This document shows positions 1 to 64,000 of a stretch of 64,000 bases of DNA, in pieces. Source of the DNA: Chitinophagaceae bacterium (lineage in GTDB: Bacteria > Bacteroidota > Bacteroidia > Chitinophagales > Chitinophagaceae); NCBI GenBank assembly GCA_022843585.1, contig JALHNJ010000001.1, forward strand, positions 682,001-746,000, read 5' to 3'. Position 1 is the first letter of the stretch. Each line of letters opens with the position of its first letter. A program made the position numbers and the translations under genes. The notes below the pieces were generated by a model. The model was not told the DNA's origin and ran no database searches. It worked only from the letters and a program-made list of their open reading frames with translations.

Positions 1-1436
1 ATTACTATTGTAATAAAGAATCGTTTGTTTTTGCCAGTGAGTTAAACGCCTTGCAAGGACAGGTAAAGGAAACAATTAATGAACAACATTTGCAGCAATA
101 TATCCGTATGGGGTATTTTTATAAATCATCAACTCCCTATAATAATGTGTGGGAGTTGCCAGCCGGTTCTTATGCTACCGTTTCACTAAATAATCCCGAA
201 GTAAAAATTACTAAGTGGTGGGATATACATACTTATTATCAACGGAAATCGACTGTAAATTTTGAGGAAGCTCTTCATACCGTTGATACCCATATTCATG
301 CTGCAGTGAGACGAAGGGTGGAGTCGTCGGACCTGGAAGTTGGTTCGTTCTTGAGTGGTGGCATTGATAGCGGTGTAGTAAGTGCCATTGCAAAGCAATA
401 CAATTCTTCGCTTAAAACGTTTACAGTATCATTTGCCGGTGAGTATAATGAAGCTCCACTAGCTAAGCTGGTAGCGGATAAGTACAATACTGAACATCAT
501 GAAATAGCGATTTCTTATGGTAATTTAAAAGATGATGTAGAGGAGATACTGGCTAATTACGGCGAACCCTTTATGGACAGCTCTGCTATACCAAGTTATT
601 ATGTAAGCAGGGAAGCTAAGAAGAGTCTCACAGTTATTCTTAATGGAGACGGGGGCGATGAAATTTTTGGCGGTTACAGGCGATATGTTCCATTTGCAAA
701 ATATGACTTCTTTAATGCAGGCTTTCTAATTAAGAAATCAGCAACCATTGCGCACACATTACTACCGGTTCCACATAATAAAAAAAGCAAGTATAACTAT
801 TTATACAGGCTAACAGATCTTGCAAGAAAAGATAGCCTGCGTACTTACTTATCAGCAACAATCGACAGTTTTGAAGGATTTGAAAAGAATATAATAACCA
901 GTTCTGGTATTTTGAAACAGGTAAAGGATGATTTTGACAGAATTAATAAATCTTCACTTTCCGGGTTGCAAAAAATCATGAATCTTGATTTTGATAATAT
1001 TCTCAATGGAGACTTACTTGTAAAAATGGATATAGCCACTATGGCTCATTCTTTAGAAGGAAGAAGTCCATTGCTCTCCAAAGAGTTATTAGAATTTATA
1101 CCGGGATTGCCAGATAGTTATAAAATTAAAGGTGGTCAAACAAAATATTTGTTGCGTAAACTGGCAGAGAAATATTTGCCAAAAGAATTAATAAACCAGC
1201 CTAAACGGGGGTTTGAAATTCCATTAAAGAAATGGGTGGATAATGAATTACGAGATTTGATCGCATCGTATATATTGCCAAATGATGCTTATTGTCAACA
1301 GTTTGTCGCTAGCGGTTTTATAGATAATCTTTGGAATAGAAGAATAAAATCAGGAGATGAGAAAAGAGCCAAAATGATATGGACTCTTTTTGCTCTTGAG
1401 GTTTGGTATAAGAAATGTTATTTAAAACATGCCTAA
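1..1436 (+). CDS. asnB: Asparagine synthase-like glutamine amidotransferase, 5' end outside window
   Basis: Glutamine-hydrolysing asparagine synthase family, which activates a carboxylate with ATP and transfers ammonia to it. The open frame runs from base 3 into the window edge, and the first visible residues (YYCNKESFVFASEL) match the end of the N-terminal glutaminase domain, so the catalytic Cys2 lies outside. A downstream TTG at 51 is not the real start. The synthetase domain is complete: ATP-binding SGGIDS (bases 354-371), GDGGDEIFGGY (from 645), and the MAHSLEGRSPLL and KRGFEIP motifs. The gene overlaps the following glycosyltransferase by 8 bases and heads a run of polysaccharide genes. 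It may therefore amidate a sugar acid or serve as a cluster-specific amidotransferase rather than make free asparagine; that role is inferred from context. Confidence 0.88.
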   Translation, partial: YYCNKESFVFASELNALQGQVKETINEQHLQQYIRMGYFYKSSTPYNNVWELPAGSYATVSLNNPEVKITKWWDIHTYYQRKSTVNFEEALHTVDTHIHAAVRRRVESSDLEVGSFLSGGIDSGVVSAIAKQYNSSLKTFTVSFAGEYNEAPLAKLVADKYNTEHHEIAISYGNLKDDVEEILANYGEPFMDSSAIPSYYVSREAKKSLTVILNGDGGDEIFGGYRRYVPFAKYDFFNAGFLIKKSATIAHTLLPVPHNKKSKYNYLYRLTDLARKDSLRTYLSATIDSFEGFEKNIITSSGILKQVKDDFDRINKSSLSGLQKIMNLDFDNILNGDLLVKMDIATMAHSLEGRSPLLSKELLEFIPGLPDSYKIKGGQTKYLLRKLAEKYLPKELINQPKRGFEIPLKKWVDNELRDLIASYILPNDAYCQQFVASGFIDNLWNRRIKSGDEKRAKMIWTLFALEVWYKKCYLKHA

Positions 1437-2589
1437 GTTAATCCGCATCACCACCAGCCCGTTATCGCTAAAATCACTTTTGGCAAACCAAATGCGATAC
1501 ATGAATGAAAATGGCTTTGACGTAATTATGGTAAGTAGTGATGGGAAAGAGTGGCCCGATTTGATTAAAAATGAAAGATGCGGTTACCGAAAAGTTCCGA
1601 TGGCAAGGCAAATAGCACCATTTCAAGATTTAAAATCTCTATGGAGGCTTTATAAGTTATTTAAAGAAGAGAAGCCAGATATTGTGCATTCTCATACCCC
1701 GAAGGCGGGATTACTGGCTATGCTGGCTGCAAAATTTGCCGGTGTAAAAATTAGAATACACACTATTGCGGGGTTGCGTTTTATGACGGCACAGGGAACG
1801 TCAAGACGTATACTTGTATTGATGGAAAAGCTTACGGGAAAAGCTGCGCATCATGTATGGCCCAATAGCTATTCCTTACTTAAGTATATCCGGAAGAAAA
1901 AATTAGTGAATGAAAAAAAACTGCATGTAATTGGTGCTGGTTCGAGTAATGGGGTCGATCTGAATCGGTATTCAATAAGTGCGTTAAGACCCGAAAAGCT
2001 GGACGAAATAAAAAAGCAACTTAAGTATGAGGAGCGATTTTGCTATTTATTGAACATGGGAAGAATTGTAAAAGATAAAGGTATCGATGAGGTTTTAACA
2101 GCTTTCAAAACACTTTATGAAAACAACCAACAACTTCGCTTAATATTATTAGGATCTTTTGAAGATGAACTTGACCCGATCTCTGATATTGCAAGAGACA
2201 TACTAAAAACCTATCCGGCAATAATTCATATTGAGTGGAGTGATTATGCGGAATATTACATGCATCTTTCTACTATTATGGTTCATGCATCATACCGGGA
2301 GGGTTTTCCAAGTACACTATTACAAGCCGGAGCAATGAGTTGTCCTATTGTTTGCTCTGCAATTGAAGGAAGCGTTGATATCGTCACTCACAAAGAAACT
2401 GGTCTCTTGTTCCAGGCTGGAAATACCAGCGAATTATTGGAGCAATTGAAATATGCACTAGCCCATTCAGAAGAAATGAAACAAGCTGCATCTAATCTGC
2501 GCCAAAAGATTGAGGAGAATTTCAGCCAGGTTTATGTACATGCTATGATGAAGAATAAATACATGGAATTACTTCAACAGGCAAACTAA
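1429..2589 (+). CDS. GT4-family glycosyltransferase
   Basis: Glycosyltransferase with the GT-B fold (group 1 / GT4), which would add a sugar to a lipid-linked polysaccharide precursor at the cytoplasmic face of the inner membrane. The 386-residue length is normal. The N-terminal half has the acceptor-side domain with VHSHTPKAGLLA. The C-terminal half has the donor-side domain with GRIVKDKGIDE and the segment REGFPSTLLQAGAM. The usual E-x7-E motif is present as E291-x7-Q299, a substitution that I believe is common in Bacteroidota exopolysaccharide members. The start ATG lies inside the end of the asnB-like gene (8-base overlap), implying translational coupling. The sugar and acceptor cannot be told from sequence. 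Confidence 0.88.
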   Translation: MPKLIRITTSPLSLKSLLANQMRYMNENGFDVIMVSSDGKEWPDLIKNERCGYRKVPMARQIAPFQDLKSLWRLYKLFKEEKPDIVHSHTPKAGLLAMLAAKFAGVKIRIHTIAGLRFMTAQGTSRRILVLMEKLTGKAAHHVWPNSYSLLKYIRKKKLVNEKKLHVIGAGSSNGVDLNRYSISALRPEKLDEIKKQLKYEERFCYLLNMGRIVKDKGIDEVLTAFKTLYENNQQLRLILLGSFEDELDPISDIARDILKTYPAIIHIEWSDYAEYYMHLSTIMVHASYREGFPSTLLQAGAMSCPIVCSAIEGSVDIVTHKETGLLFQAGNTSELLEQLKYALAHSEEMKQAASNLRQKIEENFSQVYVHAMMKNKYMELLQQAN

Positions 2590-2638
2590 TTATCTTTACA
2601 ACAAAAAAATTTTCTGGCTTATTGCCGTTATTATAAAT

Positions 2639-4150
2639 ATGGAAACAACAATTCAGCATATCTCCCGAAGCCCGATCACCAATAAAGAATATCCCATACC
2701 ATCATCTGTAAATGACAAAGCAGGGATTGATGATTTTATTGCATTGCATCCCGGAAAGAAAGTCGTCGTTGTACAAGGACTTGGTTTCGTAGGTTCGGTA
2801 ATGGGATTAGTAGTAGCCAATGCATTAACAGAAGAATATGCTGTTATTGGTATTGACTTACCAACAGCATCATCATATTGGAAAATATGTTCTATTAATG
2901 AAGGAGTGTTTCCCATATTAGCCAGCGATCCTAAGATTTCGCTGTATTATGAAAATTCAAGACAGAAGAATAATTACTACGCTACTTACGACCCATACGT
3001 ATATAGTAAAGCAGATGTTGTTGTTGTAGATATTAACCTCGATGTTAAAAAGCAAACAGGAGCTGGTAACAATCTTGAAGATTATAGTGTTGACCTTACT
3101 CCGTTCAAAAAAGCAATTGAAAGTATTGGTAATAATTGTCGCCCCGATGTATTGGTGTTAGTAGAAACAACAGTACCACCGGGTACTTCCGAAAAAGTGG
3201 TAAGGCCATTGGTGGAAGACTGTTTGCAAAAAAGAGAATTGCCGATTACTGAGCTAAAAGTGGCTCACTCGTATGAGAGGGTAATGCCGGGCCCTAAATA
3301 CATTGATTCGATTCAAAATTTCTACCGGGTATTCGCAGGCACAGATGACAGAAGTGCAAATGAAGCAGAAAAGTTTTTGCGAACAGTTATTAAAACAGAT
3401 GAGTATCCATTAACAAGATTGGGTAATACCAACGCAACAGAAATGGCGAAAGTGCTGGAAAATTCTTTTCGGGCTATGAATATTGCTTTTATGGTGGAAT
3501 GGAGCCGCTTTGCTGAAGAAGCCGGTGTTGATATTTATGAAGTGGTGAATGCAATTCGTATGCGGCCCACACATAAAAATATCATGTTGCCCGGATTAGG
3601 AGTAGGTGGATACTGTCTTACAAAAGATCCGTTATTGGCAAGTTGGGCAAAAATGAATTTGTTTGGAAGTAGTGAAGGGTTACAGCAAAGTGAAAAAGGC
3701 GTTCGCATTAACGATAAAATGCCTTTGTATGCTTTTGAATATTTACAAACCCAATTCAACGGTTCTTTAAAGGATAAAAAAGTTTTACTGCTGGGCGTAA
3801 GTTATTTGAATGATGTTGGCGACACCCGTTACACGCCGGTAGAAGGTTTTTACGATCATCTTGAAATAGAAGGGGCTATTACCTCGCTACATGATCCGCA
3901 TGTTTTGTATTGGGAAGAAAAAGATATTTGGATCAATCAACAGTTAGATGAGTTGCTGAAAGAACAATACGATTTGATCACTATCACTACCGGCCATAAG
4001 GATTACAGAAATAATCCTCAGTTGATTGATAAACTACTGGCACATGCTCCCACATTTATTTATGATACAATTGGTGTACTTACTAACGAAGAAATAAAAA
4101 CACTTTCCACCCGCCATACCGTTAAAGTAATTGGCCGGGGAGATTTATAA
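2639..4150 (+). CDS. UDP-sugar dehydrogenase (UDP-glucose / UDP-ManNAc dehydrogenase family)
   Basis: NAD-dependent enzyme that oxidises the C6 hydroxyl of a UDP-hexose or UDP-HexNAc to a uronic acid in two steps, supplying an acidic sugar for the polysaccharide. An N-terminal Rossmann domain carries GLGFVGS (residues 47-53). The middle domain has NATEMAKVLENSFRAMNIA, followed by the catalytic thiol in GVGGYCLTKDP (Cys326). A C-terminal UDP-binding domain follows. At 503 residues it is longer than the typical 430, owing to about 40 extra N-terminal residues. The family fits WecC/VipA or Ugd, and I cannot separate these by eye. It lies 49 bases after the glycosyltransferase and 24 bases before the epimerase. 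Confidence 0.88.
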   Translation: METTIQHISRSPITNKEYPIPSSVNDKAGIDDFIALHPGKKVVVVQGLGFVGSVMGLVVANALTEEYAVIGIDLPTASSYWKICSINEGVFPILASDPKISLYYENSRQKNNYYATYDPYVYSKADVVVVDINLDVKKQTGAGNNLEDYSVDLTPFKKAIESIGNNCRPDVLVLVETTVPPGTSEKVVRPLVEDCLQKRELPITELKVAHSYERVMPGPKYIDSIQNFYRVFAGTDDRSANEAEKFLRTVIKTDEYPLTRLGNTNATEMAKVLENSFRAMNIAFMVEWSRFAEEAGVDIYEVVNAIRMRPTHKNIMLPGLGVGGYCLTKDPLLASWAKMNLFGSSEGLQQSEKGVRINDKMPLYAFEYLQTQFNGSLKDKKVLLLGVSYLNDVGDTRYTPVEGFYDHLEIEGAITSLHDPHVLYWEEKDIWINQQLDELLKEQYDLITITTGHKDYRNNPQLIDKLLAHAPTFIYDTIGVLTNEEIKTLSTRHTVKVIGRGDL

Positions 4151-4174
4151 TTACCCGAATAATTTAAATTGACT

Positions 4175-5185
4175 ATGACTAAAAAGGTTTTGATATTAGG
4201 CGGTGCAGGATTTATTGGTTTTAATTTGGCCAAATACCTGGCAGAGAACCGGGATTATGAATTGACTATCGCCGATAATTTTATGAAGAAGAACCGGGAT
4301 GAAGATTTTGATGCCCTTATAACAAAGCATAAGATAAAACTGATTGAAGATGATTTTTCTTATCCTGAAGCGTATGAAAAATTAGATAATGAGTACGACC
4401 AGTTGTATATGATGGCAGCTTTAGTTGGTGTAGACAATGCTAATTCAAAACCACATGAAGTAATTCGTATCAATACATCATTGGCACTTTATACTTTGGA
4501 GTGGATACGTCGTTCTAAAATCAGAAAAGTGGTTTTTGCATCTACCAGTGAGAATTATGCAGGTACGGTCGATGCTTTTGGTTATGCCATTCCAACTCCG
4601 GAAGAAGTGCCGCTGACTATTCAGAATATTGCACATCCAAGGTTTACCTATGCGGTCACAAAAATTTTAGGTGAATCAGGTTTTCTTAACTATGCTAAGA
4701 TGTTAGGATTCGAAACCACCATCATTCGCTATCATAATGTGTTTGGTCCAAGAATGGGTTTTAATCATGTAATACCTCACCTGGTTATTCGTTTCAGGGA
4801 TAAACAAAATCCTTATTTAATTTATGGTCACGACCAGACAAGAGATTTCTGTTATATCACCGATGCTGTGGAAGGAACTGTCCTTGCAATGGAAACACCT
4901 GGTACCAATGGAGAAATCTATCATCTTGGTACTGGAGTAGAAATTACTATTGAAGCATTGACCCGTGCAACTGGTGAGTTAATGAACTTTAAAGGGGAGT
5001 ATACCAATGCGCCAACATATCCCGGCTCCGTATCACGCCGCAGTCCGGATATTACTAAATCAAAAAAAGATTTGAACTTTATTGCCAAAGTGGATTGGAA
5101 AGAGGGGCTCAAGGAAACAGTTAATTGGTACAATGCTTACTTTGATTCAGGCAAAACTGTTCCGGATAAAATTACGTTTCAATAA
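4175..5185 (+). CDS. NAD-dependent epimerase/dehydratase (extended SDR)
   Basis: Extended short-chain dehydrogenase family that interconverts nucleotide sugars, probably acting after the neighbouring dehydrogenase. The N-terminal Rossmann motif GGAGFIG is at residues 9-15. The catalytic triad is visible as the Ser/Thr stretch FASTSENY and Y159-x3-K163 (YAVTKILGES). RYHNVFGPRMG is typical of UDP-glucuronate or UDP-glucose epimerases. The ATG at 4175 was preferred to an in-frame TTG at 4169. The 336-residue length is normal. Its stop codon is followed, 23 bases later, by a copy of a dispersed repeat (5188-5279). The exact substrate is unknown. Confidence 0.87.
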   Translation: MTKKVLILGGAGFIGFNLAKYLAENRDYELTIADNFMKKNRDEDFDALITKHKIKLIEDDFSYPEAYEKLDNEYDQLYMMAALVGVDNANSKPHEVIRINTSLALYTLEWIRRSKIRKVVFASTSENYAGTVDAFGYAIPTPEEVPLTIQNIAHPRFTYAVTKILGESGFLNYAKMLGFETTIIRYHNVFGPRMGFNHVIPHLVIRFRDKQNPYLIYGHDQTRDFCYITDAVEGTVLAMETPGTNGEIYHLGTGVEITIEALTRATGELMNFKGEYTNAPTYPGSVSRRSPDITKSKKDLNFIAKVDWKEGLKETVNWYNAYFDSGKTVPDKITFQ

Positions 5186-5187
5186 GA

Positions 5188-5279
5188 ATTTATTGACCCG
5201 GCTGCATTGCTACTAGCATCGCCTGTTGCGTCGCACTCTTGTACTACGTATCATTATTCGGCATTTTGCAAAATATACT
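5188..5279 (+). repeat. Dispersed intergenic element, copy A
   Basis: This stretch downstream of the epimerase stop is related to the sequence at 61777-61858 read on the minus strand. The best-aligned core (5209-5243) matches 29 of 35 bases, including GCTACTAG and TCGCACTCTTGTA. Looser similarity continues to about 5279 and back towards the stop codon (ATTGACCC against ATTGGCCC). Both copies have exactly 23 bases between the stop codon of the preceding gene and the core. No long reading frame is shared. Its function is unknown. Confidence 0.7.
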
Positions 5280-5290
5280 CCCGTATTAAT

Positions 5291-5953
5291 ATGTATAAAA
5301 TTATTAAACGTTTCTTCGATATTCTTTTTTCCCTGGTAGCATTGATCATCCTGCTACCTTTTTTTATTCCCATCATTATTCTTTTATTGCTTACGGGAGA
5401 GCATGAAGTTTTTTATAAACAAGATAGGATAGGGTATAAGAATAAAATCTTCGGCATCCTCAAATTTGCGACCATGTTAAAGAACAGTCCAAATATGGGA
5501 TCAAAGGATCTAACCACAAGGAACGACCCAAGGGTAACATCTGTGGGTCGTTTCTTGCGGAAAACAAAATTGAATGAGCTACCACAAATGATCAATATTC
5601 TTACCGGTGATATGTCCTTTGTTGGCCCACGTCCACTCATGAAAAGTGGGTTTGAACGTTATTCTTCGGATATGAAAGAAAAAGTGTACAATGTAAGACC
5701 GGGACTTACCGGCATTGGTTCCATTGTATTCAGGGACGAAGAACTGGTAATTACACAAAGCCAATTATCTCCGGAAGAAACCTACAGAGATGTGATCCTT
5801 CCTCATAAAGGTGCCCTTGAATTATGGTATCAGCAACACCAGAATTTCTATACCGACTTCATGCTGTTATTTCTTACAGCCTGGTATGTTGTATTTCCCC
5901 AAAGCAAATTAGTTTCAAAAATTTTCCCTTCTCTTCCCAAAGCCAATTTTTAA
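5291..5953 (+). CDS. Initiating sugar transferase (polyprenyl-phosphate sugar-1-phosphate transferase)
   Basis: Bacterial sugar transferase of the WbaP/WcaJ/PglC type, which places the first sugar phosphate on undecaprenyl phosphate in the inner membrane to begin a repeat unit. It is the short, 220-residue form: one membrane-entering helix (about residues 10-30) and the catalytic domain with FYKQDRIGYKNKIF, NDPRVTSVGRFLRKTKLNELPQ and SFVGPRPLM. The usual KFRTM reads KFATM. The frame is open upstream to 5207, but that part runs through a dispersed repeat, so the ATG at 5291 (MYKIIKRFFDILFS) is taken as start. It is probably co-expressed with the CpsB-like phosphatase that follows. Confidence 0.88.
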   Translation: MYKIIKRFFDILFSLVALIILLPFFIPIIILLLLTGEHEVFYKQDRIGYKNKIFGILKFATMLKNSPNMGSKDLTTRNDPRVTSVGRFLRKTKLNELPQMINILTGDMSFVGPRPLMKSGFERYSSDMKEKVYNVRPGLTGIGSIVFRDEELVITQSQLSPEETYRDVILPHKGALELWYQQHQNFYTDFMLLFLTAWYVVFPQSKLVSKIFPSLPKANF

Positions 5954-6013
5954 AATTTCATCTAACAACTTTATTCACGGCAGAAATGAGTAATTTAGGC
6001 CACTGATTAAAGT

Positions 6014-6757
6014 ATGTTTAAATTATTCTCCCGTTCAAAACCGGAATCCACGAAAACTGATTTCAGCCAGGTAAAGGTTGATATGCATTCTCACTTGCTT
6101 CCGGGCATAGATGACGGTTCTCCTGATATTGAAACCTCTCTCCAATTAATCCGGGGCTTAGCTGCATTAGGATATTCTAAACTTATCACAACGCCACATA
6201 TAATGTGGGATATGTATCGCAACACAAGAGATGGGGTACTTAGAAAGCTGGAGTTATTACAGGAGGCTGTTAATCAGGAAGGAATTTCAGTTGAAATACA
6301 TGCTGCTGCAGAATATTTTTTGGACGATCATATGGAGGAATTATTGCGAACGAACCAACCATTGTTAACAGTAAGCGGCAAAATGGTTTTGGTGGAGTTT
6401 TCATTGGCGCATGCACCAATGAGCTTGAAAGATATTTTATTTGAAATGCAGATGAAGGGATACCAACCTATCATTGCACATCCGGAGCGATACATTTATC
6501 TGGCAAACAACAAAGAGTTTTATGAAGAACTGAAGGAAATAGACTGCCTGTTCCAGCTAAATATTCTTGCATTAACGGGCTATTATGGAAAATCAGTACA
6601 GGAACTTGCTGGTTATCTCATTAAAAAAGGACAATATAATCTTGTAGGAACAGATTTACACCATCATCGTCATCTTGAGGCGTTGAAAACCCCTTCCATC
6701 AGCCATAGCCTTTCCAAATTAATAGAGACTGGAAAAATCAGAAATAGCCAGCTATAA
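6014..6757 (+). CDS. CpsB/YwqE-like PHP-fold tyrosine-protein phosphatase
   Basis: Metal-dependent phosphatase of the PHP superfamily that removes phosphate from the tyrosine kinase controlling polysaccharide chain export. Metal-binding motifs are clear: VDMHSHLLPGIDDGS with H25 and H27, a C-terminal AHPERY, and GTDLHHHRHL. The 247-residue length is typical of YwqE/CpsB. No signal peptide is present, so it acts in the cytoplasm. It closes the polysaccharide block; the partner kinase (Wzc/CapB) is not in the window and may lie upstream. Confidence 0.85.
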   Translation: MFKLFSRSKPESTKTDFSQVKVDMHSHLLPGIDDGSPDIETSLQLIRGLAALGYSKLITTPHIMWDMYRNTRDGVLRKLELLQEAVNQEGISVEIHAAAEYFLDDHMEELLRTNQPLLTVSGKMVLVEFSLAHAPMSLKDILFEMQMKGYQPIIAHPERYIYLANNKEFYEELKEIDCLFQLNILALTGYYGKSVQELAGYLIKKGQYNLVGTDLHHHRHLEALKTPSISHSLSKLIETGKIRNSQL

Positions 6758-6806
6758 AATTTGGGTCTAATCAAACTTTTTTAAAAACAGGTTGTAATAG
6801 TATCCT

Positions 6807-7685
6807 ATGAACGCCTTTACAATAAAGGATTTAGAAAATCTATCCGGGATTAAAGCTCATACGATACGTATATGGGAGCAGCGATATAATTTTTTGAAGC
6901 CCCAGCGTACAACTACTAATATTCGTTATTATTCTAACGAGGAATTAAAAACCATACTTAATATAGCATTGCTTAATAAGTATGGATATAAGATATCGCA
7001 CATAGATAAGATGCAACCGCAGGAGATTAAGGAGCGGATACTTTCTTTCGGTGATGTTAAGATTGTGCAGGAGCGAATAATTAACGAGCTGGTTCAGGAG
7101 ATGGCGGATCTCAATATTGACAGTTTTGAAAAAATTTTGTCACAATACATTGCTGAAAAAGGGATTGAAAGAACTGTAGTACAAATAATTTTTCCTTTCC
7201 TGGAAAAAATTGGGATTCTATGGCAAACAGGACATATTAATCCAGTGCAGGAGCACCTGGTTACCAATATTATCCGCCAGAAATTAATTGTCGGAATAGA
7301 AACAACAGTATCTACCGTAAAAATTGATAAGACTTTTTTACTATTCTTACCTGAAAGTGAGCACCATGAACTTGGGTTATTGTTCATGTATTACTTGCTA
7401 AAAAGTCGTGGTGCCCGAACAATATATCTTGGTGCAAATGTGCCCATGAAGGATATGGAGTATATCATTAACTACAAAAAGCCCGATGTTGTTTTTACAC
7501 ATCTTACAGCCACAGCGGCACATTTCAACTTTGAAAAATTCCTTGCTAATATCCAACAACGCTTTGGAAATACTCCTACACTGATTTCTGGTTATTTAAC
7601 CCAACAGTACAAAAAGAAAACTCCAGAAAATGTCTACTTTAAGAGATCTCTCTCAGAAGTAATGGAGTATTTGTTTACATTATAA
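6807..7685 (+). CDS. carH: MerR-family B12-dependent light-responsive regulator (CarH/LitR type)
   Basis: Transcriptional regulator with an N-terminal MerR winged helix (residues 1-70, TIKDLENLSGIKAHTIRIWEQRY) and a C-terminal cobalamin-binding pair: a helical bundle then a Rossmann-like domain. Both hallmark motifs of CarH photoreceptors are intact. W139-x9-E149-H150 packs against the adenosyl group, and E185-x-H187-x2-G190 supplies the predicted axial ligand His187. In the known family, AdoCbl-bound tetramers repress pigment genes in the dark and light breaks the Co-C bond, releasing DNA. The position directly before an ECF sigma gene and crt genes fits that role. The 292-residue length is standard. 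Function is inferred from motifs and context. Confidence 0.85.
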   Translation: MNAFTIKDLENLSGIKAHTIRIWEQRYNFLKPQRTTTNIRYYSNEELKTILNIALLNKYGYKISHIDKMQPQEIKERILSFGDVKIVQERIINELVQEMADLNIDSFEKILSQYIAEKGIERTVVQIIFPFLEKIGILWQTGHINPVQEHLVTNIIRQKLIVGIETTVSTVKIDKTFLLFLPESEHHELGLLFMYYLLKSRGARTIYLGANVPMKDMEYIINYKKPDVVFTHLTATAAHFNFEKFLANIQQRFGNTPTLISGYLTQQYKKKTPENVYFKRSLSEVMEYLFTL

Positions 7686-7716
7686 TTTCCCTGCCTTTGT
7701 AATAGGTTGATTTTTA

Positions 7717-7807
7717 TTTGTTTAATAATATTCTTAAAATATTAAACAAAAATATGTTTATCAGCAATCTTTTTGTTTAGCTTTGACGTAAATTATTTAA
7801 ACAAAAA
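7717..7807 (+). promoter_or_regulatory. Promoter of the sigma/carotenoid operon with two inverted-repeat operators
   Basis: Two inverted repeats of the same half-site lie in the 125 bases before the sigma gene. The first is perfect over 11 bases: TTTGTTTAATA (7717-7727) against TATTAAACAAA (7740-7750). The second is perfect over 10 bases: TTTTTGTTTA (7770-7779) against TAAACAAAAA (7798-7807). The second pair straddles TAGCTTTG (7778-7785), a full match to the Bacteroidota -7 box TAnnTTTG. No convincing -33 box was seen. Binding here would block RNA polymerase. The most likely ligand is the CarH-like protein encoded just upstream; that pairing is inferred. Confidence 0.65.
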
Positions 7808-7810
7808 GCT

Positions 7811-8311
7811 ATGTCAACACTTGAGTTTAATGAAATGCTACTTAACAATGCCAGTTTTCTAAAGCCATTTGCTATCAATCTTACCCGGGATAATGAGGCC
7901 GCTAACGATCTTTACCAGGAAACATTATACAAAGCACTGGCTAATAGAGAAAAATATAATGTTGGCACCAATATTAAAGCATGGTTGTTTACCATCATGC
8001 GCAATATTTTTATAAATAATTACAGAAGAAAGGCAAAGCAAAAAACAATTTTTGATAGTACGCCTAATGATTATTTACTTAATCAAAACCAGGCTACCGT
8101 TGCCAACGGTGCGGAAAGTGAAATGAGGATTAAAGAAATAAAAAAAGCTATTACAGAGTTGCCTGAAATATTTAAAACCCCTTTTTTGTTGTACTTTGAC
8201 GGATACAGGTATAATGAAATTGCAGATGTATTAAATGAACCGCTGGGAACTATTAAAAGTCGCATTCATTTTGCTCGTAAACTTTTGAAAGAACAAATCA
8301 GCAGATTCTAA
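7811..8311 (+). CDS. ECF-type RNA polymerase sigma factor of the carotenoid operon
   Basis: Sigma-70 family factor with only regions 2 and 4 (166 residues). Region 2 is at about 10-75 (DNEAANDLYQETLYKAL, then IKAWLFTIMRNIFINNYRR). Region 4 is at about 110-160 (LPEIFKTPFLLYFDGYRYNEIADVL and GTIKSRIHFARKLL). It ends 10 bases before crtI, so it is probably the first gene of the pigment transcript. No anti-sigma gene is adjacent, which suggests control through transcription by the CarH-like regulator and the operator pair upstream. The start ATG lies three bases after the distal inverted repeat. It may direct its own operon or other light-response genes elsewhere. Confidence 0.88.
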   Translation: MSTLEFNEMLLNNASFLKPFAINLTRDNEAANDLYQETLYKALANREKYNVGTNIKAWLFTIMRNIFINNYRRKAKQKTIFDSTPNDYLLNQNQATVANGAESEMRIKEIKKAITELPEIFKTPFLLYFDGYRYNEIADVLNEPLGTIKSRIHFARKLLKEQISRF

Positions 8312-8321
8312 AAAACTAGTA

Positions 8322-9797
8322 GTGAGCAGTAGAAAAGCGATTGTTATTGGCAGTGGGTTTGCCGGGTTATCCGCAGCGTCTTTTTTAGCCAAAGAAGGGT
8401 GGCATGTCACTGTAATTGAAAAAAACCCTACACCCGGAGGCAGGGCAAGGCAGCTAAAGGAAAACGGATTTACGTTCGATATGGGACCAAGCTTTTATTG
8501 GATGCCCGATGTATTTGAACGATACTTTCAACAATTTGGTAAAAAAGTTACTGACTATTATTCGCTTCATCGCCTTGACCCTTCTTATCGCATTTATTGG
8601 AACGATGGACACACAAATATGCCGGCCGATTTTACTGAATTAAAAAAGGTTTTTGAAGCAATAGAACCAGGTAGTGCTGAAAAACTCAAAAAATATCTTA
8701 AGGGTGCTGCATATAAATATGAGGTTGGAGTAAATAAATTGGTTTACAAACCGGGCCAGTCACTTTCTGAGTTCATGGATTGGGAAACAATAAGTGGTGT
8801 TTTCAAGCTTCAGGTTTTCTCTTCTATAAAAAAACATATTTATCATTATTTTAAGCATCCAAAGCTCCGGCAAATGATGGAGTTCCCGGTGTTGTTTTTA
8901 GGTGCTCTGCCAGAAGATACACCAGCATTATATAGCCTGATGAACTATGCTGATATTAAAGGCGGTACCTGGTATCCTGAAGGAGGAATGTATGCAATTG
9001 TGGAGAGCATGTACAAGCTTGCTGTTGAGCTGGGGGTAAAATTTAATTTTAATGAAAACGTAAGTGAAATTGTTATTGATAAATCAACCGCCAAAAAAGT
9101 AATTACCAATAAAGGTAGCTATGATACTGATGTAGTGGTAAGTGGTGCGGATTACCATTTTACGGAAACGAAATTATTACAGCCAGAATATAGAACTTAT
9201 ACGGATAGCTATTGGGCCAAAAAAATAATGGCACCATCTTGCCTGCTGTATTATGTTGGGCTGAATAAAAAATTAAAACAACCTGTTCACCACTCATTAT
9301 TTTTTGATGTTTCTTTTGATGTGCACGGCAAAGAAATTTACAAGCAACCGAAATGGCCAACGGCACCATTATTTTATGTAAGTATTTCATCGGTAACGGA
9401 TGAAACCGTTGCACCAGCAGGCCATGAAAATATTGTTTTTCTGATTCCTGTGGCGTCGGGATTGGAAGGAGATACAGAAGAACTAAGAGAAAAATATTTT
9501 TTGCAAATAGCCCGGCGAATGGAAAAGCACCTGGGAGAGTCAATTATTGACTCAATTGTGTATAAGAAATCTTATTCGGTAACAGAATTTGTAAATGATT
9601 ACAATTCGTTTAAAGGCAATGCTTATGGGCTGGCTAATACATTGTTGCAAACTGCAATATTTCGGCCTTCTTGTCAAAGTAAAAAAGTGAAAAACCTATT
9701 TTATACCGGACAGTTAACTGTACCTGGTCCGGGTGTTCCGCCCAGTTTAATAAGCGGTGAAGTAGTGGCTAAACAAGTAATCAAAACAATGAGATAA
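8322..9797 (+). CDS. crtI: Phytoene desaturase
   Basis: FAD-dependent desaturase that converts 15-cis-phytoene to lycopene in several steps at the membrane surface. The N-terminal dinucleotide-binding motif is GSGFAGLSAASFLAKEG, followed by TVIEKN and PGGRARQL. The C-terminal FAD motif reads FYTGQLTVPGPGVPPSLISG. The 491-residue length is normal for bacterial CrtI. The start is a GTG 10 bases after the sigma gene. crtB follows after 17 bases, so the two are surely co-transcribed. A bacterial CrtI beside a crtY cyclase predicts lycopene as the intermediate, although desaturase step number cannot be read from sequence. Confidence 0.93.
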   Translation: MSSRKAIVIGSGFAGLSAASFLAKEGWHVTVIEKNPTPGGRARQLKENGFTFDMGPSFYWMPDVFERYFQQFGKKVTDYYSLHRLDPSYRIYWNDGHTNMPADFTELKKVFEAIEPGSAEKLKKYLKGAAYKYEVGVNKLVYKPGQSLSEFMDWETISGVFKLQVFSSIKKHIYHYFKHPKLRQMMEFPVLFLGALPEDTPALYSLMNYADIKGGTWYPEGGMYAIVESMYKLAVELGVKFNFNENVSEIVIDKSTAKKVITNKGSYDTDVVVSGADYHFTETKLLQPEYRTYTDSYWAKKIMAPSCLLYYVGLNKKLKQPVHHSLFFDVSFDVHGKEIYKQPKWPTAPLFYVSISSVTDETVAPAGHENIVFLIPVASGLEGDTEELREKYFLQIARRMEKHLGESIIDSIVYKKSYSVTEFVNDYNSFKGNAYGLANTLLQTAIFRPSCQSKKVKNLFYTGQLTVPGPGVPPSLISGEVVAKQVIKTMR

Positions 9798-9814
9798 TTT
9801 ATTAATTTAGAATT

Positions 9815-10651
9815 ATGGTTAAGTTGTTTCATACTACAAGTGAAGATTGCAGTCGTATAGTGACAAAAAATTACAGTACTTCTTTTTCTTCTGCCATACA
9901 AATGCTGCATGTTGATTTGCAGACACCTGTTTATAATATTTATGGTTTTGTAAGATTTGCAGATGAAATCGTTGATACTTTTCATGAATATGATAAAGGC
10001 TTATTACTGGAACAGTTCAAAATAGAAACCTATGCAGCTATTGAAAGAGGCATTAGCCTTAATCCTGTATTAAATAGCTTTCAGCGAACAGTTAATGAAT
10101 ATAATATTGATCATAAATTAATTGATGCATTTTTTCATAGCATGGAATTAGATTTATGTAAAACGAAATATGACAAAAAGGGTTATACGGAATATATATA
10201 TGGTTCTGCTGAAGTAGTTGGGCTTATGTGTTTGTATGTTTTTTGCGAAGGCAAAAAGGAGCTGTATCAAAAATTAGAGAAACCAGCAAGAGCTTTGGGT
10301 GCGGCCTTTCAAAAGGTAAATTTTTTGCGGGATATTAAAGCTGATTATACCGGCCTGGCGAGGGTTTATTTTCCCGGCTGTGATTTTGAAAATTTTACGA
10401 CACAACAAAAAAGGGATATTGAAGAAGAGATTAGTAATGATTTTAAAGAAGCATACGAAGGGATTTTAAACTTGCCATTAAAGGCAAAGTTTGGGGTATA
10501 TGTAGCGTACAAGTATTATCTCTCCCTATTTAAGAAAATTAAAAGTATGCAACCGTCTAGAATATTGGAAGAAAGAATTCGGATTCCCAATTACCGTAAG
10601 GCATTAATAATTTTCAGGGCAGGAGTAAAGAATCAGTTGCGATTAATCTAA
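9815..10651 (+). CDS. crtB: Phytoene synthase
   Basis: Squalene/phytoene synthase family enzyme joining two geranylgeranyl diphosphates into phytoene. Two aspartate-rich Mg-diphosphate motifs are seen: FVRFADEIVD near residue 50, and FQKVNFLRDIKADY near residue 170. The 278-residue length is typical of Bacteroidota enzymes. It sits between crtI (17 bases) and idi (2 bases), so translation is probably coupled. The GGPP synthase gene (crtE) needed for its substrate is not in the window and must lie elsewhere. Confidence 0.93.
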   Translation: MVKLFHTTSEDCSRIVTKNYSTSFSSAIQMLHVDLQTPVYNIYGFVRFADEIVDTFHEYDKGLLLEQFKIETYAAIERGISLNPVLNSFQRTVNEYNIDHKLIDAFFHSMELDLCKTKYDKKGYTEYIYGSAEVVGLMCLYVFCEGKKELYQKLEKPARALGAAFQKVNFLRDIKADYTGLARVYFPGCDFENFTTQQKRDIEEEISNDFKEAYEGILNLPLKAKFGVYVAYKYYLSLFKKIKSMQPSRILEERIRIPNYRKALIIFRAGVKNQLRLI

Positions 10652-10653
10652 CT

Positions 10654-11196
10654 ATGCGAGTAGAAAATGTAATATTAGTTGATAGCCAAGACAATCCTTT
10701 GGGAATCCATGAGAAATTTGATACACATGTAAAAGGATTATTGCATAGGGCATTCAGTGTTTTTATTTTTAATAAAAAAGGGGAGATGCTGCTGCAGCAA
10801 AGGGCTTTGGGTAAATATCATAGCGGCGGATTATGGACTAACGCCTGCTGTAGTCACCCCGCTCCCGGAGAGTTAACAGAAAAGGCTGCCTTGCGAAGGT
10901 TAAGCGAAGAGCTGGGTTTTCAAGTACCGGTAGAAAAGGTTTTTGACTTTGTTTATAAAGCAGAACTTGGTAATGGATTAATTGAGCATGAGTTTGATCA
11001 TGTATTTGTGGGTGAGTTTGAGGGAGAAGTTAATTTTAATACTGAAGAAGTATTGAATTATTGTTATGCAGAAGTATCGGAAATTCGGATATCGCTGCAG
11101 CAAAAACCACAGCAGTTTACTGCCTGGTTTCATTTGGCTTTTCCTGCAATAGAAAAATGGTGGGCAGAACATTATCAAATTAAAATGGCAGGTTAA
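10654..11196 (+). CDS. idi: Isopentenyl-diphosphate delta-isomerase, type I
   Basis: Nudix-fold enzyme that interconverts isopentenyl and dimethylallyl diphosphate, supplying starter units for carotenoid synthesis. The catalytic Cys is in TNACCSHPAPGE and the catalytic Glu region is EHEFDHVFVGEFEGE, preceded by a Nudix-like ALRRLSEELGF. The 180-residue length fits type I enzymes. It begins 2 bases after crtB and ends 11 bases before crtZ, so it is an integral member of the pigment operon. Presence of idi here suggests precursor flux is raised together with the pathway when the operon is induced. Confidence 0.93.
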   Translation: MRVENVILVDSQDNPLGIHEKFDTHVKGLLHRAFSVFIFNKKGEMLLQQRALGKYHSGGLWTNACCSHPAPGELTEKAALRRLSEELGFQVPVEKVFDFVYKAELGNGLIEHEFDHVFVGEFEGEVNFNTEEVLNYCYAEVSEIRISLQQKPQQFTAWFHLAFPAIEKWWAEHYQIKMAG

Positions 11197-11207
11197 AATA
11201 TAGTAAA

Positions 11208-11720
11208 ATGGATGTTGTAAGATATATATTGGTTTTGCTGGCAACCTTTATCATAATGGAAGGTATTACATGGTGTACACATCGTTTTGTGATGCATGGA
11301 TTTTTATGGTATCTCCATAAAGATCATCACCAGACAGAGCCGGGATTTTTTGAAAAAAATGATGCTTTCTTTATCATATTCGCCATCCCAAGCATGTTGT
11401 TGATTTATTTCGGCACTTTTGATAAAGTATGGTGGATGCAGGCCATTGGCTTCGGCATTATGGCATATGGCATTGCTTATTTTATAGTGCATGATGTAAT
11501 TATTCACCAGCGGTTCAAATGGTTTACAAGAAGTAATAATTCCTATGTAAGAACTATCCGGTGGGCACATAAAATGCACCATAAGCATTTAGACAGACAT
11601 AAAGGAGAGAGTTTCGGAATGTTATATGTCCATAAAAAATATTGGGAGAAAATTCGCCGGGATAAAAAATTGATGGCCGGCAACCGAAAAGTGGAGTATG
11701 CCCCCGAAGCTGCTGATTAA
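11208..11720 (+). CDS. crtZ: Beta-carotene 3-hydroxylase
   Basis: Membrane non-haem di-iron hydroxylase that turns beta-carotene into cryptoxanthin and zeaxanthin. The histidine clusters of the family are visible: HRFVMHG, LHKDHHQ, HDVIIHQRF and HKMHHKHLDRH. Three to four membrane helices lie between them, including residues 1-20 and the stretch around FFIIFAIPSMLLIYFG. The 170-residue length is normal. No ketolase (crtW) is present, so zeaxanthin is the simplest predicted product of the block. Confidence 0.92.
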   Translation: MDVVRYILVLLATFIIMEGITWCTHRFVMHGFLWYLHKDHHQTEPGFFEKNDAFFIIFAIPSMLLIYFGTFDKVWWMQAIGFGIMAYGIAYFIVHDVIIHQRFKWFTRSNNSYVRTIRWAHKMHHKHLDRHKGESFGMLYVHKKYWEKIRRDKKLMAGNRKVEYAPEAAD

Positions 11721-11761
11721 CTACTTGTTCTAGTTCCTATCTTTAGTATTCAAATCTTTCC

Positions 11762-12916
11762 TTGCTTAGATCCAACTCATACGATTATATTATATGTGGT
11801 GCCGGCTGTGCAGGCCTTAGCTTATTAATGCGGATACTCTGCCATAAAAATCTTGCAGACAAGAAAATCTTACTAATAGACAAAGAGGCTAAAACAAAAA
11901 ATGACCGAACCTGGTGTTTTTGGGAAGCTGCCGATGGTTTTTTTGATGAAATCGTCTTTAAAAAATGGGATCGCATATCATTTTTCAGCAATGATTTTTC
12001 TTCTCCGCTGGATATTGCACCTTATCAATATAAAATGATACGGGGAGCCGATTTTTACACCTATTGCTTTAATGAAATAAATAAAAAAGGCAATGTGGAA
12101 GTTGTATATGGTGATGTGAAAGGGTGTAAATATGACAAGGAGTGGATCATTTTTAAGATAGATGATAAGGAGTTCAGGTTATTAGATGCGAGCACACAAA
12201 TTTTCAATTCTATTTATAAGCCAGCAGAGGTAAAGAAGGGATCTGTCAAATTATTGCAGCATTTTAAAGGTTGGGTAATTGAAACAGCAAAACCATCTTT
12301 TAATCCAGAAGAAGCTACTATGATGGACTTTCGGGTACATCAACAACATGGTACTACGTTTGCGTATGTACTTCCGTTTAGCAACAGCTCAGCGTTAATA
12401 GAATACACTCTTTTTACCAAAAACTTGTTGGAGGATAAGGGGTATGATAAAGCGTTAAAAAGCTATATAAATGAATTTTTGAAAATTGACGAGTACGTAA
12501 TAAAAGAAGAGGAATTCGGTATAATTCCAATGACAAACGAAAGGCTGTCTTTCAAAGGTCAAGATGAATGGATGATAGGAACAGCAGGAGGACAAACCAA
12601 AGCTTCCAGTGGATATACTTTTCAATTCATACAAAAACAATCCCAACAGATTGTTGATTATTTAGCCGCTAACAAATCATTGAATAATCTTCCGGAAACA
12701 CCGGGGCGGTTTAGATTTTATGACAATACACTACTACATATACTCTTTTATAATAAACTGCCCGGCGATCAAATATTTTCGCAGCTCTTTAAAAAAAATA
12801 AACCCCGGCAAGTGCTGAGGTTCTTAGACAATGAAAGCTCTTTACTAGAAGAGTTGAAAATTATCTCGTCGCTGCCCACCTGGCCTTTTTTAAAAGCGGC
12901 CATTAATCAACTGTAA
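11762..12916 (+). CDS. crtY: Lycopene beta-cyclase
   Basis: FAD/NAD(P)H-dependent CrtY-type cyclase closing both ends of lycopene to give beta-carotene. The N-terminal nucleotide motif is YIICGAGCAGLSLL, and the family signature NDRTWCFWE follows. The 384-residue length is normal. The only sensible start is a TTG at 11762, because the nucleotide-binding motif begins within ten residues and no ATG precedes it. It is separated from crtZ by 41 bases, the largest gap in the block. That gap holds TATCTTTA, a near match to the -7 consensus, so an extra internal promoter is possible. It converges with a minus-strand gene 3 bases beyond its stop. Confidence 0.9.
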   Translation: MLRSNSYDYIICGAGCAGLSLLMRILCHKNLADKKILLIDKEAKTKNDRTWCFWEAADGFFDEIVFKKWDRISFFSNDFSSPLDIAPYQYKMIRGADFYTYCFNEINKKGNVEVVYGDVKGCKYDKEWIIFKIDDKEFRLLDASTQIFNSIYKPAEVKKGSVKLLQHFKGWVIETAKPSFNPEEATMMDFRVHQQHGTTFAYVLPFSNSSALIEYTLFTKNLLEDKGYDKALKSYINEFLKIDEYVIKEEEFGIIPMTNERLSFKGQDEWMIGTAGGQTKASSGYTFQFIQKQSQQIVDYLAANKSLNNLPETPGRFRFYDNTLLHILFYNKLPGDQIFSQLFKKNKPRQVLRFLDNESSLLEELKIISSLPTWPFLKAAINQL

Positions 12917-12919
12917 GGT

Positions 12920-13357
12920 TTATTGATCTGGGTCCATTTGCATAAATTCTCTTTTCACAGCTTTGAGCATACTAAATAGTTGGGCCACCTGTATCAGCAA
13001 CAGTACCATCAATGCTAATAAAACATACCAGGGAAGGTTTATTACTTTTACGCCTTCAATTTTTTGAAACTTTTCAATATGATACCCGGTAAGTGCAGAG
13101 CCAAACGCCATGCCTACTAATAAGAATGAAATAAGTGAATACACCACTTTCATGAACATGATTCGCATAGTAGAATACCCCACTTTAAAATTTTCCAAGA
13201 TTGCGGCTGGAATGATCAGTACCAATGCTATCCAGCTCCAGTTTTTGCTAAACCATTCATTGTTTAGTGTCAGATTTAAACCGAGTACCAGCACAATAGA
13301 AAGAAGCCCCCAGGGGAAAATAAGAAAAGTGGAAGGTTTGCGAGATGTAGTTGGCAT
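12920..13357 (-). CDS. Hypothetical integral membrane protein
   Basis: I do not recognise a named family. The 145-residue product has about four membrane helices: residues near 10-28 (FPWGLLSIVLVLGLN), 38-55 (WSWIALVLIIPAAIL), 68-90 (MKVVYSLISFLLVGMAFG) and 110-128 (LPWYVLLALMVLLLIQVAQ), with a charged C-terminal tail. The ATG at 13357 is chosen. A longer frame reaches 13423, but its extra codons would lie inside the terminator of the upstream tRNA gene. It converges with crtY, so it is not part of the pigment operon. Confidence 0.65.
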   Translation of the reverse strand: MPTTSRKPSTFLIFPWGLLSIVLVLGLNLTLNNEWFSKNWSWIALVLIIPAAILENFKVGYSTMRIMFMKVVYSLISFLLVGMAFGSALTGYHIEKFQKIEGVKVINLPWYVLLALMVLLLIQVAQLFSMLKAVKREFMQMDPDQ

Positions 13358-13407
13358 ATTAGTTGGTTTTGTTGTAACAAGAAAGGTAGAAAATATATCG
13401 GAGATAA

Positions 13408-13438
13408 TAAAAAAGCCATCCATTGGTTAAAGGATGGC
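13408..13438 (-). terminator. Rho-independent terminator of tRNA-Arg
   Basis: A 7-base inverted repeat GGATGGC / GCCATCC (13432-13438 and 13415-13421) with a 10-base loop is followed on the minus strand by a run of T residues. It begins 5 bases after the tRNA 3' end, as expected for a terminator. Confidence 0.8.
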
Positions 13439-13443
13439 CTTAG

Positions 13444-13515
13444 TGGCCTCGCCAAGAATCGAACTTGGATCTGGAGCTTCGGAAACTCTTATACTATCCA
13501 TTGTACTACGAGGCC
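13444..13515 (-). tRNA. tRNA-Arg (anticodon CCG)
   Basis: The 72-base gene folds as a full cloverleaf. The 7-base acceptor stem pairs GGCCTCG (13509-13515 read in reverse complement) with CGAGGCC. The D stem is GTAC/GTAT. The anticodon loop TTCCGAA gives CCG. The T arm is CCAAG-TTCGATT-CTTGG. The discriminator base is A and CCA is not encoded. The anticodon stem has one A-C mismatch at its outer pair. A terminator follows at once. Confidence 0.92.
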
Positions 13516-13528
13516 AGAAAAATCGGAG

Positions 13529-14110
13529 CTATTTTATTAGTCCCGGCGCATTGGTAGCGAATATTTTCACCGCAATGGCGAGCAATATTACACCAAAAAA
13601 TTTTCTTACTGCAATCAAACCTGCCGGACCAAGTAGTTTGGCGATTGGCCCCAGTGATTTTAGTACTGCGTAAACAATAATGAGATTAATGAGTATGGCA
13701 ATTAATAGAATTGTTTCCCCATAGTTAGCTCCTCTTAGCGACATAATAGTGGTAAGCGTACCCGAGCCGGCAATCAATGGAAATGCAATCGGTACTACTG
13801 TTGCCGCCTTTACGTTTTGCTCACTTTTAAAAAATTCTAATCCTAATACCATTTCAAGACCGAGAATAAAAATTACGATGGAACCGCCTACAGCAAAGGA
13901 GCCAACATCTAAACCAAGAATTCCTAAAAAAGCTTCGCCGATAAACATGAATAATATCATCAAGGCACCAGAGATCAACGTTGCCTTAAACTCATTCATG
14001 CCGCCCATTTTTTGTTTCAGCGAAATTAAAATGGGAACAGAACCTACAATATCAATTACTGCAAACAGCGTAAATGTTACCGTAAGCAGTTTATTAAAAT
14101 CTATACTCAT
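13529..14110 (-). CDS. MarC/SNARE-type family integral membrane protein
   Basis: MarC (UPF0056) family inner membrane protein, six helices, 193 residues. The start matches the family pattern: a first helix LLTVTFTLFAVIDIVGSVPILISL. A second conserved region contains GSIVIFILGLEMVLG, and VPIAFPLIAGSGTLTTIMSL is the family signature. No clear physiological role is established; older proposals of multiple-antibiotic resistance were not upheld. It lies 13 bases before the tRNA gene on the same strand and after a strong hairpin. Confidence 0.85.
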   Translation of the reverse strand: MSIDFNKLLTVTFTLFAVIDIVGSVPILISLKQKMGGMNEFKATLISGALMILFMFIGEAFLGILGLDVGSFAVGGSIVIFILGLEMVLGLEFFKSEQNVKAATVVPIAFPLIAGSGTLTTIMSLRGANYGETILLIAILINLIIVYAVLKSLGPIAKLLGPAGLIAVRKFFGVILLAIAVKIFATNAPGLIK

Positions 14111-14144
14111 AAAAGAGTTTTGGCAAAAGTAGGATAAGCTAAAG

Positions 14145-14177
14145 AATAAGGCGGCAACAATCTGTTACCGCCTTATT
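14145..14177 (-). terminator. Strong hairpin between CWC gene and marC
   Basis: A 15-base stem (AATAAGGCGG and CCGCCTTATT at the base, extended by CAACA/TGTTA with one G-U pair) closes on a 3-base loop. It starts 5 bases after the stop of the minus-strand CWC gene. No long T run follows on the minus strand, so it may act as a terminator, a processing site or an RNA-stabilising end. Confidence 0.6.
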
Positions 14178-14181
14178 GCAT

Positions 14182-14397
14182 TTACCGATAAATGAATTTT
14201 TCCTTGAATAGTTCTACTTCGTTTTGCAACTGAGTCAAACAGTTGCGGCATAAACAATCACTGTATCTCAATTCTATATATGCTTTTTGCTCTACTGTCA
14301 TTGTAATGCCAAAACATTGACATTGGGTGATGTTTCCCGGCTTACATTCAAAAGCTTTTTTACAACGGGGGCAATTTTTGGTTTCATGCTGGCACAT
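14182..14397 (-). CDS. Cysteine-rich CWC family protein
   Basis: Small 71-residue protein with a zinc-ribbon-like cysteine pattern: CPRCKKAFECKPGNITQCQC near the N terminus and CLCRNCLTQLQNEV near the C terminus. This fits the cysteine-rich CWC family, whose function is unknown. No signal peptide or membrane helix is seen. It lies between the btuB-like receptor gene (9 bases upstream) and marC on the same strand and could share the riboswitch-controlled transcript of the receptor. Confidence 0.75.
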   Translation of the reverse strand: MCQHETKNCPRCKKAFECKPGNITQCQCFGITMTVEQKAYIELRYSDCLCRNCLTQLQNEVELFKEKFIYR

Positions 14398-14406
14398 AAA
14401 AAAAAT

Positions 14407-16347
14407 TTACAATTGAAAGCTTACACCAGCCGTAACATTGAATCGTCTGGTATTGTATCCCAAGAAATCAACATATAATTTGTTGGTAATATTTTTTAAA
14501 TCAAGAAACAGTTTTGCGTTTTTGGCAAACTTGTATTCACCATACAGATCAATTGTACTATAACCCTTTAGTATTTCGGGGGCACCTGCATATATATATT
14601 CATCTCTTTTACTAATAGCATGAATTTGTGTACTTACATAAAATGCATTGGATACTTGTACCCCTGCTGTTAAGTTGAATGCATGTTTTGGGATGCGGTA
14701 CAAATTAAAATACGAAGTATCTTTTGCTAGTGGAGAACCTGTGCCATCAAAAGCTGCGGTTGTTTCACCATTTGTGTACGTATAGTTAGCAGCAATATTC
14801 AATTTGCCCATTGTATAATTGGCTTCTACTTCTATACCGTAGTTAGTTTGTTTTGCCGCATTTAAATAGTTGCTTTCAAATGTGGCCGGGTTAGAGGTAT
14901 ACACTATCGCATCTTTTGTATTCCTATAGAAGCCAACGATTCTTGTTTTAAATGATTTGATAGATAATAGCTCAGTACCAACTTCCCCCACAATCCCTTT
15001 TTCTGCTGTGAGGCCTGTATTACCTGCAAACGCATCAAATAATTGATAGAGTGTTGGTGCTTTAAAGGAAGAGTAAAGGTTAGCAAAAATCTTCGCCTTG
15101 TTTTTTATAAGATAGGAAGGGTTGAAGCTAAAAGTAACATTGGTTCCGTATTCAGAATGAAAATTTAGACGGCTGCCAAGCTCTACGTTAAAATCATTCT
15201 TATTATAGATTACGGATGCGTAAGGACTTATTTGATTCATCTTACCAATTAATGGCTCAGGACTGTAAGGTCCAAATGATCCTGTAGACCAATAGGTTTG
15301 ATTTGTATTATTAAATCTATAATCACCACCAACCAACAATTCCCAATTAGTAAATTTCCAGGCAGTGTACAATTCGGCAAAATGTGTGCGACCGATATAA
15401 TTACTTTTTTGATAAACAGAAAAGGGGTTTGGCTTGTGTAAAGAGTCGTTCAGGTAATCTCTTTCTGCCCGGTTAAAATTATAATTGGCATGAAGCGTCC
15501 CTTTGTTAAAAGTATACACTACTCCCAGTCCTGCTTGTTTATTTATATTTTTTACTGCATAATCTCTTTCATCATTAAATGCTGAAGCATCCAATTCTGT
15601 ATTGTAATTACTATAGGTGCCCGATAAATTGATTTTTATTCTTTTGCCTGCGGCAAAACCAAATCGTCCGTTTGCAACATGCTGGTCGTAACTATCTTTA
15701 TCAAAATTGCCTACGTTGTTTTTATCAGTTGCTGTAGAGAATCCATCAGATGAAAGATGTGTATAGTTTAGAGAGTAGTCGACAGTACTGTTTTTGCTAC
15801 CAATACCAAGTGATTGTTTTAATGTATTATAACTTCCACCTGTAAAGTTTCCATTCACATTTATTTTATTAGTCGTTGCTTTTTTGGAAATAATATTTAT
15901 AACTCCCATCACCGCATCAGAACCATATAAAGTTGATTGCCCACCTTTTAATATTTCAATTCTTTCGATCTGGTCAGTACTAATAAAATTCAAATCGAAA
16001 TAATTGGTAATAACAGAAGGATCGTTGACAGGTATGCCATCTAGAAGAATTAATACATTACCTGCCGATGCGCCACGAATACTCGCCGTTAAGTTGGTGC
16101 CCGGATTATTGTTGGCTCCGATCATAGTGGTGCCCACAACCGTATTAAGCAATTCGCTTAATGTTTTGCCTCCGTTTTTTTCGAGATGTTCCCGGTTAAT
16201 TACGGAGAGCACTTTTCCCGTTTCACTTTGTTTTTTGGGATACTTGTTTGCGGTAAGTACCACTTCGCCTAATGAAGTCGTGTCTTTCTGCGCCTGTAGC
16301 TGACTGCCAATGATAACAGCAGCCACTACAAAAAATTGTTTTTTCAT
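14407..16347 (-). CDS. btuB: TonB-dependent outer membrane receptor for cobalamin (BtuB-like)
   Basis: Outer membrane receptor that would import vitamin B12 or other corrinoids using TonB energy. The 646-residue product has a signal peptide (MKKQFFVVAAVIIGSQLQAQ), a TonB-box-like segment SLGEVVLTANK, a plug domain (about 40-150, with SIRGASAGNVLILLDGIPV and IERIEILKGGQSTLYGSDAV) and a 22-strand barrel ending in an aromatic/hydrophobic strand (VTAGVSFQL). Its leader is a cobalamin riboswitch with a terminator, which is the main reason for calling the substrate. The small CWC gene follows after 9 bases. Confidence 0.85.
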   Translation of the reverse strand: MKKQFFVVAAVIIGSQLQAQKDTTSLGEVVLTANKYPKKQSETGKVLSVINREHLEKNGGKTLSELLNTVVGTTMIGANNNPGTNLTASIRGASAGNVLILLDGIPVNDPSVITNYFDLNFISTDQIERIEILKGGQSTLYGSDAVMGVINIISKKATTNKINVNGNFTGGSYNTLKQSLGIGSKNSTVDYSLNYTHLSSDGFSTATDKNNVGNFDKDSYDQHVANGRFGFAAGKRIKINLSGTYSNYNTELDASAFNDERDYAVKNINKQAGLGVVYTFNKGTLHANYNFNRAERDYLNDSLHKPNPFSVYQKSNYIGRTHFAELYTAWKFTNWELLVGGDYRFNNTNQTYWSTGSFGPYSPEPLIGKMNQISPYASVIYNKNDFNVELGSRLNFHSEYGTNVTFSFNPSYLIKNKAKIFANLYSSFKAPTLYQLFDAFAGNTGLTAEKGIVGEVGTELLSIKSFKTRIVGFYRNTKDAIVYTSNPATFESNYLNAAKQTNYGIEVEANYTMGKLNIAANYTYTNGETTAAFDGTGSPLAKDTSYFNLYRIPKHAFNLTAGVQVSNAFYVSTQIHAISKRDEYIYAGAPEILKGYSTIDLYGEYKFAKNAKLFLDLKNITNKLYVDFLGYNTRRFNVTAGVSFQL

Positions 16348-16380
16348 GTTACATGAAATTTTTGTTGTGACTGCTTCCGG

Positions 16381-16412
16381 AAAAAGTTGTTGGTGAAAAC
16401 ACCAAACAACGG
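16381..16412 (-). terminator. Riboswitch expression-platform terminator
   Basis: On the minus strand, GTTGTTTGGTG, TTTT and CACCAACAAC form a hairpin followed by TTTTT, 34 bases before the btuB start codon. It sits between the cobalamin aptamer and the gene, so it probably stops transcription when cobalamin is bound. Confidence 0.75.
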
Positions 16413-16482
16413 GATAGAAATATAAATGTCCTGCGACTTTTACATCTCATGCCTTTCACCCGAAAGCTGAATGTTGTTTACT

Positions 16483-16680
16483 TGATGTGGCAGGTCTTCT
16501 GGCTAAAGCGATGTTGAAACCTTCCCATTCGGATAAGCCGAAACAGTGGTAACTCTTCAACAATTTTACTCTTAAAGCCCTCCATCGGAGGGTTTGGGAG
16601 GCTTCTTACAGCTACGGGGATAGCGTCAGATTTTGACTGACTTCCCTTTTAACCCCGACAAGTCGGGGACCAAATCTGTG
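16483..16680 (-). ncRNA. Cobalamin riboswitch (AdoCbl/B12 element)
   Basis: The minus strand carries the B12 box AGCCAGAAGACCTGCC (16489-16504). Upstream of it, in the right order, are the other conserved cobalamin aptamer segments: TTAAAAGGGAAGTC near 16640-16652, CCCCGTAGCTGTAAG near 16608-16622, and a CCACTG segment near 16545. A CCCCGAC/GTCGGGG hairpin marks the 5' side. The element precedes the btuB-like gene and a terminator hairpin. Ends are approximate. Confidence 0.9.
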
Positions 16681-16690
16681 CAAATGTAGG

Positions 16691-17030
16691 CAGCACAAAA
16701 TATTTTGGAGGAAGAGTTTTCAACAAGCATGGTGGAGAAGATTTTGTAATCAGCGTTAGTTCCCTTCTATATCATTCAACTAATATTTTTTATTGGAATA
16801 AACTTTGCTGTATTTAATCAGTCAACTCTTTTATTATAACTACATGAAGCAATTCTAAAATCCTTACTGCTATTTTAACAAAGATGAATGTACTGAACGC
16901 AGCTTTTTTGCGTTGAGTGATTACGGTCATCTCTCTTTTACCTTTTCCTGTATTATTTTTTTTACCAAAGCTGCTGTGTTTATCTACCCGCAGAAGATGT
17001 TCATTCATTTTCTGATAAAAAACATATACC
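16691..17030. other. Intergenic region between riboswitch and DUF6089-like gene
   Basis: This 340-base AT-rich divergent region should hold the promoter of the riboswitch transcript (minus) and of the outer membrane protein gene (plus). I see no convincing TAnnTTTG box, tRNA or long inverted repeat. Overlapping short frames on both strands look like chance. Confidence 0.5.
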
Positions 17031-17777
17031 ATGCACAACAGCTTAAAGTGTATAATAATTATTATTGTAGCCTCTTCTCATTTTTCATTGCAGGCACAGG
17101 TTAATGTAGCAAAATATGAAATTGGTATTGCTGCAGCAGGCTTTATTTACCAGGGTGATCTTACACCCAACCGTTTTGGTTCTTTTGAAACCATGCGTTT
17201 CGGAATCAATATACATGGAAGTAAAATTATGGGCCGTTCTTTTTTAGTACGGGTCAATATTGCTATCGGTGGTTTAAAAGGTGATGATGGAATATATAAT
17301 GAGCCGGAATTTCGAAAACAACGAAATTTTAATTTCCGTTCGCCGGTTACAGAACTATCACTGTTACTTGTTTGGAATCCGCTGGCAAGCAACTATGCCG
17401 ACAGGGGCTTTTCGCCGTATCTATTTGGCGGTGCGGGATTAAGCGTAGTGAATATAAAAAGAGACTGGAGTAATTTTAATGCAGCTTATTTTGGAGATGG
17501 TTCTGATTTACCAGATCGCATAGCTGCGGATGCTGCACAATCACTGCCCAGATTAACTCCTGTAATTCCATTGGGAGTTGGCATACGATATGGACTCACC
17601 CAACGAATTGCTATTAATGCAGAAACGTCTTACCGGTTAACTTTTACCGATTACTTAGATGGATTTAGTCAGGCTGCTAATCCCGCAAAAAAAGATCATT
17701 ACCAAACAATATCTGTTGGAGCCATTTATAGAATCGGCAAAAAGAATATGCTGGATTGCCCGGTGGTTCGGTATTAA
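17031..17777 (+). CDS. Outer membrane beta-barrel protein (DUF6089-like)
   Basis: A 248-residue secreted protein with a signal peptide (IIIIIVASSHFSLQAQ) and a repeated amphipathic-strand pattern, such as EIGIAAAGFIYQGDL, SPVTELSLLLVWNPL, SPYLFGGAGLSVVNI and LGVGIRYGLTQRIAINAETSYRL cut at strand turns. The YEIGIAAAGFIYQGDLT opening and FSPYLFGGAG segment match the Bacteroidota DUF6089/outer-membrane-beta-barrel group. It is probably an eight-stranded porin-like barrel. It converges on the next receptor gene 10 bases away. Function unknown. Confidence 0.72.
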   Translation: MHNSLKCIIIIIVASSHFSLQAQVNVAKYEIGIAAAGFIYQGDLTPNRFGSFETMRFGINIHGSKIMGRSFLVRVNIAIGGLKGDDGIYNEPEFRKQRNFNFRSPVTELSLLLVWNPLASNYADRGFSPYLFGGAGLSVVNIKRDWSNFNAAYFGDGSDLPDRIAADAAQSLPRLTPVIPLGVGIRYGLTQRIAINAETSYRLTFTDYLDGFSQAANPAKKDHYQTISVGAIYRIGKKNMLDCPVVRY

Positions 17778-17787
17778 TTAGCTGTTC

Positions 17788-19869
17788 TTATTTTTTTGGT
17801 GACTTTATCCATTGAAAAGAAATACCGGCATAGTAGTTTCGTCCTGGTGCAGCATTGTAAAAACGGTTAGCTGCGGCATTAATATCGTTGCCTAAGCTAT
17901 ATGTTTCATCAAGCAGGTTATCAGCACCTGCATAAAAATTTAATTTATATAGTTTGCGCAATTTTTTTTTCCATCCTACTCTGCATCCTAACAATTGATA
18001 GGAGTCCGCAGTGGCACTATTAGCATCGTTCAGGAAAATAGCGGAAGCCGAATACCAGGTAATATTTGTATAAACGCCATTTTTTAATTGAAGATCTGCT
18101 AATGCAGAAAAGGTATTAGCTGGTACAGAAGGAACTGTTTTCCCCGAAAAATTATCTGTGCCTTTTATAAAACTGCCATAGCGGAAATGATTATACGTGT
18201 AAGCTGTATTGATACGTAAATAATCAATAAAATCTTTTCTTGCAATAAGTAACAGGTCGGCTGTAAGCTCCAATCCTTTCTGTGTTACATTGCCGGCATT
18301 TACAAAAAAATCAGCTCCGGAAATATCACGGCGCTGCACCAATGCATTATTTAATTTGAAATAGAAGCCAGTAGCTTCAAGCAGCAATTTCTTTTTAAAG
18401 AGGCTGTAACTGGCGGTCATTTCATAGTTCCATCCATATTCAGCTTCCAGGTCGGTACTTATCACACCTGTTGATGGAAGTAACTCTGCTACTGTTGGTG
18501 GTGAAAATCCCCTGGATACAGTTCCTTTCAATGAAAGATCCTCTGTAACTATTTTCTTTATGGAAAGCCGCGGTGCTATTTCATTTTTATAGGTTCGCTT
18601 TTGCCTGTTAACCGGAAAAGAACTCAATCTTGCAAAATTTACACTTGTCTTATTTAAACTAACACCGCCATTGATGAATAATCCTTTTTGCAACATTAAA
18701 TCTCCCTGTACAAAAAAACTATAGGTGGTATAATCAATGTCATCATTTGTTTGTAGTGTGTCTGGATTTCCGTTTCTATTCTTTGAAACCTGGGTATTAA
18801 AAAAGCCCTGCTGAAACTCACTTCCGGCAACTAATTGAAAGTTGCTTTCATTACCAGTTCCAATTGTGCTGTTATAAGAAAAAACAGTTCTTCCGCCAAA
18901 GCCCGGTTCGTTTCTTCTTTCATAGTTCCGGATAGCCGAGTTTTTTATTTGTGCAAACGCACCATATAAAGTAGTGGTGTTTTTAAAAGATGGGTTGAAT
19001 TGGTAAAGATTCGTAAAACCTGCGGTAAGTGTTTTTTGAAAAATAGCAGCCTTTGCATTAACAGCAGAAGGAAAACCACCACCAGCAGGTCTAGAAGCTT
19101 TTGGATTAGTGTTATACTCTGCCAATGTCAATGCTCCCGGTGTTTGATAATACATATCTGTAAATAAAACGGAAGCTGATAATTGTTGTTTATCAGAAAG
19201 CTTTAATTGCGTTCGCCAGGAAAAATTATCCCGGCGCATTTTTGTTTGTGTTCTGTAGCCATCACTTTGATTGTGTGCATAGGTAAGCTGGTTTTTATTT
19301 TCCTCCGATCCAAACCGGGCAGATGTAAAAATATTTTGCAGGTTATAGCTACCGGTCACATATTCCAGGCTTGCACCCGGCTGCCAGCGATCGAGATTAT
19401 TCAGTAGAATTAAGCCGCCTGTACCAGCACCGTACATACTGCCAGCCGGACCTTTAAAAATTTCTATATACGAAAAATTGTTATACGCAAACTGGTTAAA
19501 ATAAGTATTACCACCGGGATCAGTAATCGGAATATCATTCCAATATACTTTTACATTTCGTATGCCGAAGGGAGAACGCAATGAACTGCCCCGGATATTG
19601 ATACGATAACTTCCGGGTGATCGTTCTTCCATTCTAACACCCGCCACGGAATTAAATCCATTTACCAGTGATGTTTTATTATAGCGGTCACCGTTATTAA
19701 GACCGATTATTTTTACGGAGGCAATTGCTGCAGTTGCTTTGCGGTTTTGTTCGAATGAACGAATGGTTACTTCATTCATCAATTTGGAGGAATCTGTTTC
19801 ATCTGGTTGCGCAAAACAAGGTATAGACAGCAGCAGGAAAGCTGTTACAACAGCTATTGGGTTTTTCAT
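17788..19869 (-). CDS. TonB-dependent receptor, probably iron/siderophore
   Basis: Outer membrane TonB-dependent receptor of 693 residues. It has a signal peptide (VVTAFLLLSIPCFAQ), a plug domain with MEERSPGSYRINIRGSSL, NVKVYWNDIPITDPGG and IEIFKGPAGSMYGAGTGG, and a barrel of about 500 residues with the family motif FSPPTVAELLP and a DNLLDETY segment near the end. No carboxypeptidase-like SusC extension is present, so it is a classic metal-chelate type. The substrate is not readable; iron-siderophore is the usual case. It is divergent from the amino acid permease. Confidence 0.85.
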   Translation of the reverse strand: MKNPIAVVTAFLLLSIPCFAQPDETDSSKLMNEVTIRSFEQNRKATAAIASVKIIGLNNGDRYNKTSLVNGFNSVAGVRMEERSPGSYRINIRGSSLRSPFGIRNVKVYWNDIPITDPGGNTYFNQFAYNNFSYIEIFKGPAGSMYGAGTGGLILLNNLDRWQPGASLEYVTGSYNLQNIFTSARFGSEENKNQLTYAHNQSDGYRTQTKMRRDNFSWRTQLKLSDKQQLSASVLFTDMYYQTPGALTLAEYNTNPKASRPAGGGFPSAVNAKAAIFQKTLTAGFTNLYQFNPSFKNTTTLYGAFAQIKNSAIRNYERRNEPGFGGRTVFSYNSTIGTGNESNFQLVAGSEFQQGFFNTQVSKNRNGNPDTLQTNDDIDYTTYSFFVQGDLMLQKGLFINGGVSLNKTSVNFARLSSFPVNRQKRTYKNEIAPRLSIKKIVTEDLSLKGTVSRGFSPPTVAELLPSTGVISTDLEAEYGWNYEMTASYSLFKKKLLLEATGFYFKLNNALVQRRDISGADFFVNAGNVTQKGLELTADLLLIARKDFIDYLRINTAYTYNHFRYGSFIKGTDNFSGKTVPSVPANTFSALADLQLKNGVYTNITWYSASAIFLNDANSATADSYQLLGCRVGWKKKLRKLYKLNFYAGADNLLDETYSLGNDINAAANRFYNAAPGRNYYAGISFQWIKSPKK

Positions 19870-19925
19870 GTTTGGTCGATGGTTAGTTGGGTAAAGATAA
19901 AACCTTTATTTGTTATCTTCAAGCC

Positions 19926-21281
19926 ATGACAGCAAAGAATAAACTCGGTCTATTCGACTTTACTATGATTGTGGTGAGTCTTGTTATTGGTATGGGTATT
20001 TTTCGTACACCAGCTAATGTTGCAGCGGCCTCACCCACACCGGCTATCTTTTTTATTGCCTGGTTTGCGGGTGGCTTGGTAGCACTTTGTGGTGCACTTA
20101 CCTATGCTGAAATAGGCTCCCGTCTTCCGGTGATGGGTGGATACTATAAAGTTTTTTCGTATGCGTATCACCCCTCTATTGCTTTTGGCATCAATTGTAT
20201 CATATTAGTTAGTAATGCTGCTTCGGGGGCAGCAGTAGCTTTAGTAGGTAGTGAATATATTACCAGTGTTATTATTCCCAATGCAGAGGATGCGGATTAT
20301 ATTCAAACTGTTCATATATCAATTGCTCTAGCAGCTATTGTTATTTTTTATGGTATTAATATGCTGGGGCTCCGTTTGAGTGCAAAAACACAAACGGTGC
20401 TTACCGTAATTAAGATCGGGTTGGTGTTATTATTAATTACACCCTTGTTTTTTACTTCTGGTAATGCTGCTACTTCATCTTCATTAATTACTTCTTCTAT
20501 CGATCCGGGCTTTATGGAATACATTAAAGCATTTGGAATTGGATTGGTTGCAGTAAGTTTTACCTATGGCGGTTACCAGCAAACTATCAATTTTGGATCA
20601 GAAGTAGATAAGCCGAATAAAAATATTCCCCGGGGGATTTTCATGGGCATCTTTATTATTATTTCTTTATACCTCACCATCAACTATGCATATGTGCATG
20701 TAATAGGTTTCGAAGAATTAAAAACGAGTAAAAATATCGCCGCCATCATGGCATCTAAAATATTTGGAGTAGATGCAGAACGCATCTTATCAATGCTGCT
20801 ATTTCTAAGTGTGCTGGCATACATCAATGTATTGTTATTAAGTAATCCAAGGGTAATGGTGGCCATGAGCGAAGACAAAATATTGCCTGCTGCCTTTCAG
20901 AAAAGAAATAGTCGTGGCGCATTAACATTAGCGTTGACCGTTTTTGCAGGATTGGCTGCTGTTATCGTATTTTGGGCAAAAGAATTTGATACGCTGTTGA
21001 GTTTTACTATTTTTTTAGATTGCTTTGGTATGGTGCTTTCTGCCGGAAGTATTTTTATTATTCGTAAACGTACTAAGCATCTGAATGGGACTGGTATTTT
21101 CAGTATGAAACTATACCCGCTGTTGCCAATTATTTTTATTGCTGCGTATTCTTTTGTTGCTATCAGCCTATTAATTAATGAAACAAAGTTATCCCTGATA
21201 GGCCTGGGTGTTTTGGCCGGGTTTATCGGATTGTATTTTATTGTAAAAGCTGTTAAACCAGCAGAACAAACAAATTCCTGA
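19926..21281 (+). CDS. APC-family amino acid permease
   Basis: Inner membrane transporter of the amino acid-polyamine-organocation superfamily, 451 residues with about 12 helices. The first helix carries the substrate-contact motif VIGMGIFRTPANVA. The family pattern continues with TYAEIGSRLPVMGGYYKVFSYAY, and the sixth helix region FTYGGYQQTINFGSEVDKPNKNIP is present in two overlapping parts. The ATG at 19926 is chosen over an in-frame TTG at 19887. The next gene, for a sulphur amino acid enzyme, begins one base after the stop, so the pair is probably one operon. The substrate may be a sulphur amino acid or its precursor, by context only. Confidence 0.85.
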   Translation: MTAKNKLGLFDFTMIVVSLVIGMGIFRTPANVAAASPTPAIFFIAWFAGGLVALCGALTYAEIGSRLPVMGGYYKVFSYAYHPSIAFGINCIILVSNAASGAAVALVGSEYITSVIIPNAEDADYIQTVHISIALAAIVIFYGINMLGLRLSAKTQTVLTVIKIGLVLLLITPLFFTSGNAATSSSLITSSIDPGFMEYIKAFGIGLVAVSFTYGGYQQTINFGSEVDKPNKNIPRGIFMGIFIIISLYLTINYAYVHVIGFEELKTSKNIAAIMASKIFGVDAERILSMLLFLSVLAYINVLLLSNPRVMVAMSEDKILPAAFQKRNSRGALTLALTVFAGLAAVIVFWAKEFDTLLSFTIFLDCFGMVLSAGSIFIIRKRTKHLNGTGIFSMKLYPLLPIIFIAAYSFVAISLLINETKLSLIGLGVLAGFIGLYFIVKAVKPAEQTNS

Positions 21282-21282
21282 T

Positions 21283-22443
21283 ATGGATATTTCACAAATC
21301 ATCAATGAACTGGGGGAGGACCGGGAAAATTATTTTAATGCGGTGGCGCCACCGATCATGCAGACCAGCAATTTTACTTTTAAAAAAGTAGCTGATCTGT
21401 ATAAAGCTTTTGAAGATGAAATGAGTAGCTATTTGTACAGCCGTGGCTTAAATCCTACGGTTGATATTTTGAGAAAAAAATTGGCCGCATTGGATGGTGC
21501 GGAAGATTGTTTGGTATTTAATAATGGAGCAGCAGCCATTTTTGCAGGCATTTTTGCTAATATAAAATCCGGCGATCATATTGTATCGGTTGCAAAGCCC
21601 TATACCTGGGTACAAAAAATGTTTGATGTGATTTTACCCCGCTTTGGAGTAACAGTTACTTATATTGATGGAACTACTATTGCCAACTGGCAAAATGCCA
21701 CAAAGGATAATTCAACATTTTATTATCTCGAATCACCCAATAGCTGGGACTTTGCCATTCAACCGATAAAAGAAGTTGCTGCATTGGCAAGATCAAAGAA
21801 CATAACGACCTTAATAGATAATAGTTATTGTACACCGCTGTATCAAAAACCAATTGAAATGGGCATTGATATAGCCATGCAAACAGCCACTAAATATATC
21901 GGTGGTCATAGTGATACATTAGGCGGTGTGTTAAGTGGTACAAAGACCATGATTAAGAAAATATTCGATAGTGAATATTTGAATATTGGAAGTGGCATTC
22001 AACCCTTCAATGCCTGGTTGCTGATTCGTGGATTAAGAACATTGCCTGCAAGAATTGAACGAATTACCAAATCAACAGCAGCGGTAGTTGCTTTTATGCA
22101 GCAACATCCAAAGGTGAAATGTGTTTTGTTTGTTGGTGATCCATCTTTCTCACAATATGAATTAGCTAAACAGCAAATGAAAGGGGCTTGCGGACTTTTT
22201 ACTTTTGTTTTGAAAACATCGGAGATGTCATCCATTGTTCGTTTCTGCGAATCATTGCAACATATAATGATGGCGGTAAGCTGGGGCGGACATGAAAGCT
22301 TGATCATTCCCAAATGTGCCGGATTAAAAGAGGAAGATTTCGATCCTTCCAATAAGGAACATCGTTATATCCGCATGTATGTTGGGCTGGAAGAGCCGGA
22401 ATACCTAATTAAAGACCTTGAACAGGCGTTAGATATAATATAA
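21283..22443 (+). CDS. Cys/Met metabolism PLP-dependent enzyme (trans-sulfuration family)
   Basis: PLP-dependent lyase/synthase of the cystathionine gamma-synthase, cystathionine gamma-lyase and methionine gamma-lyase family, 386 residues. The N-terminal YSRGLNPTVDILRKKLAALDG segment is the family motif for phosphate binding across the dimer. LIDNSYCTPLYQKP gives the aspartate region and ATKYIGGHSDTLGG the Schiff-base Lys. It follows an amino acid permease almost without gap. The exact reaction cannot be fixed; a catabolic lyase fed by the permease is one option. Confidence 0.87.
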   Translation: MDISQIINELGEDRENYFNAVAPPIMQTSNFTFKKVADLYKAFEDEMSSYLYSRGLNPTVDILRKKLAALDGAEDCLVFNNGAAAIFAGIFANIKSGDHIVSVAKPYTWVQKMFDVILPRFGVTVTYIDGTTIANWQNATKDNSTFYYLESPNSWDFAIQPIKEVAALARSKNITTLIDNSYCTPLYQKPIEMGIDIAMQTATKYIGGHSDTLGGVLSGTKTMIKKIFDSEYLNIGSGIQPFNAWLLIRGLRTLPARIERITKSTAAVVAFMQQHPKVKCVLFVGDPSFSQYELAKQQMKGACGLFTFVLKTSEMSSIVRFCESLQHIMMAVSWGGHESLIIPKCAGLKEEDFDPSNKEHRYIRMYVGLEEPEYLIKDLEQALDII

Positions 22444-22532
22444 TTAGCGAAAACCTTTCTTTTCCTAAACTCCTTGCGGGCATTTCATTTATTTTTGTTC
22501 CGGATTGATTGGAAATATAAACTCTCTTTATT

Positions 22533-23570
22533 ATGCGCAAGTCATTGAAATGGATATTGTTGATTGCAGGGATCATAGCTGTTGTCTTTCTTGTTATGAA
22601 AATGAAAGGAAGTGGCGACAGTACGGAAAAAGTAGCCGTAGAAAAAGCAGTGAAACGAACGATCATTGAATCAGTTTCCACCAGTGGTAAAATTTATCCC
22701 GAAACTGAAATTAAAGTAAGCCCCGATTTTTCGGGCCAGATAACAGAATTGAGAGTGGAGGAAGGAGACCAGGTAAAGAAAGGGCAGATACTGGCGAGGA
22801 TCAATAACCGTATAAATATTGAAGCACCTATTGACGGGGTGATATTATCCCTGAAAATAAAAAAAGGAGAAAGTGTAACGGGCAACAGTTTTAGTATTGG
22901 AACAGAAATGATGACCGTTGCAGATATGTCGTTGCTGGAAGTTAAAGCAGAAGTGGGAGAGAATGATATTGTAAAAATTAATGTGGGAGATTCAGCCGAT
23001 GTAACAGTAGATGCATATAATAACAGAAAGTTTAAGGGAGTGGTTACAAAAATTGCCAACAGCACTACTAAGAGTTCAATAGCTGGCATGAGTAATAATG
23101 ATGTGACCAATTATGAAGTACGTATCCAATTAGATTCTGCATCGTACAAAGATCTTGCTGTCAATAAATTTCCTTTTCGCCCCGGTATGAATGCCAGTGC
23201 GGAAATACGAACAATGAGAGTGGAGAATGTTTTGTCCGTTCCGATCGTGGCGGTAAATGCCAGAGTAAAAGGAAGCGATAAGAGTATGGAAGATAAGCGG
23301 AATGATGAAAAGAAGAAGGAAGAAGAAATAGTGGCGGGAACGGCAGCCGTGGATGAATTGGAAGAGGTTGTATTTGTGTTGCAAAAAGATGGAACGGTTA
23401 AAAAGAAGATCGTACAATCAGGCATACAGGATATTAATTATATACAAATTGTAAATGGATTAGATGAAGGTGAAGAAGTTGTTATTGGTCCTTATACGGC
23501 AGTTAGTAAAAATCTGAAAGATGGAATGAAAGTGAAAGTGGTGGCGAAGGATAAATTGTTTGAAGAGTGA
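22533..23570 (+). CDS. HlyD/MacA-like periplasmic adaptor protein
   Basis: Membrane-fusion protein, 345 residues, with one N-terminal membrane anchor (SLKWILLIAGIIAVVFLVM). It has a split biotinyl-lipoyl domain (GQITELRVEEGDQVKKGQIL and INIEAPIDGVILSLKIKKGE), and a beta-barrel domain after it. A lysine/glutamate-rich insert (around residues 250-275) precedes the final membrane-proximal domain. The normal partner is an ABC or RND pump, but the next gene is gpsA, so the adaptor stands alone here. The pump would have to be encoded elsewhere. Confidence 0.85.
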   Translation: MRKSLKWILLIAGIIAVVFLVMKMKGSGDSTEKVAVEKAVKRTIIESVSTSGKIYPETEIKVSPDFSGQITELRVEEGDQVKKGQILARINNRINIEAPIDGVILSLKIKKGESVTGNSFSIGTEMMTVADMSLLEVKAEVGENDIVKINVGDSADVTVDAYNNRKFKGVVTKIANSTTKSSIAGMSNNDVTNYEVRIQLDSASYKDLAVNKFPFRPGMNASAEIRTMRVENVLSVPIVAVNARVKGSDKSMEDKRNDEKKKEEEIVAGTAAVDELEEVVFVLQKDGTVKKKIVQSGIQDINYIQIVNGLDEGEEVVIGPYTAVSKNLKDGMKVKVVAKDKLFEE

Positions 23571-23620
23571 GGAGTTGAGGTGTTGAGAAGTTTAGGGTTG
23601 AGAGGGTGAGAGTTTATGAT
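23571..23620 (+). repeat. Short GTTGAG-rich direct repeats
   Basis: Immediately after the adaptor stop codon the sequence runs through several GTTGAG / GGTGAG hexamers with small spacers. It encodes nothing obvious and looks like a low-complexity intergenic repeat. Confidence 0.45.
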
Positions 23621-23663
23621 AGCATGCTTCTTTATAGTATTTTAAAATTTTAGTTACAAGCTA

Positions 23664-24704
23664 ATGACGTTCGGAATAATTGGTAGCGGCAGTTGGGCAA
23701 CAGCATTGGCAAAAATGCTGGTGGATAATAAACATGCTATTAACTGGTGGATCAGAAACAGTGATACTATCAAACATATACAAGAGCATGGGAGCAATCC
23801 GAATTATTTACAAGGAGCAACATTCAACACTTTGTTGCTTACCATGTCAGCCAATATAAAAGAAGTAGTAGCGAAATCGGATGTATTGGTAATTGCTATT
23901 CCATCAGCTTATGCCGAAGAAAGTCTTGCGTCTTTAACTGCCGAAGACTGGAAAGACAAAAAGGTTATATCAGCAATTAAAGGCCTGCTTCCCGAAAAAA
24001 ATATATTACTCAATTATTATTTGCAGCAGAAATTCAATCTTCCCCTCGAAAATTATTTTGCAGTGCTCGGTCCCTGCCATGCTGAAGAAGTAGCAGAGGA
24101 GAAACTATCATACCTCACTTTTTCTGGCACTGATATTATTGCAGCTTCCGAAATGGCTTCTCATTTTACAACAGATTATATAAGTACGATTGTTAATCAT
24201 GATATTTTGGGTGTGCAGTATGCAGCAGTACTAAAAAATATTTATGCATTGGGTGCAGGTATAGCTCATGGTCTCAATTATGGCGACAATTTCTTAAGTG
24301 TTTACATAGCCAATGCTGCAGATGAAATGGCGGGGTTTCTACGAAAATTCGGTGTTGAACATATTACAGTTGGTGAACATGATGGCGAAGAAGATCCAAT
24401 TACGCATCGTAAAACTCCTAACTATGCTGCTTCCGTATATCTTGGTGATTTGCTGGTAACCTGTTATTCACTACATAGCCGTAACCGAGCATTTGGTAAA
24501 ATGATCGGCAACGGAAAGTCGGTTCAGGATATAAAAAAGGAAATGAATATGGTAGCCGAAGGCTATAATGCGTCGAAATGTATCTATTATATTAATCAGT
24601 CGGTAGGTGCAGCGATTCCGATTGCAGAAACGGTCTATAAAATATTATGGGAAAATGTTAAAGCCGCAGACGGTTTTAAACGGATTGAACAGGTGTTGGT
24701 CTGA
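23664..24704 (+). CDS. gpsA: NAD(P)H-dependent glycerol-3-phosphate dehydrogenase
   Basis: Cytoplasmic enzyme reducing dihydroxyacetone phosphate to sn-glycerol 3-phosphate for phospholipid synthesis. The N-terminal nucleotide motif GIIGSGSWATALAKML starts at residue 4. ISAIKGLLPEKN and VLGPCHAEEVA follow, and the catalytic Lys lies in QYAAVLKNIYALGAGIAHGL. The 346-residue length is normal. It is preceded by a 93-base gap with low-complexity repeats, so it probably has its own promoter. Confidence 0.92.
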   Translation: MTFGIIGSGSWATALAKMLVDNKHAINWWIRNSDTIKHIQEHGSNPNYLQGATFNTLLLTMSANIKEVVAKSDVLVIAIPSAYAEESLASLTAEDWKDKKVISAIKGLLPEKNILLNYYLQQKFNLPLENYFAVLGPCHAEEVAEEKLSYLTFSGTDIIAASEMASHFTTDYISTIVNHDILGVQYAAVLKNIYALGAGIAHGLNYGDNFLSVYIANAADEMAGFLRKFGVEHITVGEHDGEEDPITHRKTPNYAASVYLGDLLVTCYSLHSRNRAFGKMIGNGKSVQDIKKEMNMVAEGYNASKCIYYINQSVGAAIPIAETVYKILWENVKAADGFKRIEQVLV

Positions 24705-24744
24705 AAAATGAAACCCATATTTTATATGACTTAAATTTTACCCT

Positions 24745-24855
24745 ATGCCACTCTCGTACCATGGATTTGCACCCGCTGCCATTTTAATAATGGTACTGTG
24801 TCTTGTTGCAAAGCAATTATATACTTACTGGAAACATCATCATCAAAAATTATAA
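24745..24855 (+). CDS. Possible 36-residue single-helix membrane peptide
   Basis: A short frame in a 292-base gap codes for one hydrophobic helix (FAPAAILIMVLCLVAKQLY) followed by a His/Lys-rich tail (YWKHHHQKL), which is a plausible small membrane protein. ATG start and TAA stop are clean. There is no recognisable promoter or homologue known to me, and a frame this short can occur by chance. Confidence 0.35.
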   Translation: MPLSYHGFAPAAILIMVLCLVAKQLYTYWKHHHQKL

Positions 24856-24996
24856 TACCGATACGATATTTGTAATTGTCTAAAATTTGCTCCGCTCTAA
24901 CGTTGGGAACGGCTGATCAATCGGTATAAGTCAAAGAATTTTTGACATAAATTATATTACTATTGATTTAACTTCACAGGTAATAAATAATGCCCC

Positions 24997-25203
24997 ATGA
25001 TCCAGTTTTTCCAGGTTTTGTTTTTGATAGCCGCCATTGTGTTGCTTGTAATAAACATACTTGATTTTAGTAAATGGCAGGAAAGTAAAAAAGAAGGTAA
25101 CTTAAAACCACATCCTATCAAGTGGTTTAATTTTATCCTCACATCTCTGGTTGCGTTAGGTTGTTTATTGAATATTATTATCGGCTGGATCAGTAAAGCT
25201 TAA
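24997..25203 (+). CDS. Hypothetical small membrane protein
   Basis: A 68-residue product with two membrane helices: QFFQVLFLIAAIVLLVINIL near the N terminus and FILTSLVALGCLLNIIIGWI near the C terminus. They are joined by a charged loop (SKWQESKKEGNLKPHPIKW). I do not recognise a family. It converges on hemW with a 4-base overlap of stop codons. The good helix pattern and clean ATG argue for a real gene. Confidence 0.55.
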   Translation: MIQFFQVLFLIAAIVLLVINILDFSKWQESKKEGNLKPHPIKWFNFILTSLVALGCLLNIIIGWISKA

Positions 25204-26297
25204 AAGAATAAATCAGCCGCAATTCCATCGGCTAGTAATTTTCCTTCTTTGGTAAGTATAAGCGAATTGTTTTCGAGTTTCATTAAACCCGAATTAATAT
25301 ACTTTCCACTTTTCTCTACTAAACTATTTCCGGTAATAGAAAGTTTTGTTCCTTCCATTGTTCGTAATGAAGTCATGATGTACTCATTGAGTTGCTGCGT
25401 TTCAGACAGCACTTCTTTTTCCAGCGGAATCTCTCCTTTATTTATTGATTCAATGTAAACATTATTGTTAGCAATATTCCATTGTCTTTCTTTTCCATTA
25501 AAGGAATGGGCTGACGGGCCCAGTCCAAGATATTTACTTCCTTGCCAGTAAGAGGAGTTATGCAGGCTTCGCCATCCCACTTTTGAGAAATTCGAAATTT
25601 CATATTGCTCATATCCGGCATATTCCAGCCATTTCATCAGCAACAAAAATTGTTCTGATTGCTTATCTGGATCAACAGGTAAACTTTTATGCTGCTGTAT
25701 CATTTTATCCAGCGGTGTCTTTGGTTCCACCGTTAATGCATAACATGATAAGTGTGGGATATTTAAAGCAATGGCCGTATCAACATTTTGTTTCCATTTC
25801 TCATTGGTCAATTGTGGCGTACCATAAATAAGGTCAATGGTAATATTATCAAAATATTGGAGAGCCAGTTTTAAATTATTGATGGCTTGGCCGGCATTGT
25901 GTGCCCTGTTCATCCAAATTAAATCTTCTTCAAAAAAACTTTGAATACCGATGCTGAGCCGGTTTATGCCAATTTCTTTCCACCCTATTAGTTTTTCTTC
26001 AGTAATATCATCCGGGTTTGCTTCCAATGTAATTTCTGCTTCTTTTGATACAATAAATGTTGAACGAGTTGCAGTAATAATACTTTCAATTTCTTCTTTG
26101 GTACAAAGACTGGGTGTGCCACCGCCAAAATAGATTGTTCCTACTTGCTCTTCACCCAGGTATTTTTTTTGCAAGGGAATTTCTTTCAATAAAGCTGCTA
26201 TCAATTCTTCCTTATAACGAAGTGATGTAGCGAAATGAAAGTTGCAATAATGGCAAGCCTGCTTACAAAAAGGTATATGAATATAAATGCCGGCCAA
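25200..26297 (-). CDS. hemW: Radical SAM haem chaperone / HemN-like protein HemW
   Basis: Radical SAM protein of the HemW group, which carries haem to respiratory proteins rather than oxidising coproporphyrinogen. The [4Fe-4S] motif is CKQACHYC (C-x3-C-x2-C) within IYIHIPFCKQACHYCNFHF. GGGTPSLC and SIGIQSFFEEDL follow. It lacks the extra Cys that marks true HemN. The start is uncertain: a TTG at 26297 gives the canonical opening (residues L-A-G-I-Y-I-H-I), while an ATG at 26357 would add 20 unrelated residues and overlap the next gene by 7 bases. I chose 26297. It is divergent from the barrel protein gene. Confidence 0.87.
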   Translation of the reverse strand: MAGIYIHIPFCKQACHYCNFHFATSLRYKEELIAALLKEIPLQKKYLGEEQVGTIYFGGGTPSLCTKEEIESIITATRSTFIVSKEAEITLEANPDDITEEKLIGWKEIGINRLSIGIQSFFEEDLIWMNRAHNAGQAINNLKLALQYFDNITIDLIYGTPQLTNEKWKQNVDTAIALNIPHLSCYALTVEPKTPLDKMIQQHKSLPVDPDKQSEQFLLLMKWLEYAGYEQYEISNFSKVGWRSLHNSSYWQGSKYLGLGPSAHSFNGKERQWNIANNNVYIESINKGEIPLEKEVLSETQQLNEYIMTSLRTMEGTKLSITGNSLVEKSGKYINSGLMKLENNSLILTKEGKLLADGIAADLFF

Positions 26298-26350
26298 GTT
26301 AATTTGAGATTTAATGAATAATTTAGCTGAATATCCCGGCGAAAAGCCCC

Positions 26351-28177
26351 ATGTCAATATTCAGACTACAAATATCGGTTCTTGTTTTTTTGTTGCCGGG
26401 TATTTATCTATCCGCACAAAACCTGCCGGACAGACAGGCTGGCAATTATCAGCTTTCCATCCGTTCTGTGGATAAGGATGCCGCATTTATTTCAACTCAA
26501 CTGGGTTTACAAACAAATTTTGCAAACCGCAATGCATGTTTGGAGTATGTTAATCAGCTACCGTCACAACTTCAATCCAAAGGTTATGTTACCAATTCGA
26601 TAGATAGTTTGAAAATTGATTCTTTATCTGCTTCCATGGTAATATTTGTGGGAGAGCTTTACCTCTGGGCACAATTAGATGCAAGATCTGTAGAACCTGA
26701 TTTATTAAATGCAGTAGGTTGGCGGGAGAAACTGTTTGCTGATAAGCCTATGGATTTTACACAAGTACAACTCTGGCAGGATAGATTTTTAACTCAATTA
26801 GAAAATACCGGTTACCCCTTTGCAAAAGTTTACTTAGATAGTTTACAACTTGAAGCTGAAAAAGTCTTTGCTCTACTCAAAGTAAAAAAAGGGCCACTGT
26901 ATAAGATTGACAGTATCCGGGTATATGGCAATGCTAAAATTTCCGGCGATTATTTGCAACGGTATCTTGATATTCCGAATGGCAGTATTTACAATAAACA
27001 AAAATTGCTCGCTATAAGTAAAAAAATAAGGGAGTTGACTTACGTTGAAGAAGAACAACCAGCTAATCTAACTATGTTGGGTACTGGATCGGTAGTAAAT
27101 TTATACCTGAAACAAAAAAAGAGCAGCCAGGTAAATGTTTTAGTTGGCTTTTTGCCGAATAATGATCAGCTATCGAGTAAAAAATTATTACTCACCGGTG
27201 AAGCAAATATTTTATTGAAGAATGCTTTAGGCTCCGGAGAAACAATTGGCGTTAACTGGCAGCAGATACAGGTTAAATCGCCCCGGTTAAATTTATTGTT
27301 TCAGTACCCATATCTTTTTCATTCACCCGTTGGTCTTGATTTTACATTTGATATTCTTCGTAAAGACAGCAGCTTCGTCAATATCAACCTACAATTAGGA
27401 GCACAATACACATTGAATGCAAACCAGTCGGGCAAATTATTTATTCAGCGGCAGCAAACGTTTATCAGCTCTGGTTCTATTAATCCGGCACAGATCATTC
27501 AAACAAGGCAGTTGCCGGAAGTAGGAGATGTAAGCTCCTTTAATGTTGGAGTAGATTATGAATTAAATACTACTGATTACCGCTTTAATCCAAAGAAAGG
27601 AAATGAGTTTCGGGTCATTACATCTATTGGCACAAAAACAATAAAAAAGAATAACGAGATTGTTACATTAAAAGATCCCGGCGATCCATCATTCGATTTT
27701 GATAAACTTTATGATACCATCAAATTAAAATCTTACCAGTTCAGGGCAAGAGCAACGCTGGCAAAATATTTTCCATTAGCAAACCAACGCAGCACTGTAA
27801 AGACGGCTATTAATGCAGGGGCATTTCAGAGTGGAAATATTTTCAGGAATGAACTTTTTCAAATTGGCGGCTACAAATTGCTTCGTGGGTTTGATGAGGA
27901 AAGTCAATACCTGTCACATTTCGCTATAGCAACCCTAGAGTTTCGGTACCTGGTGGGTCAAAATTCTTTTTTCTACGCATTGGCTGACGGTGGCTGGGGT
28001 AGAAACAATAGCCAGAATGTAAAGGCGAACTATACTTATTTTGGAACAGGCCTTGGACTTGCTTTTGAAACCAAAGCCGGCATTTTTAACCTGGCATGGG
28101 CGGTTGGTAAAAGAAACGATACAGAGTTAAATCTGCGTCAATCAAAAATTCATTTCGGCTTTGTAAACTATTTTTAA
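26351..28177 (+). CDS. BamA/TamA-like outer membrane protein with POTRA region
   Basis: Omp85-superfamily protein of 608 residues. It has a signal peptide (ISVLVFLLPGIYLSAQ), a periplasmic POTRA-like region (about 140-230, with GPLYKIDSIRVYGNAKIS) and a C-terminal surface-antigen barrel. The barrel has the conserved lid-loop motif QIGGYKLLRGFDEES, with the RGF triplet, and ends in SKIHFGFVNYF, a typical closing strand. With a single clear POTRA it is shorter than BamA itself, so a TamA-like or specialised assembly factor is more likely. Residues after the signal peptide (PDRQAG) come from a short palindrome-like insertion. Confidence 0.8.
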   Translation: MSIFRLQISVLVFLLPGIYLSAQNLPDRQAGNYQLSIRSVDKDAAFISTQLGLQTNFANRNACLEYVNQLPSQLQSKGYVTNSIDSLKIDSLSASMVIFVGELYLWAQLDARSVEPDLLNAVGWREKLFADKPMDFTQVQLWQDRFLTQLENTGYPFAKVYLDSLQLEAEKVFALLKVKKGPLYKIDSIRVYGNAKISGDYLQRYLDIPNGSIYNKQKLLAISKKIRELTYVEEEQPANLTMLGTGSVVNLYLKQKKSSQVNVLVGFLPNNDQLSSKKLLLTGEANILLKNALGSGETIGVNWQQIQVKSPRLNLLFQYPYLFHSPVGLDFTFDILRKDSSFVNINLQLGAQYTLNANQSGKLFIQRQQTFISSGSINPAQIIQTRQLPEVGDVSSFNVGVDYELNTTDYRFNPKKGNEFRVITSIGTKTIKKNNEIVTLKDPGDPSFDFDKLYDTIKLKSYQFRARATLAKYFPLANQRSTVKTAINAGAFQSGNIFRNELFQIGGYKLLRGFDEESQYLSHFAIATLEFRYLVGQNSFFYALADGGWGRNNSQNVKANYTYFGTGLGLAFETKAGIFNLAWAVGKRNDTELNLRQSKIHFGFVNYF

Positions 28178-28195
28178 AATTCTGCACCGAGTCAT

Positions 28196-29185
28196 TTGTC
28201 CTTCAATACTTTTGCAAAACAAATTTCACTATTGAACAAGGTATTTTTTTTCGTATCTTATTTATTGCTACTTGCTTCAAGTAGTCCGGCTCAAACAGCA
28301 CCGGATTCTACCCTTGCAGCTGATACGCTGATCGTAGTAGATAGCACCATTCTAAAACCTGTCTTGCCGGTAATAGAAAAAAAAGATTCAGTATCAAGAA
28401 GACCAAAAGAAGATACCAACTGGCCACTTGAGGTAGTAACTACCCCGGGCTTTAGCTGGCAAGTATTAAAGCGACACCCTTATTTTGGTTTTGGCACTGC
28501 TGTTATAAAAAATGAAGTAGGGGATATTCGAAAGATAACAGGTAAAGAATCTCTTTTCTATTTCATTCTCCTGCTATTGTTCATTTTTGCAGTGCTTCGC
28601 CAAATCTTTCCAAAGTATTTCAGCGACTTATTCCGTCTTTTTTTCAGAACTACCCTAAAGCAACGGCAAATAAGGGAGCAGTTAATGCAAACGCCATTGC
28701 CTTCACTCTTGCTCAATGCATTTTACATACTAAGTGCTGGATTATATGTTAGCCTTTTGTTTAGCCACTATAATATTAACCCGGTACAAAACTTCTGGTT
28801 ACTGTTCGTTTACTGTTGTATTGGTTTGTCGGCAGCCTATTTTGTAAAATTTTTATTTCTTAAAGTTGCAGGCTGGGTTTTCAATGCAGAGGAGGCCGCC
28901 AATGCATATATCTTCATTGTCTTTATCATCAATAAAATGATTGGTATTATGCTACTGCCATTTATCGCCATATTGGCATTTAGCGTTGCCAAAGTTTACA
29001 CGGCAGGCCTTGTACTTTCATGGTGCCTGGTGGCAGGACTGATTTTATACCGATTTATTTTGACATATGCATCTGTTCGTAATCAGGTCAAAGTCAACCC
29101 TTTTCATTTCTTTTTGTACCTCTGTGCTTTTGAGATAGCGCCTCTTTTGCTGATTTACAAGGCGTTGTTAGTATATTTTAAGTAG
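28196..29185 (+). CDS. DUF4271 domain membrane protein
   Basis: A 329-residue protein with an N-terminal signal segment (KVFFFVSYLLLLASSSPAQ), a Ser/Thr/Asp-rich periplasmic stretch, then about six membrane helices, such as FYFILLLLFIFAVLRQIF and FIVFIINKMIGIMLLPFIAI. This fits the Bacteroidota-specific DUF4271 family. In many relatives it stands next to hemD, as here. The start is a TTG 18 bases after the barrel gene, with no better ATG upstream. Function unknown. Confidence 0.8.
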   Translation: MSFNTFAKQISLLNKVFFFVSYLLLLASSSPAQTAPDSTLAADTLIVVDSTILKPVLPVIEKKDSVSRRPKEDTNWPLEVVTTPGFSWQVLKRHPYFGFGTAVIKNEVGDIRKITGKESLFYFILLLLFIFAVLRQIFPKYFSDLFRLFFRTTLKQRQIREQLMQTPLPSLLLNAFYILSAGLYVSLLFSHYNINPVQNFWLLFVYCCIGLSAAYFVKFLFLKVAGWVFNAEEAANAYIFIVFIINKMIGIMLLPFIAILAFSVAKVYTAGLVLSWCLVAGLILYRFILTYASVRNQVKVNPFHFFLYLCAFEIAPLLLIYKALLVYFK

Positions 29186-29192
29186 AAGTTCC

Positions 29193-29200
29193 TACCTTTG
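29193..29200 (+). promoter_or_regulatory. -7 box of hemD promoter
   Basis: TACCTTTG matches the Bacteroidota consensus TAnnTTTG exactly and lies 24 bases before the hemD ATG. No good -33 TTG at normal spacing was found. Confidence 0.5.
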
Positions 29201-29224
29201 CACTCAACTTTAGCTGAACAGAAC

Positions 29225-30025
29225 ATGATTAAAAATGGGGTTAAAAAGGCCGACGTTCAGGCCAAAGCAATACAAAAAATCCTGATTACCCAACCAAGGC
29301 CGGAGAGTGAAAAGTCTCCGTACTTTGAGCTGTCCAGGAAATATAGTGTGGATCTGGACTTTCATCCTTTTATACGCCTGGAGGGTATTCCTGCCCGGGA
29401 CTTTCGTAAACAAAAGATTGAAATTCAGAACTATACAGGTGTTGTTTTTACGAGCAGAAACGCCATTGATCATTTTTTCCGCACTTGCGAAGAGATGAAA
29501 GTAAGCGTATCGCAAGACACCAAATATTTCTGCATCACTGAAGCAGTTGCCTTATATCTTCAAAAATTTATCCTTTACAGAAAGCGGAAAGTATTTTATG
29601 GTGCCGATGGTACTAATAAAAGCATGTTTGATGTAATTAATAAGCATAAGGCTAATGAGAAGTTCCTGTATGTATGTTCAGAAAATCAGCAGGATAATGA
29701 AATAGTAAACTGGCTTAAAGCGAATAATTGTGAATTTGTATTGGCATTTATGTACAGAAGCGTAAGCAGTGATGTAAAGGAAGTATTGACGAAGAATGAA
29801 TATGATGTTATTTGCTTTTTTACACCGAGTGGAGTAAAGAGTCTTTTTGATAATGTTCCCAAGTACAAACAAAACGGAACTGTGTTAGGTGCATTTGGCA
29901 ATAACACGTCTAAAGCAATTGAAGATGCAGGTCTTAAACTGGAAATAAAAGCACCGCTTCCACAAGCCCCAAGTATGGTGGCGGCATTGGAGCAATTTTT
30001 GGCATCAACAATTAAGAAAAAATAA
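29225..30025 (+). CDS. hemD: Uroporphyrinogen-III synthase
   Basis: Cyclises hydroxymethylbilane to uroporphyrinogen III, the last common precursor of haem and sirohaem/cobalamin. The 266-residue product shows the two-domain HemD pattern: ILITQPRPESEKSPYFELS at the N terminus, TGVVFTSRNAIDHFF, FFTPSGVKSLFDN, and AFGNNTSKAIEDAG near the C terminus. The family is poorly conserved, but the order and the motifs around VFTSRNA and FTPSGV are typical. The ATG at 29225 is downstream of the -7 box at 29193, so the longer frame starting at 29198 is not used. Confidence 0.85.
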   Translation: MIKNGVKKADVQAKAIQKILITQPRPESEKSPYFELSRKYSVDLDFHPFIRLEGIPARDFRKQKIEIQNYTGVVFTSRNAIDHFFRTCEEMKVSVSQDTKYFCITEAVALYLQKFILYRKRKVFYGADGTNKSMFDVINKHKANEKFLYVCSENQQDNEIVNWLKANNCEFVLAFMYRSVSSDVKEVLTKNEYDVICFFTPSGVKSLFDNVPKYKQNGTVLGAFGNNTSKAIEDAGLKLEIKAPLPQAPSMVAALEQFLASTIKKK

Positions 30026-30050
30026 AAATTTCACTTTAAATAATTGAGAA

Positions 30051-30074
30051 GGGCGCCAATTCGGTGTCCTTTTT
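30051..30074 (+). terminator. Terminator after hemD
   Basis: GGGCGCC (30051-30057) pairs with GGTGTCC (30063-30069), with two G-U pairs and a 5-base loop, followed by TTTTT. It lies 25 bases after the hemD stop. Confidence 0.7.
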
Positions 30075-30111
30075 CTTTTATACGAACTTAGCAGTAACTT
30101 ATAGTACAGCG

Positions 30112-32166
30112 ATGAAACATAGCAATCAACTTATACATGAAACAAGCCCTTATTTACAACAGCATGCACATAACCCGGTCAATTGGTTTCCATGGGGCGA
30201 TGAGGCACTCGACAAAGCAAAAAAGGAAAACAAGCCAATTCTTGTTAGCATTGGATATGCAGCCTGTCATTGGTGTCATGTAATGGAAAGAGAAAGTTTC
30301 GAAGATGAGGCCACCGCAAACATGATGAATGAAAATTTTATCAATATAAAAATTGACAGGGAGGAGCGGCCAGACCTAGATCATATTTATATGGATGCGG
30401 TACAGGCAATGACGGGTAGCGGTGGTTGGCCATTGAATGTTTTTTTAACACCGGATGGAAAACCTTTTTACGGTGGAACTTATTTTCCGCCACAGAAAGC
30501 ATTCAATCGTCCTTCCTGGCAAGATACGTTGCTAAGTGTAACACAAGCTTTTAGGGAGAGGCGACATGAAATAGATGCTCAGGCAGAAAATCTAACACAG
30601 CATCTTACTCAATCAAATTCATTTGGCTTGCAAAAAGTAGCCGAAACAGATGTTTTTACCAGTGAGAAATTAGATGAAGCATTTCGGAACTTGATGAAAT
30701 CGGCAGATAAGGAATGGGGCGGTTTTGGAAAAGCCCCAAAGTTTCCGCAAACATTTTCAATTCAGTTTTTGCTGCGGTATCATTATATCACCAAAAATCA
30801 AGAAGCATTACAACAAGCAATTTTATCGCTGGATAAAATGATTGAAGGCGGTATTTATGACCAGGCAGGCGGTGGCTTTGCCCGATACTCAACCGATACA
30901 GAATGGCTGGCACCCCATTTTGAAAAAATGCTGTATGATAATGCTTTGCTGGTAATAGTGCTAAGCGAAGCTTTTCAATTAACGGGTAAGGTTCGTTATA
31001 AAGAAGTAATAGATGAAACATTGAAATTTGTACAAAGGGAATTATTACATCCAGACAAAGGATTCTATTCAGCTTTAGATGCCGATAGCGAAGGAGTAGA
31101 AGGAAAATTTTATGTTTGGAATTTGGAAGAAGTAACATCCTTGCTGGGAAAAGATGCGGCAATCTTTTGCGAATATTATGATATTACTGCTCATGGAAAT
31201 TGGGAGGAAACAAATATTCTGCGGGTAAAAAAACCGATGGAAAATTTTGCGGCAGCAAAAAATATTTCAATAAGCGAACTAGACAGCATACTGGCTGAAG
31301 GAAGAAGCAAGCTTTTAGAAAAAAGGACTGGGAGGGTACGTCCTTTATTAGATGATAAAATCTTATTAGGGTGGAATGCTTTGATGAACTCTGCTTGCAG
31401 CAAGGCTTTTGCAGCAACAGGCAACGAACAATACAAACAGCTGGCGAATGATAATATGTATTTTCTTTTAAAACATTTTGCTGCAAAAAAGGAAAACGAG
31501 TTTTATCATACCTGGAAAAATGGAATCGCAAAATACCCGGCTTTTTTAGATGACTATGCATATTTGGTACAATCCTTAATTCATCTGCATGAAATAACAG
31601 CGGATACAAACTGGTTAGTTAAAGCAAAAAATGTTACCGGCTTTGTGATTGAAAATTTTAGTGAAAAGGATACAGGGTTTTTCTTTTTTACTTCCGAAAG
31701 CCAAACTGATGTTATCGTCCGCAAGAAAGAGGTATATGATGGAGCGGTGCCATCTGGCAATGCTGTGATGACCTTTAACCTTTATCACTTATCTATCTTT
31801 TTCGATCTTCCGGATTGGAAACAAAGAAGCTTTGATATGATTTCTTCACTTGGTAATGCCATAACCCGTTACCCTTCTTCTTTTGGTGTTTGGTGCAGCC
31901 TGTTGCAAGAAATTGTAGCAGGTACCAATGAAATTGTGATAGTGGGGTTCGATTTTGTAGAAATTCAGCAGGAAATCATTAATTATTACCTGCCTCATAA
32001 AGTGCTGATGGCATCCATCGGCCCTCTTTCCGGCTTTCCTTTGCTTGCGGGAAAAAGCGGGGGTGAAAGAACTACTGTTTACCTTTGCCGTAGTTACACT
32101 TGTCTTAATCCCGTATTTTCTGCAAAAGAGCTTATATCCCTGATAGACAGACCCCAAAATGGGTAA
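30112..32166 (+). CDS. Thioredoxin-domain protein of the DUF255 / YyaL (SSP411-like) family
   Basis: A 684-residue cytoplasmic protein with an N-terminal thioredoxin-like domain and a C-terminal six-hairpin (alpha/alpha) glycosidase-like domain. The opening [17 protein letters not shown] and the active-site-like [12 protein letters not shown] are diagnostic. [21 protein letters not shown] follows. Proteins of this family are widespread but have no firmly established reaction. The ATG at 30112 is chosen; the frame is open to 30064, but those codons overlap the terminator region. It stands alone between hemD and gldK. Confidence 0.87.
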
Positions 32167-32287
32167 TTAATTTTAAGTTAATACAATAAAGCAGACCCGG
32201 CTATCGTTTGAAATTTTACTTCGGAAAGTACGCTTTGATTTAATAAAAATAAATTTTAACGTTGTGCCAGAGAATAGTTCAAAACAT

Positions 32288-32295
32288 TATATTTG
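32288..32295 (+). promoter_or_regulatory. -7 box of the gldKLMN promoter
   Basis: TATATTTG is a full match to TAnnTTTG, and a TTG at 32262-32264 stands 23 bases upstream as a possible -33 box. It is 19 bases before the gldK ATG at 32315 and supports that start. Confidence 0.6.
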
Positions 32296-32314
32296 CCCAA
32301 TACCCTTTAAGTGT

Positions 32315-33625
32315 ATGAAAATGAAAAACCTTAACTACATCTTGAGTGCAATCGCCTGTATGGTTTTACTGGCCAGTTGCGGCATACTCGGGAAAAAGAA
32401 CAGCAAAGGCGGAAGCCTTCCTAATGATGGACAAGTACATGGCGTTGCTCCGGGGGGAAAGTATACCCTACCGAGGCCTCCGGGCATGGTATATGTTCCT
32501 CAGGGAACTTTCCATATGGGTCCCAGCGATGAGGATCCTGCTTATGCATTTAGTGCCCGTAACAGATCTGTTTCTATCAGCGGATTCTGGATGGATGCCA
32601 CTGAAATTACCAACAATGAATACCGCCAGTTTGTACAGTGGGTTCGTGACTCTGTAATAGCCCGTAAAATGGGTTATGTAAAAGCAGGGGCTGATGGTAA
32701 TGAGTATGTGGACTGGGCTAAAATGAAAACCATGAAATGGGGTGATCCTAAAGTAATGGAGCAGCTTAGCAGCACAGATATTATCCTTCCTCCGGATGAT
32801 AGAATTTTCGGTAAAAAAGAAATTGATCCAAGTAAAATAGTATTTCATTCTGAAGTGTTTGATCTAAAAGAAAACGCAAAAAGAGAAAATGCAGGTAAAC
32901 CCCGTTCTGCTTTTATTATAAAGAAGGATGTGGCAATTTATCCTGATACGTTGGCCTGGATCCGTGACTTTGCGTATTCTTACAATGAGCCAATGACAAA
33001 GCGTTATTTCTCTCACCCTGCTTTTGGCAACTATCCTGTAGTTGGTGTAAACTGGAAACAAGCAACAGCATTTTGCGAGTGGAGAACCCATTTGCTTAAT
33101 TCATATTTAGATTCTAAAAAGAGAACACAAGAGTCAGATTTCCGTTTGCCAACAGAAGCACAATGGGAATATGCAGCCCGTGGCGGTCGTTCTCAATCAA
33201 TGTTCCCCTGGGGTAACTATTATCTCCGTAATAAAAAAGGTTGTTTGATGGCCAACTTTAAACCCGGCCGTGGTAACTATCCTGAAGATGGTGGTTTCTA
33301 CACTGTTCGTGCCGATGCTTACTGGCCTAACGATTATGGTTTGTATTGCATGAGTGGCAATGTAGCCGAGTGGACTTCTTCTATTTATTATGAAGGACGT
33401 AATAACTTCCAGCATGACATGAACCCTGACGTTCGCTGGAATGCAAAAGATGATGATCCTCCTTTGATGAAGCGTAAAATAATCCGTGGTGGTAGTTGGA
33501 AAGATGTGGGTTATTACCTGCAAACAGGAACCAGTACTTACGAGTACCAGGATTCAACGAAATCTTATGTAGGCTTCCGTTGTGTGATCGACTTACCCGC
33601 AGCACCAACAAAAGGTCGCCGTTAA
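32315..33625 (+). CDS. gldK: Gliding motility / type IX secretion lipoprotein GldK
   Basis: Outer membrane lipoprotein that with GldN forms the periplasmic ring of the type IX secretion system. The 436-residue product has a lipoprotein signal ending in LLASC (Cys22) and a formylglycine-generating-enzyme-like (sulfatase-modifying) domain: PPGMVYVPQGTFHMG, FWMDATEITNNEYRQF, FRLPTEAQWEYAARGG, MSGNVAEWTSS and IIRGGSWKD. The catalytic role of FGE is not expected here. The first gene of gldKLMN, it has a -7 box 19 bases upstream, which rules out the longer GTG frame from 32264. Confidence 0.93.
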   Translation: MKMKNLNYILSAIACMVLLASCGILGKKNSKGGSLPNDGQVHGVAPGGKYTLPRPPGMVYVPQGTFHMGPSDEDPAYAFSARNRSVSISGFWMDATEITNNEYRQFVQWVRDSVIARKMGYVKAGADGNEYVDWAKMKTMKWGDPKVMEQLSSTDIILPPDDRIFGKKEIDPSKIVFHSEVFDLKENAKRENAGKPRSAFIIKKDVAIYPDTLAWIRDFAYSYNEPMTKRYFSHPAFGNYPVVGVNWKQATAFCEWRTHLLNSYLDSKKRTQESDFRLPTEAQWEYAARGGRSQSMFPWGNYYLRNKKGCLMANFKPGRGNYPEDGGFYTVRADAYWPNDYGLYCMSGNVAEWTSSIYYEGRNNFQHDMNPDVRWNAKDDDPPLMKRKIIRGGSWKDVGYYLQTGTSTYEYQDSTKSYVGFRCVIDLPAAPTKGRR

Positions 33626-33660
33626 TAAAATAATATATTCAACTACGATATAAAAATCTT

Positions 33661-33690
33661 GAGAGGACAGTAAAACGAACCTGTCCTCTC
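33661..33690 (+). promoter_or_regulatory. Perfect inverted repeat between gldK and gldL
   Basis: GAGAGGACAG (33661-33670) and CTGTCCTCTC (33681-33690) form a perfect 10-base stem with a 10-base loop, followed by a pyrimidine-rich TTCTTTCTCTC. It resembles an intrinsic terminator but is weak in T, so partial termination or RNA processing that sets the gldK to gldLMN ratio is a reasonable reading. Confidence 0.6.
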
Positions 33691-33742
33691 TTCTTTCTCT
33701 CTTAATTAAAATTCACCTAAAACCTCTTAAAAAAATCCAATT

Positions 33743-34516
33743 ATGGCAGCAGCTATCCCATCCAAAGTAAGTAAGTACGTAGACGTATTCGTATCTTTTG
33801 GTGCGGCCCTTGTTATCTGGGGAGCACTCAGAAAAATCACCCACCAGCCCGATGCAGACACCTGGTTGTGGATAGGTCTTACTACCGAAGCCATCATCTT
33901 TGCCGTGTACGGTATTCTCTATCTTGTATATCCTGCAGTAAAAGACGCTTCTCATGATGAAGAGCAGTTTTCAGTTGCTGGTGCAAAGTCCAGAGCTACT
34001 TTTGGTGCAATGGACAAAATGTTAACTGAAGCAGATATAACTCCAGATACCATGAAACGTTTGGGCGATGGCTTCAAACAATTAAATACAACTGTAACAG
34101 GTATGAATGGTATCGGTGATACTATTAGTGCTACAACAGACTTTACTGCTAAAACAAGAGAGGTTACCGGCCAATTGGAAAAAGTAAAAGATGCTTATAC
34201 TACAGCAGCTTCTTCAGTAGGTGCATTTAACCAGGCTACAGAAGGTGCTAAAGTATTCCATGATCAAATACAAGTGTTGACTAAGAACTTGTCATCATTA
34301 AACACTATTTACGAATTAGAATTACAAGAAAGTAACAACCACCTGAAAGCATTGAATGCATTCTATGGTAAATTGGCTGAAACATCTAATTCAATGCTGA
34401 ACAGTGCGGAAGATGCGAAGAAAGTTCAGGAGCAAATCGGAAACCTGGCTACTAACCTGGGCCGCCTGAATGGTATCTATGGAAATATGTTAACAGCCAT
34501 GCAGGGTCGCAGCTAA
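33743..34516 (+). CDS. gldL: Type IX secretion motor protein GldL
   Basis: Inner membrane stator-like component of the proton-driven GldLM motor. Two membrane helices lie near residues 14-33 and 41-64, the second containing Glu49 (WIGLTTEAIIFAVYGI), the proton-path residue known from Flavobacterium GldL. The cytoplasmic part (65-257) is helical, with MNGIGDTISATTDFTAKTREV and coiled-coil-like repeats. The 257-residue length fits. It is 117 bases after gldK and 104 bases before gldM. Confidence 0.93.
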   Translation: MAAAIPSKVSKYVDVFVSFGAALVIWGALRKITHQPDADTWLWIGLTTEAIIFAVYGILYLVYPAVKDASHDEEQFSVAGAKSRATFGAMDKMLTEADITPDTMKRLGDGFKQLNTTVTGMNGIGDTISATTDFTAKTREVTGQLEKVKDAYTTAASSVGAFNQATEGAKVFHDQIQVLTKNLSSLNTIYELELQESNNHLKALNAFYGKLAETSNSMLNSAEDAKKVQEQIGNLATNLGRLNGIYGNMLTAMQGRS

Positions 34517-34620
34517 TAAGCTGAACCCTGTTCGTTTATATTCCGTTCCGGTGCAGTAAGACAAGTATCGGAAATTGAAAGACAAGTCATCATTACCAAT
34601 CAAATTAAACGTAAATAGTC

Positions 34621-36135
34621 ATGGCTTTACCTAAAGAGCCCCGGCAGAAGATGATCAATATCATGTACCTGGTATTAACGGCCCTATTGGCCATTAATAT
34701 CTCGGCTGAGATCCTCAATGCCTTTAAAACCATAGATGAGAGTTTGATAAAAACTAACACGGCAGTAAATGCCTCATCTACTCAGATTTTAAAATCACTT
34801 GCTGATAAAAAAACAAAGCCTGAAACTGCAGAAAGAGCCAATATATGGCATCCTAAAGCTGAAAAAGTAACACAGGAAGCAGCTAAAGCGTATGCATTTA
34901 TTGATAACCTTAGAAAGGAATTAATTGAAGCATCTTCTTCTGGCGGAAAGTTAAAAGAAGATGACCAAAATGCTACTACCCGAATTCTGGTTAAAGAAGG
35001 AAAGGGAAAACAATTATTTCAAATTCTTTCCGATTATAAAAAGAATGTGCTGGGAGTTGATTCTGCAATTGCTGCTGAATTTGCAAACAATTTTCAGGTA
35101 GAATTGACAGCTCCTAAATCTCAAACTTCTAAAAAGAAAACTTGGGAAGAAGCTTATTTCTACATGTCACCAACTGTTGGTGCATTAAGTATACTGAGTA
35201 AGTTTCAAAATGACATCAGAACTTCTGAGAATAATGTCGTTACCTTTTGCCATAAGAAAGTTGGAGAGGTTGATGTAGTATTTGATTCTTATGCTGCAAT
35301 TGTTGGACAGAGCTCTAACTATGTAATGCCAGGCCAAAAAATACAAATTACTGCTGGTGTCGGTGCATATAGTAAGGCAGCGCAACCAACAATTACAATA
35401 GGTGGTACCCCTACTCCTTTAGGTGAGGAAGGGTTTGCTATGAAAGAGTTTACTGCTGAAGGTGCTGGAGAAAGGTCTGTCCCTGTAAAGATTTCTTACT
35501 TTAATCAGACTACAGGTAGAACTGAAGATAAATTAGTTGAAGTTAAATACACAATTGGTACTCCCGGAGCAGCTTCAGTTGCCTTGGATAAAATGAATGT
35601 TTTATATATAGGGGTTGATAATCCTGTTACTATTGCATCAAGTGTTGGATTGGATAAAACTACCGTTTCAATATCTGGTGGTGGTGGTTCATTATCAGGA
35701 GGTGGAGGCAAATACATTGCCAGAGTGAACAGTGTAACAGATGATTGTATGATCACTGTAAATGCAGACGGCAAGCCATCAAGTTATAAATTCCGGGTTC
35801 GTACTATTCCAGAAGCTCAAGCTTATGTGGGTAATCAGCCAAGCGGTGCTAATATAGCAGCAGGTGCTTTTAAAGCACAGGGCGGTGTTGGAGCTGGTAT
35901 AAAGAACTTTCCTTTTGAACTGGACTATAACGTAGTAAGCTATACATTTACCTGCGACTCGGATGATGATATCGTTTCTATCCCTGTTCAGGGTGCTGCT
36001 TTCTCCGGTGCTGTAAGAAGTGCTATGAATCAGCATGTACAGGCAGGCAGAATGGTGACAATTGACGAAATCCGTGTAAAAGGTCCGGACGGACGTACTA
36101 CAAAGGCACCTTCTCTCGTTTACTATATTAAATAA
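34621..36135 (+). CDS. gldM: Type IX secretion motor protein GldM
   Basis: Partner of GldL: one N-terminal membrane helix and a long periplasmic rod of four domains reaching the GldKN ring. The start MALPKEPRQKMINIMYLVL contains Arg8 in the PRQKMIN motif, matching the essential Arg9 of Flavobacterium GldM. The rod (about 40-504) includes the conserved TWEEAYFYMSPTVGALSIL segment and beta-rich C-terminal domains. The 504-residue length is normal. gldN starts 8 bases later. Confidence 0.93.
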   Translation: MALPKEPRQKMINIMYLVLTALLAINISAEILNAFKTIDESLIKTNTAVNASSTQILKSLADKKTKPETAERANIWHPKAEKVTQEAAKAYAFIDNLRKELIEASSSGGKLKEDDQNATTRILVKEGKGKQLFQILSDYKKNVLGVDSAIAAEFANNFQVELTAPKSQTSKKKTWEEAYFYMSPTVGALSILSKFQNDIRTSENNVVTFCHKKVGEVDVVFDSYAAIVGQSSNYVMPGQKIQITAGVGAYSKAAQPTITIGGTPTPLGEEGFAMKEFTAEGAGERSVPVKISYFNQTTGRTEDKLVEVKYTIGTPGAASVALDKMNVLYIGVDNPVTIASSVGLDKTTVSISGGGGSLSGGGGKYIARVNSVTDDCMITVNADGKPSSYKFRVRTIPEAQAYVGNQPSGANIAAGAFKAQGGVGAGIKNFPFELDYNVVSYTFTCDSDDDIVSIPVQGAAFSGAVRSAMNQHVQAGRMVTIDEIRVKGPDGRTTKAPSLVYYIK

Positions 36136-36143
36136 CCTGTGAT

Positions 36144-37172
36144 ATGAAAATGAATTTTTTAAAAATAGGCTTATGTGTGGTTTTTGCGGGTCTTTTGACT
36201 GCAGATGCCAGTGCGCAGCGTACACCCAGAAAAAGAAATACAGGCGGTACGCAACCTACAACTCCTACTCCGGGTAATACTGAGCAGCAGCAGAATAATA
36301 ATAACCAGCAGCCGTCAGGTTATGATCCATACGCCAATCTACCGATTGAGTATGATACAACCGGAACCGATAATACATTGAAAAAATCTTTGAGAAATGA
36401 CAATGCCTTTGATAAAGGCAATCTTACTCAACGGGTTCCATTGCCTTACGAGCATTTACGTTGGGACGATGCCCTCTATGCAGAAAAAGTATGGAGAGAG
36501 CTTGACCTCCGTGAGAAAATGAATAAGACATTCATGTACGAGGCAGTAGATGATAATGGAAGCCAGATTTTTGTAAGTATGTTGATGAATGCGGTACAGA
36601 AAGGAGAAGTAACAGCATTTGCTGATGACAGGTTTACTACCCCAATGTTAGTAGCTGATGTTCAACAGCTGACTTCAGGTAAAAATGACACCGTTGCTAA
36701 GTATGATATTAAGCAAATTGATAAAATAGTTGGTTATGTAGTTACCAGATCTAGCTTTGACCCTAAAACTGTAACAAAAATCCGTTTGAAAGAAGAATGG
36801 GTTTTTGACAGAGAGTCAAGCAGAATGTTTGTTCGCATATTAGGTATTGGATTACTTAAAACTGAGTATTTCCCTAACACTACTAAAGAAAGAGGTACTT
36901 CCAACTTGTTCTGGGTTTATTATCCTGATCTAAGACCCATTTTAGTTAAAGCAGAAGTTTATAATCCTAAAAACATGGGACAAAGCCGCATGACATGGGA
37001 AGAGCTTTTTGAAAGCCGCATGTTTAGCAGCTATATTGTAAAATCTACTTTGGATAATCCAGGTAACAAGATGATAAGAAATTATATCAAAGACCCAATT
37101 CTTGGATTATTGGAGGGAGATAATATTAAAGAGAAGATCTTCAATTTTGAACAAGATCTATGGTCATACTAA
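36144..37172 (+). CDS. gldN: Type IX secretion ring protein GldN
   Basis: Periplasmic partner of GldK in the type IX secretion ring, 342 residues. A signal peptide (LKIGLCVVFAGLLTADASAQ) is followed by a Pro/Thr/Gln/Asn-rich linker (about residues 25-55). The folded GldN domain has LPYEHLRWDDALYAEKVWRE, KEEWVFDRESSRMFVRILG and FWVYYPDLRPILVKAEVYNP in overlapping parts. It is the last gene of the operon, with a strong terminator 31 bases downstream. Confidence 0.92.
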   Translation: MKMNFLKIGLCVVFAGLLTADASAQRTPRKRNTGGTQPTTPTPGNTEQQQNNNNQQPSGYDPYANLPIEYDTTGTDNTLKKSLRNDNAFDKGNLTQRVPLPYEHLRWDDALYAEKVWRELDLREKMNKTFMYEAVDDNGSQIFVSMLMNAVQKGEVTAFADDRFTTPMLVADVQQLTSGKNDTVAKYDIKQIDKIVGYVVTRSSFDPKTVTKIRLKEEWVFDRESSRMFVRILGIGLLKTEYFPNTTKERGTSNLFWVYYPDLRPILVKAEVYNPKNMGQSRMTWEELFESRMFSSYIVKSTLDNPGNKMIRNYIKDPILGLLEGDNIKEKIFNFEQDLWSY

Positions 37173-37202
37173 TTGAAAGACTAAGTAGATATATAAGATA
37201 TT

Positions 37203-37230
37203 AAAAAAGCCCCTTTTTAGGGGCTTTTTT
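37203..37230 (+). terminator. Terminator of gldKLMN
   Basis: AAGCCCC and GGGGCTT pair around a TTTTTA loop, with A-run before and T-run after, so it can work in both directions. It lies 31 bases after the gldN stop. Confidence 0.85.
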
Positions 37231-37354
37231 AATGGCTAACTATTTAATAGATAATCAATAAAAAACTTTCGAAAATCGTAAAAGTCCTATAGGATAATTG
37301 GATAATTGTCGTATTTTCGTCTCGGTTTTTCATAGGATATTGGATTTTAAAAAC

Positions 37355-37390
37355 GGGGCTGAATTTCTATTCTGGCCCCACTTTTTTTTT
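37355..37390 (-). terminator. Bidirectional terminator downstream of uvrC
   Basis: GGGGC (37355-37359) and GCCCC (37375-37379) enclose a 15-base loop. A run of nine T residues follows on the plus strand and GTTTTT on the minus strand. It lies just beyond the minus-strand uvrC stop, in the convergent gap with gldN. Confidence 0.65.
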
Positions 37391-37416
37391 AGCCTGAGCC
37401 TGACCAAGGGCAGTTA

Positions 37417-39234
37417 TTATTCCTTGCTAAAATAACGTACTACCAACTTGGCTTTTGCAATGCCTATTACTTTTCCAATTTCAATTTCACCTTTCCCTTC
37501 TCTAATAACTTCTCTGATATTTTTAATAGACCTAAATTCTTTCAATAACTGGTCGGCTGTTGCTACTCCAATACCCGGTATACCTTCCAGTTCATTCTTA
37601 AAAGTGCCCTTACTACGTTTAGCCCGGTGGAAAGTAATGCCAAAGCGATGCACCTCATCCCGGATACGGCGAATGAACTTTAAACTGCTGCTGTTGTAAG
37701 GCAGTTTAAGTGATTCTTTATCTCCGGCAAAGAATATTTCTTCTTCATTTTTAGCAAGCCCTACTACGGTTGTTCTTCCGCCTACATCCAATTCATCTAT
37801 AGCTTCCATAGCGGCGCTTAACTGGCCTTTTCCGCCATCTATTATAACTAACTGCGGAAAAGGCTGCACTTCCTCCTGTAGCCTTTTATAGCGACGAAAA
37901 ACCGCTTCTTTCATGGTGGCAAAATCATTAATGCCTTCCACCGCTTTTACATTAAAATGGCGATAATCTTTTTTACTGGGTATTCCATCTTTAAAACAAA
38001 CCATGGCAGATACCGGGTAGCTTCCCTGGAAGTTGGAATTGTCGAAACACTCAATATGTACGGGAGTTTCTTGTAGCTGCAAATCTTTTTGAACCTGTAT
38101 TAAAAGTTGCAGCTTGTCGGCGTTTTTATCATCCAGGCGAAGCCGTTCTTTGTTCTTCAATTCGTCCATAAAATGCTGCACATTTTTTTCTGCCAATTGA
38201 AGCAATTTTTTTCTATCACCTCCTGTGGGAACAGTTACTTTTAACTCCACCGCCGGATAATCAATTGAAAACGGAACTACAATTTCTTTGGCATCACTAT
38301 TAAATGTGGTTCTTAGTTGTGCTATAGAAAAACTAAGAATTTCTTCCACCGATTCATCCAGGTGAGTTTCTACTTTATTGGTTTGTGTTTGTATAATGGC
38401 GCCATTTCTAACCATCAGATAATTGACCCAGGCCGTATCAAGCTCTTTTAAAATATAGAAAACATCCAGGTCGCCGGCTTTTGCATTGGCAACTACGGAG
38501 CGGGATTGGTAATTTTCGAGATAATCAATTTTCTTTTTTACCAGCTCAGCTTTTTCAAATTCCATAGAAACTGCTTGTTGTTTCATCTCCTCTTTAAAAT
38601 GGCGAATAACAGCTGTAAGATTTCCCCGCAAAAGATTCTTTAGCTGTGCTATATTTTTGTCATAATCTTCCAGGATTTGGAAACCCTCACAGGGGCCTTT
38701 GCAGTTGCCCAAATGATATTCCAGACACACTTTAAATTTCTTTTTTTGAATGTTCGACTCAGTAAGATTAAGCGTACAGTTACGAAGCTGTATTGTTTGC
38801 TTAATGAACATAAGCAGTTCTCTCACTCTTTTCACAGATGTATAAGGACCGAGATATTCAGAGCCGTCTTCTATTTTATTTCTTGTCAGATAGACTCGGG
38901 GAAAAGGTTCTTTTTTTATAACGATATATGGGTAGGTTTTATCATCCTTCAGATTAATATTAAATCTCGGCTGAAATTGCTTGATCAATGTGTTTTCTAA
39001 TAGAAATGCGTCCTGCTCTGAATTGACGATTGTAAACTCTATACGGGCTATGCGTTGTACCAGCTCATGTGTTTTGTAACTGGTAAACGTTTTAGAAAAA
39101 TATGAGCCCACTCTTTTTCGAAGATGTTTGGCTTTTCCTACATACAATAACTGGTCGGCAGTATCATAGTATTTATAAATACCAGGCTGTGTTGGAATAG
39201 TAGATGCTATATGTTGAAACTCTGCAGGAGTCAT
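37417..39234 (-). CDS. uvrC: Excinuclease ABC subunit C
   Basis: Nuclease that makes the 3' and 5' incisions in nucleotide excision repair after UvrAB loading. The N-terminal GIY-YIG domain reads QPGIYKYYDTADQLLYVGKA. A UvrB-interaction segment (AVSMEFEKAELVKKKIDYLE) follows. The RNase H-like nuclease domain (HIECFDNSNFQGSYPVSAMV, IDGGKGQLSAA) and C-terminal helix-hairpin-helix (LEGIPGIGVATADQLLKEF) complete it. The 605-residue length is full. Its ATG overlaps the stop of the upstream lipoprotein gene by 4 bases (ATGA), so the two are translationally coupled. Confidence 0.95.
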   Translation of the reverse strand: MTPAEFQHIASTIPTQPGIYKYYDTADQLLYVGKAKHLRKRVGSYFSKTFTSYKTHELVQRIARIEFTIVNSEQDAFLLENTLIKQFQPRFNINLKDDKTYPYIVIKKEPFPRVYLTRNKIEDGSEYLGPYTSVKRVRELLMFIKQTIQLRNCTLNLTESNIQKKKFKVCLEYHLGNCKGPCEGFQILEDYDKNIAQLKNLLRGNLTAVIRHFKEEMKQQAVSMEFEKAELVKKKIDYLENYQSRSVVANAKAGDLDVFYILKELDTAWVNYLMVRNGAIIQTQTNKVETHLDESVEEILSFSIAQLRTTFNSDAKEIVVPFSIDYPAVELKVTVPTGGDRKKLLQLAEKNVQHFMDELKNKERLRLDDKNADKLQLLIQVQKDLQLQETPVHIECFDNSNFQGSYPVSAMVCFKDGIPSKKDYRHFNVKAVEGINDFATMKEAVFRRYKRLQEEVQPFPQLVIIDGGKGQLSAAMEAIDELDVGGRTTVVGLAKNEEEIFFAGDKESLKLPYNSSSLKFIRRIRDEVHRFGITFHRAKRSKGTFKNELEGIPGIGVATADQLLKEFRSIKNIREVIREGKGEIEIGKVIGIAKAKLVVRYFSKE

Positions 39235-39809
39235 TCTTGGCTATGATCATTCCAGGTAACCCTGGTAGTAGTAACTATTTCTGGTTTTCCGGGTTGTTGC
39301 GTTGTAGTGGTAATAAGAAAGCTGTGGTCTACTTGCCAAAGCATTTTCTTTTCCAGGTATCCATTTCTGTCACTTTTTACACTTTCAATAATAATGTTAT
39401 TCACTTTATCACCGATGGCAATATTGGGTGTAACCAGTATTTCTTGTTTTTGGATTTCTTCTTTTTCGGGTTTTTGAGGTGTGTAGGTAATAATGACTCT
39501 ATTTAATAGTTCATCAAACCTGGTTTCTTCATTATATCTTTTGGCAATTTTTTGAACGGATAAGTCCGGTATATCCAGAAAATCTTTTGCTTCAGCCCTA
39601 AAATTTTCACGGCTTATATAGAAAGTATCGCTGTGCAGGCTATCTGTTGTAACCACTTTTATAATAGCATATAAAGAAGTATCAATATGTGTAACTTGTT
39701 TTTCAATAAGAGAAAGTACGGAAATGAATTTCTTTGGTTCCCCTTTTTCTTTTCCCTTACAGGATGTAAATAATGTAACAATTGCGAAAATGAATAAAGA
39801 GTTTTTCAT
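39231..39809 (-). CDS. Hypothetical lipoprotein upstream of uvrC
   Basis: A 192-residue exported lipoprotein: signal peptide MKNSLFIFAIVTLFTSC with lipobox Cys17, then a charged KGKEKGEPKK tail and a soluble domain rich in strands (TSLYAIIKVVTTDSLHSDTF type). I do not recognise a family beyond small Bacteroidota lipoproteins. The ATG at 39809 is chosen over an upstream ATG because it places the signal peptide at the terminus. It overlaps uvrC by 4 bases. Confidence 0.65.
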   Translation of the reverse strand: MKNSLFIFAIVTLFTSCKGKEKGEPKKFISVLSLIEKQVTHIDTSLYAIIKVVTTDSLHSDTFYISRENFRAEAKDFLDIPDLSVQKIAKRYNEETRFDELLNRVIITYTPQKPEKEEIQKQEILVTPNIAIGDKVNNIIIESVKSDRNGYLEKKMLWQVDHSFLITTTTQQPGKPEIVTTTRVTWNDHSQE

Positions 39810-39911
39810 GTGTATAAAAATTTCAAAACTTATGTAAGCCATAAAATTAGCGAAAAAAAATCCCGTACTGATTTAACAATACGGGAGATTATAAGCAGTT
39901 TGCCAGGGAAA

Positions 39912-41429
39912 TTATTTATTAATGACTACAGCCACTTTTAATCCATAGTTCATGAGGTGTTCTTTTACAGGGTATTTTTTATAAAAGCTCGATAGCACCT
40001 GGTAGCGAATTTGTGGCCCAATTTTCCAATCTAATTTTTTGGTTGAATATCCTGCAAAAATTTCGAAGCTTGAATTTAAGTTCCAGTCCCGGGTAAGTGA
40101 AGGAAGCTTGGCATAGTTCTTAAAATCAGTGGAAATAATATATGCTCTGTCAATTAACGTGTAAGTTGGTTGAATGGTACCGCCTATTCCCAGGTAACCA
40201 TTATTGGATTTAAGCCGGGCAAGTTTCAACTCTGCACCAATTGGTAATGAAGCTGAAACATAATAATTAGACAGCCAATGTGGTTTTGTATAGCTTTCCT
40301 GGGCTCTATAATTTGTTTGGATAGTAGAAACGGAAGTTCTTCCATATTCGCTGCTCATTGCTATTCTTGCATCTTCCCGTTGGTAAGGATAAGCTTTAAT
40401 ATCATACTTGCTTACGTTTAATTGCAAGCCCGTGGTGAATTTTAAGTTTTTGGAAATTGGAAACCCAATATTGAAACCTGCCTCCAAACCAACATCAGGT
40501 TTGTGGGTAACCACATCATTTATATTTTCATTAATTGAACTGTTGGCAGGAGCATTGTTGGCCTGGGAATTAAGTAAGAAATTTTTATTTTCTGATAGTT
40601 TGCGGTAGCTGATAGTCGGTAAGAAATAAATCTCCCAGGAAGGTTTTCTTTTTTTACCAAGTCTTATATAGCTATTCGTTACACTTTCAATCGTTAAAGG
40701 ATATATGTCATTTTTTTCAACCAATGATTTTTCTTCAGTAGTGATAGATTGCTTTACCTCTTCCTTGCTGTATTCATCACTATCAATAATTGAGATGGAC
40801 AGTTCACTGTTACTTTTTTCAGGTGTTTTGTTTGTTGATGCTAGAGGCAGGACATCTGGTTGGGCAGATGTTACAACAGGGGCAGCTTGTTTTTTTGAAA
40901 TTGCTGCAGCGGCTTTACTATTATTGATTGCAACAGGGGGATGATTAGAAACATTTGTTGCCGTTACGGGTAATTGCAAAACTGGCTCATCTTCAGTCAC
41001 ATTATTTTCAGCGGAGGTGATTAATAAATCAATGGAAGAATTAACCGGCGTGCCAGCATCAGCCAGGAAAAGATTTTCTTGTTGATTGTCCGGTGATGCA
41101 ACAAAAGAAGGCTTATTGTTGATAGCTTTTACCGGAGCAATAACGAGTTCGGGTATTTCATACTCTTGTTCAATAAATTCTTTTGTAGTAGTAGTAACAG
41201 GAGTGCTGGCTAGTTGTTCTTGTTTGCTGGATGGACTGAGAAGCATTATCCAAGTTACAGCGGCCGTAGTAAGTAATAACAAAGAAAGACCTATGCCATA
41301 CCAACGTCTGCGGGTGTGTAAGGTATTATGAATACCATTCCACACCTTTTCCGAAGGAAACATCCGGTATTGGTCAGCACTTTGCTTTACAAACTGCTCA
41401 AAATCCCTGTTATTGAATCTATTTTCCAT
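39912..41429 (-). CDS. Putative envelope-spanning anti-sigma factor (Dma-like)
   Basis: A 505-residue protein with an unusual layout. Residues 1-40 are a cytoplasmic segment (NNRDFEQFVKQSADQYRMFPSEKVWNGI), followed by a basic stretch, a single membrane helix (about 43-65, YGIGLSLLLLTTAAVTWIML) and a long low-complexity, Ser/Thr/Pro-rich periplasmic linker (70-250). The C-terminal 240 residues have beta-barrel character (SWEIYFLPTISYRKL, VGLEAGFNIGFPIS, YLGIGGTIQPTYTL, GPQIRYQVLSSFY). It follows an ECF sigma gene by 33 bases. The design matches the dual-membrane-spanning anti-sigma factors reported in Bacteroides. The anti-sigma role is inferred. Confidence 0.7.
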   Translation of the reverse strand: MENRFNNRDFEQFVKQSADQYRMFPSEKVWNGIHNTLHTRRRWYGIGLSLLLLTTAAVTWIMLLSPSSKQEQLASTPVTTTTKEFIEQEYEIPELVIAPVKAINNKPSFVASPDNQQENLFLADAGTPVNSSIDLLITSAENNVTEDEPVLQLPVTATNVSNHPPVAINNSKAAAAISKKQAAPVVTSAQPDVLPLASTNKTPEKSNSELSISIIDSDEYSKEEVKQSITTEEKSLVEKNDIYPLTIESVTNSYIRLGKKRKPSWEIYFLPTISYRKLSENKNFLLNSQANNAPANSSINENINDVVTHKPDVGLEAGFNIGFPISKNLKFTTGLQLNVSKYDIKAYPYQREDARIAMSSEYGRTSVSTIQTNYRAQESYTKPHWLSNYYVSASLPIGAELKLARLKSNNGYLGIGGTIQPTYTLIDRAYIISTDFKNYAKLPSLTRDWNLNSSFEIFAGYSTKKLDWKIGPQIRYQVLSSFYKKYPVKEHLMNYGLKVAVVINK

Positions 41430-41462
41430 AACACAGCGGTCAGTTTAGGATACGGTTTAAAA

Positions 41463-42044
41463 TCAACGCTGACTAACGGCAGCAAGCCAATCAAATTCAG
41501 TTTTCGGTTTTTGTAATATTCTTTTTCTGATCAAAATATCTTCAAGCATTGCTTTAGCCCTGGTGTACTGGCTTCGGCTGGTGCTTTCTTCTATATCAAG
41601 CATATTCGATATTTCCCGGTGACTATAACCTTCTACAGCGTAGAGGTTCAATACTGTTCTATAACCAATAGGCAACATCCGGATACACTCTACTACTTGT
41701 TTTGCCTGTATAATTGCCGGTACACTATCCTCTCTTACCTGTATTCCCGTTGCATGAATAATATCCACACTCTCATTGAACTTTTTATTCTTTTTCAGGA
41801 TATTGATACAAGTATGTACCACAATCCGTCTTATCCAACCTTCAAATGCACCTCTACTCTCAAAAGTGTGTATCTGCAAAAAAACTTTAATAAATCCTTC
41901 CTGAAGCATATCCTCAGCATCCTCCCGGTTGTGAGCAAATCGATAGCATACAGCCAGCATTTTGGGACTGTACTTATTGTACAATTCCCGCTGTGCGGCG
42001 GCATCATTATTCAAACAACCTCTAAGTATGGCTTCCTCGGTCAT
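41463..42044 (-). CDS. ECF-type RNA polymerase sigma factor
   Basis: Sigma-70 family factor of 193 residues. Region 2 is near 20-85 (AVCYRFAHNREDAEDMLQEGFIKVF, GAFEGWIRRIVVHTCINILKK) and region 4 near 125-180 (LPIGYRTVLNLYAVEGYSHREISNML, STSRSQYTRAKAMLEDIL), written here in parts. It is the first gene of a pair with the envelope-spanning protein, the normal order for a sigma and its regulator. It would respond to an envelope signal carried by that protein. No clear -7 box is visible upstream. Confidence 0.9.
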   Translation of the reverse strand: MTEEAILRGCLNNDAAAQRELYNKYSPKMLAVCYRFAHNREDAEDMLQEGFIKVFLQIHTFESRGAFEGWIRRIVVHTCINILKKNKKFNESVDIIHATGIQVREDSVPAIIQAKQVVECIRMLPIGYRTVLNLYAVEGYSHREISNMLDIEESTSRSQYTRAKAMLEDILIRKRILQKPKTEFDWLAAVSQR

Positions 42045-42269
42045 AATTTACTTTGGCTGCCTGTAATTTAGACATTTTTTTGGAACGAATGCTGCATAGA
42101 AAAGTAAAATTTCAGTAGAGTTCCGATTGTTATTTTTCGCTTGTGGCGGGGATTACAGCGGGTTTATACTATTTGTCTATTCAAGAAGGTTCAAAAAAAA
42201 ATGCTGAAACGGTTGTTTACTGCATTTCTAAAAAAATAGCAAGTGAACAAATTGATACAATATCGGATA

Positions 42270-42836
42270 TCAGGGCTGTGCTTTTTTGCTTTTGCGGAGT
42301 CTTTTTGGGCCATACCAAAGCCACATACCAGTTACGATCAGCATAAAAAGGCTTAGGCCCATAATGACTGTATAGCTTATTTTAACCTGGTCATTACTGG
42401 TGCCAAAAATTTTATCGAGAATGGAACCATCATGAAGTTTTTCAATGAAATCACTTCTTCTTTTTTCTATGACTAATAATTGCCCGGTAGTGCCATCTAA
42501 CTGCAAACCCTGAAAATGATCCTTGAAAGTAAATTTCACAATGCCTTTATCAGGACGTACATCAATTCTATCTACCTCTGTTGAAAGATTTCCCGGAACG
42601 GAGTCTTTCATAAAACGAATAGCATTTTTTTGCAAGCTATCCAAACTTAACCAGGTGCTTAGATCGGCAGATACACCTTTTTTGGTTGGAGCCAACAAAC
42701 CTGTTTGTTTTTTGATACCTAATAATATTCCGGTAATGGAAATAACCAAGAAAAACACAAATAAGAAGATGGCAATTTTTCGATGGAGCCAGCGAAACCA
42801 TCTTATCCATTTTGCTTGTTGCTTAGTATTACTCAT
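42270..42836 (-). CDS. PepSY domain membrane protein
   Basis: PepSY-associated transmembrane protein of 188 residues. The first helix lies near 18-40 (IAIFLFVFFLVISITGILLG) with a basic RWLHRKIA segment before it. A periplasmic PepSY domain (about 60-150) follows, with VRPDKGIVKFTFKDHFQGLQLDG, and a second helix near 160-178 (SYTVIMGLSLFMLIVTGMWLW) ends the protein. Such proteins often accompany TonB-dependent metal receptors and may act as reductases or export helpers. It follows the receptor by 43 bases on the same strand, separated by a hairpin. Confidence 0.78.
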   Translation of the reverse strand: MSNTKQQAKWIRWFRWLHRKIAIFLFVFFLVISITGILLGIKKQTGLLAPTKKGVSADLSTWLSLDSLQKNAIRFMKDSVPGNLSTEVDRIDVRPDKGIVKFTFKDHFQGLQLDGTTGQLLVIEKRRSDFIEKLHDGSILDKIFGTSNDQVKISYTVIMGLSLFMLIVTGMWLWYGPKRLRKSKKAQP

Positions 42837-42848
42837 AAATTAAAAATG

Positions 42849-42873
42849 AAGGCCTGTCCTGCAGACAGGCCTT
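42849..42873 (-). terminator. Hairpin between TonB receptor and PepSY gene
   Basis: AAGGCCTGTC and GACAGGCCTT form a perfect 10-base stem around CTGCA. On the minus strand it is followed by CATTTTT. It may attenuate the downstream PepSY gene. The GGCCTGTC/GACAGGCC core resembles short dispersed palindromes seen in this group. Confidence 0.6.
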
Positions 42874-42879
42874 TGTGAT

Positions 42880-45087
42880 TTAAAGAGATGCTCTTATTGA
42901 AATAATAAAATTAGAACCAGCCGCTACAATACCAGATGAGTATGGACGATAACGCTGACTGGTCATATTTTCCCAACCAGTTGTTATCGCCAGGTTTTTT
43001 ATACCCTGGTAGGATGCTTTTAGATTCAATGTGTACCAATTTGGTGAATAAGGTTTTCCATTTTCATCCTTTGCATAAATATCTGTCTTAGCTTGCTCTG
43101 AGGGAGCCAAATCTTCATTTTTTACCTGGCTGTTGTACATTGCAGAAGCTTCAACAAATATTTTTTTCACCCGGTAGCGTAAGGAAGTGCTTCCATAAAA
43201 AGGTGGAGCATGCCGAAGTGCTACCTGTTCGTTTTTTGTATCATCCGTTTCTTTACCATTTATCCAATTAGCATGGCTGGTCAATGAAAAGTTGCTGGTG
43301 AAGAAAAATTCTGTACTAGCCTGCAATCCCCATACAGTAGCTTTGGCTACATTTTGTAATGCTTCTACACGGCTTAGTACTCCATCAAAAAATATACTGT
43401 CTTCCCCATTAAAAGTTGTGGGGCGACGTACGATAGCATCATTTAAAATGGTATAGAAACTATTCAATTCTATCCGGAATTTATTAGGAATGTTCTTTGA
43501 CAATCCAGCTTCAAAATTCCAGGCATACTCCGGCGTAAGATTCGGATTGGGTACAGTAATGTTTCCGGGTACACTTTCAAACAGTTTGCCAATATCGTCC
43601 ACATTCGGCATACGATAACCGGTGGAGATATTTCCATTCAATTGCCAGCCTGCTGCCGGACGAAATACCAACCCTGCATTACTCGTTAATGCACCATCTT
43701 TCAACTCGGCTTTTTCATAAGGGAAGTTGATGAAAGTAGTAACAAATTTGGCATCCAATGTATTATAGCTATACCGCAAGCCTGTAACTAAAGTGAGTTT
43801 TGGTTGCACATTGATCTTGTAGCTACCATACACACCCATTGTGTTCCATGTGCTACCATCCGGATACCTGCTTACATAGGGAGTGACGGCATTGGTAGAA
43901 ATATTTGTCCTCTCTCCAAACGATCCAACTTTGTTGTGTACATACTCAACCCCATAAAACAATTGCCCTTTACCAATACCTTTGGTAGCATCCCAGTTGG
44001 CACATATAGCATCAACCTGTTCAATTTGTTTGTTACGGTTATTGTTGTTCCTGGTTCGGTCAATGCGGCTTTCTTCATAATTCTGATACGCAAGCGTAAA
44101 ACGGGCATCATCATAAATGCTTGTTTTTTTGCTGTGCATGATCTGAAGGTTGTGCATTCTCCAAAGCATAGGGCCGTAATACCATTCAGCAAAACGAAGT
44201 GCCCCATTCCGGTATTGAATCAACCGGTCGTATCTTGGGGCATCTCCTGTGCCAGCATACGTAAAACTGTATTGCATGTCCCAATATTGATTTGGCTTGA
44301 AACGAATTTTTTGTAAAAAATTTGTTTGTTTGTAGCCACTAAAATGTTGAATACGGGGGTCTGTATTTTGTACAATTACATCTGCATTGTTTTGCCGTTC
44401 TACATATTCTGGTCGCAGGTAACTATCCTGCCCGCCATTTTTCCCCATTTTTAAATCATCAAAATCACTGAATGAAAAAGAAGTAAGAAAAGACCATTTT
44501 TTGAAACCCACATTGATGTCGGCGTGGATGGTTTTTTCTTTATTGGCAGTTGAATAGCGACTGATAAGATTGCCTTTCACTAATACTTCGCTGTCTTTCG
44601 CAAATTGTGCATTCAATGTATGAAAATCCATAACACCACCAATGGCATCACTTCCATAAATAAGTGAGCCGGGGCCAAAAACCACTTCAGCAGTTTCTGT
44701 ACTTAATGGATCAATGCTAATTACATTCTGCAAATTGCCACTACGGTAGATGGCATTGTTCATACGAACACCATCTATCACCAACAGCACACGATTGGTA
44801 GCAAACCCACGTATCATGGGGCTTCCTCCTCCCAATTGGCTTTTTTGAATGTAAACGGTTCCTGTTTGCCCTAATAGATCAGCAGAAGTTTGAGGATTGT
44901 TTCTCAAAATATCAGGCCTGTTAATTTTGACAATTTTGTTAGGAACCTCATTTAATTTTTGTTCCCATTTATTTACGGAAACAATTACTTCACCCATTGT
45001 TTTTTCTGCCAGTGTATCTTGTTGAGTATAGCCGCATACTGATATGCACATAACGCATAACAGAGCAAGCACATACTTATTGCTCAT
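42880..45087 (-). CDS. TonB-dependent receptor of a haem/metal operon
   Basis: Outer membrane receptor of 735 residues. A signal peptide (LALLCVMCISVCGYTQ) is followed by a TonB-box-like VIVSVNKWEQ and a plug with GGGSPMIRGFATNRVLLVIDG and TAEVVFGPGSLIYGSDAIGG in parts. The MIRGFATNRVLLVIDGVRMN pattern resembles the haemoglobin/haem and copper receptor subgroup. The barrel ends with NFIISIRASL. It is transcribed after the Cys-Cys-tailed membrane protein gene (38 bases) and before the PepSY gene. Substrate is inferred as haem, iron or copper. Confidence 0.85.
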   Translation of the reverse strand: MSNKYVLALLCVMCISVCGYTQQDTLAEKTMGEVIVSVNKWEQKLNEVPNKIVKINRPDILRNNPQTSADLLGQTGTVYIQKSQLGGGSPMIRGFATNRVLLVIDGVRMNNAIYRSGNLQNVISIDPLSTETAEVVFGPGSLIYGSDAIGGVMDFHTLNAQFAKDSEVLVKGNLISRYSTANKEKTIHADINVGFKKWSFLTSFSFSDFDDLKMGKNGGQDSYLRPEYVERQNNADVIVQNTDPRIQHFSGYKQTNFLQKIRFKPNQYWDMQYSFTYAGTGDAPRYDRLIQYRNGALRFAEWYYGPMLWRMHNLQIMHSKKTSIYDDARFTLAYQNYEESRIDRTRNNNNRNKQIEQVDAICANWDATKGIGKGQLFYGVEYVHNKVGSFGERTNISTNAVTPYVSRYPDGSTWNTMGVYGSYKINVQPKLTLVTGLRYSYNTLDAKFVTTFINFPYEKAELKDGALTSNAGLVFRPAAGWQLNGNISTGYRMPNVDDIGKLFESVPGNITVPNPNLTPEYAWNFEAGLSKNIPNKFRIELNSFYTILNDAIVRRPTTFNGEDSIFFDGVLSRVEALQNVAKATVWGLQASTEFFFTSNFSLTSHANWINGKETDDTKNEQVALRHAPPFYGSTSLRYRVKKIFVEASAMYNSQVKNEDLAPSEQAKTDIYAKDENGKPYSPNWYTLNLKASYQGIKNLAITTGWENMTSQRYRPYSSGIVAAGSNFIISIRASL

Positions 45088-45125
45088 AAATAGTTATTAG
45101 TATAAAGAATATTGTTTGCTATTTA

Positions 45126-45656
45126 TTAGCAACAAGCCTTGGGTGGAGGTGTAACTATTTCTTTATACTGGCTAATAGAGTTTTGCGAAGTATAAAGATT
45201 AAAACAATGATGAGAAATTGATATGTTTAAATCTAAAGAAGTCGTATTGTAAAAACCAGGAAGATGTTTAAAAAATTGAGCAAGTAATTTGTTTTGTTCA
45301 GTAGTGTTTCCTGTAGCTTTTCGTTCTTTTTTTACCAACTCTGTTTCGTCTTCATCATATAAACCGGTAAAAGTATATACGCCGTTTTCCAATTTTTTAG
45401 AATGAATGTCAAACATGTGTTCGTTTACCCAAATTTCATGTTTATCCATCCATATCACTTTTTCTTCCGGCAGTACAATAGTTTGAAGTTTATCTGTTTC
45501 CAGTTTTTCTTTCATTCTTTCCCGGATCTCTCTTTTTTGCATTACCACAAATAAAAGAAATAGGATTGGTGCCAGCCCAAGCAATAAAAAGAAGCCACTT
45601 ATTATTTTTCTGCGGTTGTTTTTCACGGAAGAATTAGTGATGAACAAATGTACCAT
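45126..45656 (-). CDS. Hypothetical membrane-anchored protein with C-terminal Cys-Cys
   Basis: A 176-residue protein with one N-terminal membrane helix (IISGFFLLLGLAPILFLLFV, about 19-38) and a periplasmic domain (WMDKHEIWVNEHMFDIHSKK, then ENGVYTFTGLYDEDE). The end reads HHCFNLYTSQNSISQ then TPPPKACC, giving one internal Cys, several His and a terminal Cys-Cys pair. I do not recognise a family. The Cys/His content and location between a CxxCH haem-binding-type gene and a TonB receptor suggest metal or haem handling. Its start abuts the stop of the upstream gene (1-base overlap). Confidence 0.65.
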   Translation of the reverse strand: MVHLFITNSSVKNNRRKIISGFFLLLGLAPILFLLFVVMQKREIRERMKEKLETDKLQTIVLPEEKVIWMDKHEIWVNEHMFDIHSKKLENGVYTFTGLYDEDETELVKKERKATGNTTEQNKLLAQFFKHLPGFYNTTSLDLNISISHHCFNLYTSQNSISQYKEIVTPPPKACC

Positions 45657-46141
45657 TAATTCTTTCGTATCAGGCTATCTATGGGATAGAGAGCTTTCAT
45701 AGTGTCCATTATGCTGTTAGCCCAGCTAGTAATTTTACTTTTTTCTTCCTGAGTGAGTTTGGCATCGGTATGTACCCATGTATAAGAGTTCAATGGCATT
45801 TCTCCTTCTTTTACCATTTCGATGGTTTCCTCCATTTTGTGAAACTGGTAGCGAAGGTTGCGATTGGTATACTCATCGTAGTTAAGATGTTTCTTGCCGT
45901 CTTTTATATGATTATCCAACCACCATAGTACAGGTTGAAAATTTGAATACCAAGGGTAATTTGTGTTGTTGCTATGACAATCGTTACAAGCTTTTGCTAA
46001 AATGGATTTTACATCTGCAGGTATTGCAAACTTATTGCCAATGTAATTTGGTTGTGAACCTTCTGCTTTATTCTTCTTGGGGCGAATAAATTGTATTATA
46101 ATTAATGCAAAAAGCAAAATGAGAAGGATTTTTTTAAACAT
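45656..46141 (-). CDS. Haem-binding domain protein (CxxCH)
   Basis: A 161-residue protein anchored by one N-terminal helix (ILLILLFALIIIQFIRPKK). The periplasmic domain has a single haem-attachment motif CNDCH followed by SNNTNYPWYSNFQPVLWWL and KHLNYDEYTNRNLRYQFHK, the hallmark of the Bacteroidota haem-binding domain family. A hydrophilic C terminus ends the protein. It is the first gene of an operon with the Cys-Cys-tailed protein, a TonB receptor and a PepSY protein. It probably carries a c-type haem in the periplasm. Confidence 0.85.
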   Translation of the reverse strand: MFKKILLILLFALIIIQFIRPKKNKAEGSQPNYIGNKFAIPADVKSILAKACNDCHSNNTNYPWYSNFQPVLWWLDNHIKDGKKHLNYDEYTNRNLRYQFHKMEETIEMVKEGEMPLNSYTWVHTDAKLTQEEKSKITSWANSIMDTMKALYPIDSLIRKN

Positions 46142-46172
46142 GGTAGCTGTTTATTAAGTAGAGTTAACAATT

Positions 46173-47696
46173 TTAAATTAAGATATTTCCTGTCATTTCT
46201 TTTGGTATTGGCAAATTCATCATAGTTAAAATGGTAGGCGCAAGGTCGCCTAATTTGCCATTTTTAATAGGCCCGGTCCAGGTGTTATCAATAATAAAAA
46301 AAGGAACCGGGTTAAGTGTATGTGCTGTATTTGGTGAGCCGTCTTCATTTATCATATAGTCGGAATTGCCATGGTCTGCAGTTAGAAAAATAGTATAATC
46401 GTTTTCTAAACCTGTAGTAACTATCTGCTCAACACATTTATCAACTGTTTCAACAGCTTTAATGGCCGCAGTCCATATACCAGTATGTCCAACCATATCT
46501 GCATTGGCAAAGTTCAGACAAATAAAGTCGGCGGTTTGGTTTTTTATTTCTGGCAAGAGGGCTGCTGTTAACTCGTAAGCACTCATTTCTGGTTGCAGAT
46601 CATAGGTAGCAACTTTTGGCGATGGCATCATAATTCTTTTCTCCCCTTCAAATACTTTTTCTCTGCCACCGCTAAAGAAGAAAGTAACATGCGGATATTT
46701 TTCTGTTTCTGCAGCCCGTATTTGCTTTAAGCCATTTTGTTCCAATATTTCTCCCAATGTGTTATTAAGGTTGTCTGTCTCAAAAACAACATTTACGTTT
46801 TTGTAGGTAGCGTCATACTCTGTCATACTGGTATAATGCAGCGAAAGTTTCTTCATATCAAACTCAGGGAAATCCAACTGTGTTAATACCTGCGTTATTT
46901 CTCTTGGCCGGTCTGTTCGGAAGTTGAAACAAATAGCTACGTCTCCGTCTTTAATTGTTGCGATGGGCTCTCCAGTTTCGGTTGTTATAACTGTAGGAAG
47001 AATAAATTCGTCCGTTATATTGTTTATATAAGCATTTACAACAGTTTGAATAGCATCAATTCCTTTTTCACCTTCTCCCTTAACCATAGCATCATACGCT
47101 AATTTCACCCGTTCCCAACGTTTATCTCTGTCCATTGCAAAATAGCGACCACTAACACTGGCAATGGTTCCGGTTGTTTGTTTACAGAACTCCTGAAGCT
47201 CCTGTAAAAATTCCAATCCGCTTTTAGGATCACAATCCCGACCATCAGTAAAAGCATGAATAAAGACATTGAAAAATTTTTCTGTTACACAAAGAGATAA
47301 GATTGCTTTTAAATGGTTGATATGTGAGTGAACACCGCCATTGCTAACTAAGCCCAGTAAATGCAATGGCTTATTGTTATCCCTTGCATACCTGATAGAT
47401 TGCAGCAATATTTCATTTCTGTAAAAGTCACCATCCCTTACTGCCACGTTTATTCGCTGCAATTCCTGGTAAACTATACGGCCAGCTCCTAAATTCAGGT
47501 GGCCAACTTCTGAGTTTCCCATTTGTCCATCTGGCAAGCCCACATCTTCCCCACAAGTAATTAATGTAGAGTTGGGGTATTTTATATACAACGATTTAGT
47601 GAAGGGAACATTTGCGTTTTGAATTGCATCTGCTGAAGCAACTTTTCCTAATCCCCAGCCGTCCATGATGACTAAAATGATTTTTTTTCGATCCAT
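46173..47696 (-). CDS. gpmI: 2,3-bisphosphoglycerate-independent phosphoglycerate mutase
   Basis: Mn-dependent glycolytic enzyme converting 3-phosphoglycerate to 2-phosphoglycerate. The first metal site is in ILVIMDGWGLGK, and the phosphoserine residue is in GNSEVGHLNLGAGR. The phosphotransferase insertion has HAFTDGRDCDPKSG, and the second metal site FLTADHGNSDYMI lies near the C terminus. The 507-residue length is full. It lies upstream of the haem operon on the same strand, 31 bases from it; read-through is possible. Confidence 0.95.
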   Translation of the reverse strand: MDRKKIILVIMDGWGLGKVASADAIQNANVPFTKSLYIKYPNSTLITCGEDVGLPDGQMGNSEVGHLNLGAGRIVYQELQRINVAVRDGDFYRNEILLQSIRYARDNNKPLHLLGLVSNGGVHSHINHLKAILSLCVTEKFFNVFIHAFTDGRDCDPKSGLEFLQELQEFCKQTTGTIASVSGRYFAMDRDKRWERVKLAYDAMVKGEGEKGIDAIQTVVNAYINNITDEFILPTVITTETGEPIATIKDGDVAICFNFRTDRPREITQVLTQLDFPEFDMKKLSLHYTSMTEYDATYKNVNVVFETDNLNNTLGEILEQNGLKQIRAAETEKYPHVTFFFSGGREKVFEGEKRIMMPSPKVATYDLQPEMSAYELTAALLPEIKNQTADFICLNFANADMVGHTGIWTAAIKAVETVDKCVEQIVTTGLENDYTIFLTADHGNSDYMINEDGSPNTAHTLNPVPFFIIDNTWTGPIKNGKLGDLAPTILTMMNLPIPKEMTGNILI

Positions 47697-47904
47697 TACT
47701 TATCAACATTTTTTATTTAGTACAATTACACTCATTATCAGGTAACAACGCCAATCCCACCCTTGTAAAATTACAATCAAATACCCTAATTTAGTTACTG
47801 TCATGTGGAAAAACTGCTGGTTTTTAGTACTTTAGTATCCTATCAAATGCCCTTATTACTGTGGCATGTTTTTAGATTAAACACCTGTGAAAACCTATTT
47901 TGTT

Positions 47905-48297
47905 ATGAAACCGATATTTACAACACTGCTGCTTGGGTTTATGCTGCTCCTTTCTTCTTTTGAAAGACAAAAGGGCATTGATGAAGTTATCAACGCTTTG
48001 CGTTCGGGAAGTTCATCTCAACTTTCTACTTATTTTGATGATAATGTTGAATTGACATTACCTGATAAAAGCGATAGCTATAGTAAAGCACAGGCACAGC
48101 TTATTGTGAAAGATTTCTTTGGCAATAATGGAGTTAAAGGATTTGACCTGAAACATAAAGGTGATGCACCAAGTGGTGGACACTTTTGTATTGGTACTTT
48201 ACAAACCAATTCAGGAAATTTTCGCACCAACGTATTTATGAAAATACGCAACGGTAAAGAGGTGGTAAAAGAAATCCGCTTCCAGGCAATTGAATAA
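47905..48297 (+). CDS. DUF4783 family protein
   Basis: A small exported protein of 130 residues: a short signal peptide (IFTTLLLGFMLLLSSF) followed by an alpha+beta domain of the NTF2/SnoaL-like kind (QKGIDEVINALRSGSS, FCIGTLQTNSGNFRTNVFMK). This matches the Bacteroidota DUF4783 family, often found next to nadC, as here. The ATG at 47905 places the signal peptide at the terminus; a GTG at 47887 would add six residues. A terminator follows. Function unknown. Confidence 0.8.
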   Translation: MKPIFTTLLLGFMLLLSSFERQKGIDEVINALRSGSSSQLSTYFDDNVELTLPDKSDSYSKAQAQLIVKDFFGNNGVKGFDLKHKGDAPSGGHFCIGTLQTNSGNFRTNVFMKIRNGKEVVKEIRFQAIE

Positions 48298-48318
48298 TCG
48301 TTAGGAAAGAATATAGTA

Positions 48319-48353
48319 AGCCCTATCTTGTTTATACGAGATGGGGCTTTTTT
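48319..48353 (+). terminator. Terminator after DUF4783 gene
   Basis: AGCCCTATCT and AGATGGGGCT form a 10-base stem with one G-U pair around a 10-base loop, followed by a T run. It separates DUF4783 from nadC. Confidence 0.8.
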
Positions 48354-48391
48354 ATAATGGTCTTTCGAGCAAATTTAAAGCAGTGATGTGT

Positions 48392-48399
48392 TATTTTTG
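48392..48399 (+). promoter_or_regulatory. -7 box of nadC promoter
   Basis: TATTTTTG matches TAnnTTTG and ends 5 bases before the nadC ATG at 48405. A TTTCG at 48363 could serve as a -33 box. Transcription would begin at or next to the ATG. Confidence 0.5.
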
Positions 48400-48404
48400 C
48401 TTCT

Positions 48405-49262
48405 ATGAGTTTTGATAAAAAATTAGAGCATCTGATAGACGAAGCTTTGCGGGAAGATATTGGTGATGGCGATCACTCTACCTTGTCTATTATATCACCA
48501 ACCGAGAAAGGTAAAGCTGTGTTGAAAATTAAACAGGATGGAATTTTGGCGGGTGTAAATGTTGCCCAAAAGATTTTTTTGTATAAGGATACTGCCGCCA
48601 TTTTTACTCGGTTTAAAAATGATGGGGATGAAATGAAGTTTGGAGAAAAGGCTTTTGAAGTTTCAACAACGGTACATAAGATTTTACAGTGTGAAAGATT
48701 AGTATTGAATTGTATGCAGCGGATGAGTGGAATTGCTACTTTGACGAAGCAGTACACCAATAAATTAAAAGGTTACAAAACAAAGCTGCTGGATACTAGG
48801 AAGACGACTCCTAATTTTCGTTTGCTGGAAAAGGAAGCTGTAAGAATAGGAGGAGGTGTAAACCATAGGTTTGGTTTATACGATATGATAATGCTTAAGG
48901 ATAATCATATTGATTATTGTGGAGGAATAGAGAAAGCCATTAACAAAGCAGCAGCCTATGTGGAAACAGAAAAGCTGGGATTAAAAATAGAAGTAGAAAC
49001 AAGAAGCATAGACGATGTGAAAAGGGTAATTGCAATGGGGAGGGGAAAGGTTTTCCGGATTATGTTAGATAATTTTACCCCGGAACAAGTAAAGCAAGCA
49101 ACTGCTTTAATTAAAGAAGATTTTGAAACGGAAGCCAGCGGCGGTATTAATTTAGAAAATATTGAAGCGTATGCAAAAGCCGGAGTTGATTTTGTAAGTG
49201 TAGGTGCTTTAATACACCAGGCAACAAGTTTAGATTTGAGCTTAAAGGCGGTACCTCTATAA
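48405..49262 (+). CDS. nadC: Nicotinate-nucleotide pyrophosphorylase (quinolinate phosphoribosyltransferase)
   Basis: Makes nicotinate mononucleotide from quinolinate and PRPP in de novo NAD synthesis. Motifs: [13 protein letters not shown] at the N terminus, the PRPP site [39 protein letters not shown], the loop IEVETRS, and [10 protein letters not shown] near the end. The 285-residue length is normal. It has its own promoter and a terminator upstream, so it is not coupled to DUF4783. Confidence 0.95.
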
Positions 49263-49317
49263 ACCTCCCCTAAAAGGGAATTTCAGACACCGATCTCCTG
49301 AGCTTTTTTCTTTTGAA

Positions 49318-49671
49318 ATGAAACCTTTTATGAATAAAAAAAACAAGCCAGATAAAAGAGGATTTGTTTATAGTACCGATCCTGATTTTTCTTTTGAGGA
49401 AGAACATTCAACTGCTGAAACATTGCCACCGGTTCAACAAAAACTAAAGATCAGGTTAGATACAAAGAATAGGGGTGGTAAGGCTGTTACACTGGTTGAA
49501 GGTTTTGTTGGTAAAGAAGAGGATTTAGAAGAGCTGGGAAAAAAAATAAAATCGTTTTGTGGTACTGGCGGCTCTGCTAAAGCAGGAGAAATAATTGTGC
49601 AAGGCGACCAACGGGAAAAAGTGTTTCAATGGCTGGTAAAGAATGGGTATAAACAAATTAAAAAAATATAG
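49318..49671 (+). CDS. SUI1/YciH-family translation initiation factor homologue
   Basis: Small RNA-binding protein of 117 residues related to eukaryotic eIF1 and bacterial YciH. A disordered, charged N terminus ([19 protein letters not shown]) precedes the SUI1 fold: [20 protein letters not shown], then [19 protein letters not shown] and [18 protein letters not shown]. The GxGGSxKxGEIxxQGD motif is clear. It probably affects start-site choice or stress translation, as in YciH. It is likely co-transcribed with nadC (55-base gap). Confidence 0.88.
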
Positions 49672-49674
49672 CTT

Positions 49675-49899
49675 TTGGAAGCTCTTGTCCTTTTTTATTT
49701 TATTCCCCATACAGTGGTTTTTTTAATTGGCTTTGGAGTGGCGGCTCTGTATTTGTGTATGGGGTCACTTTTATTGGCAAAGGGCTATAAAGAAAAGAGT
49801 TCTATAAAAATAAATAGAGGCAGCCTGGCTATAATATTATCGTTGCCGATGGCTTTTGCTTTAATCTATTTTTATATTGAATGGATTTGGCTTTGGTAA
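49675..49899 (+). CDS. Hypothetical small membrane protein
   Basis: A 74-residue product with two to three membrane helices: VLFYFIPHTVVFLIGFGVAA, LYLCMGSLLLAKGY and LAIILSLPMAFALIYFYIEW. The start is a TTG three bases after the SUI1 gene stop, with no ATG near, so the exact start is open. I do not recognise a family. The helix pattern suggests a real gene. Confidence 0.5.
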   Translation: MEALVLFYFIPHTVVFLIGFGVAALYLCMGSLLLAKGYKEKSSIKINRGSLAIILSLPMAFALIYFYIEWIWLW

Positions 49900-49902
49900 T
49901 AT

Positions 49903-50346
49903 TTATTCCTTAAAACCAATTTTCCTATGCCCGCCATCACAGTAGGGTTTATTGGAAGAAGCACCACAACGACATAATGCTACAGTACCAGTTTTTGTTT
50001 CTTCTCGTCCATCACTATGTACAATTAAACATTCGGTTTTGATAAGATACGGCCCATTGGGAGTTACTTCTACCTTCAATATGTTGTTAGACTCCGCCAC
50101 CACATCGCCGGTTGCCTCTGTAGCATCTTTTTCATTCATGTAATAACTTAATGCGCCACTTGGGCATTTACGTACCTGTTCAATAATTTTTTCTGTAGTT
50201 GACCCTTCCAATTTTATCCAGGGCCTTTCTTTAGGATTGAAAACTTCTATCAAACCCTTCCAGCAAATGGTTGAATGAATACACAGTTTCGGTTTCCATA
50301 CAACGGTTACTTCGTTGTTGCTATATTTTAATGTTTCTTTTGGCAT
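49903..50346 (-). CDS. Divergent 4Fe-4S / CDGSH iron-sulfur protein
   Basis: A 147-residue fusion. The N-terminal half is a divergent 4Fe-4S mono-cluster domain (YjdI type, Fer4_19) with LCIHSTICWKG and VRKCPSGAL. The C-terminal half is a CDGSH [2Fe-2S] domain, CRCGASSNKPYCDGGH, which fits C-x-C-x2-S-x3-P-x-C-D-G-G-H. The ATG at 50346 is chosen; upstream codons look non-coding. It converges with the small membrane protein 3 bases away. It probably transfers electrons or clusters in the cytoplasm; no partner is visible. Confidence 0.85.
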   Translation of the reverse strand: MPKETLKYSNNEVTVVWKPKLCIHSTICWKGLIEVFNPKERPWIKLEGSTTEKIIEQVRKCPSGALSYYMNEKDATEATGDVVAESNNILKVEVTPNGPYLIKTECLIVHSDGREETKTGTVALCRCGASSNKPYCDGGHRKIGFKE

Positions 50347-50461
50347 AGTAATAAGTTCATGATAAATACATAATGGTTTATAGTCGTTACAAATTACAAA
50401 ACTCAGCAAAGAAATCACGATGTGAAGAAACAATAAACTACAAACCCTAAACTATAAACTT

Positions 50462-51913
50462 TTATTGGCCTTGTGCCTGTGAATAGCCTCTCATGTTGCC
50501 CCACATATTCAGCAATTCAAAAGAACATATCTTAAAATTGCCGCTCATGCTTACATAAAGGCCTATTACATCTTGCTGGTTCAACGGTTCATCACCAATA
50601 CTTTCAAAACGGACATTGTATTGATTAACAAGATTGGTATATACAGAACCTGTAGGCCATACTTGTGTGCCACGGTTACTGATATTGATAAGATTAAATT
50701 TTACTCCACCATGTCGTTTGCATTTTTCAGCAATCGCTGTTGGTTGTTCACCGCTTTCAATAAATAGGTCAACACCAACAATGGTTTCACTTTCACCTTC
50801 TTTAGAGATCATCATCGGGTTGGTTTCTAATTTCAATGGGGCAGGAGTGCCGGGTTTATTAGCAATAATTTCTCTTGCACCAACCTCAGGTTTTTTTCCA
50901 AAATTGCTGATGATGGCTTCTGCAAATTGTGTTGTATTTACAGATGCTTTGCTTTTATCGCCAAAGTCGCCGGTATGAATACCATTTTCTAACGTATAGA
51001 GCAACGCATTTTCTATGATGGATGCATTTTCTGTAAGTCCAACGTGGCGAAGCATTGCAAGTCCGCTTAATAATAATGCTGTCGGGTTCGCAATATTTTT
51101 TCCGGCAATATCCGGTGCAGTACCGTGTACGGCTTCAAAAATGGAGATATGGTCGCCGATATTTGCCGATGGCGCAAAACCTAAACCTCCTACTAATCCT
51201 GCGCATAGATCTGAAACAATATCACCTTGTAAATTCGTTAGCACCAATACATCAAAAAGATCAGGGCGGGTAACTAATTTCATGCAGAGATCATCAACAA
51301 TAATATCATCCGCTTTTAATTCAGGATATTCTTTGGCGACTTCCTGGAAACATTCTAAAAATAATCCGTCCGTAATTTTCATAATGTTGGCTTTGTGCAC
51401 ACAGGTGATGCGACGGGCCTTTTTTTGCTTCGCCATTTCAAAAGCATAGCGAATAACCTGCATACTGCCGGGACGGGTTATAAAGCGACGACTCAATGCT
51501 ACATCATGCGTTAGCATATGTTCTATACCGCCGTAGGTATCTTCAATATTTTCTCTAACTACGGTTATGTCAATTGGTATCCCTGCTTTACTGAAAACCG
51601 TATCAACACCATGCAATGTTCTAAAATCTCTTTTATTGGCAAACGTATTCCATGTTTTTCGGGCCGTAACGTTGATGCTTTTTACACCTTTCCCTTTCGG
51701 TGTTTCCATCGGGCCTTTGAACAATAAACCCAATGCTTCGATGGTGACTTTGGCTTCTGGTGTCATCCCGTTATTGAAGCCTTTATCGAACACCCATTTG
51801 CCCATTTCCACAAAATCATAGTCTAGCGGAACATTGTTGGCGGTAAAAATTTTCAGGACGGCTTCCATTATTTCCGGGCCTATTCCATCACCTTTTGCAA
51901 CAGCTATTTTCAT
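50462..51913 (-). CDS. icd: Isocitrate dehydrogenase (NADP-type, Thermus-like)
   Basis: TCA cycle enzyme oxidising isocitrate to 2-oxoglutarate. The opening IAVAKGDGIGPEIMEAVLKI, the catalytic region VRENIEDTYGGIEHM, NLQGDIVSDLCAGLVGGLGF in parts, and EAVHGTAPDIAGKNIANP define the family. At 483 residues with an extra C-terminal domain (about residues 350-483) it resembles the long Thermus/Bacteroidota type rather than the 416-residue E. coli enzyme. NAD or NADP preference is not read here. A -7 box TAATTTTG lies upstream (51940-51947, minus). Confidence 0.9.
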   Translation of the reverse strand: MKIAVAKGDGIGPEIMEAVLKIFTANNVPLDYDFVEMGKWVFDKGFNNGMTPEAKVTIEALGLLFKGPMETPKGKGVKSINVTARKTWNTFANKRDFRTLHGVDTVFSKAGIPIDITVVRENIEDTYGGIEHMLTHDVALSRRFITRPGSMQVIRYAFEMAKQKKARRITCVHKANIMKITDGLFLECFQEVAKEYPELKADDIIVDDLCMKLVTRPDLFDVLVLTNLQGDIVSDLCAGLVGGLGFAPSANIGDHISIFEAVHGTAPDIAGKNIANPTALLLSGLAMLRHVGLTENASIIENALLYTLENGIHTGDFGDKSKASVNTTQFAEAIISNFGKKPEVGAREIIANKPGTPAPLKLETNPMMISKEGESETIVGVDLFIESGEQPTAIAEKCKRHGGVKFNLINISNRGTQVWPTGSVYTNLVNQYNVRFESIGDEPLNQQDVIGLYVSMSGNFKICSFELLNMWGNMRGYSQAQGQ

Positions 51914-51939
51914 ATTTAGATACTTTTTAATTCGTGCCG

Positions 51940-51947
51940 CAAAATTA
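51940..51947 (-). promoter_or_regulatory. -7 box of icd promoter
   Basis: On the minus strand TAATTTTG matches TAnnTTTG exactly and ends 26 bases before the icd start codon. Confidence 0.5.
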
Positions 51948-52020
51948 AGCCCTGAAAGGCTATTTAGGCGTTAAAAAAGCATCAAGTTTTCATGTGCTTC
52001 CTTTTCGTTATTTTTACTAC

Positions 52021-52407
52021 ATGACCAGTATGATATCGGAAGGGGTGAAAGTAAGCGTAGAGTCATTCTACCAGCCTGATTACAGCAACCCGCTGCAATC
52101 AGAGTTTATGTTTGCTTATCGTATAACACTGGAAAATCACAATTCTTTTCCTGTAAAATTGCACCGCCGCCACTGGTACATTTTTGATAGCAATGGCAGT
52201 AATCGTGAAGTAGAAGGGGAAGGTGTAGTAGGCGTACAACCCACTTTGCAAGCCGGTGAAAATTATCAATACGTAAGCGGTTGCAATCTCCGCACCGAAA
52301 TGGGCCGTATGAAAGGTACTTACCAAATGGAAAACTTGCACAGCAAAAAGATGTTCGACGTAAGTATTCCTTCTTTTGAAATGATAGTACCGTTGAAGAA
52401 TAATTAA
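52021..52407 (+). CDS. apaG: ApaG-family protein
   Basis: Small beta-sandwich protein of 128 residues, matching ApaG (DUF525) over its full length: GVKVSVESFYQPDYS at the N terminus, VKLHRRHWYIFDSNG, and QPTLQAGENYQYVSGC near the middle. In bacteria it is linked to Co2+/Mg2+ homeostasis, though the molecular function is not settled. The ATG at 52021 is chosen. It is divergent from icd and converges with the desaturase, overlapping its stop by 4 bases. Confidence 0.9.
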   Translation: MTSMISEGVKVSVESFYQPDYSNPLQSEFMFAYRITLENHNSFPVKLHRRHWYIFDSNGSNREVEGEGVVGVQPTLQAGENYQYVSGCNLRTEMGRMKGTYQMENLHSKKMFDVSIPSFEMIVPLKNN

Positions 52408-53456
52408 ACCGCTATCTTCCTCGTCCTCTCCTTCAACAACATAATCGCTTCTTCCTTCGATTGGAACATATTGTCGTTAATGTTCACTAAGTTATCAGCT
52501 AACTTATCGTAGCGTTTGGTAAGCAGCCAGGTAAAAATGTGCAAGTAGTGAATGCCATCAAAAACAATGGCTTTGTTCGCCGCAAACTCATCTTTACGTT
52601 TTAAAAACTCAGCAGGCATTTCTGTGTAGTGCATGCCCGGACGAAGATGATGAATGATATGATAACCATCATTCCAGCATTTGTGATTGTACACTGTATT
52701 GATGCAATTAATAGAACTCTTATAAAGATTGTCGGGCTCCTTGGCATCAATAAAAGAATGTTGCGCCCAGTTGCCGAGCATCATCACCAATCTTGCAAAT
52801 AAAAGCGGTACAATAAAAACCAACATTGTCGCTTTGAAGTTTACAAAGCACATACCAATGCAAAAGGCCAGGTAAACATATTCACCTGCTGTAAGTCGCT
52901 GCCCAAGTTTTTTTCTTTTGCGGTTGAATAAATAACGAATGGTATTGATAACGCCTACAAAAATGAAAGTAAAAAAATAATGAAGAAAACCTCTTAAACT
53001 ATCCCGTTGATACTTCATAGTGCTACTGGTATCATCCGGCATGTTGTTTTCAATATGGTGCATACCCATATGGTGACTAAAATATCCTTCAGGGGCATGA
53101 CCAAATAATGGGCATATAATCCAGGTTATATAAGTATGAAAGGGTTTTTGCCACGGAGCTTTTAATGTTTTACGGTGACAAAAGCAATGAAACATTAATC
53201 CAAAGCTTCCTTTAAAATATAATTGAGAAAGATAGAAATAAGGAACAGCAACTGCCCACCACCACCAACCTTGTAGCACTGGCGTAAACAATAAAATTGC
53301 TATCGGTAATATCAGTAAGTGAATAGTGGTAAGTAAATAAATAAATGGCAAATCCCGTTTATCGTTCATAAAACGTAGCCAAAATTTATCGTACCAATTA
53401 AAATTTTCTTTGGGGGTATAAACCGGGTCTGTAAGTGTTGCTGCGAGAGACTTCAT
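52404..53456 (-). CDS. Fatty acid desaturase
   Basis: Membrane di-iron desaturase of 350 residues with several helices. The histidine boxes are HCFCHRKTLK (first), YFSHHMGMHHIEN (second) and WNDGYHIIHHLRPGMHYTEMP (third), matching the integral-membrane desaturase superfamily. It could desaturate acyl lipids for cold adaptation or modify a carotenoid or sphingolipid; which cannot be seen. It overlaps apaG at the 3' end by 4 bases. A near -7 box (TAATTTCG) precedes its start. Confidence 0.82.
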   Translation of the reverse strand: MKSLAATLTDPVYTPKENFNWYDKFWLRFMNDKRDLPFIYLLTTIHLLILPIAILLFTPVLQGWWWWAVAVPYFYLSQLYFKGSFGLMFHCFCHRKTLKAPWQKPFHTYITWIICPLFGHAPEGYFSHHMGMHHIENNMPDDTSSTMKYQRDSLRGFLHYFFTFIFVGVINTIRYLFNRKRKKLGQRLTAGEYVYLAFCIGMCFVNFKATMLVFIVPLLFARLVMMLGNWAQHSFIDAKEPDNLYKSSINCINTVYNHKCWNDGYHIIHHLRPGMHYTEMPAEFLKRKDEFAANKAIVFDGIHYLHIFTWLLTKRYDKLADNLVNINDNMFQSKEEAIMLLKERTRKIAV

Positions 53457-53556
53457 GAGGAAGCGAAATTAAGGAATTTATCAGCCAGAGAGCCGTTAAA
53501 AAGGCAGTAATTTCTAAAAATACGGTTGTGCTAAATAACAGTTGCAAAACGAATGT

Positions 53557-54588
53557 TTATTTCGGTTTGTACTTTGCTTCATCTAATATTTTTTTTGCAT
53601 CTGTATTCATGATATCTTCTGGTTTTAAACTACTGTTTTTGCTGGCATATTTTTTAATGATTTGCCAGCCGATCCAGGGGCCGAGGTTTCCCGGCGAAAG
53701 TTCTTGCGAAAAGCCTTGCGTAAAAGGACTTTCACCAATATATGCCTGGATAACAGCAGGGTTTAACGAGTAGAGGTCTTCATTTTTTACAATATAAGTC
53801 CAGATCAAACCTTCGTTCTCGTTACACCAATCAAGTTGTTGTTGTGTGTAACCGATCTTAATGGAATCGGGTGTAGTTGGTAAAAACTTATCTAACAAAT
53901 ACCATTGCTTGCCTCTCTCAATCATTTGCTCAATTAATGGTTTACCACGGCTTTTATCCGGGAAAATATCTGCGGCCACTAATTGCATCGCATCGGCAAT
54001 AATGTATTCTTTACTAAATCGACGACTACGGTATCCGGGAGCCACATTTTCAATAAAAAAAGGATCGTTGTAAACAGAAAAATTTTGACCGAGATAAAAT
54101 TGTAAGCTGATACCTAAAACACCGGGAGCTAAAAAATTAGGTGTAGGTCCCGTTTCAGATTGTGCCAATGCATCAACCGGTCCGGCAATGGTAGCAATAG
54201 TTGGTACTTTATACTGCGGGAAATAATATTTTACAAATTGAAATGCTTGTTTAAAATCTTTTTCAAGATTGCTGGTGTTTTTAAAAACATCATTCACCGT
54301 ATCATACAAGCCACCGCTGAGGCTGATGAATTGTTTTACACCGGGTAAGGTGGAGGCACTGTCAAGTCCCAAAATATTTTCTAAAAAGATGGAAGTAAGA
54401 ACCGGGTATTTATTGTTCAATTCATTTAAACCTGGCAGTACATTATTGCTATCAATAGCAAAAAAATCCCTGTCAAACCGGTCTAATAGAATATCCACCT
54501 TTATATCCGAAACATTGGGAACATCTTTTTTGTCTTTACAGGCGAAAAGCGAAATGGCAAGCAGGAATGCGATGGCGGTTTTTTTCAT
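53557..54588 (-). CDS. gldB: Gliding motility lipoprotein GldB
   Basis: Lipoprotein of the gliding machinery, 343 residues. Signal peptide MKKTAIAFLLAISLFAC with lipobox Cys17, followed by the GldB domain: LLDRFDRDFFAIDSNN, PVLTSIFLENILGLDS, and the region GISLQFYLGQNFSVYNDPFF. The C terminus has GESPFTQGFSQELSPGNLGPW in parts. The domain resembles predicted Zn-dependent peptidases (DUF2268-like), but activity is not shown. The ATG at 54588 is chosen over upstream codons. It is divergent from nadE, a common arrangement in Bacteroidota. Confidence 0.9.
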   Translation of the reverse strand: MKKTAIAFLLAISLFACKDKKDVPNVSDIKVDILLDRFDRDFFAIDSNNVLPGLNELNNKYPVLTSIFLENILGLDSASTLPGVKQFISLSGGLYDTVNDVFKNTSNLEKDFKQAFQFVKYYFPQYKVPTIATIAGPVDALAQSETGPTPNFLAPGVLGISLQFYLGQNFSVYNDPFFIENVAPGYRSRRFSKEYIIADAMQLVAADIFPDKSRGKPLIEQMIERGKQWYLLDKFLPTTPDSIKIGYTQQQLDWCNENEGLIWTYIVKNEDLYSLNPAVIQAYIGESPFTQGFSQELSPGNLGPWIGWQIIKKYASKNSSLKPEDIMNTDAKKILDEAKYKPK

Positions 54589-54665
54589 AATGATTAATAA
54601 CGAATAGTTGAAATGGATGTTGTATGCGAAGATAATACAAGCTGAGTGCATGTATTTTTTATCCA

Positions 54666-54673
54666 TAAATTTG
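54666..54673 (+). promoter_or_regulatory. -7 box of nadE promoter
   Basis: TAAATTTG matches TAnnTTTG and ends 4 bases before the ATG at 54678, implying a leaderless transcript. No clear -33 box was seen. Confidence 0.5.
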
Positions 54674-54677
54674 TAAA

Positions 54678-56360
54678 ATGAAAATTGCACTGGCGCAGCA
54701 AAACTATCACATTGGAAATTTTGAAGAAAATACCCGTAAAATAATTGAAGCTATTGAATGGGCAAAGCAACAAGGAGCAGACTTGGTGCTGTTTTCGGAA
54801 CTTTGTATTTGCGGTTATCCCCCCCGTGATTTTTTAGAATTTGATGACTTTATTGCTAAGTGCAACAAGGCAATTGATGATATTAAACAACATGCCGATA
54901 CAATTGCTGTTGTAGTTGGAGCTCCCGATAAAAACCCGGTTCGGGAGGGAAAAGATCTTTTTAATGCCGCCTGGTTTCTCTATGAAAAAGAAGTAAAAGC
55001 GGTGGCACATAAAACCTGCCTCCCTAATTATGATGTGTTTGATGAGTACCGCTATTTTGAACCAGCATATAATTGGAATACTATCGAGTTTAAAGGGAAG
55101 AAATTAGCGATCACTATTTGTGAGGACATCTGGAATCTCGGCGATAATCCCTTGTACCGCAATTGCCCGATGGATGAATTGATGAAGCAGCAACCGGATA
55201 TTATGCTGAACATTTCCGCATCTCCATTTGATTACACACATGTGGAAGATAGAAAAGCGATCCTGAAACTAAATACTGCAAAGTATAAATTACCAATGCT
55301 GTATTGCAACTGCGTGGGCAGTCAAACAGAAATTGTTTTTGATGGTGGCTCATTGGTTTTTGATAAACATTCAAATCTTGTAAAACAATTGCCTTTGTTT
55401 AAAGAAGCAATGGCAGTATTTGAATTAAAAAATGATGGAACTTTTGTGCAACCGGTATTAGCTGCTGCAAAGGATTTGCCGGATGCAGAATTTAATCCCG
55501 CAGAATTAGATCACAATTTATGTACGGCTGAAATTTATGATGCCCTCGTAATGGCCATCCGGGATTATTTTTCCAAGATGGGTTTCAGTAAAGCAATTTT
55601 GGGAAGCAGTGGTGGTATTGACAGTGCTGTTACCTTAGCAATAGCTTGTGAAGCATTGGGAAAAGAAAATATAAGAGCTATTTTAATGCCTTCGCAATAT
55701 TCAACGGGGCATTCTGTAAGCGATGCAGAACAGTTGAGCAAAAATCTTGGCAATCCTTACGATATTGTTCCTATAAAAAATATTTATGAAAGTTTCCTTA
55801 CGGAACTAAAACCAATCTATAAAGATCTCCCATTTAGTTTGGCAGAAGAAAATATACAGGCCAGAACAAGAGGTAATTTATTAATGGCCATCGCCAATAA
55901 GTTTGGATACATTTTATTGAATACATCCAACAAAAGTGAGTTAGCAACAGGGTATGGCACTTTGTATGGTGATATGACGGGCGGCATTGGGGTACTGGGT
56001 GATTGTTATAAAATGCAGGTGTATGCACTGGCCAACTATATCAACCGCATGCAAGAGATCATTCCCCAAAATATCATTACAAAACCACCATCTGCTGAAC
56101 TAAGACCAGAGCAAAAAGATGCCGACTCCTTACCTGACTATGCCATTCTGGATCGAATACTCTATCAATACATTGAAAGAAGACAGGGGCCAAATGAAAT
56201 AAAAGAGCAGGGCTTTGATACTGCTCTCGTAGACCGGGTATTAAAAATGGTAAATGTAAATGAGTATAAACGCAACCAGTTTTGCCCCATTATCCGCATA
56301 TCGCCAAAAGCATTTGGAGTGGGCAGAAGGGTGCCGATAGTGGGAAAATATCTTTCCTGA
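54678..56360 (+). CDS. nadE: Glutamine-dependent NAD+ synthetase
   Basis: Converts nicotinate adenine dinucleotide to NAD+, drawing ammonia from glutamine. An N-terminal nitrilase-type glutaminase domain (1-270) shows the Glu (FSELCICGYPPRDF, Glu41), Lys (HKTCLPNYDVFDE) and Cys (ITICEDIWN) triad. The C-terminal synthetase domain has ILGSSGGIDSAVTLAIACEA and TSNKSELATGYGTLYGD. The 560-residue length is normal. It ends 3 bases before a convergent lipoprotein gene. Confidence 0.95.
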   Translation: MKIALAQQNYHIGNFEENTRKIIEAIEWAKQQGADLVLFSELCICGYPPRDFLEFDDFIAKCNKAIDDIKQHADTIAVVVGAPDKNPVREGKDLFNAAWFLYEKEVKAVAHKTCLPNYDVFDEYRYFEPAYNWNTIEFKGKKLAITICEDIWNLGDNPLYRNCPMDELMKQQPDIMLNISASPFDYTHVEDRKAILKLNTAKYKLPMLYCNCVGSQTEIVFDGGSLVFDKHSNLVKQLPLFKEAMAVFELKNDGTFVQPVLAAAKDLPDAEFNPAELDHNLCTAEIYDALVMAIRDYFSKMGFSKAILGSSGGIDSAVTLAIACEALGKENIRAILMPSQYSTGHSVSDAEQLSKNLGNPYDIVPIKNIYESFLTELKPIYKDLPFSLAEENIQARTRGNLLMAIANKFGYILLNTSNKSELATGYGTLYGDMTGGIGVLGDCYKMQVYALANYINRMQEIIPQNIITKPPSAELRPEQKDADSLPDYAILDRILYQYIERRQGPNEIKEQGFDTALVDRVLKMVNVNEYKRNQFCPIIRISPKAFGVGRRVPIVGKYLS

Positions 56361-56362
56361 TT

Positions 56363-56827
56363 TTAGTGAATGAATGTAACCACTGCATTTTGAGGTGTAC
56401 CTCCAACAGTGATGTTTTGCGATACAACTAATTCAGTTGCTGTCAAACTAACCAATGTAAAAGTGCTACTACCTCCTGTAAATAATGGTGTTGAAATATT
56501 TAGTACCGTTTCGCCACTGGCAAAGCTCCATGTAAAAGCACTTGTTTGAGGATCGCTAGCATTGCATTTAGTAAGGCCTTCATCTAAAGTTCCGGTAAGT
56601 CCGGCAGCCGTGAAAGTCATGATATTGTCTTTCTGACAAGCTTGTAATAAAGCATTTACATTAGTCCCGCCTACTGTGGCGCTACTAAACTTCCAGCTAC
56701 CGTTTGTAGTCAGTAATTCAGTTTTTGTTTTTGGAGGAGGAGTATTGTTATCATCTTCTTTACTACAAGAAGCTAAGAATAAAGTGGCACTTAGCAAGAT
56801 TACGATGGCGAGTATTCTTTTTTGCAT
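56363..56827 (-). CDS. Lipocalin-like hypothetical lipoprotein
   Basis: A 154-residue exported lipoprotein: signal peptide LAIVILLSATLFLASC with Cys21, a short acidic linker (SKEDDNNTPPPKT) and a beta-rich domain beginning LLTTNGSWKFSSATVGG. This is typical of Bacteroidota lipocalin-like (DUF5004/4923-like) proteins. Two Cys in the domain (QACQKDN and TKCNASD) may form a disulfide. Role unknown. The ATG at 56827 is chosen. Convergent with nadE. Confidence 0.65.
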   Translation of the reverse strand: MQKRILAIVILLSATLFLASCSKEDDNNTPPPKTKTELLTTNGSWKFSSATVGGTNVNALLQACQKDNIMTFTAAGLTGTLDEGLTKCNASDPQTSAFTWSFASGETVLNISTPLFTGGSSTFTLVSLTATELVVSQNITVGGTPQNAVVTFIH

Positions 56828-56978
56828 ATATGTTGGATTTGAAGGTAAAATAAGCAATATTTTCTAGTACAGGAAAGTACAAATACGCTAAAATAGTGCC
56901 GGAATATCAGGGTTTTACAATAACGGCAAATAATTTGCATAAGGCTTGTCGTATTTTGTGTCACCATAAATAAAGTTC

Positions 56979-57977
56979 ATGCTAAAAACCGCAGAGGATA
57001 TCCGGCAGTTAAATGAAAAAATTAGCCATGCCGGACAGTTCACCGACAAATTAAGAGAAGAAATTGGACATGTGATAATAGGTCAGAGCCATATGCTTGA
57101 CAGATTGCTGATTGGATTGCTAAGTAATGGCCATGTATTATTAGAAGGAGTGCCGGGATTGGCCAAAACACTTACGATAAAGTCGTTGGCACAGGCAATA
57201 CATGCAAAGTTCAGCCGTATACAGTTTACTCCAGATTTATTACCTGCCGATGTGATTGGTACGCTGATCTATAACCAGCAACGTAATGAGTTTGTAGTTC
57301 GTAAAGGACCCATTTTCGCCAATTTTATTTTGGCCGATGAAATAAACAGGGCACCGGCAAAAGTGCAAAGTGCTTTATTAGAAGCGATGCAGGAAAGACA
57401 GGTAACTATTGGTGATACAACCTACAAACTGGATGAACCCTTTTTAGTATTGGCTACCCAGAATCCATTGGAGCAAGAAGGAACTTACCCATTACCGGAA
57501 GCACAGGTGGATCGTTTTATCATGAAAGTAGTGGTGGATTATCCTAAAATGGCGGAAGAACAATTAATTCTTCGCCAGAATATTCAAGGTGCATTTGCAA
57601 CGATCAACCAGGTTGTTTCCATACAAGAAGTAACCAATGCAAAAGATCTGACCCGCCAGGTATATATGGACGAAAAAATTGAGCAGTATATTCTTGATAT
57701 TGTATTTGCAACAAGACAGCCTGAAAAATATAAACTGGAAAAATTAAAACCACTTATTTCTTACGGGGCTTCTCCACGGGGAAGTATCAATCTTGGTTTA
57801 GCAGCAAAAGCACAGGCATTTTTAAATAAACGTGGCTTTGTAATTCCGGAAGATGTAAGAAGTATTTGTAAAGATGTGTTGAGGCATCGTATTGGACTTA
57901 CGTATGAAGCCGAAGCGGAGAATGTAAATGTTATTGATGTAATAGAGGATGTGTTGAAACAGATTAATGTACCTTAA
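56979..57977 (+). CDS. MoxR-family AAA+ ATPase
   Basis: Cytoplasmic AAA+ ATPase of 332 residues, thought to remodel or activate von Willebrand factor A proteins. Walker A reads GVPGLAKT. Walker B region reads ILADEINRAPAKVQSALLEA. ATQNPLEQEGTYPLPEAQVDRF is the sensor 1 and conserved family segment, written here in part. The C-terminal lid domain has SPRGSINLGLAAKAQ. Its stop overlaps the next start codon (TAATG-like arrangement), making it the first gene of a MoxR-DUF58-Bat operon. Confidence 0.92.
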   Translation: MLKTAEDIRQLNEKISHAGQFTDKLREEIGHVIIGQSHMLDRLLIGLLSNGHVLLEGVPGLAKTLTIKSLAQAIHAKFSRIQFTPDLLPADVIGTLIYNQQRNEFVVRKGPIFANFILADEINRAPAKVQSALLEAMQERQVTIGDTTYKLDEPFLVLATQNPLEQEGTYPLPEAQVDRFIMKVVVDYPKMAEEQLILRQNIQGAFATINQVVSIQEVTNAKDLTRQVYMDEKIEQYILDIVFATRQPEKYKLEKLKPLISYGASPRGSINLGLAAKAQAFLNKRGFVIPEDVRSICKDVLRHRIGLTYEAEAENVNVIDVIEDVLKQINVP

Positions 57978-58849
57978 TGCTCACTACAGAAGAAATATTA
58001 AAAAAAGTCCGTCAGCTTGAAATTAAAAGCAAGAAGATCACTACCGATTTATTTACCGGGGAGTATCATAGTGCTTTTAAAGGAAAGGGCATGTCGTTCA
58101 AAGAAGTGAGAGAATATGCGGCGGGAGATGATATACGTTTTATTGACTGGAATGTATCAGCAAGATTTGGCCATCCGTTCAGCAAGGTATTTGAAGAAGA
58201 AAGAGAGTTAACCGTAATGTTGTTAATTGACATTAGTAACAGTGGTTTATTTGGAACAGTGCATGCAACAAAAAGAGATATTATTACGGAGATAGCAGCA
58301 GTAATTAGTTTTTCTGCGGTGAATAATGCTGATAAAATAGGAGTGATTTTTTATAGTGATGTAGTGGAAGCATTTATTCCTCCAAAAAAAGGGAAGCAAC
58401 ATGCTTTGTATATAGTTCGGCAATTATTGAGCCTAGAGCCAAAAGGAAAAGGTACAGCGGTTAGTAAAGCACTTCGTTATTTTAATAATTCTACCCGCCA
58501 AAAAAGTATAGCATTTGTATTAAGTGACTTTATTGATGCTAATTATGAAGATGCATTACGTATTGCCGGAAAAAAACATGATGTGATTGGCATTAAGTTA
58601 TACGACAAAATGGATATGAAATTACCCGATGCAGGATTGTTGCAGGTACAAGATGCCGAATCCGGAAAAACAAAATGGGTAGACAGCAGTAATAATTTTG
58701 TGCGGTATAGTTATGAGCAGGAGTTTTTTAGAGTCACCGATTACAGCACCCGGGTTTTTAAAAAAGCCGGATGCGATCTATTGCATGTCCGTACCGACGA
58801 AGATTATGTAAAAGTGCTGCAGAAATTTTTTATCAGCCGCAACCGGTAA
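57977..58849 (+). CDS. DUF58 protein of a MoxR-Bat operon
   Basis: A 290-residue protein with the DUF58 core (GEYHSAFKGKGMSFKEVREY, AAGDDIRFIDWNVSARFGHP) and a von Willebrand A-like region after it (LTVMLLIDISNSGLFG, DKIGVIFYSDVVEAFIPP). Proteins of this kind work with MoxR ATPases. It overlaps the moxR stop by one base and precedes the BatD-like gene by 7 bases, so translation of the operon is coupled. Localisation is probably cytoplasmic or membrane-associated. Confidence 0.9.
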   Translation: MLTTEEILKKVRQLEIKSKKITTDLFTGEYHSAFKGKGMSFKEVREYAAGDDIRFIDWNVSARFGHPFSKVFEEERELTVMLLIDISNSGLFGTVHATKRDIITEIAAVISFSAVNNADKIGVIFYSDVVEAFIPPKKGKQHALYIVRQLLSLEPKGKGTAVSKALRYFNNSTRQKSIAFVLSDFIDANYEDALRIAGKKHDVIGIKLYDKMDMKLPDAGLLQVQDAESGKTKWVDSSNNFVRYSYEQEFFRVTDYSTRVFKKAGCDLLHVRTDEDYVKVLQKFFISRNR

Positions 58850-58877
58850 CCCACCCGTGGCAGCATTCATTTATCAA

Positions 58878-59762
58878 ATGATCAACAAGGAATTTTATAG
58901 AATATTTTTTACGGCAATTTGTTTAATTGTTGCATTGAGGGGTATTGCTCAAAGCGGCACAACTGTTAAAGCGACAATTGATAAAAACCATATTCTGATT
59001 GGTGAACCAATTGAATTAAGACTGGAAGTAAATATTCCGGAGAATGAATCGATCCGCTTTTTTTCAATTGATAGTATTTCGCATTTTGAATTTTTACATC
59101 CGGGTAAAATCGATACTACTAATACAAGCAATGGCACAAGACTTATACAAATTATTCCGATCACCAGTTTTGACTCTGGCAGTTGGGTAATTCCTTCTTT
59201 TTCATTAACAGAAACTTTGAAAACTGATAGCCTTCCGGTTGATGTAGGGTTTTCTCCATTTAACCCGGAACAGCCCTATCATGATATAAAAGATATTATA
59301 GAAGTAGAACCGGCAGAGAAGAAACAGCAATGGTGGTGGTATGCGGCAGGGGCAGGAGTAATTCTGTTGATACTGATTATTTATTTATTGACAAAGAAGA
59401 AGCCAGTACCTGTAGCTGCACCGAAAGCGGTTATTAATCCGTATGAAGAAGCGATGAAGCAAATAGCAGCCATCGAAAGAAATAAGCCGGAGGTAAAACA
59501 GTATTATTCAGAGCTTACAGATGTTTTTAGATTATATATTTTTCAGAAAAAAGGAATTCTTTCCCTGCAAAAAACAATGGACGATATGGTGATACAGTTG
59601 AAAGGATTGAATATGGGAAAAGAAAGATTCGATCAACTTTCACAGGCATTACGATTGAGTGATTTTGTAAAATTCGCAAAATATATTCCCGGTCCGGAAG
59701 ATGACCGCATGATATTGGATACCATTAAAAAATCAATTGAGGAAATTGAACAACTACGCTAA
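58878..59762 (+). CDS. BatD-like membrane protein
   Basis: A 294-residue membrane protein. It has an N-terminal signal segment (FYRIFFTAICLIVALRGIAQ), a periplasmic beta-sandwich domain (KATIDKNHILIGEPIELRLE, GSWVIPSFSLTE), one membrane helix near 155-175 (WWYAAGAGVILLILIIYLLT) and a cytoplasmic helical tail. Position and layout fit a short BatD-like component of the Bat operon. The ATG at 58878 is chosen; a GTG at 58857 would add seven residues. Its stop overlaps the start of the BatA-like gene by one base. Confidence 0.75.
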   Translation: MINKEFYRIFFTAICLIVALRGIAQSGTTVKATIDKNHILIGEPIELRLEVNIPENESIRFFSIDSISHFEFLHPGKIDTTNTSNGTRLIQIIPITSFDSGSWVIPSFSLTETLKTDSLPVDVGFSPFNPEQPYHDIKDIIEVEPAEKKQQWWWYAAGAGVILLILIIYLLTKKKPVPVAAPKAVINPYEEAMKQIAAIERNKPEVKQYYSELTDVFRLYIFQKKGILSLQKTMDDMVIQLKGLNMGKERFDQLSQALRLSDFVKFAKYIPGPEDDRMILDTIKKSIEEIEQLR

Positions 59763-60775
59763 TGCTGTACGAGTGGATTAAAAATATGGACTTTGCGTAT
59801 CCTTATGCGTTTGCATTATTTGCTTTGCTGCCAGTTTTAATATGGTGGTATGTAAAAAAGCATGACAAACAAAAAGCCACCATAAATGTATCCACCAGTC
59901 GGGCATTCACCGCATCTTCCTGGAAAAATCGTTTTCGTCATTTCCCTTTTATACTTCGCTTGCTTGCACTGGCTTGTTTGATCCTTGCATTGGCCCGTCC
60001 GCAAAAAAGAAATGATGAGCAACAAACACAAGGGGAGGGAATAGATATTGTATTGTGTATGGATGTAAGTGGTAGTATGGGTTCGAGAGATATTTTACCA
60101 TCAAGAATGGAAGTGGCTAAAGAAGTAGCCGAAGCGTTTGTGCGAAGTCGGCCCATTGATAGAATTGGCCTTGTTGTTTTTGCAGGAGAAAGTTTTACCC
60201 AATGCCCTATTACTACAGACAGAAATACATTGATCACCCAAATTCAAATATTAGAAAGCCGCCGGTATTTGATTGACGGAACAGTAATTGGTGAAGGATT
60301 GGCTACTGCAGTCGACAGACTTTCTAAAAGCGGAGGGAAAAGCAAAGTGATAATATTATTAACTGATGGTAAAGAAGACCCGCCGGAAACAAGATTGATC
60401 GATCCGCTTACTGCATTGGAAATTGCAAAGTCGAAACAAGTGAAAGTATATACGATAGGGATGAGTGCGGCGCCATCTACAATTGTAGAAAACAGCGTTA
60501 CCACAAAGGGAAAGAAGAATCCTGCCGGTGATTTTTTGGATGAGGCATTGCTTGGTAAAATTGCCAACGAGACCGGCGGTAAATATTTTAGAGCAAGAGA
60601 TAAAGATGGACTGAAGAGTATTTACAACCAGATCGATAAATTAGAAAAGTCGAAAGTAGAAATCAGTTCTTTTAAACGGTTCGAAGAACGTTTTCTTTGG
60701 TTTATCCTCGCCGCATTGTTTTTCTTGTTTGTAGAAACTGTTTTAAGATTTACCGTGTTTAGAAAATTCCCCTGA
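59762..60775 (+). CDS. batA: BatA-like von Willebrand factor A domain membrane protein
   Basis: A 337-residue protein with two N-terminal membrane helices (about 13-30, AYPYAFALFALLPVLIWW; 58-75, FPFILRLLALACLILAL), a VWA domain and a C-terminal helix (FLWFILAALFFLFVETVL). The metal-ion-dependent adhesion site is intact: DVSGSMGSRD, then TDGKEDPPET. This is the BatA/BatB arrangement of the aerotolerance operon of Bacteroides, where these proteins support oxygen resistance. BatB, BatC and BatE partners are not in the window. Confidence 0.88.
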   Translation: MLYEWIKNMDFAYPYAFALFALLPVLIWWYVKKHDKQKATINVSTSRAFTASSWKNRFRHFPFILRLLALACLILALARPQKRNDEQQTQGEGIDIVLCMDVSGSMGSRDILPSRMEVAKEVAEAFVRSRPIDRIGLVVFAGESFTQCPITTDRNTLITQIQILESRRYLIDGTVIGEGLATAVDRLSKSGGKSKVIILLTDGKEDPPETRLIDPLTALEIAKSKQVKVYTIGMSAAPSTIVENSVTTKGKKNPAGDFLDEALLGKIANETGGKYFRARDKDGLKSIYNQIDKLEKSKVEISSFKRFEERFLWFILAALFFLFVETVLRFTVFRKFP

Positions 60776-60801
60776 GAATTTATTCAGTTATCTTGCAGCC
60801 A

Positions 60802-61728
60802 ATGAAAGCCCTCGTTTATAAATCAACCGGTAGCTGGTATATTTTAAAAGATGAATCCGGAAAATTTTGGAATGGCCGTACCAAAGGTGCCATGAAGCTG
60901 GATGATATTACCAGCACCAACCCGGTAGCAGTAGGCGATTGGGCGGAAATGGAAATTGAAGATGAAACAGCAGGCACTGCAATCATTAGTGATATTCATG
61001 ACCGGCGCAATTATATCAACCGTCAATCACCCCGACATAAATTCCAGCATCATATCGTTGCCTCCAATCTTGATCAGTCGATGCTTGTTGCTACTTTAAA
61101 AGAACCAAAAACATCACAAGGATTTATTGACCGTTTTTTGGTGGCTTCAGAAATGTATCATGTACCGGCAGTAATTGTTTTTAATAAATCAGATCTCTAT
61201 AAAAATAAAGAGCTGGAAAAGTTTGCACAGTGGAAAGAAATGTATGAAGCGGTCGGTTATAAAGTGTTACTGATGAGTGCCGAGAAAAAAGAAGGTGTGG
61301 AAGAAGTAATTGAAGTGCTGCGACATAAAACAACATTGGTTAGCGGACATAGTGGTGTGGGAAAATCATCTCTGCTAAATGTAATTTTTCCCGACATAAA
61401 TTTGAAAACACAGGATGTAAGTGGCTGGAGTGGCAAAGGGCAACACACCACTACGTTTGCAGAAATGTATGACTTACCGGGGGGCGGAAAAATAATTGAT
61501 ACTCCCGGTATGCGGGAATTTGGATTAGTTGATATTGAAAAGCAGGAAGTATCACACTACTTTCCGGAAATGAGAAATCGGTTAAATGGGTGTCAGTTCA
61601 ATAATTGTTTGCATTACAATGAACCGGGTTGTGCTATTAAAGAAGCAGTCAACAATCAGGAAATTCATGAAGACCGCTATATAAGTTATTTGGGTATTAT
61701 GGAATCGATAGAGGAGAAGAGTTATTAG
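60802..61728 (+). CDS. rsgA: Ribosome small subunit-dependent GTPase A
   Basis: Circularly permuted GTPase that tests and releases the late-stage 30S subunit. An N-terminal OB-fold (1-75) precedes the GTPase domain in permuted order: NKSD (FNKSDLYKN) first, then GHSGVGKSSLLN (G1) and DTPGMREF (G3). The C-terminal zinc finger has C-x4-C-x-H-x5-C (CQFNNCLHYNEPGC). The ATG at 60802 is chosen over an in-frame TTG at 60793. It follows batA by 26 bases, so it is probably in the same transcript. Confidence 0.94.
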   Translation: MKALVYKSTGSWYILKDESGKFWNGRTKGAMKLDDITSTNPVAVGDWAEMEIEDETAGTAIISDIHDRRNYINRQSPRHKFQHHIVASNLDQSMLVATLKEPKTSQGFIDRFLVASEMYHVPAVIVFNKSDLYKNKELEKFAQWKEMYEAVGYKVLLMSAEKKEGVEEVIEVLRHKTTLVSGHSGVGKSSLLNVIFPDINLKTQDVSGWSGKGQHTTTFAEMYDLPGGGKIIDTPGMREFGLVDIEKQEVSHYFPEMRNRLNGCQFNNCLHYNEPGCAIKEAVNNQEIHEDRYISYLGIMESIEEKSY

Positions 61729-61776
61729 ACTTTACACTAGAGGAGAAGGCTATAAAAATCTTAACCATACTCTTTT

Positions 61777-61858
61777 GCAGATTCTCAATAGAGATATGCA
61801 TTACAAGAGTGCGATGCAAGGAACGATACTAGTAGCTCTTAGCTGGGCCAATGATTTC
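61777..61858 (-). repeat. Dispersed intergenic element, copy B
   Basis: Minus-strand copy of the element at 5188-5279. The core (61802-61836) agrees at 29 of 35 bases with copy A. It is preceded by the stop of the minus-strand gene ending at 61860, with the same 23-base spacing seen for copy A. Copy A and copy B differ in the loop-like block after GCTACTAG. Confidence 0.7.
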
Positions 61859-61859
61859 T

Positions 61860-62189
61860 TTACGCAATATTCCTTCGCCCCTCATTAAATAATCTCTCTT
61901 GTAGTACAGCCGCTAGTTCCACTACCGCTTTGTTATCCTTGTTGAGGGCATCACGGGTTTTAGTAGGAAAAATAGAAATGCCGTTGTAAATGTTGTAGTG
62001 AAGAGTGAGGTAATGACCTTTGAATTTGAATTCCCAATCAATGGTATCAAAGTCATCTTCTTTGTGCGAAAATTTGATGCTGAAGTCCTGGCTCAGCACA
62101 TCGGCAACATGATAGAATTGTTTTAATCCGCCATCATCGGAAATAACGGCTTCGGTGCAGCCGAGGTTGGTTCGTAGGGTGAGGCTCAT
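61860..62189 (-). CDS. Hypothetical protein
   Basis: A 109-residue soluble protein with alpha+beta pattern: SLTLRTNLGCTEAVISDDGG at the N terminus, a strand-rich middle (FSIKFSHKEDDFDTIDWEF, HYLTLHYNIYNGISIF) and a C-terminal helix (NKAVVELAAVLQERLFN). I recognise no family. No signal peptide or helix is present, so it is cytoplasmic. It carries the dispersed element right after its stop. Confidence 0.6.
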   Translation of the reverse strand: MSLTLRTNLGCTEAVISDDGGLKQFYHVADVLSQDFSIKFSHKEDDFDTIDWEFKFKGHYLTLHYNIYNGISIFPTKTRDALNKDNKAVVELAAVLQERLFNEGRRNIA

Positions 62190-62255
62190 AGATAAGGTAT
62201 TTAGGTTTAATCATAAGACTGTATTGGGTGGTGTTTAGCTGCACAAAACAATTAA

Positions 62256-62450
62256 TTAACTTCTGAATTTCTTTGCTTTTTTAGAAGCTTTGGTACCATC
62301 AGGATCGCCACTCAAAATTTTCTCTGCTCCTACATTCTTTCCATTGGTAGGGCATCCTTGTTTACGTTTAAATAAATTGCCAAACATACCACAAGAAGAG
62401 AGTAAGACCGTGAGGCTCAAAGCGACAGCTAAAAATCGAAGGTTTTTCAT
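62256..62450 (-). CDS. Small lipoprotein
   Basis: A 64-residue exported peptide: signal MKNLRFLAVALSLTVLLSSC with lipobox Cys20, then GMFGNLFKRKQGCPTNGKNV and a very basic end (KASKKAKKFRS). It is a typical short Bacteroidota lipoprotein of unknown role; the CPTNGKNVGAEK segment recurs, as I recall, in several small relatives. Confidence 0.6.
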   Translation of the reverse strand: MKNLRFLAVALSLTVLLSSCGMFGNLFKRKQGCPTNGKNVGAEKILSGDPDGTKASKKAKKFRS

Positions 62451-62602
62451 ATGTAATCTTAGTTAATAATGATTGTCATATGTTATTCGTCATAAAATTT
62501 TCTGCGCTAATAAAAGATAGCTTAAAAATTTTATGGCTCATTTCATTGTTGACAGCATATGTGAATAACGAATTTACGCCTAAATAATTGCATATGGAAG
62601 AG

Positions 62603-62754
62603 CCGGGAGCCCTTAGTCAGCAGTCGGGAGTGGAGAGTCTTGACTCAGAAGAAGTTAGTTATTGATTTAATTTTTGAACTAGAGAACCGTAAAAACACTT
62701 AGCAATCAGGAGTCTGGCTCCCGACTATTGACTCAAGACTCCGGACTCTCCCTA
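62603..62754. repeat. Mosaic of GAGTC/GACTC inverted repeats
   Basis: Repeated AGTCGGGAG / CTCCCGACT and GAGTCTTGACTC / CTCAAGACTC blocks sit in both orientations. AGTCGGGAG at 62622-62630 is perfectly paired with CTCCCGACT at 62718-62726. The downstream arm runs into the 3' end of the carbonic anhydrase-like gene and encodes its last residues (SPES). Confidence 0.6.
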
Positions 62755-63260
62755 AACCAATCCGCATACCGTACATAATTATTCGCAATCCGATAAATTT
62801 CGCCGCTAATCATCTCCTGCGAAATGTCTTTTACTTTTTTAGCAGGTACACCTGCATAAATGCTCCCCGGTTCGCAAACACTGTTTTCTAATACAACTGC
62901 TCCCGCAGCAATTATAGTGTTGCTGTGTATCACACAATTGTCCATTACAATGGCACCCATTCCGATCAGCACATTATCATGCACCGTGCAGCCATGCACA
63001 ATAGCATGATGGCCGATGGACACATTATTACCAATCGTAGTTCCATATTTTTCGAAAGTGCAATGAATACAAGCACCATCCTGCACATTTACTTTATTGC
63101 CCATTTTAATAAAATTCACATCGCCCCGGACAACGGTGTTGAACCAGAAGCTGCAATCGTCACCTGCAATCACATCGCCAACAATAGTGGCATTGGGTGC
63201 AATGAAATTATTGTTACCAAATTTTGGAAACTTATCTTCTACGGACAATAGAATCGGCAT
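62733..63260 (-). CDS. Gamma-carbonic anhydrase-like left-handed beta-helix protein
   Basis: A 175-residue hexapeptide-repeat protein with the left-handed parallel beta-helix of the gamma-carbonic anhydrase / YrdA group. The start has NFIAPNATIVGDVIAGDDCS. His-rich turns follow at IHCTFEKYGTTIGNN and VSIGHHAIVHGCTVHDN, which supply the three zinc His residues. It is probably a metal-binding cytoplasmic trimer; actual anhydrase activity is not established for this subgroup. Its final residues come from the repeat mosaic. Confidence 0.87.
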   Translation of the reverse strand: MPILLSVEDKFPKFGNNNFIAPNATIVGDVIAGDDCSFWFNTVVRGDVNFIKMGNKVNVQDGACIHCTFEKYGTTIGNNVSIGHHAIVHGCTVHDNVLIGMGAIVMDNCVIHSNTIIAAGAVVLENSVCEPGSIYAGVPAKKVKDISQEMISGEIYRIANNYVRYADWFRESPES

Positions 63261-63311
63261 AATATTTTTTGTTTATTGCGAGGAACTGTACTCCTGCAAA
63301 TTAGAGAATTT

Positions 63312-63347
63312 CTTTGCGCCTTTGTGTTCCTTTGCGTTCTTTGTGTC
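63312..63347. repeat. Tandem-like CTTTGCG/CTTTGTG units
   Basis: Four near-copies of CTTTGCG or CTTTGTG, spaced about 8-10 bases apart, lie between the divergent carbonic anhydrase-like and aminotransferase genes. Many genomes carry such low-complexity intergenic strings. No function is known. Confidence 0.5.
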
Positions 63348-63358
63348 AAATATTTCAA

Positions 63359-64000
63359 TTGAATCAAAGGGAACTTTTTTTACAGCATGTAGCACAAACA
63401 TCGCCGGCACCACTTGCACTCGAAATAGTGAAAGCAGAAGGATGTTCATTATTTGATGCAGCCAGGAAAGAATATATTGATTTAATAGGTGGCATCAGTG
63501 TGGCAAATGTAGGTCATCGCCATTCCGCAGTAATTGAAGCCATACAAAAACAACTGGATGCTTACCTGCATATAATGGTGTATGGAGAATTTATTGAGTC
63601 GCCACAGGTGCAGTATGCCAATTTGCTGACCGACCATTTGCCTGTAACATTGAACTCCGTTTATTTCACCAATTCTGGTGCTGAAGCAGTAGAAGGCGCC
63701 CTGAAACTGGCCAAACGGGTAACGAACAGAACACAGATCATCGCTTTTAATAATTCTTATCATGGTTCTACACATGGCGCATTAAGTGTAATGGGAGATG
63801 AGTATTGGCGAAATGCATTTCGTCCCTTGCTACCAGATGTATTGCATTTGGAATATAATTCTTTTGCATCTTTAGAATCAATAACAGAATTGACGGCATG
63901 TGTAATTGCAGAAACTGTGCAGGCCGAAGCTGGGGTTAAAGCACCTTCAAAGGAATGGATGCTGGCCTTACGAAAAAAATGTATTGATACAGGAGCTTTG
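63359..64000 (+). CDS. Class III aminotransferase, 3' end outside window
   Basis: PLP-dependent aminotransferase of fold type I, class III (ornithine/acetylornithine/4-aminobutyrate type). The 214 residues present begin at a TTG (NQRELFLQHVAQTSPAPLAL) and include GGISVANVGHRHSAVIEAI, YFTNSGAEAVEGALKLAK (PLP-phosphate region), FNNSYHGSTHGALSVMG and IAETVQAEAGVKAP. The catalytic Lys lies beyond the edge. No ATG precedes the first family residues, so TTG is the probable start. It is divergent from the carbonic anhydrase-like gene. Confidence 0.85.
   Translation, partial: MNQRELFLQHVAQTSPAPLALEIVKAEGCSLFDAARKEYIDLIGGISVANVGHRHSAVIEAIQKQLDAYLHIMVYGEFIESPQVQYANLLTDHLPVTLNSVYFTNSGAEAVEGALKLAKRVTNRTQIIAFNNSYHGSTHGALSVMGDEYWRNAFRPLLPDVLHLEYNSFASLESITELTACVIAETVQAEAGVKAPSKEWMLALRKKCIDTGAL

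What the first reader, a model, noticed from the sequence alone, without database searches (positions are those of the whole stretch)
39912..42044. Sigma factor paired with a likely dual-membrane-spanning anti-sigma factor
The 505-residue protein joins a short cytoplasmic N terminus, one inner-membrane helix, a long disordered periplasmic linker and a C-terminal domain that reads like an outer membrane beta-barrel, and it follows an ECF sigma gene. This matches the dual-membrane-spanning anti-sigma (Dma) proteins reported in Bacteroides thetaiotaomicron, where they influence vesiculation. A single chain crossing both membranes would sense outer membrane state directly. The barrel reading is by eye.
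Basis: partly seen in the sequence, partly recalled or inferred. Interest (0 to 1): 0.75.

Follow-up and report, generated by a model that had tools for sequence, protein, structure and literature searches.

The report
Anti-sigma factor spanning both membranes
In this bacterium one protein appears to run from the cell interior through both membranes, with an outer membrane barrel at one end and the brake of a gene switch at the other, as already reported for gut Bacteroides; the new part is how common the brake is in related bacteria, and that some of them carry brake and barrel as separate neighbouring genes.

Summary
On the minus strand an ECF sigma gene (42044-41463) precedes a 505-residue protein (41429-39912): 45 cytoplasmic residues, one inner-membrane helix, a ~200-residue unconserved disordered linker and an all-beta C-terminal domain, confidently modelled, whose solved-structure matches are outer membrane barrels. 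Strand residues alternate polar/apolar far beyond shuffles. 42 of 43 fetched relatives have the sigma gene directly upstream; the other is truncated. Anatomy matches the Dma/Reo anti-sigma factors of Bacteroides and Phocaeicola; homology to those and ECF21 membership were untestable, and the sigma/anti-sigma fold was uninformative. New here: (1) a promoter-like site, GCAGC-N16-TGTCTA or a near form, before the sigma start in 38 of 43 loci; (2) the 45-residue head matches 130 of 395 genomes of the phylum, 91 at stricter cut-off; (3) of 20 short, barrel-less versions, 19 have a separate secreted protein encoded directly downstream, 12 of which match an outer membrane barrel family. Verdict: real, probably a new member of a known kind.

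The parts
41463..42044 (-). ECF sigma factor, 193 aa
   Evidence: Pfam Sigma70_r2 9.6e-18 and Sigma70_r4_2 5.3e-13; NCBIfam sigma70-ECF 1.1e-24
39912..41429 (-). Dma-like anti-sigma factor, 505 aa
   Evidence: ORF; AlphaFold2 model; 42 of 43 fetched relatives directly behind an ECF sigma gene
41295..41429 (-). residues 1-45: cytoplasmic anti-sigma head with PSxxVWxxI motif
   Evidence: conserved in the family; widened profile matches 130 of 395 genomes of the phylum at E <= 0.01; sigma binding inferred
41238..41294 (-). residues 46-64: inner-membrane helix
   Evidence: mean hydropathy 2.07; helix in the model
40641..41237 (-). residues 65-263: disordered periplasmic linker
   Evidence: pLDDT under 50 for nearly all of 70-243; conservation 0.16 for 65-240, length 104-204 across 43 sequences
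40662..40703 (-). residues 243-256: conserved box, YPLTIESVxNSY in most rows, just before the barrel
   Evidence: I247 and E248 nearly invariant in 43 sequences; role unknown
39912..40640 (-). residues 264-505: outer membrane beta-barrel (8 strands most likely, my count)
   Evidence: Pfam OMP_b-brl_2 only sub-threshold for this protein (E 0.071)
42091..42096 (-). putative -35 element TGCAGC of the sigma operon
   Evidence: 38 of 43 loci carry GCAGC, 16 nt, then TGTCTA or a near form (TG[TC]CTTA), 50-53 nt before the sigma start
42069..42074 (-). putative -10 element TGTCTA of the sigma operon
   Evidence: as above
39861..39886 (-). intrinsic terminator after the anti-sigma gene
   Evidence: 10-pair stem plus eight T; fold z -4.2; strict scan finds one in 15 of 41 relatives
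39231..39842 (-). conserved lipoprotein of unknown function (start probably 39809)
   Evidence: lipobox read by eye; no Pfam family; same place in relatives
37417..39234 (-). uvrC, overlaps the lipoprotein gene by 4 nt; neighbour, probably not part of the switch
   Evidence: NCBIfam TIGR00194 2.8e-147

Best explanation
A sigma/anti-sigma pair in which one chain reaches from the cytoplasm to the outer membrane. The 45-residue head holds the ECF sigma factor at the inner membrane (inferred); a disordered tether crosses the periplasm; the C-terminal barrel sits in the outer membrane as the sensor (barrel fold supported, insertion inferred). When the outer membrane or barrel assembly is disturbed, the barrel's state changes or it fails to insert, the chain is cut or pulled (inferred, most likely stepwise proteolysis), the sigma factor is freed and transcribes its own operon from TGCAGC-N16-TGTCTA, giving positive feedback that also renews the inhibitor (conserved site shown, its use as promoter inferred).
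For: Gene pairing in 42 of 43 loci of the named collection and in all 11 strong barrel hits among 395 genomes of the phylum. Model and fold matches; amphipathic strands; profile match to a stand-alone OMP, hhalign probability 97.4, which Pfam calls OMP_b-brl_2 at 5.1e-14. Linker of at least 104 residues, long enough by contour length (my estimate). Fixed promoter-like site upstream of the sigma gene; the 21 hits of its model at E < 1e-10 in 39 genus genomes (one each in 21 genomes) all lie before this sigma gene, at 43.6-60.5 bits. Split operons with a separate downstream barrel suggest that head and barrel work together. Published: the P. vulgatus sigma gene of this type rises 33-fold on exposure to an envelope-active toxin, and anti-sigma loss turns on its regulon (PMC9308784 passages).
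Against: No direct evidence of sigma binding: the read-through co-fold had pLDDT 57 and pTM 0.31. The head is far shorter than the four-helix class I anti-sigma domain (PMC7406223 passages). The window's barrel is only sub-threshold in Pfam (E 0.071), and its family profile does not significantly match the barrels of nine other fused proteins (hhalign 42%). The promoter model was built from such loci and finds them again, 18 of the 39 genomes have no strong hit, and it may miss other targets; one-mismatch hits of the core pattern are at control level. Five of 43 loci lack the site. 7 of the 19 downstream proteins of split loci have no barrel match.
Confidence: 0.75

Rival explanations
1. The chain is made as one protein but cut soon after export (for example by signal peptidase behind the helix), leaving an inner-membrane anti-sigma stub and a free barrel; it does not span both membranes at steady state.
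For: The split operons show that head and barrel can be separate molecules. Site-1 cleavage of an anti-sigma factor by signal peptidase is published for RsiP (title and start of abstract in the listing).
Against: Head and barrel stay fused, with a length-conserved head, in the window and 42 aligned relatives, though the search that found them favoured fused forms; no cleavage site was tested for.
Confidence: 0.15
2. An ordinary inner-membrane anti-sigma factor with a soluble periplasmic beta domain.
For: Pfam does not call the domain at threshold; barrel closure was not measured.
Against: Fold matches are outer membrane barrels; amphipathic alternation; profile match to a stand-alone OMP with a signal-peptide-like start.
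Confidence: 0.06
3. FecI/FecR-type cell-surface signalling with the TonB-dependent receptor just upstream (45087-42880) as transducer.
For: A TonB-type receptor lies upstream here, and by eye a receptor-like C terminus lies just upstream in many relatives.
Against: The receptor's plug begins at residue 45 and Pfam reports no N-terminal signalling domain; the sigma gene has its own conserved upstream site; the anti-sigma factor carries its own barrel.
Confidence: 0.04

Closest known systems
[quoted passage not shown] PMC13088901: abstract, introduction, discussion, passages and part of the reference list read; the founding PNAS paper was not held)
   Same: Order of parts: N-terminal anti-sigma head, one TM helix, long disordered tether, C-terminal barrel; cognate ECF sigma gene adjacent.
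   Different: Chitinophagaceae; ECF21 membership and homology to Bt Dma untested; no nigD-family protein among the neighbours scanned with Pfam; next to a conserved lipoprotein and uvrC; vesiculation untested.
EcfO-Reo (Bacteroides fragilis, Phocaeicola vulgatus; PMC9308784 and PMC13114119, passages read)
   Same: ECF sigma with a large anti-sigma factor that spans the periplasm and ends in an outer membrane barrel; sigma gene strongly induced under envelope attack, in line with autoregulation.
   Different: Regulon and trigger unknown here.
FecI-FecR-FecA cell-surface signalling (recalled; only search listings seen)
   Same: An outer membrane barrel informs an inner-membrane anti-sigma factor.
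   Different: There the barrel is a separate TonB-dependent receptor; here it is fused to the anti-sigma factor.
Class I anti-sigma factors (ASDI; PMC7406223, passages read)
   Same: N-terminal cytoplasmic sigma-holding part before a TM helix.
   Different: ASDI has four helices; here only about 45 residues, with one separate helix before the one that runs on into the membrane.

Membership tests
Dma | single TM helix behind a short cytoplasmic N terminus | tested here: met
Dma | long intrinsically disordered periplasmic tether | tested here: met
   pLDDT under 50 for nearly all of 70-243; unconserved, 104-204 residues
Dma | C-terminal outer membrane beta-barrel | tested here: met
   by prediction and comparison; closure and insertion not measured
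Dma | adjacent cognate ECF sigma gene | tested here: met
   window, and 42 of 43 loci
Dma | sigma factor belongs to group ECF21 | not testable with these tools
   no ECF group models at hand; of the 25 NCBIfam rows shown (of 102) only the general ECF model is above its cut-off
Dma | N-terminal domain binds and inhibits the sigma factor | tested here: inconclusive
   read-through co-fold poor
Dma | sequence homology to Bt Dma1-3 | not testable with these tools
Dma | loss raises vesicle production | not testable with these tools
   bench experiment
Class I anti-sigma domain (ASDI) | four-helix anti-sigma domain | tested here: not met
   by the model: 45 residues before the membrane, one separate helix 7-20
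FecIR/TonB cell-surface signalling | receptor with N-terminal signalling domain | tested here: not met
   upstream receptor: plug 45-152 and barrel, no signalling domain in Pfam at E <= 1

The most novel reading that the evidence does not exclude
One sensing principle in two builds runs through a large part of the Bacteroidota: a 45-residue anti-sigma head that is either fused to an outer membrane barrel (Dma build) or encoded beside a separate barrel (split build). The split build would mean that the barrel is the sensor and that physical spanning by one chain is optional, so the signal can pass by barrel-to-anti-sigma contact in the periplasm.
Probability: 0.4. Interest if true: 0.68.

Novelty: new member of a known kind. 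Interest (0 to 1): 0.52.

Why it matters
How Bacteroidota sense outer membrane damage is largely open; only 6% of their ECF genes have a class I anti-sigma neighbour (PMC7406223 passage). This locus carries the Dma design, known from gut Bacteroides, into Chitinophagaceae, gives it a concrete testable promoter site, and through the split operons offers a way to test whether the barrel or the tether carries the signal.

Tried and rejected
Sigma/anti-sigma complex by AlphaFold2: in the window the two genes are in frame, so I read through the intergenic stops (window plus 15 loci paired; sigma-only and head-only rows of 17 further loci). The model was too poor to use and counts neither way.

Regulon search: the core pattern TGCAGC-N16-TGTCTAA with up to one mismatch gave 3 places in the own genome against 2 for the control pattern, only the operon's own being exact. 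A sequence-only model over 39 genus genomes gave 43.6-60.5 bits at the operon in 21 genomes; of the rows listed (the list was cut) no place other than the sigma operon exceeds 21.2 bits. So I propose autoregulation only; the model was built from these operons and may be too narrow for other targets.

Barrel homology to nine fused proteins found with the head profile (A9): not significant. A second barrel protein behind an ECF gene in the same family matches (hhalign 96.9). Barrel profile across 395 genomes of the phylum: 13 have a match, 11 strong (E < 1e-50), all in the window's family (11 of its 14 genomes); of three weak places, two (L118, L119) look like stand-alone OMPs and one (L120) is that second pair.

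Widened head profile (A7): 130 of 395 genomes at E <= 0.01, but weak hits can match only the TM part (the own genome's second hit, E 0.0029, covers positions 37-73). By hand count, with best E <= 1e-6: 86 of 98 genomes of the window's class and 5 of 297 outside it, 91 of 395 in all. Of the 63 listed matches with E < 1e-12 (hand count), 46 have open frames of 390 aa or more, 16 of 288 or less, one of 334. I chose 20 short loci from the listed matches myself; one (L177) lacks a downstream barrel candidate. Of the other 19 downstream proteins 10 pass the Pfam OMP_b-brl_2 cut-off, 2 fall just below it and 7 have no OMP match. That they are secreted is read from an N-terminal hydrophobic stretch.

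An operon running on into lipoprotein and uvrC was considered and played down: a strong terminator follows the anti-sigma gene in the window; a strict scan found one in 15 of 41 relatives scanned (L035 and L054 left out), while in several of the others the genes almost abut (heuristic starts).

Full report
What is there. On the minus strand an ECF sigma gene (42044-41463, 193 aa) is followed after 33 nt by a 505-aa protein (41429-39912), then a terminator (39886-39861), a lipoprotein gene (39842-39231) and uvrC (39234-37417; NCBIfam TIGR00194 2.8e-147). The 505-aa protein has no Pfam or NCBIfam match above cut-off; the only Pfam row at E <= 1 is a sub-threshold outer membrane barrel family, OMP_b-brl_2, E 0.071.

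Anatomy. In an alignment of the window protein with 42 relatives (the 43 loci minus truncated L054), the head before the membrane is 44-45 residues long in every row, the linker varies from 104 to 204 residues with column conservation 0.16, and the C-terminal domain is 237-246 residues long and well conserved. A box just before the barrel, YPLTIESVxNSY in most rows, is also conserved. AlphaFold2 gives helices 7-20 and 27-63, disorder through most of the linker and a mostly confident all-beta C-terminal domain. Foldseek matches are outer membrane barrels: OpcA, OmpA, NspA, OmpW, Pla and OmpT are among the first 17 rows; overlaps are loose (rmsd 7 and more), so they tell the fold class only. From the strand list I read 8 transmembrane strands with long outer loops at 281-308, 346-383, 429-448 and 478-487; this count is mine, and closure was not measured. 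Apolar residues alternate along the model's strands (0 of 5000 within-strand shuffles reach the family value). The barrel family matches a stand-alone OMP, L119, which starts with a signal-peptide-like stretch (by eye) and is OMP_b-brl_2 at 5.1e-14.

Conservation. 33 of 35 searched genomes of the genus have a match, some only partial, and none of 23 from other families of the order. In the named collection 43 loci were found, with titles mostly Chitinophagaceae or broader names; 42 have the sigma gene directly upstream. Across 395 genomes of the phylum the barrel profile has 11 strong matches, all in the window's family (11 of 14 genomes), and all 11 lie behind a sigma gene and before a lipoprotein-like gene and a uvrC-like gene (the last two named by eye). 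In the own genome the head profile finds this locus at E 3.3e-26 and next 0.0029, so it is the only one of its kind there that I can see.

Promoter. Upstream of the sigma gene, 38 of 43 loci (window plus 42) carry GCAGC, exactly 16 nt, then TGTCTA or a near form, 50-53 nt before the start codon; the five without it (L061, L065, L068, L071, L072) share a different upstream region by eye. By eye, GCAGC-N16-TGTC is also present in 6 of 8 loci from other genera of the family printed. Spacing and GTC core look like an ECF promoter (recalled), and a CGT box marks ECF-type promoters in Flavobacterium psychrophilum (PMC9723704 passages). A sequence model of 53 positions, built from 25 of these loci, has strong hits (E < 1e-10) in 21 of 39 genus genomes, one each, all just before this sigma gene. 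I infer autoregulation; the published 33-fold induction of the P. vulgatus sigma gene under toxin agrees with that.

Wider family. The head alone, searched as a profile, matches 39 of 395 genomes of the phylum, and after one round of widening 130 of 395, or 91 at E <= 1e-6 (the second by hand count). P25 and W30 are nearly invariant; the signature is P-S-x-x-V-W-x-x-I, then a basic stretch and a TM helix. Many matches are long proteins directly behind ECF genes. Six long ones were scanned, five of them with an ECF gene visible upstream (for L136 it was hidden in my listing): all six show an outer membrane barrel family at E < 1e-4, three above cut-off. Others are short, about 160-290 aa. Of 20 short loci fetched, 19 have a protein with an N-terminal hydrophobic stretch encoded directly downstream, and 12 of those 19 match OMP_b-brl_2, 10 above cut-off; 7 do not match. 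The same head therefore occurs with a barrel fused or next door, the usual sign that two parts act together. I did not find this split arrangement described in the listings and passages that my searches gave, which cover open-licence papers only.

How it most likely works. Shown: gene pairing, anatomy, barrel-type fold by prediction, conserved upstream site. Inferred: the head holds the sigma factor, the barrel inserts in the outer membrane and senses its state or its own assembly, and disturbance leads to release of the sigma factor, probably by proteolysis, and to autoactivation. Trigger and release rest on analogy with Reo and Dma.

Known or new. It is built and, as far as can be seen, works like Dma/Reo. 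Four defining features were tested and met and none was tested and failed; sigma binding is inconclusive, and ECF21 membership, sequence homology to Bt Dma and the vesicle phenotype could not be tested. I file it as a probable new member of a known kind; the split operons may deserve the name of a new variant, but they are not in the window.

Noticed in passing
L074:401-1444 (own genome, G000:C1:1312864-1313904; not in the window): Another ECF gene's partner, 347 aa, carries four tandem repeats of about 32 residues, each with (P/A)P-x-x-x-W-x-x-I-(A/V)-A-(E/N)-L-D-E, akin to the motif seen once in the window protein, before a single TM helix. Matches at E < 1e-34 in 21 of 58 genomes searched, own included, all in the genus; repeat number there not checked. 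Could hold several sigma molecules at once.
   Followed up: partly
L120:469-1935: A second Dma-like protein (488 aa, OMP_b-brl_2 6.6e-7) behind an ECF gene in the same family, in a genome that also has the ortholog of the window locus.
   Followed up: partly
39231-39842: Conserved lipoprotein without any Pfam family, kept between the anti-sigma gene and uvrC across the family.
   Followed up: partly
40662-40703: Conserved box YPLTIESVxNSY at the linker-barrel junction, modelled with low confidence; possible protease, chaperone or barrel-lumen site.
   Followed up: no
42270-45087: PepSY-type membrane protein and TonB-dependent receptor genes just upstream of the sigma operon; by eye, receptor-like C termini lie at the same place in many relatives.
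   Followed up: no
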